This document shows, piece after piece, positions 1 through 43,665 of a DNA stretch of 43,665 bases; within the stretch, counting starts at the first letter, position 1; the number at the start of each line of letters is the position of its first letter. The DNA comes from Candidatus Harrisonbacteria bacterium RIFCSPHIGHO2_02_FULL_42_16 (lineage in GTDB: Bacteria; Patescibacteriota; Minisyncoccia; UBA6257; 02-FULL-45-10c): NCBI GenBank assembly GCA_001818695.1, contig MHJG01000023.1:1-43665 (forward strand), written 5' to 3'. The notes under the pieces are model-generated. The model was not told the DNA's origin and made no database searches. It saw only the letters and a list, made by a program, of their open reading frames with translations. Position numbers and translations under genes: made by a program.

Positions 1-778
1 CTTGAAATTTGGTGTTTTTCAATATTGAATTACGTGGCCTTTTTAATCCCGAACGACTCTCAGTGGAAGAAATAGCCTTAAGTTTTGTATCGGTTCCAGA
101 AAATCGAAGTATCTCTTTTGCAAAATCGTACCAAGAAGCTACGCCCTGGTTGGTAATATGATAAATACCAAAAGGCGCCCTTTTTTCAATAAGCTCTTTT
201 ATTTTCTCCGCTAAATCTTTGGTATATGTTGGGGATCCAAATTGATCATTAACAACTCTAATCTCTGGCTGGCTACGAGCCAGCTCTAATATTTTTCGCG
301 GAAAATCCAACCCTTTATGGGGCAAATTGCTGCCGAAAAACCAACTGGATCGAATTATGTAATGAGCCTTGTTGGCTACCGCTGTTAATTCTTCCCCCCT
401 AACCTTGCTTGCTCCATAAACATTTATGGCGTTAACCGGATCGCTTTCCTCAAAGCCGTTTTTGGAACCATCAAAAACATAATCAGTGCTAATAAAAACA
501 ATAGCCGCCCCAGCTTCCGTTGCGACTTTAGCAACATTTTGGGCACCATAAGCATTAACTGCAAAACATTTCTCAGTATTAATTTCACACCATTCGGCCC
601 TCACAATTGCAGCTGTATTAATAACTACATCCGGCCGATGTTTCTTGATAACGGCTGTGACTTGTACGGTGTCGGTAATTTCAACGTCTTTATGTGTAAG
701 ACCGATCGCCTTCTCGCCGAAAACACGCATTAAATCAAATCCTAGTTGGCCATCGGCGCCTAAAATTAATATCTTCAT
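1..778 (-). CDS. rfbD: dTDP-4-dehydrorhamnose reductase (RmlD/RfbD-like), partial at window edge
   Basis: Reverse-strand reading from the ATG at 778: MKILILGADGQLGFDLMRVFGEKAIGL...VVINTAAIVRAEWCE...VFISTDYVFDG...YGASKVRGE; GxxGQLG Rossmann motif and YxxxK; no stop before position 1. Confidence 0.9.
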   Translation of the reverse strand, partial: MKILILGADGQLGFDLMRVFGEKAIGLTHKDVEITDTVQVTAVIKKHRPDVVINTAAIVRAEWCEINTEKCFAVNAYGAQNVAKVATEAGAAIVFISTDYVFDGSKNGFEESDPVNAINVYGASKVRGEELTAVANKAHYIIRSSWFFGSNLPHKGLDFPRKILELARSQPEIRVVNDQFGSPTYTKDLAEKIKELIEKRAPFGIYHITNQGVASWYDFAKEILRFSGTDTKLKAISSTESRSGLKRPRNSILKNTKFQ

Positions 779-784
779 CATGAG

Positions 785-1825
785 CTACAAATCGTAAATA
801 CCTCGACGCTGTTTATCGTAGTGGTCCAAAAAATCGCTTTTCTGTTTAATTTTTATCCACCAACCTCTGTTTTTGATATACCAATCCACAAGATTGGCCA
901 GCGTTTCCGTGTAGTGATATCTGCGTTCCCATCCTAAATCCTTGGCAATGCGACTGTGGTCCGGCGAATAACGTAAATCCGCCCCCGGGCGATCATTAAC
1001 AAATTCAACATACTGGGCAGGATCTTTGTCAAGCGCTTCAGCTATTAAATTAATAATTTCGAGGTTGGTTTTTTCTTCGCCAGATATATTATAGATTTTT
1101 CCATCGGCCGCCCGGTGCATCACCATGTCCAGAGCCGCACAAAAGTCCTGAACGTGGATCCAGCTTCGAACATGGACGCCGCTTCCGTGAATAGGAATTT
1201 TTTTGCCATCCAGGACATTAGTAATAACTAGAGAATTTAATTTCTCCGGATATTGATAAGGACCATAATTGTTGGAGCTTCGCAATATAACAGCAGGCAG
1301 TTTATGGGTCCTAATATATGACTGAACTATTAAATCGGCGCTAGCTTTTGAGGCAGCGTACGGATTGCTAGGATTCAGCGGGTATTCTTCGCTGGTTTTA
1401 ATTCCTTTTGGAATATCTCCGTAAATCTCGTCTGTTGATATGTAAACAAATCTCGGTATTTTATGCTGCCGGACTGCCTCCAACAGAATATAAGCTCCTT
1501 GGATATTGGTTTTGATAAATTGAAAAGCGTTGACAATCGAACGATCAACATGGCTTTCAGCGGCAAAATTTATAACTATTTCAAACCCGTGTTTGGCAAA
1601 AAGATTTTCCACTAACAACTTGTCTCCAATATCGCCGCGAATAAATTCATATCGCTCACTGCCGGCCAGATCATCCAAGTTTTCTGGATTACCGGCGTAG
1701 GTCAGCAAATCCAGATTAAATATCTTGTATGAGGGATATTTGTTGTGCAAAAAACGAACAAAATTTGACCCCATAAAGCCGCAACCGCCGCAAATCAAAA
1801 TATTTTTATATGATTGATGGTTCAT
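785..1825 (-). CDS. rfbB: dTDP-glucose 4,6-dehydratase
   Basis: ILICGGCGFMGSNFVRFL; ISTDEIYGDI; YAASKASAD; typical RmlB length and motifs. Confidence 0.93.
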   Translation of the reverse strand: MNHQSYKNILICGGCGFMGSNFVRFLHNKYPSYKIFNLDLLTYAGNPENLDDLAGSERYEFIRGDIGDKLLVENLFAKHGFEIVINFAAESHVDRSIVNAFQFIKTNIQGAYILLEAVRQHKIPRFVYISTDEIYGDIPKGIKTSEEYPLNPSNPYAASKASADLIVQSYIRTHKLPAVILRSSNNYGPYQYPEKLNSLVITNVLDGKKIPIHGSGVHVRSWIHVQDFCAALDMVMHRAADGKIYNISGEEKTNLEIINLIAEALDKDPAQYVEFVNDRPGADLRYSPDHSRIAKDLGWERRYHYTETLANLVDWYIKNRGWWIKIKQKSDFLDHYDKQRRGIYDL

Positions 1826-3041
1826 CGCCGATAGGTATAATAAATTTTCCTCCCTTATGAATAAAATCAGCCTCCTTTTCCAAAATCGCCTTTTTGTAAT
1901 TCCAGGCCAAAAGCAAATAGTAATCCGGTCGATGGAATTCCGCGTATTGTCTGTTTCTTACAGGGACGCGCATCCCGGGCGTTAATTTACCTTGTTTTAA
2001 GGGCAGATCGTCCACCGCGTAATCTAAAACTTCCGGCCCGATTTTGCAATAATTAAGTAAAGTATTTCCTTTTGCCGGAGCACCGTAGGCGGCAATGGTT
2101 TTGCCTTGATTTTTCAGTTCCTGCAGAAGACCGACCAATTTACTTTTTGATTTTTCGATTCTGCTGGCCAGCAGGAAATAACTATTAAGATCGTCCAGTT
2201 TAAATTCCAGCTCTTTTTGAATCAAGCAAAAAACGTTTTCCGACACACTTTTCGCCCCTTTATGCCCAATAAACAGCCTCAGAGATTGGCCCTGCGACGG
2301 CATTATTTTAACGTCAAAAATCTCCAGACCAAATCTTTCGAAAAGCTTAATTAGCGGCCTAACCGCCAAGAAAGACAGGTGTTCGTGGTAAACGGTATCA
2401 TAAGTCAAGTTTTCGAACATATCAATCAGATAAGGCGCTTCGATGACAAGAACCCCCTGTGGGTGTAAAAGTTTTTTAATACCGGCGCAAAAATCATAAT
2501 GGTCATTAATGTGGGCGAAAACGTTGTTCGCTAAAATTATGTTTGCCGGCCCTTGTTCGGCGGCAATAGTTTCGGCCAGTCTCTGGCTAAAAAAGGCCGC
2601 CATCGTGTTAATGCCCCGTTCATTGGCCAACTTGGCTATATTCTTCGCCGGATCAATACCCAGGACATGGTATCCTCTATCTTGGAAAAACTTTAGCAAT
2701 ACGCCATCATTACTGCCGATTTCAACCACAAAACTACTTTTATCTTTTAGGAAATTTTTCGTTAAATCCAGTGCGTACGCTTCCCAGTACGCGGAAACCT
2801 TCGGCATGACCGATGAAAAATAAACGTAATGTTTAAACAATTCTTCTTTATTTACCACATGAACCAGCTGTGTCAAACCGCAATCGGAACAAAAATAAAC
2901 CTCTAAAGGATAAGTCCGTTCCACGGCGGTTAAATCTTCCGTACGTGAAAAACTGTTAGCTAATGGCTGCGATCCAAGATCCAAAAATTTTGTCAGCTTG
3001 CCGCTACGGCAATCCCGACATTTAGTATTCGTTTTTATCAT
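1806..3041 (-). CDS. class I SAM-dependent sugar C-methyltransferase with N-terminal zinc-binding domain
   Basis: CRDCRSGKLTKFLDLGSQPLANSF...YFCSDCGLTQLV zinc domain; VVEIGSNDGVLLKFF SAM motif; C-terminal AYGAPAKGNTLLNYC. Confidence 0.88.
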   Translation of the reverse strand: MIKTNTKCRDCRSGKLTKFLDLGSQPLANSFSRTEDLTAVERTYPLEVYFCSDCGLTQLVHVVNKEELFKHYVYFSSVMPKVSAYWEAYALDLTKNFLKDKSSFVVEIGSNDGVLLKFFQDRGYHVLGIDPAKNIAKLANERGINTMAAFFSQRLAETIAAEQGPANIILANNVFAHINDHYDFCAGIKKLLHPQGVLVIEAPYLIDMFENLTYDTVYHEHLSFLAVRPLIKLFERFGLEIFDVKIMPSQGQSLRLFIGHKGAKSVSENVFCLIQKELEFKLDDLNSYFLLASRIEKSKSKLVGLLQELKNQGKTIAAYGAPAKGNTLLNYCKIGPEVLDYAVDDLPLKQGKLTPGMRVPVRNRQYAEFHRPDYYLLLAWNYKKAILEKEADFIHKGGKFIIPIGDEPSII

Positions 3042-3769
3042 AATAGCTTTTTGAATTTTTTAAAATTCCAGCCGATCCAAAAAAACCATATGTACGCGAA
3101 TACTCGCGTGCCCCAGATAATCCATTTATACCAATGTGAAATAATAGTTGAATGACCAATCCTGCGCCGAAAACTAACGGGTATTTCCACAAATGAAATT
3201 TTATGGCTGACCAACAAAAGTATAAGTTCTGTGGCAAATAAGGGATTATTTGTTTTAAACTCGGGTCCGATTTTGCTGAGCGCGTCTTTGGTAAATAATT
3301 TGTAGGTGCAACCGATATCGGTTATCGTCTTAGCTCCAAACAAAATCTCAATTATCTTGGCGTAAACGACGTTTCCAAAACGCCGTAAAGCGCCCATATC
3401 TGTCCCTTTTTCAAGGGTGCTTCTGTTAGTGCGCGACCCAAGCACCACATCAAAATCAGACACGTACGCCAGAAAGCGGACAAGGTCTTTCCCGCAAAAA
3501 GTTCCATCCGGTTCACAAAGAATTACATAATCTCCCACGGCCTCAGTAATGCCGCGCCGAAAGGCGTATCCATACCCTTGCTCGGATTCGTGTACAATTC
3601 TTGCTTTAGTTTTTTTAACTTCTTCATCAGTTCCGGATTCCGCGTTATTGTTGACAACGATCACTTCATCCACCAAGCCGGTCTGGAAAAATTCCTCAAT
3701 TGATCTACTGATTGAATTTTTTTCTCGATAAGTTGCCAGGACAACTGAAACTTGTTTACCATTGAACAT
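3038..3769 (-). CDS. glycosyltransferase family 2
   Basis: VSVVLATYREKNSISRSIEEF...DEVIVVNNNAESGTDEE...CEPDGTF. Confidence 0.9.
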   Translation of the reverse strand: MFNGKQVSVVLATYREKNSISRSIEEFFQTGLVDEVIVVNNNAESGTDEEVKKTKARIVHESEQGYGYAFRRGITEAVGDYVILCEPDGTFCGKDLVRFLAYVSDFDVVLGSRTNRSTLEKGTDMGALRRFGNVVYAKIIEILFGAKTITDIGCTYKLFTKDALSKIGPEFKTNNPLFATELILLLVSHKISFVEIPVSFRRRIGHSTIISHWYKWIIWGTRVFAYIWFFWIGWNFKKFKKLL

Positions 3770-3907
3770 AAGAATGATGATTTTAAGTATTAATATAGCA
3801 TAAGGATGGCGATACGTAAAGTTTGAGTCTTGGTCATTAAAAAATGAGAAAAATACAGCATTTTGAACTTGCGAAGCTACTGCGGGCCGGCCTTAGTTAT
3901 ATTTATA

Positions 3908-5020
3908 ATGATTAAGAGAAAAATTCTTTTTGCGATCGGACGATTGTCGGTCGGCGGGGCGGAAAAATTATTGGTTCATCAGCTTCGGGTTATTAATCAA
4001 TCTAAGTTTGAGCTATTTTTACTGACTCTTTTTCCGGAACAAAAAGAAAGTTTTATCAGCGAGGTTCGGCTTTTGCCAAACCGCTGGAAAAAATTTAATT
4101 TCCGTTCGCTTTTTGATTTGATTTCTTGGTGGAAGCTATACAGTTATTTTAGGAAAGAAAGGTTTGATATTGTGGTAACTTCGCTTTTTTCCGCTAATTT
4201 AATTGTTCGGCTGGCGGCCATTTTAGCCGGTATTCCTGTGATTATTTCTTATGAGCATAATTTATATCCGGATAAGCATCGCTGGCAGATTTGGGCGGAT
4301 TGGCTACTGGCAAAATGGACAGGCCTAATTTTGGTGGATGCGGAATCAGTGCGGGAATTTACCAGCCGGCAAGAGGAGATTCCTAAATCCAAGTTTAAGA
4401 CCCTCTATATTCCGCCGCTTTTAGAAATGAGCGGCGCTCGTAGTGCGGATTCAGTTCGAAAAGAATTAGGGATACCAATCGGCGCTAAAGTAATTTTAAC
4501 CGTTAGCCGATTAGTGGAAGAAAAAGGACACTACTATTTAATAGAAGCTGCTAAAAAAGTGCTGTCAGAATTTCCCGATGTTTATTTTGTAATTGTTGGT
4601 TGGGGGCCGTTAGAAGAGAGTTTAAAGTTACAAATTGAAAGTTTTAAGTTAAAAGATAGGGTATTTTTGCCTGGGAGAATGGATATCCGGGATGTTTTGC
4701 CTCTGGCGGATATTTATGCCGAACCAGCCGTAATGACCGATCTTCCTATTGCCATTATGGAAGCGATGCGGTTGGGAAAACCGATTGTCGCCACTAATAT
4801 CGGGGAAATACCGGTTTTTGTCCGCAATCAGGAAAGCGGACTTTTAGTGAATCCTAAAGATTCGTTAGCGCTGGCGGAAAAAATCGCGCAGCTTTTAAAA
4901 GATGAAGAATTGCGGAAAAAATTTGGAATCGCCGCCGAAAAAATTGTCCGCCGCTATTCTTTGGAAGAATACGAAAAAAATTTTGAGAATTTAATTAAAG
5001 ATACTTTTTATAGTTCTTAA
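3908..5020 (+). CDS. glycosyltransferase family 4/1
   Basis: Start at MIKRKILFAIGRLSVGGAEKLLVHQL preferred to 3863; LTVSRLVEEKGHYYLIEA; EAMRLGKPIVATNIGEIP. Confidence 0.9.
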   Translation: MIKRKILFAIGRLSVGGAEKLLVHQLRVINQSKFELFLLTLFPEQKESFISEVRLLPNRWKKFNFRSLFDLISWWKLYSYFRKERFDIVVTSLFSANLIVRLAAILAGIPVIISYEHNLYPDKHRWQIWADWLLAKWTGLILVDAESVREFTSRQEEIPKSKFKTLYIPPLLEMSGARSADSVRKELGIPIGAKVILTVSRLVEEKGHYYLIEAAKKVLSEFPDVYFVIVGWGPLEESLKLQIESFKLKDRVFLPGRMDIRDVLPLADIYAEPAVMTDLPIAIMEAMRLGKPIVATNIGEIPVFVRNQESGLLVNPKDSLALAEKIAQLLKDEELRKKFGIAAEKIVRRYSLEEYEKNFENLIKDTFYSS

Positions 5021-5849
5021 GACATCGAATTATTGCCAATTTAGAATTTGGTAATTTTATTCCAGCCGCCGCAAGTTTTTTTGTGTTTAAAATACAATTT
5101 GATCGGCCAGTTTTGGCGAGTCCCAATCTGCTTAAGTCCTTTAACGGTATCATTTGGTATTGGTGATGGGGATTAACCAATTCTTTATACCATTTTAAAA
5201 TATCCCGGTGTTTTACCGCGTCGGGATTAGTGACATTATAAATTCCGGTTTCCCTTTTTTTAATCAATTGATCAGTAGCCCGGATTAAGTCTTTAACAAC
5301 GGTGACGGAATTCTCCACGTCAATGATTTTTGGATATTTAGTTAATTTAGTAATTAAGTTTCTGGGACCGGGCAAGTCGTCAATCGGCATCCGCAGGCGC
5401 AAAATCAAAACCGGAAATTTTTTTAAGATATTATCCGCCGTAGCTTTGGTCCAAGCATAAAAATTAGGCGGTTTCGGCTGGTCTTCTTCAGTAAAACCGC
5501 CCCGCTTTTTGCCGTTAAAAAGGCAGCCGCTGGAAAGTTGAACTAAAAAGATATTTCTGTCCACGCATGACTTTAAAAGCATCAGCGGTCCGGTAATATT
5601 GCTGTTGAGAGTTTCCAATTTATGTTCTTCGCACCAATCTACATTTGGCCGCCCGGTTTTACCGGCGGCGTTAATTACTATTTTTGGCCGAAGCCGGTCC
5701 AAAACTTTTTCCACGGCTTTTGGGTCGCTAATATCCGCTGAAACAATTTGCGCCTTTTCTTTATAGTAATCTTTATATTTGTTTCCCAGCCAGCCATTGC
5801 CAAAAATAACTATTTCTTTTTTCATAGGGTTATATATAGTATTAATCAT
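4995..5849 (-). CDS. NAD-dependent sugar-nucleotide reductase/epimerase (RmlD-like)
   Basis: EIVIFGNGWLGNKYKDYY; VINAAGKTGRPNVDWCE; QLSSGCLFNGKKRGGFTEED; FYAWTKATAD. Confidence 0.85.
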   Translation of the reverse strand: MINTIYNPMKKEIVIFGNGWLGNKYKDYYKEKAQIVSADISDPKAVEKVLDRLRPKIVINAAGKTGRPNVDWCEEHKLETLNSNITGPLMLLKSCVDRNIFLVQLSSGCLFNGKKRGGFTEEDQPKPPNFYAWTKATADNILKKFPVLILRLRMPIDDLPGPRNLITKLTKYPKIIDVENSVTVVKDLIRATDQLIKKRETGIYNVTNPDAVKHRDILKWYKELVNPHHQYQMIPLKDLSRLGLAKTGRSNCILNTKKLAAAGIKLPNSKLAIIRCLKNYKKYL

Positions 5850-5870
5850 TGCTTTGCGTTTGTAAATTTA

Positions 5871-6353
5871 ATGAAAAAAATCAGTCAATTAACCGATGGG
5901 GAAATAAAACAATTAGTAGGACTTTTAAAAAAGGTTCAATTGCCGGCGCCCTATCCGGTTTTTGTCGCTTTGCTTAAATCTGTACCGGTAGTGCCGGTGG
6001 ATATTGCGATTATGCCGGATAAAAATCATATTTTGCTAACTTCCAGGAATGATGAATTTTATAAAGGTTGGCATGTTCCGGGAAGTATTTTATTATATAA
6101 AGAAAAGCTTGGGCATTGCGCCATGCGAGTGGCTGAAAAAGAACTTGGTCTGGTGTCTAAAGATTTAAAACACTTGAGATTTGAAACTCATTTTGAATAT
6201 TTTGATACAAGAGAGCATGGGATAACGATGTTTTTTACCGCTCAAGCGAAGAAAAAATCGAGAGCCGGCACTTATTTTCCCTTAGATAAAATTCCTAAAA
6301 ATTTCCTCAAAGAACAGTTAGTGGAAATTAATTATTTAAAAAATTTGCGATAA
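5871..6353 (+). CDS. NUDIX-like hydrolase with degenerate box (GDP-mannose mannosyl hydrolase-like)
   Basis: Start at MKKISQLTDGE; WHVPGSILLYKEKLGHCAMRVAEKELGL matches a NUDIX-type segment with non-canonical acidic positions. Confidence 0.65.
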   Translation: MKKISQLTDGEIKQLVGLLKKVQLPAPYPVFVALLKSVPVVPVDIAIMPDKNHILLTSRNDEFYKGWHVPGSILLYKEKLGHCAMRVAEKELGLVSKDLKHLRFETHFEYFDTREHGITMFFTAQAKKKSRAGTYFPLDKIPKNFLKEQLVEINYLKNLR

Positions 6354-7487
6354 ATGAAAGTACCTCTTTTTCGACCAAAATTAGGCAAAGAAGAATTGGT
6401 TAATTTAAAAAAGGTTTTTAAAACCGGCTGGGTGGGTTTGGGGCCGATGACTCAAGAATTGGAAAAGCAATTCGCTAAATCAGCCGGCGTTGATTACGCA
6501 GTCGGCGTTACTTCCTGCACCGCCGCGCTTCATATTGCTCTTCAGGCCTTGGTGGTCGGCGAAGGAGACGAGGTATTGATTCCGGCTATTACGGTGGTAT
6601 CTACTCCCTACGCGGCTTTATACAATCGGGCTACGCCGATTTTTGTGGATGTGGAAAAAGACACTTTATGTATGGATCCGAAGGACTTGGAAAAGAAAAT
6701 TACCAAACGAGCCAAGGCAATTATTCCGGTGCATCTCGGCGGCCACAGCTGTGATTTGGATGCGATTTTAAAAATTGCCCAAAAGCATAACCTATATGTA
6801 GTAGAGGATTGCGCTAATGCCCAAGGCGCTTTATATAAAGGAAAGCCGGTTGGCGGTCTTGGCGATATCGGCTGTTTTAGTTTTGAGGCCAAGAAAAATA
6901 TGACTACTGGTGATGGGGGCATGCTGACGACTAACGATGAAAAATTAGCCGCCAAATTAAAAGCGCTTCGTTGGTACGGGTCTAGTGCGGATACTTGGAA
7001 GCGGTTTACCGGCAACACTAAATATTCTTGGCATTACGATGTTGCCGAGTTGGGATGGAAATATAATATGAATGATATTATGGCGGCGATTGGGTTAGCT
7101 CAATTTAAAAAATTGCCAAAGGTCTTAAAAGTCAAAGATAAATTGCGGGCAAAATATAATCAGGCGTTAAAAGGAATTTCTTGGCTGGAAACGCCTAAAG
7201 ACCAGCCATACACCAAAAGCGGCTGGTGGCTTTATGTAGCGAGAATTAAAAATGGCTGGCGGGACAAATTTATGGAGTATATGGCGGAAAATGGCGTTAC
7301 TACCAGCGTGCATTTCCCCCCGGTTTATCAGCATTCTTATTTTAGAAAAATTGGCATTACTGCCTATTGTCCGGTGGCGGAAAATGCGGCTAAAGAAATT
7401 GTGTCTTTACCGCTTTTTGCCTCAATGAACCAGCAAGAATTTAATTATGTTGTCAAAATTATAAAGGAATTTTCTCCGCTTACTTGA
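6354..7487 (+). CDS. DegT/DnrJ/EryC1/StrS aminotransferase
   Basis: KTGWVGLGPMTQELEKQFA; VTSCTAALHIALQAL; CFSFEAKKNMTTGDGGM with the PLP lysine. Confidence 0.92.
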   Translation: MKVPLFRPKLGKEELVNLKKVFKTGWVGLGPMTQELEKQFAKSAGVDYAVGVTSCTAALHIALQALVVGEGDEVLIPAITVVSTPYAALYNRATPIFVDVEKDTLCMDPKDLEKKITKRAKAIIPVHLGGHSCDLDAILKIAQKHNLYVVEDCANAQGALYKGKPVGGLGDIGCFSFEAKKNMTTGDGGMLTTNDEKLAAKLKALRWYGSSADTWKRFTGNTKYSWHYDVAELGWKYNMNDIMAAIGLAQFKKLPKVLKVKDKLRAKYNQALKGISWLETPKDQPYTKSGWWLYVARIKNGWRDKFMEYMAENGVTTSVHFPPVYQHSYFRKIGITAYCPVAENAAKEIVSLPLFASMNQQEFNYVVKIIKEFSPLT

Positions 7488-7513
7488 CAAATTCGTGGCG
7501 GTTAACTTATAAT
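7484..7513 (+). promoter_or_regulatory. sigma70-type promoter (TTGACA, 18 bp spacer, TATAAT)
   Basis: TTGACA at 7484-7489, TATAAT at 7508-7513; the -35 overlaps the stop codon of the upstream aminotransferase. Confidence 0.8.
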
Positions 7514-7563
7514 CTTATAAGTTATTTAGTAGTTGAATAAGAGAAATAGGAGGAGGAGGAGAA

Positions 7564-8244
7564 ATGGAAAATAGTCTGGCGACAGAAGAGCAAGAGGCGC
7601 TTGATTTGTTATTGGAAAGAGTCGGGTTTTTGTTGAAAAGAAAAACTGGTTTGCTAACTGATAAAGAACAAGAATTGACAAGTTATTTGCTGGCCAGAGT
7701 TACGCCCTTGCCAATGATGGAATGGCCGGTTTTGAAAGTAATGTGGGAGAAGCGGTTATTGCCGATGAGTCCGATGGAATGCGTGATTGTGGATAAGGAC
7801 CCGTTTCAAACGCCGGTAGAAGATTTGAAAATACTGCTTTCTTATCGGGATGATGCGCATTTTCCAGATTGCTGGCACCATCCGGGAAGTTATTTGGGAA
7901 GTGGCGATAAAATTGCCGAAGCGGTTCAGCGAACGATTGAAAAGGAAATTAAATCAGATGTGGCCGAGTTTTGGCCAGTCACTATGGCGAATTTCTATAA
8001 ATTAGCGAGAGACCATGAATTTTCTTATCTTCATGTGTGCCGGCTTTCTGGCGAAGTAGTGATAGTTCCGGGAAAGTTGGAATTTTTACCAGCGCTTCGG
8101 CCGCCAGCGAATCTTTTGCCGCATCATAAGTTAATGCAGGAGCGAGTGGTGGAGTGGCTTATGGTGATGAAAGAGCTTAGCCCAAGTCATCGGGAAATGG
8201 TGCTTCGGGTAACGCGATATTTGGAGGCCCCGCTTTCTAAATAA
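7564..8244 (+). CDS. NUDIX-like domain protein (degenerate box)
   Basis: AGGAGGAGGAG ribosome-binding site; FPDCWHHPGSYLGSGDKIAEAVQRTIEKEI resembles the segment in the 5871-6353 protein. Confidence 0.6.
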   Translation: MENSLATEEQEALDLLLERVGFLLKRKTGLLTDKEQELTSYLLARVTPLPMMEWPVLKVMWEKRLLPMSPMECVIVDKDPFQTPVEDLKILLSYRDDAHFPDCWHHPGSYLGSGDKIAEAVQRTIEKEIKSDVAEFWPVTMANFYKLARDHEFSYLHVCRLSGEVVIVPGKLEFLPALRPPANLLPHHKLMQERVVEWLMVMKELSPSHREMVLRVTRYLEAPLSK

Positions 8245-8268
8245 TCAATAGTCAATTTTTAGATTCAA

Positions 8269-8297
8269 GACCGCAATTTATAGCAGCGGTCTTTTTT
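8269..8297 (+). terminator. rho-independent terminator
   Basis: GACCGC-loop-GCGGTC followed by TTTTTT. Confidence 0.8.
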
Positions 8298-8402
8298 GTT
8301 AGAAAAATTACAGAAACAGAACTTCGTTAATTTGGGTTTTATATATAAGTATTTGCAATTTTCTGGAAAATATATTTATAATCTATTCAAGCATAATTTT
8401 TT

Positions 8403-9677
8403 ATGGAAAAGAAAGAACAAAATTTTTATGGAGTATATAATCTTCCCGGAAATAAATTTCGGCCCGGCAAAGATAAGGTATATTATGCCCAGGCGGTTTA
8501 TGGCGACGAAGAAATTGAAGCGGTGGTTCAATGTCTTAAAGAGGGTTGGCTGGGTATGGGTAAATATGTGGCGGAATTTCAGGATAAGGTGGCCAAGATT
8601 TTTGGCAAGCAGTATGGCGTGGTGGTTAATTCCGGTTCTTCAGCAAATTACGCGGCTTTAAAGGCCTTGAATTTGCCGGTTGGCAGTGAAGTGATTACCC
8701 CGGCCTGCACCTTTGCCACCACTTTTAGCACAATAGTTTTAAATAATTTATTGCCAGTGGTGGCAGATTCTGATTTAGGAACTTACAACTTAGACCTTTC
8801 CAAATTAGAAGCGATGCTTTCGAATAAGACGCGGGCCGTAATCGTGCCGCATACCCTTGGCAATTTAAATGACATGGCAACGCTTTCTAAGTTTTGTAAA
8901 AAGCATAATTTATATTTAATTGAAGATAGTTGCGATACTATCGGCGGTCAATTTAGCGGTCAGCCAACCGGCGTCTGGAGCGATATTACCACTGCCAGTT
9001 TTTACGCTTCGCATCATATCACTGCGGCTGGCGGAGGCGGGATTGTTTGCATTAATGACTCGGAATTGGCTCGGCATGTCTATGCTTATCGGGAATGGGG
9101 CCGGGCGGCTCAGCATGACAGCGAAGAGCTGGATTTTCGGTTTACCGCGGAACATACCGGCGTTCATTATGATAAGAAATTCACCTATACCCATATGGGC
9201 CATAATTTAAAGCCGGTAGAAGTAATGTTTGCCTTTGGTTTAGTGCAATTAAAAAAATTGCCGGAAGTGGTAGAAACTCGCAGAAAAGTTTTTGAGTCCC
9301 TGCGTAACTTTTTTAAGAATTACGAAGAATATTTTATTTTGCCGGAGGAGCACCCGGACGCCAAAGTTACCTGGCTTGCTTTCCCGCTTACTATTCGGGA
9401 CGGCGCGCCTTTTGAGCGGTTTGAGTTATTAAAATTTTTAGAAGACCGGAATATTCAAACCCGGCTTTTATTCGCCGGCAATATCTTGCGGCACCCGGCC
9501 TATAAAAATGTTCCTTGCCGCGTGGTTGGTGATTTAACTAATGCTGATAAAATCATGAGAGATTCTTTGGTTATTGGCGCCCATCAAGGCATGACCGCGG
9601 AAATGGTTGATTATGTAAAAGCCACTTTTGAAGAATTTTTAAAAAAAGATAGATCTCCCAAAACCACCTTTGTTTAA
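8403..9677 (+). CDS. DegT-family PLP 3-dehydratase-like enzyme (RfbH/ColD type, catalytic Lys replaced by His)
   Basis: VNSGSSANYAALKAL; SFYASHHITAAGGGG carries His where aminotransferases have Lys; KFTYTHMGHNLKPVEVMFAFGLVQLKKL. Confidence 0.85.
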   Translation: MEKKEQNFYGVYNLPGNKFRPGKDKVYYAQAVYGDEEIEAVVQCLKEGWLGMGKYVAEFQDKVAKIFGKQYGVVVNSGSSANYAALKALNLPVGSEVITPACTFATTFSTIVLNNLLPVVADSDLGTYNLDLSKLEAMLSNKTRAVIVPHTLGNLNDMATLSKFCKKHNLYLIEDSCDTIGGQFSGQPTGVWSDITTASFYASHHITAAGGGGIVCINDSELARHVYAYREWGRAAQHDSEELDFRFTAEHTGVHYDKKFTYTHMGHNLKPVEVMFAFGLVQLKKLPEVVETRRKVFESLRNFFKNYEEYFILPEEHPDAKVTWLAFPLTIRDGAPFERFELLKFLEDRNIQTRLLFAGNILRHPAYKNVPCRVVGDLTNADKIMRDSLVIGAHQGMTAEMVDYVKATFEEFLKKDRSPKTTFV

Positions 9678-9704
9678 ATAAGACAATTAAGATAGTATTG
9701 AATA

Positions 9705-11876
9705 ATGCCACAGGCGCTTTTATGGATTATAAGAGGAGGACTTTTTATAGTTCCTTTTATTCCGCTTTATATTTCTAAGGTACTTTTTTTCCCGTACATA
9801 ACTGGAAAGGCCTTTGTTTTTCGAATAATCGTAGAAATTGTTTTTGCGGCATGGCTTTTTTTAGCTTTTTATTATAAAGAATATCGGCCAAAGAAAACCC
9901 CGCTTTTAATTGCCTTGGCTGTTTTTATTGCCGTGGTTGCGCTGGCGACTATTTTCGGAGTTAACCCGGCAAAAAGTTTTTGGTCTAATTATGAGCGGAT
10001 GGAGGGTTTGGCGGCTTATTTACATTTCTTTGCTTATTTTTTGGTTCTCACTAATGTTTTTAAAAAATCTGATTGGAAAATATTTTTTAATCTTTTTGTT
10101 GCCACCGGCATCTATGAGAATGTTTATGTTTTACTTCAGCGATTGGGATATTTATTATCGCCGCAAGGCGGTGTGAGAACCGACGGCACTATCGGCAACC
10201 CGACTTATTTAGCGGCTTATTTGATATTTATTTTAGGATTTTGCTTATGGCTTTTGATTAATACCGATAATAAAGCGGCTAAATATTTTTACGGAATGGC
10301 CGGATTATTTACGGCGATGTCAATTTATTTTACGGCTAGCCGGGGACCGACCTTAGCTTTATTAATTGGTTCCATAGCGGCGACCCTGATTTACTTATAC
10401 CTAAAACCGCCCGTAACTATTTATGGTTGGTCGGTTAAAAAAATGGCGGCGGCGTTTTTGGTATTGCTAATTTTGATTCCTGGCGGCCTTTGGTTATTGC
10501 GCGATAATCCGTTGGTAAAAAGCAGCCCTTCGCTCAATCGGCTTACTTCCTTATCTTTTAAAGAAAGGACCATTATGTCCAGATTTACTATTTGGAGTAT
10601 GAGTTGGGAAGGATTCAAAGAGCGTCCGATATTGGGCTGGGGGCCAGGTAATTATGACCTTGTTTTTTCCAAGTATTTTAAGCCGGAGCTTTGGCGGCAG
10701 GAGCCGTGGTTTGACCGTTCCCATAATATTATTTTTGATTGGCTGATTAATGCCGGTTTTTTGGGACTTTTAAGTTATTTTGGAATTTGGGTGTCAACAA
10801 TTTATTTGCTGTGGCGGCATTTTAAAAATAGATATTGGTCTTTGGAAAATTCGCTTTTAATTTTTACTATCCTATTGGTTTATTTGGCGCAAAACTTTTT
10901 TGTTTTTGACCAGATCGCGACTTATATCTGTTTTTTTGCAGTTCTTGCTTATATTAATAGTTTTTCTGTTCAGGAAATTAAGGAAACTGCTGTTGCGCCG
11001 GTTAGCCGAGGGCAGAGTGATTGGCCGGTGATAGCCGTTGTTTTATTGGTGCCGCTAGTTTTAATTATGTATGTTATAAATATCAGGCCCCTTCAGGTTA
11101 ATTTAAATCTTTTGGGGGGGTTGGCAACGGCTAATAATGTTCCGCTGGCTTTTGAGAAATTTATTAAAGCGCTGTCTTACAATACTTTGGGGAAAGAAGA
11201 GGTTAGAGAACAATTGATAAGATTTTCTTTAAGCGCCGGAGCATCGCCGGAATTAAGCCCGGATTTCCGCGATAAAATTTTACGTCGGGCAATTGAAGAA
11301 GCCCAAAAAGGCGTTGTGGAAAACCCAATGGATCCGCGAGCCCATTTATTTTTAGGGACGATCTATCAAAAAGTCGGTTTATCTGACCAAGCGATTTCAG
11401 TTTTTAATAAAGCGATGGAATTATCTCCGCAAAAACAACAAATTTATTTTGAAATCGCCGACATTTATTTTCAGAGGGGTGATTTTCGAAGCGCTATAGA
11501 ACTTTTGAAAACAGCTTTAGAATTAGACCCTTCTTATGATCAGGCCAGGTTGAACTTGGCGGTGGCTTATATTTTAAACGGCAGGCAACCAGAAGCTGAT
11601 GAAGTGTTAATATCGGGCTTTGGTACTGTCGAGGTTCCTAGTCCGATTTTAGTAACGATTTATTCTCGGGTGAAAGATTATAATCGGCTGGTTGGCATCT
11701 GGAAAGTCATTGCTAAGAATACCCCGCAGGATTTGAATTATCGGAAAAGTTTAGCCGGCGCCCATCTTTTAGCTAATCAAAAACCGGAGGCGATAAAAGC
11801 ATTGGAACAAGTAATAAAAGATTTCCCAGAGTTTAAAGCGGAAGGCGAGAATCTTATTAAGGATATTAAAAATTAA
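9705..11876 (+). CDS. O-antigen ligase/polymerase family membrane protein with C-terminal TPR repeats
   Basis: Multiple TM helices, GTIGNPTYLAAYL, ERPILGWGPGNYDLVF, then TPR units (HLFLGTIYQKVGLSDQAISVFNKAMELSP). Confidence 0.88.
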   Translation: MPQALLWIIRGGLFIVPFIPLYISKVLFFPYITGKAFVFRIIVEIVFAAWLFLAFYYKEYRPKKTPLLIALAVFIAVVALATIFGVNPAKSFWSNYERMEGLAAYLHFFAYFLVLTNVFKKSDWKIFFNLFVATGIYENVYVLLQRLGYLLSPQGGVRTDGTIGNPTYLAAYLIFILGFCLWLLINTDNKAAKYFYGMAGLFTAMSIYFTASRGPTLALLIGSIAATLIYLYLKPPVTIYGWSVKKMAAAFLVLLILIPGGLWLLRDNPLVKSSPSLNRLTSLSFKERTIMSRFTIWSMSWEGFKERPILGWGPGNYDLVFSKYFKPELWRQEPWFDRSHNIIFDWLINAGFLGLLSYFGIWVSTIYLLWRHFKNRYWSLENSLLIFTILLVYLAQNFFVFDQIATYICFFAVLAYINSFSVQEIKETAVAPVSRGQSDWPVIAVVLLVPLVLIMYVINIRPLQVNLNLLGGLATANNVPLAFEKFIKALSYNTLGKEEVREQLIRFSLSAGASPELSPDFRDKILRRAIEEAQKGVVENPMDPRAHLFLGTIYQKVGLSDQAISVFNKAMELSPQKQQIYFEIADIYFQRGDFRSAIELLKTALELDPSYDQARLNLAVAYILNGRQPEADEVLISGFGTVEVPSPILVTIYSRVKDYNRLVGIWKVIAKNTPQDLNYRKSLAGAHLLANQKPEAIKALEQVIKDFPEFKAEGENLIKDIKN

Positions 11877-12032
11877 AAATAGCAGAGCGAAAAAAGTTAT
11901 CCACACCCCCCTAGTTTTCTTATTATCTAAATAATTTTATACTAATAACATTATTAAAAAATTAAAAATAAGGTCGCAAAATAAATTTAGGTTATTTCAT
12001 CTCGTTTTAAGATATCGGGATGAAAAAATATT

Positions 12033-12998
12033 ATGAATAAAAGTAATGTTTTAACCAAAACACAGCAGTACTTTGTTGTCATTTTGGCAGTTGTTCTTTC
12101 TTTATTGGTCGTATGGTCGGCGGTTTCTGGCGCCACCACAATTAGTTCAAATATTAGCACGGGTGGTACTTTGACCGTTACCGGCGTAAGCACGCTTACT
12201 GGCCTCGCTACTATGAATGGCGGTATCTCTGCAGCTTCTTCAACGATTCATGGAAAGCTATCTCTTACTGGCGGATTAAACGCTTCTTCTACTGCTACTT
12301 CTACCTATTCTAATGGAATTCGGCTTTATGGCGGTTGTTTCACATTAGTAGATGGAACTTGTTTGGGAGCAACCAGTACTACTTCTAGTGTTAATACCTT
12401 CACTGGTGAACAAAATTTTACAGTAGGTTTTGTATCATCTGGCGCTTCTTCTACGGTAGCCAGTACTTTGGCAGTCGGCGGTCAGCTTCAGGCCTCGACT
12501 ACTTTGATAGTGAATAGCTTGTCGACTTTTACCGGCGGATTTATTTCTTCTGCTTCTTCAACTGTGGCTGGCGCTTTTAAAGTTTCTAGCGTTCTGAATG
12601 CATCTTCTACTTTGACAGTTGCTGGAATTTCTTACTTTGATTCGCTTGCTAACTTAACCGGCGGCTTTATCTCCGGCGCTTCTTCCACTGCAATTAGCTA
12701 CTTAAATGTTACCGGTCAATTAAACGCCTCCACCACTTTATCGGTAACCGGAACAGCTCAATTCTTTAATAGTCTTACTACTGCTACCAGCACTGCCACT
12801 ACTACTCTTGCTTTGCAAGCAGATTCTAATGGTGTTGCTAACCAGAATGAAGGCGCCTGCCTTCAGCTTAGAGGTACTAATGGCAATGTTTATAGGATGT
12901 ATATTGGTACTGCTGATAACGAGATTTTGAATGCGACTACTTCTGCTCGCGGATCCGGATCATTCTTTGCAATTTGGGAGCCAGGGACTTGCCAATAG
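12033..12998 (+). CDS. secreted repeat-containing surface protein
   Basis: N-terminal TM/signal helix; recurring modules GGFISxASSTVAG...LNASSTLTVTG. Confidence 0.75.
   Translation: MNKSNVLTKTQQYFVVILAVVLSLLVVWSAVSGATTISSNISTGGTLTVTGVSTLTGLATMNGGISAASSTIHGKLSLTGGLNASSTATSTYSNGIRLYGGCFTLVDGTCLGATSTTSSVNTFTGEQNFTVGFVSSGASSTVASTLAVGGQLQASTTLIVNSLSTFTGGFISSASSTVAGAFKVSSVLNASSTLTVAGISYFDSLANLTGGFISGASSTAISYLNVTGQLNASTTLSVTGTAQFFNSLTTATSTATTTLALQADSNGVANQNEGACLQLRGTNGNVYRMYIGTADNEILNATTSARGSGSFFAIWEPGTCQ
12424..12780 (+). repeat. degenerate in-frame repeats of about 36-42 codons (GF(V/I)S.(S/G)ASST ... LNASSTL.V.G)
   Basis: Three visible successive units GFVSSGASSTVAS.., GGFISSASSTVAG.., GGFISGASSTAIS.., each followed by L(Q/N)A(S)(S/T)TL. 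Confidence 0.7.
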
Positions 12999-13041
12999 TA
13001 AATTAAGTAAGATTGTAAATTTAAATTTCGTTTAATAACTT

Positions 13042-14076
13042 ATGAAAAAATTCGTATCAATTTTGGTCGGATTGATGGTTTTGCCTTTGCTTGTTTTTGG
13101 CGCGGCATACGACGCCACTCTTAGCAATACCGACGCTAAAATTACTATCGGTAGCAATACCTTTACCATAACTGGCAGAGATTCTTTAATGGACAGCATA
13201 ACGGTTAGTGATACTGATATTTCTATTACTACTACTGCCGGTATTTTCTTCCAACTGACCTCTGCGGATAAGCTGAATTTTACGGTTTCGCCATCCGAAT
13301 ATAAAACCCGTTTTGAATGTCAGTCTACTCAGTCAATTATGACCGTTGAGGCCCATCAGAGCATAAGCGCTACTATAACTGTTACTCCTGGATCTGCTTG
13401 TACTAGTGATAGCGGAGGCGGAGGTGGCGGTGGCGGTGGAAGTAGCGGCGGAGGCGGTTCTAGTTATAGTTACGCCGCGACAACTCCAGCACCGGCTCCG
13501 GCACCAAGCGCATCTGTGGCTTCTTCTGTAGCTCAGCCATCGGCAGTGGCGCAGGCGGTTTCACCGGTCTTTAATAAAGATATTGTTCGTGGCACTCGAA
13601 ACGATGACGTTAAAAGGGTTCAGCAACTTCTGGCCCAGGATAAGGATATTTATCCGGAGGGACTTGCCACTGGATTTTACGGTTTGCTTACGGAAAAAGC
13701 AGTCAGGAATTTCCAGTTAAAATATGGAGTCATTAAAACCGCTACTGATTCCGGCAATGGCCGTTTAGGTCCAAAAACTAGGGCAAAGTTAGCAGAGGTG
13801 TATGGCAAGGGAACTCCGGTTTCAGCGCCAGTCGCGCCTGCTCCAGTCCCAGTCCCAGCGCCTGTATCGGCTCCGGCCACAGATAATTCTGCTATTCAAT
13901 CACAGATTCAAAATCTTTTGAAGCAAATAGAAGCATTGCAGGCCCAGCTGAAAGCGCAGCCAGCATCAACTCCGGTCCCAGCGGTAGCTCCGGCGCCTGC
14001 CCCGGCTTCAACTCCGTTATACTATGATCCTTTTGCTCCAAGACCAGGCAATCAGCAAATTCTTATTGGAACTTAA
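13042..14076 (+). CDS. secreted protein with peptidoglycan-binding domain (PG_binding_1) between Gly-rich and Pro/Ala-rich linkers
   Basis: Signal peptide MKKFVSILVGLMVLPLLVFGA; GGGGGGGGGSSGGGG; DDVKRVQQLLAQDKDIYPEGLATGFYGLLTEKAVRNFQLKYGV...GRLGPKTRAKL. Confidence 0.85.
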   Translation: MKKFVSILVGLMVLPLLVFGAAYDATLSNTDAKITIGSNTFTITGRDSLMDSITVSDTDISITTTAGIFFQLTSADKLNFTVSPSEYKTRFECQSTQSIMTVEAHQSISATITVTPGSACTSDSGGGGGGGGGSSGGGGSSYSYAATTPAPAPAPSASVASSVAQPSAVAQAVSPVFNKDIVRGTRNDDVKRVQQLLAQDKDIYPEGLATGFYGLLTEKAVRNFQLKYGVIKTATDSGNGRLGPKTRAKLAEVYGKGTPVSAPVAPAPVPVPAPVSAPATDNSAIQSQIQNLLKQIEALQAQLKAQPASTPVPAVAPAPAPASTPLYYDPFAPRPGNQQILIGT

Positions 14077-14096
14077 ATCCTATAAAATTTCTTGAG

Positions 14097-14135
14097 ATAA
14101 TAATTCCCCGTACCTATCGGGGGATTATTATTTTT
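14097..14135. terminator. bidirectional terminator between convergent genes
   Basis: ATAATAATTCCCC...GGGGATTATTAT stem (one bulge) followed by a T tract. Confidence 0.75.
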
Positions 14136-15385
14136 TCTAATTTCCACCATATGAAAGAGTTGGCAATTAGTTGCGTGAATACCGTGGCAATCGCGCAGCC
14201 GGCTATTCCGTAATTGGGTATTAAAACAAGGTCTAAAATAATATTGCCAAACGCGCCGAGAGCGGAAAAAACAATGAAATTTTTTTGCTGGTCGGCGGCT
14301 AAACTGGCATTAGTAATTATTGCCGAAGGGAAAATTATTAAAACGGTAGTGATTAGGATTTGAAACGGCAATACGGCATTTTGGTATTCTTTTCCAAAAA
14401 GCAAGTTGATAATTATATCTCCGAATAGTATTCCGATGATTGCGATTGGCAAGGCGGCGGCAACAGAAATTTTCAAAGCGTTTTTTAAAAAGATTTTAAA
14501 CCCTTCTTTATTTTCTTTTGCCATTCGGCTTAAATTTGGAAATAAGCTTACCGCGAATAAGGCGGGAAGCACGTATAGAAGCTGTACCGGTCGTTGGGCT
14601 GCGGAATAAAATCCTACTTCCGCCGCGTTTTGGAACCAGCCGATAATAATCATATCGGTATTTATCATAATGGCGCCGAGAGAACTGGCCAAAGCAAACG
14701 GCCAGGCGGTTTTAAGCAACGGCCATAACAGCGTTTTGTCAAAATAATTGAAAATATCTTTAAAGTAATTTTTAAGCTGCAGGGCAATCAGTAAAAAGCC
14801 AAGCGTCACAGCAACGGCGTAGCTTACAGTCAGCGCTTTTGAAGTTTGGTATAAAAAAAGCGCGGCAAATCCTAAAATGGAAATAAAAAAATTAGTGGCG
14901 ATTTCATTCAACCCCTCAATCTGCATTTTTTCTTGGGAGCGGCTGATGGTAAAGCCGAAATTCCGTAAACTGTCAAAAAGAAGGACGAATGCGATAATCG
15001 GTATAAGAGGTTTTGCTTCCGGAATTTTAGTGAGATAGGGAGCGGCAAAAATCAGCAGCGTCATTCCCGCTACCAGTAAAACTAATTTTATCGCTAATGC
15101 TGTAGAAAAATATTTTTTGCCAAGATTGGGGTTGCGGGACGCTTCTTTGGTGACAATGGCGCTGACGCCGATATCGGAAAAAATCAGCATAAAAGCCGCC
15201 AAGCCCATTGCGTAAGAAAATGCTCCCCAGCTGGCTGGTCCGAGAATGCGCGCCGCATATATTACAACCGTAACGCGGATAAGCCGTCCGAAAATTTGCC
15301 CCGAGAAAAGCCAGAAAGTGTTTTTTGCCACGGTTTGGCCGGGATTTTTATTTTCCAGAATCAGCCCTTTGATCTTATTAAGCAT
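14114..15385 (-). CDS. oligosaccharide flippase (Wzx/MATE-like)
   Basis: NTFWLFSGQIFGRLIRVTVVIYAARILGPASWGAFSYAMGL, about 12 TM segments. Confidence 0.9.
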   Translation of the reverse strand: MLNKIKGLILENKNPGQTVAKNTFWLFSGQIFGRLIRVTVVIYAARILGPASWGAFSYAMGLAAFMLIFSDIGVSAIVTKEASRNPNLGKKYFSTALAIKLVLLVAGMTLLIFAAPYLTKIPEAKPLIPIIAFVLLFDSLRNFGFTISRSQEKMQIEGLNEIATNFFISILGFAALFLYQTSKALTVSYAVAVTLGFLLIALQLKNYFKDIFNYFDKTLLWPLLKTAWPFALASSLGAIMINTDMIIIGWFQNAAEVGFYSAAQRPVQLLYVLPALFAVSLFPNLSRMAKENKEGFKIFLKNALKISVAAALPIAIIGILFGDIIINLLFGKEYQNAVLPFQILITTVLIIFPSAIITNASLAADQQKNFIVFSALGAFGNIILDLVLIPNYGIAGCAIATVFTQLIANSFIWWKLEKIIIPR

Positions 15386-15386
15386 T

Positions 15387-16730
15387 TTAAGCGTGGTTAG
15401 TTATGAGGAATTTTATCGTTCTTAGTATGATAAGAAAATCCAGCAGAGGAGAATTATTTTTTATGTAATAAATGTCGTACTGCAGTTTTTGGTAAGAATC
15501 AATTACCGAAGCCGCGTAGCGGTAATTGATTTGCGCCCAGCCGGTAATGCCCGGCTTAGTCAAATGACGGAGGTCGTAATAGGGAAGTTCTTTACGCAAT
15601 TTTTCCACGAATTCCGGCTGTTCCGGCCGGGGACCGACAAAAGAAAGTTCGCCGCGCAGGATATTATAAAGCTGGGGTAATTCGTCAAGATGCGCCCAGC
15701 GGAGAAATTTTCCTATTTTTGTCACCCGTTCGTCCTTGTGGTAATTTGCCCATTGCGGACCGTCTTTTTCCGCGTCTTCGCGCATTGTTCGGAATTTCCA
15801 AATAATAAATTCCTTGCCGTCTTTGCCGATTCTTTTTTGGCTGAAAAAAGCGGAGCCGGGCGAAGTTAATTTTATTAAAATTGCGATTATCAGGGCCAGC
15901 GGTAAAATTATGATTGATAGAACAAAAGCAAAAATAAATTCCAATGGCGCGCTTATCAGCTCGTAAATCCGGTGTTTTTTTGCCAGATTTTCCAGAAACC
16001 AGACCTCTTCTAGTTCCGCTAATGGCACTTTTTGGAAGAGAATTTCATATAAAGTGGACAAATCAACTACCTCAATTCCCAGCAATAAGGTTCTATATAT
16101 CAGTTTTGCGGATTTGCCGTCTTTTTTAAGGTGCGCTGGAATAACCAGAGTATTAATGCGGTTGGCAACAATGATTTGGGACAGATGTTCAAACTCCTTG
16201 TCTTCCAATCCCTCTTTCATCCAATAATTCACCTGGTAGCCGAGCTGGGGATTTTTTATAAGGCAATCGTAAATTTCTGTTGCGGTTTTATTGGAGCCGA
16301 TTAACAGCAGGCGGCTTACCGGGTCGGTTTTAGCTAGCGTCCAATTATAAAAATGACGCCAGAGATAATCAGCCGAGCCGAAAATTAACAGGAAAATAGC
16401 GAGATTGGCTCTTGGCGATATGGAAAAATAAGTCAATACTCCATAAAAGAAAATCGCCGCGATGGCCGTGTTGATTAAATTAGTCGCCCAGAATTTCTTT
16501 TTAAATTCCAGATTGTTTTTAAGCGCTGGCAAGGCATAAAGACCGGCAATGTAATACACGGCAATCCAAATTATAAAAACCAGCGTGAACGGTTCAAGGT
16601 GCTGATTAAATAATTTTGAATAGAAAAAATTTCCGTAGCGGACCCAGAGAGTCAGGGCGAGGGCTATATATAAAATGGCGATATCGCCGATTATTAAAGC
16701 GATTTGTTTTAACCTGGACAGAGTATTCAT
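15387..16730 (-). CDS. exopolysaccharide polyprenyl glycosylphosphotransferase
   Basis: N-terminal TM region; KLTSPGSAFFSQKRIGKDGKEFIIWKFRTM; FLRWAHLDELPQLYNILRGELSFVGPRPE. Confidence 0.93.
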   Translation of the reverse strand: MNTLSRLKQIALIIGDIAILYIALALTLWVRYGNFFYSKLFNQHLEPFTLVFIIWIAVYYIAGLYALPALKNNLEFKKKFWATNLINTAIAAIFFYGVLTYFSISPRANLAIFLLIFGSADYLWRHFYNWTLAKTDPVSRLLLIGSNKTATEIYDCLIKNPQLGYQVNYWMKEGLEDKEFEHLSQIIVANRINTLVIPAHLKKDGKSAKLIYRTLLLGIEVVDLSTLYEILFQKVPLAELEEVWFLENLAKKHRIYELISAPLEFIFAFVLSIIILPLALIIAILIKLTSPGSAFFSQKRIGKDGKEFIIWKFRTMREDAEKDGPQWANYHKDERVTKIGKFLRWAHLDELPQLYNILRGELSFVGPRPEQPEFVEKLRKELPYYDLRHLTKPGITGWAQINYRYAASVIDSYQKLQYDIYYIKNNSPLLDFLIILRTIKFLITNHA

Positions 16731-16821
16731 TTGCCGTGCAATTATATAATTATAACATTAGGCAAAATCATTATGTTATAATGATGGTAAGATTAAAAGT
16801 CATATAAGTTTTTTAAACAAT

Positions 16822-17058
16822 ATGCCGGAAGTAATAATTTATAGCACGCCGACTTGCGTTTATTGCAAGATGGCAAAAGAATTTTTCAAAAAAAATAATG
16901 TCCGGTATGCCGAGCATAATGTGGCAGAGGATGATGCGGCGCGTGAAGAAATGGTTAATAAATCTCATCAGCTTGGCGTGCCGGTGATTGATATAAATGG
17001 AGAGATTCATGTCGGCTTTAACCGCTCGGAATTAGAAAAAGCGTTAGGATTGAGATAA
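16822..17058 (+). CDS. glutaredoxin/NrdH-like redoxin
   Basis: VIIYSTPTCVYCKMAKEFF CxxC; GVPVIDINGEIHVGF. Confidence 0.9.
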   Translation: MPEVIIYSTPTCVYCKMAKEFFKKNNVRYAEHNVAEDDAAREEMVNKSHQLGVPVIDINGEIHVGFNRSELEKALGLR

Positions 17059-17061
17059 TAA

Positions 17062-17979
17062 ATGTACGATTTAGTAATTATAGGGGGCGGACCGGCTGGC
17101 GTGGCCGCCGGCGTTTATGCCGCCCGCAAAAAAATAAAAACTTTATTGATTGCCAAAGAATTTGGCGGGCAATCTTTGATTTCGGCGGATATTCAAAATT
17201 GGATTGGCGTGAAAAAATTAACCGGTTTGGAATTGGCGCAAAATTTGGAAGAGCACTTGCGGGCACAGGGGGGGATTGAAATTTTAGATTCAGATTTGGT
17301 TGCTCGCGTGGAGAAAATAAGCGGCGGATTTTTGGTTATAACCGAAAATAAAAAAACTTTTGAAACTAAAACTGTTCTAATTGCTTCCGGTAGTCATCAT
17401 AAAAAACTGGGCGTGCCCGGCGAAGAAAAACTAAACGGCAAGGGCGTGGTTTATTGTTCTACCTGCGATGCTCCGCTTTTTGGCGGAAAAACTGTAGCGG
17501 TGGTTGGCGCGGGGAATGCCGGTTTGGAAGCCGTTCGCGACCTTTTTCCTTACGCAAATAAAATTTATCTTTTAGTCCGAAGCGACAAGATAAAAGGCGA
17601 CCCTATTACTTTTGAATCAGTGAAAGCCAATTCCAAAGTCGTTATTTTATATCAAGCGGAAATAAAAGAAATTTTGGGAGATAATTTTGTTACCGGAGTT
17701 AAATATCTGGATAAAAGCGATAATCGGGAAAAAGAGCTGAAATTGGACGGCGTGTTCGTGGAAATCGGTTCTTCTCCAAACTCTGATTTAGTGAAGGACT
17801 TAGTAAATCTTGATGAGCGCGGCCAAATTATTGTTGCTCATAAAACTCAAATGTCTTCTCTTCCCGGAATTTGGGCCGCTGGCGACGTCAGCGATGTTCT
17901 TTACAAGCAAAATAACATCTCCGCCGGCGACGCCGTAAAAGCTACCCTCAATATTTATGATTATTTGAATAAAAAATAA
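17062..17979 (+). CDS. trxB: thioredoxin-disulfide reductase
   Basis: IIGGGPAGVAAGVYAARK; VYCSTCDAPLF redox motif; VVGAGNAGLEA; GIWAAGDVSD. Confidence 0.92.
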   Translation: MYDLVIIGGGPAGVAAGVYAARKKIKTLLIAKEFGGQSLISADIQNWIGVKKLTGLELAQNLEEHLRAQGGIEILDSDLVARVEKISGGFLVITENKKTFETKTVLIASGSHHKKLGVPGEEKLNGKGVVYCSTCDAPLFGGKTVAVVGAGNAGLEAVRDLFPYANKIYLLVRSDKIKGDPITFESVKANSKVVILYQAEIKEILGDNFVTGVKYLDKSDNREKELKLDGVFVEIGSSPNSDLVKDLVNLDERGQIIVAHKTQMSSLPGIWAAGDVSDVLYKQNNISAGDAVKATLNIYDYLNKK

Positions 17980-18039
17980 AATGAGCTGTTAAGCTAAGTA
18001 TGGACGGATAATTACGAGTGATTTTTTAATTTTTACTAC

Positions 18040-18073
18040 CCCAGTTTTATTTGCTATAGCAAATAAAACTGGG
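18040..18073. repeat. 34-bp perfect palindrome, upstream copy
   Basis: CCCAGTTTTATTTGCTA|TAGCAAATAAAACTGGG; 17-bp arms with no mismatch and no loop. Confidence 0.95.
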
Positions 18074-18095
18074 ATATAGTTATAGTATAGAACAT

Positions 18096-18647
18096 ATGCA
18101 AAATAGATTTGGGTCAGTGCAAAAGAAACTTTTAATTTTATTATATGGACATTTGTCATTGGGTCTTTGCTATACACCCGGACAGCGATCAAAGGTCTTA
18201 CGAGAGATGAGTAAGGAATGGAAACAGGTTAATGAAGAAGCACTACGCCAAGCAATTCAACGCCTTTATAAAAATAGGATGATTGATGTTAAAGAATTGG
18301 CCGATGGTAAAGTTAAAATCATTTTGGAAGATGGCGGGAAAAGAAAAGCTTTAGAATATAAATTAGAAGAAATGGAAATTAAAAAATCGGCCAAATGGGA
18401 CGGGAAGTGGCGGATGGTTTTGTTTGATATTCCCGATAGTGATAAAAAAATTCGGGAAGTATTACGTTTTCACTTAAAACGTTTAGGATTTTATAATTAT
18501 CAAAAAAGTGTTTTTATTTACCCCCATAATTGCAAAGATGAAATTGATTTTTTGATAGAGTTTTATCAAATTCGTCGTTATGTCCGTCAGTTAGTAGTTT
18601 CCGAAATAGACAACGATTTTCATTTAAGAAAAATATTTAAATTATAA
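18096..18647 (+). CDS. PaaX-like transcriptional regulator (winged helix + Cas2-like C-terminal domain)
   Basis: N-terminal HTH (NEEALRQAIQRLYKNRMIDVKEL); C-terminal WRMVLFDIPDSDKKIREVLRFHLKRLGFYNYQKSVFIYP resembles PaaX/Cas2-like fold. Confidence 0.8.
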   Translation: MQNRFGSVQKKLLILLYGHLSLGLCYTPGQRSKVLREMSKEWKQVNEEALRQAIQRLYKNRMIDVKELADGKVKIILEDGGKRKALEYKLEEMEIKKSAKWDGKWRMVLFDIPDSDKKIREVLRFHLKRLGFYNYQKSVFIYPHNCKDEIDFLIEFYQIRRYVRQLVVSEIDNDFHLRKIFKL

Positions 18648-18708
18648 TCTGCATTCTATATTTATAAGTTGTTAACTTTGGTAGATTTAATAAATTAGCG
18701 ATAATTTT

Positions 18709-18748
18709 TACCCCAGTTATATTTGCTATAGCAAATATAACTGGGGTA
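18709..18748. repeat. 40-bp perfect palindrome, downstream copy of the same element
   Basis: TACCCCAGTTATATTTGCTA|TAGCAAATATAACTGGGGTA; 20-bp arms. Confidence 0.95.
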
Positions 18749-18760
18749 TTGATCCTTACA

Positions 18761-18786
18761 TAGGTATCTATGTTAGGTATCTACGT
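18761..18786. repeat. 13-bp tandem direct repeat
   Basis: TAGGTATCTATGT TAGGTATCTACGT (one mismatch). Confidence 0.85.
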
Positions 18787-18844
18787 TGAGGGGTGCATAC
18801 AGGGGATTGACGGATTTTTGGGGATAGATTAGAATTATTGGCAT

Positions 18845-19501
18845 ATGTTTTTGGGTTGGAAAAATAATAATTTAGGAAATTCTAATAGAAATTTTTATCT
18901 TATATTTAAAAAGATATTGAAGTGGGGAGCGGTAGCCGCAGTAGTTTTATATGTTGCGGTAGTGCTTATTCGGATTCCGCATTTTTATAATTTAAGAAAA
19001 ACCGAGGAACAGGTGGCGAAGATTCACGCGACCAAGCTTACTTTGGACGATGTGCTTGGTGTTAATTTACCCCCAGAGCCGGGCGCGCTTGCGGACGTAA
19101 CTATTGAAGGCGTGGATTCTAACCAGAATGGCATTCGCGATGATGTGGAACTCGCCATTTTTAAGGAATATCCGAATTCCGCCAAAACCCGCGCAGTTCT
19201 TTTGCAATACGCGCTGGCGTTGCAGATGGAAATGGCGCAAACGATTGTGAATGCGGGGACTGTTACAGCGGTGGCGGAGGATAGTGGCAGAGCATATATG
19301 TGCATTGGGGAAATTACTTCAAGAGACGATATTAAAAAATTTATTGAAATAAGCGATAGACTACATAGTTTTGTAGAAATTAGACAATTGAATAATGAAG
19401 TAAGAAAGAAAGCCCAAAAAGATTTTTATAATAATAACTTAGGAAGTTATTCTTCTCTGGACGAAACTTGTGATTTAGATATTTCTAAATTATCTAATTA
19501 A
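18845..19501 (+). CDS. hypothetical membrane-anchored protein
   Basis: N-terminal TM helix (WGAVAAVVLYVAVVLIRI); ends 2 bp before the next ORF, so likely an operon. Confidence 0.7.
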   Translation: MFLGWKNNNLGNSNRNFYLIFKKILKWGAVAAVVLYVAVVLIRIPHFYNLRKTEEQVAKIHATKLTLDDVLGVNLPPEPGALADVTIEGVDSNQNGIRDDVELAIFKEYPNSAKTRAVLLQYALALQMEMAQTIVNAGTVTAVAEDSGRAYMCIGEITSRDDIKKFIEISDRLHSFVEIRQLNNEVRKKAQKDFYNNNLGSYSSLDETCDLDISKLSN

Positions 19502-19503
19502 GC

Positions 19504-22500
19504 ATGAAACTCTTAAATTATTTTTTAGCTGTAAATTTATTATTTATTTCCAATTTATCCTTGGCGGCCACAAACGATTCTTTGTGTTCTACAAATGGCT
19601 ATACTATCGCTACGATTAATGGGGTATTTACTGACGATAATGGCGCAAAACAAAACAAAGAAGCCTTAGAGTTTGGGCTTGGTAAAGAATATAAAGGAGA
19701 AAAATTAAAAGTTGACTATCTTTTTAATCCTTCTCACCTCGGCGGGCTTGGGGATATTGCGGTTTCGGTTTATCAAAAAATTTTTGATTCTGGCAAGGTT
19801 GAGGATTATGACCTTGTGGAAATGTTGAAAACCGCAAGCGAGCAAGTTCACACACAAAAATTACTATTAGTTGCCCATTCCCAGGGCAATTTTTACGCTA
19901 ATAGTTTTTATGATGTGATTACGGACAAAGTCGGCGGCGTGCCAAAAGAATCAATCGGCGTGTATGGCGTTGCTACGCCCGCCGGCCGAGTTGCCGGAGA
20001 TGGAAAATGGCTTACTTCTGATACGGATACGGTTATTGCCGGCGTAGTGGCCCGCGCGCCTTTTAAAAATATTATGGCTCCGAATACTCATATTGAATTG
20101 CAAAATGGCAATGATTCATTGGGACATAGTTTTTCCGATGTATATTTAAAATATCGGGGTGATAGAATTATTGCCGATATAAAGAATTCTCTTAATAAAT
20201 TGTCGGAAAATAATATTCAAGGCGAACAGGAATTATGTATTGTTCCACCAGAGCTAACGCTTGCGCATAAGGCAGTGGGAGTTGTTTTGGCGGTTGCTGA
20301 CCCGATTGCGACAGCGGGAAGTAATGCGGTGGTTAATACGGCAATGTTCGCGTATAAAACTAATAAATTTATTGCCAATTTAGGAGAACGCGCCGTTGTT
20401 CAATCCGGAACAATGTTAGTGCAGGTCTACGGGACGATGGGAAATTTTTTCAGCAATTTATTCGCAAGGGGAAGCAATAATAGCGGATTAGCATTGGTTT
20501 CAGAAATTGATTTGGAAAAAAATGAGCCCGCAAATGAATTTACGGTAATTAGTAATAAAAATGAAATAAGCAATGAAGTAAGTAATGTAAATACTAATAA
20601 TACAAATGTGGTTGGTTCTAATATTAGAACCAGCGCTGTAATCGCTGAGCAAGATGAAGATGAGGCGGAAAGATTGGCGAAAGAGAAGCAGCAGACGACA
20701 TTAGATAAACAACAATCAACGACAAATAATAATATACAACAGGTGACTAATAATAGTATTTCAGTTTTGGCCGGCGCCGGCCAGGGAGAAAAGACCTTTC
20801 CAGCTTGTTCATACAATACTACTCAATTGCCGACTCATCAGAAACTTTTGATTAACGAAGTGGCTTGGATGGGCGGGCCAGTCAGCGCTAACGATGAGTG
20901 GTTTGAGCTTAAAAATATTTCCGGCGGAGAATTAGATATATCCGGTTGGCAGGTTTTGGACAAAGGCGAACAAATCAAAATTACTTTTTCTAACGGTAAA
21001 AAACTATCCGCAGGCGGATTTCTCTTTTTAGAAAGAACTGACGATGATTCAGTTCCGGGCGTGGTGGCGGATACTATATATGCAGGGGCGCTTTCTAATA
21101 CCGATGAAGGACTGCGACTTTTTGATGATAAATGCAATTTGGTTGATGAAGCGGTGGCAGAGCCGAATTGGTCGGCTGGCGACAGCGCGGCAAGGAAAAC
21201 AATGGAACGGGGCAGCGATTTGAATTGGCATACTTACAGCGGTAGCGGAGAAACATTCGGAAGCCAGACAATTTTTGGCACGCCGAAAAAAGAAAACGGT
21301 TCGACAAGTTCACCGCAGGTAGTTCCAGAATTAAGTTTGCCGCTTAAAATTTTAATTTCTGAAGTGAAAATAAGCGGCAATACTTCCAGTGACGAATTCG
21401 TGGAGCTTTATAATTTGAATAATGAAGCCGTTGATTTAACCGGTTGGTCGGTGAAACGCAAGACCTCCGGCGGCACGGAGTATTCGCTGGTTTCCGCTAG
21501 CCGGCTGGACGGCAAGTCCATTCCCGTTAAAGGATATTTTTTACTGGCGCACGAGACGGATTATAGCGATTCGGCAACTCCGGACGCCACTTGGGCGGCA
21601 TCTTACTCCATTGCTTCCAACAATACCGTTATTGTTTATGATTCTAACGGCGCCGTGGTTGATAAATTGGGGTTTGGTTCGGCAAGCGATTATGAAGCTA
21701 ATCCTTATTCAAATAATCCAGCCGCGGGCCAAAGTTTGTCTCGCGTTTCCGAGACCGACACGGATAATAATGCCAATGATTTTATTTCTGCCAATCTCTC
21801 GCCGAAAAATTCCAGTGTTAGTGGCGGGTTTTTGGCTCCGCAGTCCGCCAATGCCGCCAATACTGTTTTAATCAGCGAAATTTTTATGGATATGGACGGC
21901 GCGGATACCGGGGAGTTTATAGAATTATACAATCCAACCGGTCAAAGCATCAGTTTAGCCGATTGGTCATTGCAGTATTTGAGCGGCGGCGCGACTTCTA
22001 CTGATAAAATAGTTAAAAAAAATTTTCCCGAAGGGACGGTTATTTATCCTAAACAATTTTACTTGGTCGGCGCTGGCGGTTATGCCGGTACGGCAGAAGC
22101 GGATATGACTTGGAGCCAATCGTTGAATAACACCGGCGCCACGGTGTTTTTAGTTAATAGTACCAGCACTATTGAATACGCGGATGACGATAGCGTAGTG
22201 GATAAAAACGCTTATGGAACCGGCAGCGGCGTTTTGTATCCGGAAGGAACAATTGCAGTTCTGCCGGGCGAAGGAAAAAGTTTGGAAAGGAAATCTTTGC
22301 AAAACGAAAGTTGCTTTTCGGCGCAAGACAGCAATGAATTTTTAGGCAACGGTTGCGATACCGATACTAACAGCAGTGATTTTGAAGTTAGAAATAATCC
22401 TAATCCGCAGAATTCCCAAAGTTTTCCTGAGACGCGGGAAAAGCCGACTGCGCCGGAAAATTTCAGCGCGCAATTAGACACCGCCGCTTTAATTTTAGAT

Positions 22501-24114
22501 TTGAGCTGGGATGAATCAGAGGACTACAACGGTTCTACAGAAGATATGAATTACTTGCTGAAATATTCCACCTCCTCTTTTGATAATTTAAAGGATTTAG
22601 ACACGGTTTCTGATGTTTCTTACCAGTTTCAAATCCAAGAAATAGGCGTAAACTATTATTTTTCCGTAATTTCCAAAGACCGGGACGGCCTAACGGCTTC
22701 TACGAGCGCGACTACGACTTTAGCGGCACCCAGTCCGTTATCAAATTTGTATTTTTATAAAGATACGCGCGCCACTACCAGCAATAAATACCTGTTGGAT
22801 TTTTATTATGATAATTATCCATTTGCGGCTGACGTTTATCAGGATGGCGGGAATTTAACTTGGAAAGCGCTGGTGTTTTATTTGAATAAAGAGGCATCGA
22901 CAGAGCCGGAATTAAATACCGGTAATAATTGGCAGTCGGAGGATTCTGCTGAAGTTTTAGGTGTTGCTTATAAAAATTGCGCCGGTGGCAGTCCGCAAAG
23001 ATTTTCTTTAATTTTGCCGGATACCAGCGATAGGTGCGGCACTGGCGGCGGAATAGAAAATAACGCTTTAGGATGGGAGTTTTTGGAAGACAATCATTTA
23101 TTAGTTGAGCTTTCCAATACGGCTGACGTGGTAGTTTATGACGTTGATGATTATTTTACCGTCGGAATGTATTCTTTTTTTCAATCCGGAGGAGGAGTGC
23201 AGTCCCTCAAATTATCCGCTCTTGACCGCAATAAATATTATTTTCAGAATGACGCGCCAGCGCATCAAGTTCCGGCCACGCCGGCTAATTTTGAATTTAG
23301 TTTTATTGAGGCCAGCTCTTTATTAAGGATTATCTGGGATGATTCTTTGGACAGCGATACTTTAGACAATCTGGTTGAATATGAAATAAATTACACTAAT
23401 TCCTTCAATGTTTTGGATGATAATAATTGGGGGTCGCTGGAAAATGTTTCTTTGGAGACCGATGAAAATTTGGAAGTGAATAACCGGCCGTTTACTAAAA
23501 TTTCCGTTGAGCCGGAAACCACTTATCTGATTGGCGTCCGGGCCAAAGATGATTTTGGCAATTATTCCGATATCGCGACTACGACTTATACAGTGCCGGC
23601 AATTACCCCGCCTTACGGTTTTTCTGATTTTCAATGGGGACATCTTAATAGCAGTTCAGTCGTGGAATTGAGCTTTGGCGCGGCTCCGTATCCGTTTATG
23701 TCTTCCGGAACGCCGAGCGCGATATTGTTCTTTTTGAACCAGTCGCCGCCTGGCGGATATTCATTTTCTAATAGCGCGGAAAGATGGGAAATCGGCGGAG
23801 CCAATGCGGTTTTGAAATTGCAATACAGCACTTGCAATAGCTCCACTGATTCTCTTTTAGGAGGATTACTGATGCATAACGCCAGCAGTTGTCCCGTTAG
23901 CGGTTCCGGATTAAAGAAATATAATGTCAGAAATGATTTGGTCTCCGGCCAGACCAGTTTTACCTCGGCGGTTTCCGGCGTTTTGGAAAATGGCAGTATC
24001 GCTTCTCACACTTTTTCTTCCGGTGATTATGTCACTTTTGGATTCTACGAACTTTCCGGAAGCATTTTTCAAGAATCTGCCACTTACAACAAGAAATTCT
24101 ATTTTCAGGAATAG
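19504..24114 (+). CDS. large secreted protein: N-terminal alpha/beta-hydrolase-like domain, disordered linker, three lamin-tail domains, fibronectin-III-like modules
   Basis: Signal peptide; LLLVAHSQGNFYANSF (GxSxG-like); LLINEVAWMGG..DEWFELKN, ILISEVKISGNTSSDEFVELYN, VLISEIFMDMDGADTGEFIELYNP lamin-tail starts; AxPxNFxxxxxxxxxLxLSWDxSxD segments. Confidence 0.85.
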   Translation: MKLLNYFLAVNLLFISNLSLAATNDSLCSTNGYTIATINGVFTDDNGAKQNKEALEFGLGKEYKGEKLKVDYLFNPSHLGGLGDIAVSVYQKIFDSGKVEDYDLVEMLKTASEQVHTQKLLLVAHSQGNFYANSFYDVITDKVGGVPKESIGVYGVATPAGRVAGDGKWLTSDTDTVIAGVVARAPFKNIMAPNTHIELQNGNDSLGHSFSDVYLKYRGDRIIADIKNSLNKLSENNIQGEQELCIVPPELTLAHKAVGVVLAVADPIATAGSNAVVNTAMFAYKTNKFIANLGERAVVQSGTMLVQVYGTMGNFFSNLFARGSNNSGLALVSEIDLEKNEPANEFTVISNKNEISNEVSNVNTNNTNVVGSNIRTSAVIAEQDEDEAERLAKEKQQTTLDKQQSTTNNNIQQVTNNSISVLAGAGQGEKTFPACSYNTTQLPTHQKLLINEVAWMGGPVSANDEWFELKNISGGELDISGWQVLDKGEQIKITFSNGKKLSAGGFLFLERTDDDSVPGVVADTIYAGALSNTDEGLRLFDDKCNLVDEAVAEPNWSAGDSAARKTMERGSDLNWHTYSGSGETFGSQTIFGTPKKENGSTSSPQVVPELSLPLKILISEVKISGNTSSDEFVELYNLNNEAVDLTGWSVKRKTSGGTEYSLVSASRLDGKSIPVKGYFLLAHETDYSDSATPDATWAASYSIASNNTVIVYDSNGAVVDKLGFGSASDYEANPYSNNPAAGQSLSRVSETDTDNNANDFISANLSPKNSSVSGGFLAPQSANAANTVLISEIFMDMDGADTGEFIELYNPTGQSISLADWSLQYLSGGATSTDKIVKKNFPEGTVIYPKQFYLVGAGGYAGTAEADMTWSQSLNNTGATVFLVNSTSTIEYADDDSVVDKNAYGTGSGVLYPEGTIAVLPGEGKSLERKSLQNESCFSAQDSNEFLGNGCDTDTNSSDFEVRNNPNPQNSQSFPETREKPTAPENFSAQLDTAALILDLSWDESEDYNGSTEDMNYLLKYSTSSFDNLKDLDTVSDVSYQFQIQEIGVNYYFSVISKDRDGLTASTSATTTLAAPSPLSNLYFYKDTRATTSNKYLLDFYYDNYPFAADVYQDGGNLTWKALVFYLNKEASTEPELNTGNNWQSEDSAEVLGVAYKNCAGGSPQRFSLILPDTSDRCGTGGGIENNALGWEFLEDNHLLVELSNTADVVVYDVDDYFTVGMYSFFQSGGGVQSLKLSALDRNKYYFQNDAPAHQVPATPANFEFSFIEASSLLRIIWDDSLDSDTLDNLVEYEINYTNSFNVLDDNNWGSLENVSLETDENLEVNNRPFTKISVEPETTYLIGVRAKDDFGNYSDIATTTYTVPAITPPYGFSDFQWGHLNSSSVVELSFGAAPYPFMSSGTPSAILFFLNQSPPGGYSFSNSAERWEIGGANAVLKLQYSTCNSSTDSLLGGLLMHNASSCPVSGSGLKKYNVRNDLVSGQTSFTSAVSGVLENGSIASHTFSSGDYVTFGFYELSGSIFQESATYNKKFYFQE
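20613..20632. repeat. 20-bp perfect palindrome inside coding sequence
   Basis: TGGTTCTAAT|ATTAGAACCA. Confidence 0.9.
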
Positions 24115-24132
24115 TTTGGCGGGATACAATAA

Positions 24133-24161
24133 AAAATGGCGCTTTTGAAAAGCGCCATTTT
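24133..24161. terminator. bidirectional terminator between convergent genes
   Basis: AAAATGGCGCTTTT-G-AAAAGCGCCATTTT. Confidence 0.9.
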
Positions 24162-24164
24162 GAT

Positions 24165-24875
24165 TTATCTTTCTAAATTTTTCTGCATCCATTCTGCGCA
24201 CATAATATTAATTTCATAATCATTATCCGACAGCGTTGTTACGATTTTTTTAATTTTTCCATTAGTTTTAAAATGATTATCCACGTATTCCGCTAATTTA
24301 ATGTCTATTTGTTTCATTAGGCAATGATCTGGCTGTCTTCGGTCGTTTCTGATAAAATTATTTTTGTAATCAAGCGCGAAGTGCACTAATTCGTGGGCTA
24401 TGACATGATAGAAATAAGCATTCAGATCATTCTGGGTAAGTTCTACATAATTTTTATAATATGATAAATATTCAAGCAGAAAGCTATATTGATATATTTC
24501 TATTGAAGATGAATCGAGGGTTCCGGTAGAGTAATAGAAACCCAGAGCATTATAGCCGTCATAGGTAACCGCCAGTTCTCTAAAGTAAAAGTTTTTTGGC
24601 AATTTTATCGACTGGTCAATTTTGTAATGTTTTTTGATTTCTTTCCATAAGGAAACAACCAATTTCCAGTCAATCTCTTTTTTATTAGTTTTTTCAGTTG
24701 CGAATTTAAAATCAGTTCCTGGTATTTGCAGCCAATTTGCGGGATTAGCCGGACAGCGGTTGACTTCCGTTGTTTTTAGGTAATCTTCTATAATCTTCTC
24801 GGCTGGAGCTGTGTTGGGCAGAGCCAACAAAATAATGGATAAGAACAAGCTTTTCATTACTTCCTCCATATTCAA
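24165..24875 (-). CDS. secreted putative HExxH metalloprotein (paralog of 25444-25995)
   Basis: Signal-like N-terminus MKSLFLSIILLALPNTAPA; YHVIAHELVHFALDYK. Confidence 0.7.
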   Translation of the reverse strand: MNMEEVMKSLFLSIILLALPNTAPAEKIIEDYLKTTEVNRCPANPANWLQIPGTDFKFATEKTNKKEIDWKLVVSLWKEIKKHYKIDQSIKLPKNFYFRELAVTYDGYNALGFYYSTGTLDSSSIEIYQYSFLLEYLSYYKNYVELTQNDLNAYFYHVIAHELVHFALDYKNNFIRNDRRQPDHCLMKQIDIKLAEYVDNHFKTNGKIKKIVTTLSDNDYEINIMCAEWMQKNLER

Positions 24876-24928
24876 CTTTCAACCCGTCTGTTTTTAGTAT
24901 ACGATAATGGTTATAAAAGAACAAAATT

Positions 24929-25420
24929 ATGGTTGTGATACTGAATAATATAAGAAGTTTGCATAATGTCGGTTCTATTTTCCGCACGGCGGACGCCGCC
25001 GGGGTGGAAAAAATTTATTTATGCGGCATAACGCCGGAGCCGATTGACCAGTTTGGAAAACCGCGCCAGCAACTGATAAAAGTTTCGTTGGGGGCGGAAC
25101 AATCGGTAAGATGGGATGCTTCGGCGCGCTCAGCGCGAGCAACTTTAAAGTTGCTTGAAAGATTAAAAAAAGACGGATACAAAATTTTCGCGGTTGAACA
25201 GAGCAAAAAATCCATTCCATATTTTAGGTTAAGGGTTGAGAGTGAAAGATTGAAAAACTCTGCTTTGGTTTTCGGTAATGAGGTTAAGGGATTGTCGCCG
25301 GCGATTTTGAAAAAAACGGATAAAATCTTGGAAATTCCAATGCGCGGAAAAAAAGAGTCATTGAATGTGGCAGTGGCTTTCGGGATTGTAGTTTTTCATC
25401 TGGTCTACGATAGAAATTAA
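24929..25420 (+). CDS. TrmH/SpoU family RNA 2'-O-methyltransferase
   Basis: VVILNNIRSLHNVGSIFRTADAAGVEKIYL; LVFGNEVKGLS; IPMRGKKESLNVAVAFGI. Confidence 0.92.
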   Translation: MVVILNNIRSLHNVGSIFRTADAAGVEKIYLCGITPEPIDQFGKPRQQLIKVSLGAEQSVRWDASARSARATLKLLERLKKDGYKIFAVEQSKKSIPYFRLRVESERLKNSALVFGNEVKGLSPAILKKTDKILEIPMRGKKESLNVAVAFGIVVFHLVYDRN

Positions 25421-25422
25421 AA

Positions 25423-25442
25423 GCGGCTCTAAAAAGAGCCGC
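25423..25442. terminator. hairpin between convergent genes, probable terminator
   Basis: GCGGCTCT-AAAA-AGAGCCGC. Confidence 0.75.
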
Positions 25443-25443
25443 G

Positions 25444-25995
25444 TTAATATATTTTCAAATCTTTTTTTATACTTATATTTAACCTACTAATAGCGATTAT
25501 TTTTTGCGATTGATTATTTATCTTAAAGTGATAATCAATAAAATCAATGGCTTTTTCGAGATATTTAGCGTCTTTCATTATTAAGTGGTGTAGGTGGTGG
25601 GGCGGAGAAGGTTTTTTTAGGTCTATCGCGCAGTGTAGCATTTCGTGGGCGACGGTGTAATAAAAAAACGATGTATTTCTTTTTAAAAAATAAGAAAGGA
25701 CGCCTTTGACGCCATATCCGCTATAAAGAATTTCTTGCAAATAGATTTCCACTATTTTTTTATTAGGAGTGTAATTTCCCAAAGCATAAGGAACGCTATC
25801 TCTTAAAATAATTACAGGCGGAGCCGTATCGGGCGACAAGTTGGTAATTTTTTTGATTTCTTCCCAAAGCTGATTTATAAAAATAATGTCTAATGATATT
25901 TTTGTGCGGGGTATCAGCGTTATTATCAGCAAATAACTTATCGCTATCAAAGAAATCGTGTCGAAAATGATATGGGGTAATATTTCAACGAACAT
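25444..25995 (-). CDS. putative membrane-anchored HExxH metalloprotein (paralog of 24165-24875)
   Basis: N-terminal hydrophobic helix; FYYTVAHEMLHCAIDLKK; shared xLMKDxxxLExAIDFIDYHFKINNQSQKI-like tail. Confidence 0.65.
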   Translation of the reverse strand: MFVEILPHIIFDTISLIAISYLLIITLIPRTKISLDIIFINQLWEEIKKITNLSPDTAPPVIILRDSVPYALGNYTPNKKIVEIYLQEILYSGYGVKGVLSYFLKRNTSFFYYTVAHEMLHCAIDLKKPSPPHHLHHLIMKDAKYLEKAIDFIDYHFKINNQSQKIIAISRLNISIKKDLKIY

Positions 25996-26108
25996 TCTTT
26001 GCCTCCGGCAATGCCAAACGGTTTATATTGGCATGATAATATTGAACTGTTATTTTGTAAAGCGATTGCCTGCCTAAAATTATGTTATATTCATATATAG
26101 ATTAGCAT

Positions 26109-26555
26109 ATGAAGAAAATTTTATTGGCAATAATTTTATTTGTGATTTTACTGGCAACGGGCGCGGTGTTCAGTTTTTTTATTCCGAAAGAAATTTTTGG
26201 CTCGGCGAAGATTGAAATAAACGGCGCGGTTTTGGATGTGGAAGTTGCCGAAACGCCATTAGCAAGAAGTAGGGGGCTTTCTTACCGCGAAGAATTAAAA
26301 GACGGAAGCGGGATGCTTTTTATTTTTGACGACCCGGGTGTTTACGGTTTTTGGATGAAAGGAATGAAATTTCCGATTGATATTGTTTGGATTAGCGGCA
26401 ATGAAATTGTAGCCGTTGAAGAAAATGTCGCGCCGGATAACGGGGATGCCCTTTATTATCCGCCCGAGCCGGTTAATCGGGTTTTGGAAATCGGCGCCGG
26501 AGCGGCGAAGCGGCTTAAAATTCAGGATAAGGGGAAAATAACAGTCATTTTTTAA
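26109..26555 (+). CDS. DUF192 family protein
   Basis: EVAETPLARSRGLSYREELKDGSGMLFIFDDPGVYGFWMKGMKFPIDIVWI. Confidence 0.9.
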   Translation: MKKILLAIILFVILLATGAVFSFFIPKEIFGSAKIEINGAVLDVEVAETPLARSRGLSYREELKDGSGMLFIFDDPGVYGFWMKGMKFPIDIVWISGNEIVAVEENVAPDNGDALYYPPEPVNRVLEIGAGAAKRLKIQDKGKITVIF

Positions 26556-26559
26556 GGTA

Positions 26560-27777
26560 ATGGATAATCAAAAACGGATATTCGGCTTGCGCCAAAATAT
26601 ATTTTTTTTAGGATTGGTAAGTTTGTTTAACGACTTTTCCGCCGAGATGATTTATTCGGTAATGCCGGCTTTTTTGACTGTAGTTTTGGGCGCGCCGCCG
26701 GTATTGGTGGGATTTATTGAGGGCTTTGCCGATGCGCTTGCCAGCTTTCTTAAAATTTATTTCGGCTGGTTTTCGGATAAAATCGGCAAGCGGAAAATTT
26801 TGGCGGCAGGCGGTTACGCGATTTCGGTTTCCACGCGCTGGTTTCTTGCCTTGGTGGGTAGTTTTTGGCAAGTATTTATTCTCCGTTCCATTGACCGGAT
26901 TGGCAAAGGGCTCCGCGATTCTCCCCGGGACGCTTTGATTTCAGAATCGGTGGATAAAAGAGAATTAGGAAAATCATTCGGATATCACCGGGCAATGGAT
27001 ACAGTCGGCGCTACGCTCGGCCCGCTGGCCGCCGTATTTTTATTGCCGCTTATTTTGAATGACTATCGTCTGCTTTTTAAAATAAGTTTTGTTATCGGCA
27101 TTTTATCCGTTCTAACTTTCTTTTTCGTAAAAGATGTTTCCCGTTCTTTAAGTTCCGGTTCTTTGAACGAAAGCGCTTTGCGCAAGGGTTTAAAGGGTGA
27201 GGGATTCAGTTTTTCTTTAAAGGGATATAGCCGGGCATTTAAAGAATACTTGCTGGCGGTGTTTTTATTCGGTTTAGGATTTATGCCGATAGCGTTGATG
27301 CTTTTGCGTTCCAAAGAAGCCGGATTGAACGGATTTTCCATGCCGCTTATGTATTTTGTTTATAACCTCTCTTTTGTTTCCTTTGCGATTCCGGCCGGAA
27401 AAATGGCTGACCGTTTCGGCGATAAAAAAGTTTTGGCCGTAGGATTTTTGGCGGCAATTGCCAGTTATCTGTATCTGGCATTTTTTCATTCGGTATTGAA
27501 TACCATATTGGGATTCGTGATTTTGGGAATATATTCCGCGTTTACGGACGGAGTGGAACGGGCATTGGCCAGCAAATTGGCGCCGAGCGATAAATTAGCC
27601 ACCGGACAGGGATTTTTAAACGCCGCCGTCGGCATTTCTTCGCTGTTGGCTGGCATTGTTGGGGGAATGCTTTGGACAAAAGCCGGTTCTGACGCCGCTT
27701 TGTTTTATGGAGCCGCAATGATGGCTGTCGGCTTATTAACATTTCTCCATTTAAATAGGCACAAGAAAGTTTTATAA
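26560..27777 (+). CDS. MFS transporter
   Basis: About 12 TM helices; IYFGWFSDKIGKRKILAAGGYAIS; DRIGKGLRDSPRDALIS. Confidence 0.9.
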   Translation: MDNQKRIFGLRQNIFFLGLVSLFNDFSAEMIYSVMPAFLTVVLGAPPVLVGFIEGFADALASFLKIYFGWFSDKIGKRKILAAGGYAISVSTRWFLALVGSFWQVFILRSIDRIGKGLRDSPRDALISESVDKRELGKSFGYHRAMDTVGATLGPLAAVFLLPLILNDYRLLFKISFVIGILSVLTFFFVKDVSRSLSSGSLNESALRKGLKGEGFSFSLKGYSRAFKEYLLAVFLFGLGFMPIALMLLRSKEAGLNGFSMPLMYFVYNLSFVSFAIPAGKMADRFGDKKVLAVGFLAAIASYLYLAFFHSVLNTILGFVILGIYSAFTDGVERALASKLAPSDKLATGQGFLNAAVGISSLLAGIVGGMLWTKAGSDAALFYGAAMMAVGLLTFLHLNRHKKVL

Positions 27778-27786
27778 TTATTAAGT

Positions 27787-28836
27787 ATGTCAGCCCGCAT
27801 AGCAATTAATGGTTTTGGAAGGATAGGCCGGCTTTTTTTCCGGGCCGCCTTTAAGTCGGCGGACCAAGCCACCGCTACGGTGGGGCGGGCAGGCCTTGAT
27901 ATTGTCGCTATCAATGATTTAGGCGACATTGAAAACCTCGCTTATTTATTGAGATACGATACTATCTATAGGCAATTTTCGGAAAGCGTTAAGGTGAAAG
28001 GCAATGAATTGATTGTTGGCAAAAAGAGAGTAGTGGTATTGCGGGAAAAAGACCCGGCTAAATTGCCGTGGAAAAAAATGGGAATTGACGTGGCGGTGGA
28101 ATCCACCGGAGTTTTTGAGACATTTGAAAAAGCCAGAGCGCATCTTGTCGCCGGAGCCAAGCGGGTAGTGCTGACTGCGCCGGCTAAAGATGAAGACACC
28201 AAAGACGCCAAAACCGTTTTGCTGGGCGTGAACGAGGAGCAATTTAAAACCTGTAAAATCACTTCCAACGGTTCTTGCACGACCAATGCCGCTTCGCCGG
28301 TGGCGGCGATAATGGCGGAAACAGTCGGCATTAAAAAAGCGGCTTTGAACACCGTGCATGGCTATACCGCGACGCAGAATTTAGTGGATGGTCCGACCAG
28401 AGGCAAAGATTTTCGCCGCGGCCGGGCCGCCGCTCAAAATATCTCTCCTTCTTCTACCGGCGCGACCATTGCGGTCAGCCGCGCTTTGCCGGAATTGGAA
28501 GGAAAATTTGAAGGCGTGGCAATGAGAGTTCCGGTAGCCACCGGTTCTATAGCGGATTTTACTTTTTTGGCAGAGAGAAAAACTTCCGTGGAGGAAATTA
28601 ATAATATCTTTAGAAAAGCCGCCAAAGATAAACGCTGGAAGGGAATTTTAAAAGTTACCGAAGACCAGATTGTTTCTTCGGATATTATCGGCGAACTGTA
28701 CGGCGCGATTGTGGATTTGAGAATTACGCAAGTGATAGACGGAGATTTTGTTAAAGTATTTTCCTGGTATGATAACGAGGCGGGATATGTTTCCACATTA
28801 GTGGGACATGTCTTAAAAGTGGCGGAGAATTTATAA
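27787..28836 (+). CDS. gap: type I glyceraldehyde-3-phosphate dehydrogenase
   Basis: INGFGRIGRLFFRAA; SNGSCTTNAASPVA active-site Cys; SWYDNEAGYVSTL. Confidence 0.96.
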   Translation: MSARIAINGFGRIGRLFFRAAFKSADQATATVGRAGLDIVAINDLGDIENLAYLLRYDTIYRQFSESVKVKGNELIVGKKRVVVLREKDPAKLPWKKMGIDVAVESTGVFETFEKARAHLVAGAKRVVLTAPAKDEDTKDAKTVLLGVNEEQFKTCKITSNGSCTTNAASPVAAIMAETVGIKKAALNTVHGYTATQNLVDGPTRGKDFRRGRAAAQNISPSSTGATIAVSRALPELEGKFEGVAMRVPVATGSIADFTFLAERKTSVEEINNIFRKAAKDKRWKGILKVTEDQIVSSDIIGELYGAIVDLRITQVIDGDFVKVFSWYDNEAGYVSTLVGHVLKVAENL

Positions 28837-28845
28837 TTGAATTTA

Positions 28846-28935
28846 AATTATTCTAATTTTTAATTGACCTAATTATTTTAATCAATGTCTAATTTCCGAA
28901 GTCGTTGGGATTTGATTAGGTTAATTAGAATAATT
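28846..28935. repeat. imperfect long inverted repeat in the gap-rpiB intergenic region
   Basis: AATTATTCTAATT (28846-28858) versus AATTAGAATAATT (28923-28935), with a second inner pair ACCTAAT/ATTAGG(T). Confidence 0.75.
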
Positions 28936-28958
28936 AGTCATTAGAGTAATTATTGTTT

Positions 28959-29408
28959 ATGTTAATCTACATCGGCGCTGACCATCGGGGTTTCAAACTT
29001 AAAGAAGCGCTGAAAAATTATTTGAAAGAGAGCGGCTATCAGGAAGTAACGGATGCCGGCAATCATCAATATGATAAAAATGACGATTACCCTGATTTCG
29101 GCGTTAAGGTTGCCGAAAAAGTGAGTTTAGACCCGGAAAATTCCCGCGGGATTTTGATTTGCGGTTCCGGCGTGGGAATGGATATTGTAGCGAATCGTTT
29201 TGCCAATGTCCGTTCGGTTCTGGCATCCAATCCGGAACAAGCTGAGGACTCCCGTATTGATGACAATACTAACATTCTTTCCCTTGCCGCCGACTTTTTA
29301 ACCGAAAACGAGGCGAAAAAGATTTTGACTATCTGGCTGCAGACGGATTTTTCCGAAGAAGAGCGTTTCCGCCGCCGGCTGGAGAAAATAGATAAGATAG
29401 GCAAATAG
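28959..29408 (+). CDS. rpiB: RpiB/LacA/LacB family sugar-phosphate isomerase
   Basis: IYIGADHRGFKLKEALKNYL; GILICGSGVGMDIVANRF. Confidence 0.93.
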   Translation: MLIYIGADHRGFKLKEALKNYLKESGYQEVTDAGNHQYDKNDDYPDFGVKVAEKVSLDPENSRGILICGSGVGMDIVANRFANVRSVLASNPEQAEDSRIDDNTNILSLAADFLTENEAKKILTIWLQTDFSEEERFRRRLEKIDKIGK

Positions 29409-29499
29409 TTTAACTTGTTTTTAATCGTTATTTACAATTATTTTTATTTTATGTTATTTTATTAATAGGCGAGTTTTGAAAACTTCATATGGAGGATAG

Positions 29500-30216
29500 A
29501 TGATACTGCAAGGCGTTCGCGATTTGGTTTTAATCCGCCACGGAAAATCTGTCAGAAACATTGCGGAAAAATCCGGACCATTTTTTAAAAATGATGATGC
29601 GCGGAAAAAATTTGGGGCGGTCAGGGACCGCTTGATTCCTCTTACTCAAAAGGGCATCCGGCAAGCAAGAAAAGTCGGCGGAGGATTGAAAAGAAAATTC
29701 GGCATTCCCGATTTATTATTTCATTCCGGTTTTTTACGGACTATAGAAACAACTGATGGGATTTTAATGGCCTATTCTAAAAAAGAATCGGCAAAATTTA
29801 AGGTTTTAGAAAAGCATTTAATTAGAGAACGAAATTCCGGTTATTTTATAGATTTTACCGAAAAAGAAGTTCGGGAATTTTTTCCTTGGTGGAATAGTTA
29901 CTGGCATAATCACGACCGGTTTTTAACAGCGCCTTTTGGCGGGGAAGATTTTATTAGTATGGCCGAAGGACGATTACTGACTTTTTTAAAATCTCTGGAA
30001 ACGATTTCTTATAAAAAGGGCGGAAAGAAAATTTTTGTGGTTTCGCATGGCCGGGCGATTCTCGGATTGCGTTATCTTTTAGAGGATTGGAGTTATAAAA
30101 GAATGAATAGGGCGTTGGCGCGTGAAAATCCGCCGAATTGTTCCGTAACTTATTATAAATTTGACGCTTGCGGCCGGCCGCATCTGCAGTTTGCTAACAG
30201 AATTTTTAGGAAATAA
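29500..30216 (+). CDS. histidine phosphatase family protein
   Basis: LVLIRHGKSVRN; HSGFLRTIETTDGI; VVSHGRAILGLRY. Confidence 0.9.
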   Translation: MILQGVRDLVLIRHGKSVRNIAEKSGPFFKNDDARKKFGAVRDRLIPLTQKGIRQARKVGGGLKRKFGIPDLLFHSGFLRTIETTDGILMAYSKKESAKFKVLEKHLIRERNSGYFIDFTEKEVREFFPWWNSYWHNHDRFLTAPFGGEDFISMAEGRLLTFLKSLETISYKKGGKKIFVVSHGRAILGLRYLLEDWSYKRMNRALARENPPNCSVTYYKFDACGRPHLQFANRIFRK

Positions 30217-30238
30217 CCCCGGCTTGCGGGGTTTTTTA
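30215..30238 (+). terminator. rho-independent terminator
   Basis: AACCCCG-GCTTG-CGGGGTTTTTTATT. Confidence 0.85.
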
Positions 30239-30298
30239 TTTTATCCAAAAGGTTAGGCGTTTAAATAAAGTTTTACGGTTTTATGTTAAAATTTAAAT

Positions 30299-30943
30299 AT
30301 GGAAGTTATACCGGCAATCAACGAAACCGATTTTCGGTCAGTGAAAAGCAAAATGCGGCAAGCAAAAGAAATGGGCGCGAAATGGACGCATTTGGATGTA
30401 GCGGACGGGAAATTTACCCGCAATACTCTTTGGAATAATCCGGCTAATTTGGAATCGCTAAACCTCAAACCCTCTACCCCAAACCCTAAATTAGAAGTTC
30501 ATTTGATGGTTCAAAATCCGGACGAGGTTTTGGATGAATGGCTGGACGCGAAGGTGAAACGGGTGATTGTCCATTTGGAATCGGTAAAGGATTTGGATGT
30601 GATGAAAATGAAATGCGTGGCTTTTGATACGGAATTATTTATTGCGGTTAAGTCGGATACGCCGGTGGAGCGGCTTTTTGCGCACGAAGGCATAGCGGAC
30701 GGTTTTTTAATTTTAGCGGTAAATCCGGGATTGGCTGGCCAAAAATTCCAAGAGACACAGTTGGGGAAAATTAGGACTTTGCGCCAGAAATTTCCTGATG
30801 TTAAAATTGAAGCAGACGGCGGAGTGAATTTGGAAAATGCTTCGCGCATTAAAGAAGCTGGGGCAGATATTTTAGTTTCGGCTTCGTATATTTGGATGAA
30901 TAAAAATCCTAAAAGCGCCTATCTTGACTTATTAAATATATAG
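30299..30943 (+). CDS. rpe: ribulose-phosphate 3-epimerase
   Basis: KWTHLDVADGKFTRN; LEVHLMVQNPDEV; ILAVNPGLAGQKF; IEADGGVNLENA. Confidence 0.9.
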   Translation: MEVIPAINETDFRSVKSKMRQAKEMGAKWTHLDVADGKFTRNTLWNNPANLESLNLKPSTPNPKLEVHLMVQNPDEVLDEWLDAKVKRVIVHLESVKDLDVMKMKCVAFDTELFIAVKSDTPVERLFAHEGIADGFLILAVNPGLAGQKFQETQLGKIRTLRQKFPDVKIEADGGVNLENASRIKEAGADILVSASYIWMNKNPKSAYLDLLNI

Positions 30944-31006
30944 TGCTATAATTATTTTGATTTCGCAAAGTGCGAAATTGAAGCACATTATACAAAAAAG
31001 GAGGTG

Positions 31007-31237
31007 ATGAGGATGATTGAGGCGAGCATAGACTACTTGGCTTGTTTTTTGGCATTGGCAGGATTATTCGGCCTGCTTTTGTTGATACGGCCGTATGTTA
31101 AAGAGCTTAAAGAGAAGCGTAAGGCACAAATCGCGGCTTGCAGTGGACATTGTTGGGAACTCAATATGCCTGCGACGCCAGGTGTTACGGGGCTCAATTG
31201 GTTTAATTGCAAGAAGTGTCCAGCAATAAAGAATTAA
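31007..31237 (+). CDS. small membrane protein with C-terminal Cys motifs
   Basis: AAGGAGG SD just upstream; one TM helix; CSGHCW...CKKC; start may be 31007 or 31013. Confidence 0.55.
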   Translation: MRMIEASIDYLACFLALAGLFGLLLLIRPYVKELKEKRKAQIAACSGHCWELNMPATPGVTGLNWFNCKKCPAIKN

Positions 31238-31268
31238 AGACGACGGCTATATGATATTTTTCTAATAA

Positions 31269-31308
31269 AATGCCCACGAGAGTTTACTTTCGTGGGCATT
31301 GCTTTTTT
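31269..31308 (+). terminator. rho-independent terminator
   Basis: AATGCCCACGA...TCGTGGGCATT followed by GCTTTTTT. Confidence 0.85.
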
Positions 31309-31422
31309 AAATACTTTTTTGTAGCTTAAAATTATTAAGTTATTATACAAATAAGAGGAGACAGCAAATAAATGAGGCCCATAATTAAATTTTGTTATAA
31401 ATTTAACCCCCCGTTTATATCT

Positions 31423-31442
31423 TACTATCTGATAAGATAGTA
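31423..31442. promoter_or_regulatory. putative TrpR-like operator, copy 1
   Basis: TACTATCTGATAAGATAGTA. Confidence 0.75.
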
Positions 31443-31527
31443 GGCGAAAATAAGGAATTTTAATCAACCACCTCGTAGCAAGCTGACAAGAAATAGTTTT
31501 TATTAAATTTTTAATTGCTTTGAATTA

Positions 31528-31547
31528 TACTATCTGATAGGATAGTA
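31528..31547. promoter_or_regulatory. putative TrpR-like operator, copy 2, overlapping a TATAAT -10 at 31546-31551
   Basis: TACTATCTGATAGGATAGTA, 13 bp before the ATG of the TrpR-like gene. Confidence 0.8.
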
Positions 31548-31559
31548 TAATATCTTGAT

Positions 31560-32009
31560 ATGGAAAAATTGATTAGAACGCCAAAAAATTTAGAAAAATT
31601 AATTTGGGATGAGTTATTGCGGGAATTTAATAAAGCAAAATCTTTAAAAGAAATAGATAGGTTATTTGATATTTTGACCACTGCGCAAGAAAGAGAAACA
31701 ATTGCCAGGCGATTAGCCACTCTTTCGCTTATAAGAAAGGGCCTAAGTTATAAAGAAATTAGCAGAAGATTATGGGTTTCTCCCATTACTATTAGCAGGA
31801 TTAAAAAATCTATTATTAGCAATAATGGTTACAAGAGTTACTATTGGTTTAAAAGAGGTAATATAAAAGAATTAAAACTCGATCGCCGTCCGTTGTCGGT
31901 GTCGGGGTCTGTTTTTAGCAATTGGTTTGACCACATTGCTTTCCTGATAGAAAATGCTCCGCAGAAAAACGGTCCTCGCTGGAGATTTTTGAATTACGGT
32001 AAAAAATAA
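31560..32009 (+). CDS. TrpR-like (YerC-type) transcriptional regulator with C-terminal extension
   Basis: LFDILTTAQERETIARRLATLSLIRKGLSYKEISRRLWVSPITISRIKKSI, the Trp repressor-like fold signature. Confidence 0.88.
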   Translation: MEKLIRTPKNLEKLIWDELLREFNKAKSLKEIDRLFDILTTAQERETIARRLATLSLIRKGLSYKEISRRLWVSPITISRIKKSIISNNGYKSYYWFKRGNIKELKLDRRPLSVSGSVFSNWFDHIAFLIENAPQKNGPRWRFLNYGKK

Positions 32010-32034
32010 TAAAAATAAAAATCTAATTATATTG

Positions 32035-32054
32035 TACTATCTGATAGGATAGTA
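32035..32054. promoter_or_regulatory. putative TrpR-like operator, copy 3, upstream of transketolase
   Basis: TACTATCTGATAGGATAGTA, identical to copy 2. Confidence 0.8.
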
Positions 32055-32152
32055 GGATTTTAAATAGAATATTACAGATTATTAAAAATGTTGTAGATTA
32101 TCAAAAGATTTCATTTTTTAAAAAGAATCAATTTTAGGATATAATTATTTTA

Positions 32153-33046
32153 ATGGAACTTCACGAAAAGAAACTTCAATTTTTGGAAGAGATGGCGAAT
32201 AAAATCCGGCGGGATTTGATTGGGGCGCTGATTGAAGCGAAATCCGGGCATTCTGCCGGTCCGCTTGGGATGGCGGATATTTTTGCCGCTATGTATTTTC
32301 ATGTTTTAAATCACCGACCCAGCCAGCCGAATTGGCCGGACAGGGATAGATTGATTTTGTCTAATGGTCATATTTGTCCGGTGCAGTATGCGGCTATGGC
32401 TAATGCCGGTTATTTTCCGGTTGAAGAATTTAAGTCCACGCTCCGCAAGCTGGATTCTCGGTTTCAGGGCCATCCGCACCGTGGTTCTTTGCCGGGATTG
32501 GAGACCACTTCCGGGCCGCTTGGTTCTGGAATTTCGCAGGCCATTGGCATGGCGCTGGCGGCGCGTCTTAATGGAGGGAAATATCGCGTATATTGTTTGA
32601 CCTCTGATGGCGAGCATCAGGAAGGGAATACTTGGGAGGCGATAATGTTCGCGGGAAAGCAGAAATCAAAATTGAATAATTTAACCGTAATTATGGACAG
32701 GAATAATATTCAGATTGACGGGTTTACGGAAGAAGTGATGCCTTTGGAGTCGCTTAGAGAAAAATATGAATCGTTCAATTGGCATGTGATTGAAGTAAAT
32801 GGCCATGATATTCAGGAATTCGTGTCGGCGGTTAATGAAGCGAAAGCGATATACGAAAAGCCGACCGTTATTATCGCTCATACAGTTCCGGGCAAGGGCG
32901 TAAGTTTTATGGAAAATAATTATTTGTGGCACGGCAATCCGCCGGGCAAGGGCCCGGAAAATCTGGTTCCGAAAGAAAGGCAGGGCGCGGAAGCGCTGAA
33001 AGAACTGCGGACTTTGCAGGGGCAGATTAAGTCCGAGCATGAGTAA
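32153..33046 (+). CDS. transketolase, N-terminal (TPP-binding) subunit
   Basis: AKSGHSAGPLGMADIFAAMYF; LSNGHICPVQYAAMA; TSDGEHQEGNTWEAIMFA. Confidence 0.94.
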   Translation: MELHEKKLQFLEEMANKIRRDLIGALIEAKSGHSAGPLGMADIFAAMYFHVLNHRPSQPNWPDRDRLILSNGHICPVQYAAMANAGYFPVEEFKSTLRKLDSRFQGHPHRGSLPGLETTSGPLGSGISQAIGMALAARLNGGKYRVYCLTSDGEHQEGNTWEAIMFAGKQKSKLNNLTVIMDRNNIQIDGFTEEVMPLESLREKYESFNWHVIEVNGHDIQEFVSAVNEAKAIYEKPTVIIAHTVPGKGVSFMENNYLWHGNPPGKGPENLVPKERQGAEALKELRTLQGQIKSEHE

Positions 33047-33111
33047 TTAATATGTTATAATAAGATTTAATCGTTAAAAGGTCGTAATTTTTAAATTAAA
33101 AAAATAATATT

Positions 33112-33375
33112 ATGCATATGATGAATGGAGAACATTCTAAATTTCATTGGTATTGCTGTTGGCGGCCAACGGTTAAATTGGTCTTTTGGTTTGCCGCTGT
33201 CGCGTCATTGGCGATGGCTTGGTACGCGGTTTATAAAAAAGGATTGGTTTTCGGATTGGAGCCATTGGCCTGGTATTGGAATGCCTTGGTACTTGGCGTT
33301 TTGTCCATGGGTAAAATGGGCAAGAGCCACGGTTATTGCGGCGCTTGCATGCCGGAGAAAAATAGCGGAATGTAG
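33112..33375 (+). CDS. small hypothetical membrane protein
   Basis: Two predicted TM helices; Cys-containing ends HWYCCWRP and HGYCGACMPEK. Confidence 0.5.
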   Translation: MHMMNGEHSKFHWYCCWRPTVKLVFWFAAVASLAMAWYAVYKKGLVFGLEPLAWYWNALVLGVLSMGKMGKSHGYCGACMPEKNSGM

Positions 33376-33394
33376 AAAATTCTCGAGAATTTTC
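33375..33394. repeat. 20-bp perfect palindrome next to a second hairpin (33398-33420)
   Basis: GAAAATTCTCGAGAATTTTC; then GTAGCTC...GAGCTAC. Confidence 0.85.
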
Positions 33395-33452
33395 ATAGTA
33401 GCTCTGTTTTGCGGAGCTACTCCAAAATACTTGAGAAGTTGAAATAATTCTC

Positions 33453-34466
33453 ATGCTCAACAAAAACGCAAAATTATCTGTTAAAATTTTTGCTCAGGAT
33501 ATTGAACAAAAACCGACTCGGGACGGTTACGGAGAGGGCTTAGTTTTTGCCGGTGAGGGAAATTCCAATGTGGTGGTTTTGTGCGCCGACTTGACTGAGT
33601 CCACTCGTTCGGAAGCGTTTTCAAAAAAATTTCCGGAAAGATTTTTTGAAGTGGGCGTGGCGGAACAAAATCTTGCCACCATTGCCGCCGGAATGGGCAT
33701 AAGCGGAAAAATTCCTTTTATTTCCTCCTATGCCACTTTTTCTCCGGGCCGGAATTGGGAGCAGATTCGTACTACGATTTCTTATAATGATTCCAATGTA
33801 AAAATCGCCGGCGCTCATGCCGGAATTTCCGTCGGACCGGACGGCGCCACTCATCAGGCGATTGAGGATATCGCCACTATGCGGGTGATGGCGAATATGA
33901 AGGTTTTTGTTCCCTGCGATGCCATTGAGGCGAAAAAAGCGACTGTAGCGGCGGCAAAGTTATGGGGGCCGGTTTATCTGCGTTTCGGCAGGGAAAAAAT
34001 GCCGGTTTTTACCACTGAAGAGACCCCATTTACGCCTGGAAAAGCGGAAATTTTTTGGGAATCATCCGGAAAAGGGAACCGCGCTAAGAAACCACAAGCT
34101 GCTATAATTGCCTGCGGCTCGCTGACGCACTATGCTTTATTAGCGGCTAAAGAATTGGATGAGGAAGGGGTCGGCGTTTGTGTGGTTAATTGCCATACCA
34201 TTAAGCCGCTTGATGAAAATACGATTTTGGAAATCGCCAAGCGGTGCGGAGCAGTGGTTACGGCGGAAGAACACCAGATTTCCGGCGGTTTAGGCGGGGC
34301 GGTCTCCGAATTTTTAGTTAAAAAATATCCCGTGCCGATGGAGTTTATCGGGATGAAAAATGTTTTCGGCGAATCCGGCGAGCCAAAAGAACTGATGGAA
34401 AAATACGGCATGGGCGTTAAAGATATTAAAAATGCGGTTAAGAAAGTAATAGCGAGGAAAAAATAA
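33453..34466 (+). CDS. transketolase, C-terminal subunit
   Basis: VVVLCADLTESTRSEAFSKKFPERFFEVGVAEQNLATIAAGMG; AGISVGPDGATHQAIEDIA; TAEEHQISGGLGGAV. Confidence 0.94.
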   Translation: MLNKNAKLSVKIFAQDIEQKPTRDGYGEGLVFAGEGNSNVVVLCADLTESTRSEAFSKKFPERFFEVGVAEQNLATIAAGMGISGKIPFISSYATFSPGRNWEQIRTTISYNDSNVKIAGAHAGISVGPDGATHQAIEDIATMRVMANMKVFVPCDAIEAKKATVAAAKLWGPVYLRFGREKMPVFTTEETPFTPGKAEIFWESSGKGNRAKKPQAAIIACGSLTHYALLAAKELDEEGVGVCVVNCHTIKPLDENTILEIAKRCGAVVTAEEHQISGGLGGAVSEFLVKKYPVPMEFIGMKNVFGESGEPKELMEKYGMGVKDIKNAVKKVIARKK

Positions 34467-34500
34467 ATTTTATCGCGAATCGGAATGCGAGTATAAATTT

Positions 34501-35088
34501 ATGATAATAAAAATAAAAAACGAAGAATTGGTCAGAGAGCTTATTGGCGAAGTAAAAAATTTTCCAAAGTATACAACTCAAATTATAAATTTAGCAAATC
34601 AAAACGCCCAAGGAACTAGACCAAGAGTAGTCGGTCAATTATCAGAGCTCATACAAGAATGCCCTGAAAAAACTTATATTGGTTGGAAAAAATGGTATCT
34701 TTCCAAACATCCTAAAGCTATTGAAAACGCAACAGAAAAAATTACCGAAATGATTGATAATTTGGAGAAAGCTTTAAAGAAAATAGATAAATCAATGATT
34801 AAAAGATGGGCAGAAGATTTGATATTAGAAAAAACTTTTGTCGGCCTAAGATTTCAGGAAGCGATATTAAAGAAAGTGGCAGGAATTAAAAATGTTGATT
34901 ATAGATTAGCCGAACGGGCAGAAGAATCAAAAGGAATAGATGGTCTTATTGGAAAAACGCCAGTATCTATAAAACCTATTACTTATAAATTAAAAAAATC
35001 TTTAAGAGAAGAAATTAGACATAAAATCATTTTTTATAGCAAAACCAAAACTGGATTAGAAATTGATGCGAGCGAGGTGTTAAAATAA
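34501..35088 (+). CDS. MjaI-family type II restriction endonuclease
   Basis: PKYTTQIINLANQNAQGTRPRVVGQLSELIQECP resembles RE_MjaI; adjacent DNA methyltransferase. Confidence 0.82.
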   Translation: MIIKIKNEELVRELIGEVKNFPKYTTQIINLANQNAQGTRPRVVGQLSELIQECPEKTYIGWKKWYLSKHPKAIENATEKITEMIDNLEKALKKIDKSMIKRWAEDLILEKTFVGLRFQEAILKKVAGIKNVDYRLAERAEESKGIDGLIGKTPVSIKPITYKLKKSLREEIRHKIIFYSKTKTGLEIDASEVLK

Positions 35089-35094
35089 TAAGAT

Positions 35095-36042
35095 ATGGCT
35101 ACTAATCATAAAATTATTATAGGAGATTCAAGAAATATGGCTGAAATTCAAGATGAATCTGTCCAGCTTATTGTTACTTCGCCGCCATATTGGCAAATTA
35201 AAGATTATGGCAATAAAAACCAGATTGGTTTTAACGATACTTATGAGGAATATATTAATAATTTGAATCAAGTTTGGTTTGAATGTTATCGGGTTTTAGA
35301 TCCCGGTTGCCGATTGAGCATTAATATAGGAGATCAGTTCGCCCGAGCCGTAACTTATGGCCGTTATAAAATTATTCCAATAAGAACAGAGATTATAAAA
35401 TTTTGCGAATCCATCGGTTTTGATTATATGGGAGCGGTTATTTGGCAGAAAATGACTAATATGAAAACCAGCGGCGGCGCTTCTGTTATGGGCTCTTATC
35501 CTTATCCACGCAATGGGCATTTAGCCATTGATTATGAATTTATTCTTTTATTTAAAAAATTAGGTAAAGAAAAAAATAATGTTTCAAAAGCCATTAAAGA
35601 AAAATCAAAATTAACTAATGATGAGTGGCGTCAATATTTTAAGGGTCATTGGAATTTTTCCGGAGCCAAACAGGATAAACATTTGGCAATGTTTCCTGAT
35701 GAGTTGCCTCGTCGACTTATCAAAATGTATAGTTTTGTTGGAGAAAATGTTTTAGACCCATTTTTAGGAAGTGGCACTACCTCTAAAGTAGCGAAAGAAT
35801 TAAAGAGAAATTCTATTGGATACGAAATTAATAAAGAATTTTTACCTATTATTAAAACTAAAATAGGCAGTAATAACTCTTTATTTGAAGGCAGGGATAA
35901 AATTGACACTTTTTTTCAAAATAATACAATAGCTGAAAAATTAAATTTTAATTTGAAATTAGTAAAAAATGATAGTTTAATGAATAACCGAATTAAGCAT
36001 TCAGATTATTGGAAAGAGCTTAAAAGCAAATTAATTCAATGA
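35095..36042 (+). CDS. type II site-specific DNA methyltransferase (N4-cytosine/N6-adenine family)
   Basis: VTSPPYWQIKDYG catalytic motif; VLDPFLGSGTTSKVAKELKRNSIGYEI SAM motif. Confidence 0.92.
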   Translation: MATNHKIIIGDSRNMAEIQDESVQLIVTSPPYWQIKDYGNKNQIGFNDTYEEYINNLNQVWFECYRVLDPGCRLSINIGDQFARAVTYGRYKIIPIRTEIIKFCESIGFDYMGAVIWQKMTNMKTSGGASVMGSYPYPRNGHLAIDYEFILLFKKLGKEKNNVSKAIKEKSKLTNDEWRQYFKGHWNFSGAKQDKHLAMFPDELPRRLIKMYSFVGENVLDPFLGSGTTSKVAKELKRNSIGYEINKEFLPIIKTKIGSNNSLFEGRDKIDTFFQNNTIAEKLNFNLKLVKNDSLMNNRIKHSDYWKELKSKLIQ

Positions 36043-37094
36043 TGATATTTGATATTGTTACAATCGGTTCGGTGACGAGAGATAATTTTTTGGAATCGGA
36101 TTACGAAATTATCAAGTGGCTGAAAGCGCCATCCGGAGAGGCGTTAATTTTACCGTTTGGAGAAAAGTTGGAAGTGGAAAAAGTATATTCCACTATCGGC
36201 GGAAACTCGGCCAATGCCAGTATAACTTTTGCACGACAAGGATTTAAAGCCGCTTGCTTCGGAAAAATCGGCAATGATTTGTCTGGACGGGAGATAAAAG
36301 AGCGATTGCGAAAGGAGAAAGTCCGGCCGCTTTTCGCGGTTTCTAAAGTTAAGCCGACTGCCTATTCCGTTCTTTTATTAAAAGGCGGCGAGCGGACGAT
36401 TCTTGGCTATCATGGCGCTTCGGATATGATGACGAGCGGAGATATTCCTTGGAAAAGTTTAAAAGCCAAGTGGTGGTATTTATCGCTTGCCGGAGAGTCG
36501 GATAAATTTTTAAAGCCGCTTTTGCTTTTTGCGCGCAAAAATAAAATTAAAGTGGCTTTTAATCCGAGCGGGCATCATATTCGGCATAAGCGGAAAGAAA
36601 TTTTGTCTGTTTTAAAAGATTTGGCGTTTTTAGTTTTAAATAAAAGCGAGGCGGCGGATTTATTGAGGATATCTTTTAAAAAGGAAAAGGAGGTCTTTAA
36701 AAAATTGGATAAATTGACTCCGGGAATCGTGGCGGTGACAGACGGGTCAAGTGGTGTCATTGTTTCTGATGGCAAATACTTATATAAAGCGGGAATTTTT
36801 TCTGAGAAAAAATTAGCAGACCGCACCGGAGCCGGAGACGCTTTTGGAAGTGGGTTTGTGGCAGGGTTCATGGAAAAATTGCAAGATTGTAATATTACAG
36901 AATTACAAAAATCAAAAGATAAATTAGTAATTAGCAATTTGCAATCAGCAATTAAATATTCTATCCGTCTTGCTTCCGCCAATGCCACTTCGGTTGTTGA
37001 AAAAGTCGGCGCCACCGAAGGAATCCTTACTAAAAATCAGTTTCAGTCCGCGAGATGGAAAAGTTTTCCGGTTAAAATAAGCCAGTTAAGATAA
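36039..37094 (+). CDS. PfkB-family carbohydrate kinase
   Basis: GGNSANASITFARQGFKAACFGKIGND; DRTGAGDAFGSGFVAGF. Confidence 0.93.
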   Translation: MMIFDIVTIGSVTRDNFLESDYEIIKWLKAPSGEALILPFGEKLEVEKVYSTIGGNSANASITFARQGFKAACFGKIGNDLSGREIKERLRKEKVRPLFAVSKVKPTAYSVLLLKGGERTILGYHGASDMMTSGDIPWKSLKAKWWYLSLAGESDKFLKPLLLFARKNKIKVAFNPSGHHIRHKRKEILSVLKDLAFLVLNKSEAADLLRISFKKEKEVFKKLDKLTPGIVAVTDGSSGVIVSDGKYLYKAGIFSEKKLADRTGAGDAFGSGFVAGFMEKLQDCNITELQKSKDKLVISNLQSAIKYSIRLASANATSVVEKVGATEGILTKNQFQSARWKSFPVKISQLR

Positions 37095-37103
37095 TTTATT
37101 TTT

Positions 37104-38360
37104 ATGAGAAATGCCGCTGATACAATTGCAAAAATATTGAAAGCTGATAAGCATTCCATATATAAAATGGAAGACAGGTTATCGGCGATTACAGGAAAGA
37201 AAGAGGTGTTAGAAAAAATTATTGAAGAAAATAATCAGCAAGTTAATAACCGCCTTCTTGATTTGGGCGTTTCGCGAAATGCTTCGGTTAAAGAAGTTCA
37301 TGATGCCCTTATTTCTAAAATTGAAGCGGACGATAATTTAATTTTTAACGCTTTAGGGGGAATGGTTTGCGACAGTCAGAATGACTGCAATAAAATTTTA
37401 AAATTGGCGCAAAAAGTCGCAGCTTCCAATCACGGATTTTTTTTAAAGAAAGAGGTGGCGCGCAAATTTTTATTTAATGAACCGCCGAAAAAGATAATGG
37501 AGTTTTTGGGATATGAATCGGTTGAGGAAATGTTAAAAAAAGAAAGTTTGCTGGAAATTTACAGCGGACTCCGTTTTTTGGAAGGCAACGAATGGCAGAA
37601 TAAAGTATTTTTTAAACAGTATGAAAAATTAACTCCGGACGATTTTGAGGAGCGGCCCGTGGCTATTCATACGCTTAGTCCGAAATGGAATGAGGCAACC
37701 AAAAAATTCGTTTTGAAGAAATGGCATAATATCAGCCATCTTAAAGAATTGGGAGTGGTTTTTGTCATACCGATATCGCTTGGCATATCCGGTGAAGTTT
37801 TAAGAATGTTAAGTTTGGTTTTCCACTATTTGCACGAAATTCCATTTTATTCCGATTTATTTAAAATTATCGCTAAAGTTCCGGAGACATTTTCAGAAAA
37901 TTTTGTATCATTATTGAGGGGTGATGTTTTAGAACGGCATTTGGCGGATACGGAAAAGTTTTCTTTTTTAGTAATTCAGCGATATTTGGCCAAGGATGAT
38001 GAAAATGATTGGCGGCTTTTTTATCCGCATATTAATCCGGAAGCAACGCATTGGCTTAGGGCAGAAGAAGATTTAGTAAAAATGGCGGGGGAAATTGACG
38101 GCTTTAGCGGAGAATTAGCATTTTGGCGTAATTTGGATTGGGTCGGCGATTATTTTAAAGATGAAGTCGGCGAAGATGTTTTGGTAAGTTTTAATTTGGT
38201 GGATTCAGTAATGAGCTTGGTAAGAGAAAAAGAATTGATTAAATACCTTTATCACCATCAGGAGGCGCTTTGGAATAAGATTTTTATGGAGTATTTTAGC
38301 AACGAGCAGTTGGAGAAGTTTTCTAAAGAGTATTTATTACAAGGATACTTTGAAATTTAA
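37104..38360 (+). CDS. conserved-looking protein of unknown function
   Basis: 418-aa ORF in the operon between pfkB-like and aldolase genes; no family recognised. Confidence 0.75.
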   Translation: MRNAADTIAKILKADKHSIYKMEDRLSAITGKKEVLEKIIEENNQQVNNRLLDLGVSRNASVKEVHDALISKIEADDNLIFNALGGMVCDSQNDCNKILKLAQKVAASNHGFFLKKEVARKFLFNEPPKKIMEFLGYESVEEMLKKESLLEIYSGLRFLEGNEWQNKVFFKQYEKLTPDDFEERPVAIHTLSPKWNEATKKFVLKKWHNISHLKELGVVFVIPISLGISGEVLRMLSLVFHYLHEIPFYSDLFKIIAKVPETFSENFVSLLRGDVLERHLADTEKFSFLVIQRYLAKDDENDWRLFYPHINPEATHWLRAEEDLVKMAGEIDGFSGELAFWRNLDWVGDYFKDEVGEDVLVSFNLVDSVMSLVREKELIKYLYHHQEALWNKIFMEYFSNEQLEKFSKEYLLQGYFEI

Positions 38361-38361
38361 T

Positions 38362-39303
38362 ATGAAAAATTTATATCAGATTTTAAAAGAAGCGGAGAAA
38401 AAGAAAATTGCGGTCGGGCATTTTAATGTTGCGGAGACCTCGGTTTTAAAGGCAATTTTTGAGGTAGCAAAGGACTTTGGCGTACCAGTGATTATCGGCA
38501 CCTCTGAAGGCGAAGCGGGATTTTTAGGCAGAAAGCAGGCAGTGGCGTTAGTTAAGAGTTTGCGTAATGAGTATAAATTTCCTATTTTTTTAAATTCCGA
38601 CCACACCAAGTCATTTGATGAGGTAAAAAAAGCCGTGGCCGCCGGTTATGACGCCGTTCTTTTTGACGGCGGAACTTTGCCGTTCGCGGAAAATATCCGG
38701 CAAACGAAAAGAGTTGTTAAGTATGTAAAGTCAAAAAATTCGAAAATTTTGGTGGAAGGTGAACTGGGCAATATCGGCAGTGGTTCTATGATTAGAAAGG
38801 AGTTGCCCAAAGGGGCGGCAATTAAGCCGGAAGATTTAACCAAGCCGGAAGACGCGGCGCGGTTTGTGAAGGAAACCGGCGTGGATATGCTGGCGCCGGC
38901 AGTAGGGAATATCCATGGGATGCTTGTCCCTCACCCTTCAAGTCCTGGCGCAAAGCGCCTAGACCTGATAAAGCGGGACTTGAAGGGTGAGGGATTTGTT
39001 ACCGCTGGCTATGACTATCCTTTAGACATTGATCGTATCCGTGCCATTAAAAAAGCAGTAAAAATTCCGTTAGTGCTTCATGGCGGTTCGGGAAATACCA
39101 ATTCTGATTTTTTGGCGGCGATTGATGCCGGTGTCACTATTATCCATATCAGCACCGAGTTGCGATTGGCTTGGCGAAAAGGTTTAGAACGAGGATTAAA
39201 AGAAAATCCGGAAGAAATCGCTCCTTATAAAGTTTTATTTTCGGCAGTAGAGGCGGTTAGAGAAGTAGTTAATAAAAAGTTGAAATTATTTAATAAGCAT
39301 TGA
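38362..39303 (+). CDS. class II fructose-bisphosphate/ketose-bisphosphate aldolase
   Basis: AVGHFNVAETSVLKAIFEVAKDFGVPVIIGTSEGE; NSDHTKSFDEVKKAV; VEGELGNIGSG; LVLHGGSGN. Confidence 0.93.
   Translation: MKNLYQILKEAEKKKIAVGHFNVAETSVLKAIFEVAKDFGVPVIIGTSEGEAGFLGRKQAVALVKSLRNEYKFPIFLNSDHTKSFDEVKKAVAAGYDAVLFDGGTLPFAENIRQTKRVVKYVKSKNSKILVEGELGNIGSGSMIRKELPKGAAIKPEDLTKPEDAARFVKETGVDMLAPAVGNIHGMLVPHPSSPGAKRLDLIKRDLKGEGFVTAGYDYPLDIDRIRAIKKAVKIPLVLHGGSGNTNSDFLAAIDAGVTIIHISTELRLAWRKGLERGLKENPEEIAPYKVLFSAVEAVREVVNKKLKLFNKH
38927..38994. repeat. inverted-repeat element inside the aldolase gene (19-bp perfect arms + inner hairpin)
   Basis: TCCCTCACCCTTCAAGTCC (38927-38945) / GGACTTGAAGGGTGAGGGA (38976-38994), inner GGCGC-AAA-GCGCC. 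Confidence 0.9.
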
Positions 39304-39341
39304 CCTTTCCATATTTTTTAGTTATATATAAAATATAGATT

Positions 39342-39635
39342 ATGCAAGAGATTAAAGATATTAAAAAAAAAATCGCCCCTATATTATTAGAAAACGATGT
39401 TCAATTCGCTGGAATTTTTGGTTCTTACGGGCGAGGAAATGAAAATGAAAACAGCGATATTGATATTTTAGTAAAGTTTAAAAGTTCTAAGAGTTTACTG
39501 GATATTATAGGATTAGAAATAACACTTTCAGATTTTTTAGGTTTAAGAGTTGATTTAGTAACTGATCAGGCCCTTTGTCCGCACATTAAAAAAGAAGTTT
39601 TAAAGGATTTTCGGCTTATTTATGGCGAAAGATAA
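39342..39635 (+). CDS. MNT-type nucleotidyltransferase (MntA-like antitoxin)
   Basis: AGIFGSYGRGNENENSDIDILVKF; 14-bp overlap with the HEPN gene. Confidence 0.9.
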   Translation: MQEIKDIKKKIAPILLENDVQFAGIFGSYGRGNENENSDIDILVKFKSSKSLLDIIGLEITLSDFLGLRVDLVTDQALCPHIKKEVLKDFRLIYGER

Positions 39636-39945
39636 ACTTTATATTGAGCATATTTTGGAATCTATTGCTAAAATTGAAAAATTTATACATAATTTGGATT
39701 TAGATTCTTTTGGTAAAAATGATTTGGTTCAAAGTGCCGTGATGAGGGAGCTGGAAATTATCGGCGAAGCGGCTAAGAAAATATCAGATGAATTTAAAAA
39801 TGAACATTCTGGCATTGTTTGGAAACAGATTGCGGGTATGCGCGATAAATTAGCTCACGATTATTTTGAGATTGATGTTGGCGCTGTTTGGAAAACCGCA
39901 AAAGAGGATTTGTTAAATTTAAAAACCGATTTAACTAAGAAATAA
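39622..39945 (+). CDS. HEPN-domain protein (HepT-like toxin)
   Basis: SAVMRELEIIGEAAKKIS; MRDKLAHDYFEID (Rx4-6H motif). Confidence 0.9.
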   Translation: MAKDKLYIEHILESIAKIEKFIHNLDLDSFGKNDLVQSAVMRELEIIGEAAKKISDEFKNEHSGIVWKQIAGMRDKLAHDYFEIDVGAVWKTAKEDLLNLKTDLTKK

Positions 39946-40030
39946 CCTTTATAAGATTTTAGCGGCGGCAACGGATTTAGTAAGAGCTTTTTCTTGAATT
40001 TTTTATAGATATATAGTATTATTATAAACT

Positions 40031-40762
40031 ATGGAACTTGCAGTTCAAAAACGCGATATTTTAGGGCGAAAAACACAGCATTTGCGCAAAAAGGGCTTGG
40101 TGCCGGCGGAGCTTTACGGAAGGGGTTTGGAAAATCTCCATTTAAGCCTGTTCGCGAAAGAATTTAAAAAAGTGTTTAAAGAAGCCGGAGAAAATACGAT
40201 TGTTAATGTTGTTGTCGGCGGCGAGCGGCATCCGGTTTTGATTCAGGAAATATCTTATCATCCGGTAAGCGATGAAATAGAAAGCGTTGATTTTTACCAA
40301 GTGCGGATGGATGAAAAATTAAAAGTTAAGGTGCCGCTGGAATTTATCGGGACCGCTCCGGCCGTAAAAGAGAAGAACGGCATATTGGTTAAAGCGATGC
40401 AGGAAGTGGAAGTGGAGGCCCTGCCTGCCGACATTCCGCGCGAATTTAAGATTAGTTTGTCAAATTTAACCGAGATTGGCCAGAGCATTTATGTTAAGGA
40501 TTTGGACGCGCCGGTTAAGGTTAAAATTTTAGTAAGTTCGGAAACGGTATTGGCTACGGTTACCGCTAAGATTACGGAAGAGGAGGAGTTAGCGATGCAG
40601 AAAGCGGGAACAGTGGAAGAAGTGAAAGTGGAAACGGAAGAAAAGAAAGCCGAGCGCGATGCTACTAAAGCCGCGATTGGAGAAGCCGCGCCGGCGGCAG
40701 AAACGAAGACCGCACCGGGAAAAGAAGCTTCCAAAGTAGGAAAAGAGGCGCCAAAGAAATAA
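40031..40762 (+). CDS. rplY: 50S ribosomal protein L25/general stress protein Ctc
   Basis: KRDILGRKTQHLRKKGLVPAELYGRGLENLHLSL; VLIQEISYHPVSDEIESVDFYQV. Confidence 0.93.
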   Translation: MELAVQKRDILGRKTQHLRKKGLVPAELYGRGLENLHLSLFAKEFKKVFKEAGENTIVNVVVGGERHPVLIQEISYHPVSDEIESVDFYQVRMDEKLKVKVPLEFIGTAPAVKEKNGILVKAMQEVEVEALPADIPREFKISLSNLTEIGQSIYVKDLDAPVKVKILVSSETVLATVTAKITEEEELAMQKAGTVEEVKVETEEKKAERDATKAAIGEAAPAAETKTAPGKEASKVGKEAPKK

Positions 40763-40770
40763 TGTTATAA

Positions 40771-42204
40771 TTGGGGTATATGAGGTTAAAACCCCGTGTT
40801 TTGGTTGATATTAAACGGCTAAAACCCAATCATTTTTTAGCCAATGGATTTCCTCGTCTTGATTTAAGCCGGGGCCGGATTTTCCGGATACCGATTATTT
40901 TTTTAGGAAAAATCGCGACTGTCGCGGCAGTTTTTTCCTATCTGGCTTTTGGTTCGGTTTTGGCTCCGGTGGGGCATAATCAATTGACGCTTGCCGCCCA
41001 AAGCGACGAAGAGCGCCAGCAATTGGAAAAACAATTGCAGGATTTGGAATCGCAAATTACCCAGTATCAAACCACCGTTGATAAATATAAAGGACAAGGC
41101 AAAGACCTTCAGGGAGAAATTGACCGCTTGAACGCGAAAATAAATAAAATAAATCTGCAGATTAAATCTATCCAGCTTTCTTTAAAAAAATTAGTTGAGG
41201 AAATTTCCGCTAATCAGGGACAGATATCGGCCACCGAACAAAAAATCGGGCAAAATAAGCAAATTTTAGAAAGGGCGCTTCAGAGCATTTATGTAAATGA
41301 AAACTTCAGCATTGTTGAGATTTTATTGAGACAGCCAAAATTGTCGGATTTTTTTGGAGACGTAAGCGATTTAATCGGTATTCAGGAAAGCGTTCGGACA
41401 ATGCTGGAAAAAGTAGTCCAGTTGAGGGCAGAGCTTTTGGATGAAAAAGAAGCGTTGGCGATTAAAAAGAACGATACGGAACAGTTGCGCGTCTATCAGG
41501 CAAGCCAGAAAGCGGAGATAGAAAATACCAAGTCCTCAAAAGCCAATGTCTTGGAAATTACCAAAGGCAATGAAAAAATTTATACTTCTTTGCTTAAAGA
41601 AACCCAAAAAACCGCCGCCCAAATTCGGAGCAAAATTTTTGAACTTTTAGGAGGCGGCGAACTTACTTTTGAAGACGCGTATAAATTCGCGAAATTCGCC
41701 GAGCAGGCGACCGGCGTCCGGGCGGCGCTGGTTTTGGCGGTGCTGGACAGAGAGTCGGCGCTTGGGCAAAACGTGGGCCGGTGCACTTATCAAAAAGCAA
41801 TGCATCCCACCCGCGATATTCCGATTTTTCTTGAATTGGTAAAACAATTGGGCATTAGTCCGGATTCGGTTACGGTTTCCTGCGCGAATCGGGACGGGCT
41901 TTATGGCGGGGCAATGGGACCGGCGCAATTTATTCCTTCCACCTGGAAATTATATAGGGATAAAATTGCCGCAGTTACCGGCAGTAATCCGCCTTCGCCG
42001 TGGCGCAATTCTGACGCGTTTATGGGAACGGCGCTTTATTTAAAAGATGCCGGAGCGGCTAATGCCGCGCTTTCTCAAGAACGGATTGCCGCGGCGCGTT
42101 ATTATGCCGGCGGCCGCTGGAGGACTTATTTATGGACTTACGGAGATAGGGTGGTAACGCAAGCGGAAAGATTTCAGAAGGATATTGACATTTTAAATTC
42201 TTAA
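40771..42204 (+). CDS. secreted coiled-coil murein hydrolase (CwlO-like coiled coil + SLT/MltB-like domain)
   Basis: Coiled coil [48 protein letters not shown]...[18 protein letters not shown]. Confidence 0.85.
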
Positions 42205-42235
42205 GAATTTAAAATGAATTCTTATGGCTGCTTTT

Positions 42236-42961
42236 TTATTGCTGCTTATTAATTTTTTTTAAAAGAGCATTCAAGTCGCCTTCCAAGACCTTTTCTATAT
42301 TGTGGACTTTCACATTAAATCGATGGTCTGTTATCCTATCGTCCGGGAAGTTATAAGTCCGGATTTTTTCCGAACGGTCAGCGGTGCCGACCTGAGCTTT
42401 GCGCTCAGCAGTGAGCTTGCCGAACTGTTGTTCTTGCTGGATTTCATAAATTTTTGCCCGCAGAATTTCCATTGCCCGTTCGCGGTTGGCGTGCTGATTC
42501 CGTTCTTCCCGGCAGGAGACAACGATGCCAGTTGGTTTATGCAAGATTCGCACCGCCGATTCTATTTTATTGACATTTTGCCCGCCCGGGCCGCCGGCGC
42601 GCGAAAAAGTAACCTCCAAGTCGCCTTGATTGATGTTTACTTCTTTCGGTTCTACTACCGGAAGAATAGCGATGGTGGCGGTGGAAGTGTGCACCCGTCC
42701 GGCTTTTTCTGTTTTGGGAATTCTTTGGACTCGGTGGACGCCCGACTCTTGTTTTAACGCGTTAAAGCACTCATCGCCCGCTATTCTGGCAATAAAAGTT
42801 TTGTATCCGCCAATCGTGCCCGGACTGGTATCAAGAACGCCAAAACTCCACCCGCGAGCGGCGGCATAGCGCTGGTACATTCTCGCAAGGTCACCGGCAA
42901 AAATCGCGGCTTCGTCGCCTCCGGCGCCGGCTCTTATTTCGAGGATAATTTTTTGAATCAT
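42236..42961 (-). CDS. prfA: peptide chain release factor 1, N-terminal domain absent
   Basis: Starts at MIQKIILEIRAGAGGDEAAIFAGDLARMYQRY; GGPGGQNVNKIESAVRILH; ORF track start at 42994 is less likely. Confidence 0.88.
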   Translation of the reverse strand: MIQKIILEIRAGAGGDEAAIFAGDLARMYQRYAAARGWSFGVLDTSPGTIGGYKTFIARIAGDECFNALKQESGVHRVQRIPKTEKAGRVHTSTATIAILPVVEPKEVNINQGDLEVTFSRAGGPGGQNVNKIESAVRILHKPTGIVVSCREERNQHANRERAMEILRAKIYEIQQEQQFGKLTAERKAQVGTADRSEKIRTYNFPDDRITDHRFNVKVHNIEKVLEGDLNALLKKINKQQ

Positions 42962-43048
42962 GTAATTAGGGTAAAGCCAACAGGATATAACCAACAGTAA
43001 ATAAAACTATACCCTGAACCCTTTTGGCTCTTGGCTAAATTTATAAAG

Positions 43049-43309
43049 TTACTTTTTTTGTTTCTTCACTCTCAGCTTTTTTGTTTTCTTTGCGGTTTTG
43101 ACTGCGGCGGCTTTGGCGCGACGCGCTTTGAATTTTTCCACTTTTCCGGCAGTGTCAATCAGTTTTTCTTTGCCGGTGAAGAAGGGATGGCATTTGGAGC
43201 AGATTTCTATTTTGAGCTCCGGTTTGGTTGAACCAACTTCAAAAACTGCTCCGCAGGCGCACTTTACTTTTGCTTTAGAGTAATATGTTGGGTGTATATC
43301 TTGTTTCAT
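43049..43309 (-). CDS. rpmE: 50S ribosomal protein L31
   Basis: [60 protein letters not shown]. Confidence 0.96.
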
Positions 43310-43470
43310 GAATTTATTTGGATGGATGCTTGCCCCGTACTAAACGCGCAGCTTTAATGCGGGGTCGGTTTTCATAGTTACTATTATACACGATATTTTT
43401 TATTTGACAAGGAGCCGGTTGTTAGCTTATGGTTAGATAAGTTGGTTTATTTAAGATGCGGGAGGAATAG

Positions 43471-43630
43471 CATGACAGACAAGAAAGAAAGTAAAGAAGT
43501 TGAATTACGTATTCGGTATGAAAAGAAACAGGGATGGTTCTTTACCAAATGGATTTCGCGCGAAAGGTATTTCGGTAAATTTTTAGAAGAAAATGGAGGG
43601 TTAAGGGAACTTTCGTGTTGGTCTCAATAG
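43471..43630 (+). CDS. small hypothetical protein
   Basis: GGGAGGAAT SD-like sequence before ATG 43471; MTDKKESKEVELRIRYEKKQGWFFTKW; followed by terminator. Confidence 0.5.
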
Positions 43631-43664
43631 TCGAAAAAGCTTGAATTATCTAGCTTTTTCGACT
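43629..43664 (+). terminator. hairpin terminator at window end
   Basis: AGTCGAAAAAGCT...AGCTTTTTCGACT. Confidence 0.75.
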
Positions 43665-43665
43665 G

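Follow-up and report, generated by a model that had tools for sequence, protein, structure and literature searches.

Why would a single small gene lie between two long palindromes of nearly identical sequence? This question is raised by a locus in the window, by which we mean the whole 43,665-nt stretch of Candidatus Harrisonbacteria DNA analysed here. The first-pass annotation, made from the letters alone, had proposed either an autoregulatory switch with looped operators or a mobile or selfish unit in which a Cas2-fold protein recognises palindromic ends. Our analysis favours the second proposal in a more specific form. With a probability of roughly 0.6, the unit belongs to a large family of REPtron-like minimal selfish elements in Patescibacteria, which have a Cas2-fold protein in place of the HUH transposase.

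The window locus and its PaaX-like protein

Both palindromes are loopless and lie where the first-pass annotation had placed them, and they have the common core and the single T/A difference mirrored in both arms that it described. The upstream site (18037–18076) is perfect over 34 bp (18040–18073), with one mismatched pair over the full interval, and consists of the core GCTATAGC and the outer boxes CCCCAG/CTGGG. The downstream site (18709–18748), cognate to the upstream one, is perfect over all 40 bp. As also reported earlier, the two centres are 672 bp apart, neither palindrome is followed by a T tract, and the only gene between them is a forward-strand ORF for 183 amino acids (18096–18647). 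Palindrome, gene and palindrome together form the proposed unit of 712 bp (18037–18748). To its left lies a trxB-like gene (17062–17979, forward strand). To its right, the promoter TTGACG-17-TAGAAT (18807–18835, forward strand) precedes a gene for a 218-aa membrane-type protein (18845–19501, forward strand); the lamin-tail gene, previously given as the right neighbour, is one gene further on. In the 753 kb covered of its own genome, five sites of the window's type were found, matching at 33–36/36. The next best match was 24/36 and the shuffled maximum 25/36, which therefore excludes a chance origin. No known Rfam family matches the palindromic sites.

The 183-aa protein matches PaaX_M (Pfam PF20803) with an E-value of 1.9e-23 and 82.8 bits, above the cut-off of 24; this match, at residues 99–169, was the sole domain found. 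Like PaaX, a GntR-type repressor of phenylacetate degradation, the protein combines a winged-helix-like N-terminus with the Cas2-like PaaX_M domain. Unlike PaaX, it falls below the NCBIfam equivalog cut-off for the phenylacetate repressor (TIGR02277; 32.8 vs 264.55 bits), stops at residue 183 without the C-terminal inducer-binding domain, and has no paa genes beside it, its neighbours being the trxB-like gene and secreted-type genes. The Cas2 equivalog cut-off (TIGR01573) was narrowly missed, with 23.0 vs 24.5 bits. In the AlphaFold model (mean pLDDT 90.5) a helical/winged N-terminal part is followed by a Cas2-like C-terminal domain. A Foldseek search with this model returned Cas2 structures at the top (E-values from 8.7e-3), followed by E. 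coli PaaX (8a39) and VapD. Profile and predicted structure together support a Cas2-like fold, though not strongly, the Foldseek E-value being weak.

The protein resembles Cas2, the Cas1-Cas2 integrase and VapD in its ferredoxin-like Cas2 fold and in the conserved D, R, Q and S-V motif, but has an extra winged-helix domain. Asp111 (codon 18426–18428) and Ser138 (18507–18509) are near-invariant. Since the PaaX-like family retains the D (92/92), Q and S residues typical of Cas2, nuclease activity is conceivable from sequence. Cas1 was detected in none of 22 unit-carrying genomes, with the control search positive in 9 of 14, and a Cas1-Cas2-like integrase is therefore unlikely; no CRISPR link was seen either. 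An HUH (Y1) transposase is absent, as the window protein matches only PaaX_M and Cas2.

Paired sites around PaaX-like genes in Patescibacteria

Relatives of the gene were gathered from 151 genomes, and the 80 named loci are all from Patescibacteria or unassigned bacterial bins. For each gene we calculated a pair score from the symmetry of each 36-bp site and the identity between both, with a threshold of 48. At this threshold a cognate pair of ~36-bp sites flanks 148 of 157 complete PaaX-like genes in Patescibacteria (94%), compared with 1/143 neighbouring genes and 2/785 Markov shuffles. On a stricter count, 38/157 PaaX-like genes and 0/131 controls had near-perfect palindromes on both sides. 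The own genome holds five PaaX_M genes, each with its own site pair; a distant second one (contig C9), ~25% identical, lies between an unrelated pair of palindromes of 50 and 42 bp. Nothing of this type was found in viral contigs or in phage or plasmid collections, which yielded one partial PaaX only. In the open-access PMC literature, we found no paper that links bracketing palindromes to PaaX or Cas2-like proteins, and none on PaaX and Patescibacteria together. As far as searched, a PaaX-like family with cognate sites on both sides of 94% of its genes is undescribed, even if the protein is a regulator.

Such a regulator would be a dimeric repressor or activator of the PaaX type with operators up- and downstream of its own gene and a small regulon at single sites elsewhere, the gene merely being often relocated or transferred. 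Characterised PaaX proteins are repressors, and PaaX is known as an autorepressor. In the bracketed homologs the upstream site lies ~40 bp before the start codon and overlaps the likely promoter, which it would be able to block, and autorepression by the PaaX-like protein is possible. However, the downstream site is equally frequent before convergent next genes (49/58) and co-directional ones (80/88), and its role as the operator of the next gene was rejected on this ground. The flanks of E. coli paaX likewise speak against this reading, since they are not bracketed and score 37, the control median. Finally, a loop between the sites lacks helical phasing. The spacing in the window had been read as 64.0 turns of DNA, but among 138 bracketed homologs the centres are 677 ± 65 bp apart without 10.5-bp phasing (R=0.05, p~0.67), so this value is a matter of chance. 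The looping switch thereby loses its spacing support, and it also leaves unexplained the solo copies in convergent gaps described below.

The sites follow a common plan. The core is C-NN|NN-G, with a symmetric C at ±3 in 98% of cases. Symmetry is low in the middle (-5 to -7; 67–71%), where many sites have a non-complementary block, and A/T occupies positions -8 to -11. Symmetry is high again in the outer box (-12 to -17; 86–92%), which is alike in both sites of one locus and unlike across loci. This plan would fit two half sites read by a protein dimer. The E. coli PaaX operator, TGATTC(N27)GAATCA (PMC9493321), also has inverted boxes two to three helical turns apart, and its spacing resembles that of the family's outer boxes, which are ~22–24 bp apart; this similarity counts in favour of a regulator. 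The same plan bears on another explanation, in which bidirectional terminators or RNA-hairpin elements of mRNA ends are gathered around the gene. Long perfect hairpin potential and the position of some solo copies in convergent gaps would suit such elements. However, ordinary genes have no such pairs, many sites have arms that do not pair in the middle block, and the identity of cognate pairs together with the fixed core requires sequence-specific recognition. We rejected terminators as highly improbable on the basis of these sequence-specific pairs and the missing T tract.

The two sites of one locus are 87% identical, whereas sites of different loci share 39% identity. The outer boxes change fast, with 46% identity where the proteins are 60–70% identical. 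Among perfect or near-perfect pairs, 40 differences hit both arms and 12 hit one arm. In addition, certain sites bear private extra symmetric arms, such as the downstream site of L064 with 30-bp arms compared with 20 upstream. A plain operator would not need these extensions, which would be expected if one arm were copied into the other. Quasi-palindromes may also gain mirrored arms passively via template-switch correction. The near-identity of the perfect palindromes, non-specific middle block included, argues for recent copying and against convergently evolved operators.

Solo sites, empty places and relocation

Three of the window-type sites in the own genome are solo copies, located after the rRNA operon (C15), before thyX (C25) and, on C6, in the gap that separates nifS from a divergent gene. 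The PaaX gene on C11 has two solos of its site type, and those on C9, C3 and C7 have their own pair only. When 21 site types were compared with the carrier genomes by BLAST, extra copies were found in most, and solos in most of 20 genomes. The genome G120 contains 15 copies, 13 of them solo, which are 32–36/36 identical, have unrelated flanks and vary in both arms jointly. The first-pass annotation had named palindromes spread genome-wide without a link to PaaX-like genes as evidence against its idea; instead, the solos are of a type that also forms the pair around a PaaX gene of their own genome. This link holds for solo sites generally, with one clear exception beside rnpB in the genome G006, which has no cognate PaaX gene for that site.

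The 16 solos with both neighbours called lie in 4 convergent, 3 divergent and 9 co-directional gaps, and several touch -35 boxes or adjoin promoters. Three genomes of two families (G010 L295, G028 L303 and G006 L311) have a site centred 51–53 bp upstream of rnpB, belonging to two different site types. These sites represent either promoter-proximal targeting or real control; an rnpB regulon as a general rule was discarded, the site being present in only 3 of about 29 genomes. Contact with -35 boxes and the constant spacing before rnpB favour the self-bracketing regulator, and the solos in convergent gaps oppose it. Taking the evidence together, we regard it as possible but rather unlikely. A third alternative is that the protein binds dispersed palindromes in chromosome organisation or maintenance (partition, looping or hairpin protection) and that bracketing concentrates sites at its own gene. 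The 2–15 dispersed high-identity sites per genome and the symmetric DNA-binding design agree with this, but a housekeeping role is hard to reconcile with several independent site types in one genome (five PaaX genes with a separate pair each), with their patchy distribution and with the fast change of their sequences, and we consider it improbable.

The first-pass annotation had suggested looking for an empty trxB site in syntenic genomes, and G006 provides one. There, trxB (80% identical to the window gene, the left anchor) and the same next gene with the promoter TTGACGGATTTTT (the right anchor) are 52 bp apart, and unit and palindrome are absent; the window has about 820 bp in this place. 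Similarly, G006 and G008 have the same divergent gene pair at nifS, with the anchor AGTTGATAGAGTA conserved, but lack the solo between the two genes. These empty places are anchored, but their junctions are not base-exact and show no target duplication, so insertion and deletion are not separable with certainty. Five relatives lack thyX and thus have no place comparable with the solo before thyX.

A flanking gene is common to 11/98 pairs of PaaX-like genes (11%) at 60–70% protein identity and to 10/31 (32%) at ≥70%. Ordinary orthologs keep a neighbour in 17/21 (81%) and 20/20 cases (100%), respectively; this baseline comes from one genome pair (G000 vs G010), and the PaaX pairs include paralogs and span different distances, but the gap is nonetheless large. 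Things are different around trxB, where the copies of one family or clade look vertically inherited. Distant PaaX types are also found in this neighbourhood, inverted once (L049). In several families, distant types lie upstream of the same c0-c1 gene pair at trxB, in either orientation (L023, L025, L040, L047, L049, L056, L058–L060, L067, L087, L092, L098, L106 and L108). The c0-c1/trxB neighbourhood is either a hot spot or reflects a functional link.

A selfish unit with a palindrome-recognising Cas2-fold protein is the best fit to the 94% bracketing, the dispersed solos, the presence/absence and the relocation. From these sequence comparisons we infer dissemination of the sites and movement of the unit, in a sample of one genome per species with no movement event seen between close strains. 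We counted the vertically inherited copies at trxB, the promoter-abutting solos and the rnpB-upstream sites as evidence against the selfish reading.

Comparison with REPtrons and other elements

A REPtron is a gene for a REP-associated tyrosine transposase (TnpA-REP/RAYT) bordered by REP palindromes, with further REPs dispersed (PMC8266576). The PaaX-like unit is similar in that one gene is bordered by palindromes, the cognate palindromes are dispersed as short extragenic copies, and the gene partly behaves as a vertically inherited, domesticated gene. It differs in its protein, which has no sequence relationship to the transposase and consists of a winged helix and a Cas2-like domain (PaaX_M) instead of an HUH tyrosine enzyme. 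Its sites are loopless and symmetric, of a double-stranded DNA type with a CNN|NNG core, and the GTAG/CTAC tag of REPtrons is absent from the sites and flanks shown. Copies per genome are far fewer, and the gene often relocates. Elements of the IS200/IS605 group and palindrome-ended MITEs share the palindromic ends and have minimal non-autonomous derivatives, but the PaaX-like unit has no HUH transposase or TnpB, and its mobile piece appears to be the palindrome.

In the REPtron-like reading, the gene would be flanked by two copies of a palindrome recognised by its own product, and solo copies of this site (36–46 bp) would be spread through the same genome. A protein dimer, whose binding to the site is likely, would contact the outer boxes, about 22–24 bp apart, with its pair of winged helices, and its Cas2-like part would cover the CNN|NNG core. 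The protein may then drive or direct copying of the palindrome, perhaps via an intermediate (a hairpin or a template switch) that lets one arm serve as template for the other, and the piece that spreads would be the palindrome itself. We give about even odds to the full proposal of an undescribed selfish class, widespread in Patescibacteria, in which ~36–46-bp perfect palindromes are mobilised by a winged-helix protein of Cas2 fold in the absence of Cas1 and HUH enzymes, and in which arm-to-arm copying as they spread keeps them symmetric.

If true, the Cas2-type fold, so far known from CRISPR integrases (as a scaffold), toxins and regulators, would also be central to a minimal DNA element in its own right. 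This would be a second, unrelated answer to the REP/RAYT problem, with a bearing on the origin of Cas2, and dispersed palindromes in streamlined CPR genomes would come in large part from such units. The family would also offer a natural set of orthogonal protein/palindrome pairs, and related CPR proteins labelled 'PaaX' or 'Cas2' would need re-reading.

The own genome has two further families of dispersed palindromes, which we treated as unrelated to the window's site type. Palindromes with a GCTATAGC-type core occur at L237:912-951, L253:440-479, L256:1485-1526, L258:11935-11976, L266:1488-1521 and L268:350-389, at least four of them inside MITE-like repeats with hairpins of the CCACGGC...GCCGTGG type. 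The palindrome GGTTCTAATATTAGAACC, with variable symmetric outer arms, occurs at L252:1088-1117 and 2659-2688, L253:351-378, L262:4307-4332 and L011:515-546; in one pair, 1.6 kb apart, the flanks are identical. In the window itself, a repeat at 38927–38945 and 38976–38994 ends in CCCTCACCCTTCAAG/CTTGAAGGGTGAGGG hairpins, and a related motif is repeated near the nifS locus (L011:5540-5790). Finally, a LAGLIDADG endonuclease-like ORF lies beside or inside the 23S rRNA gene of the own genome (L009:5788-6369, contig C15) and is probably an intron-encoded homing enzyme.
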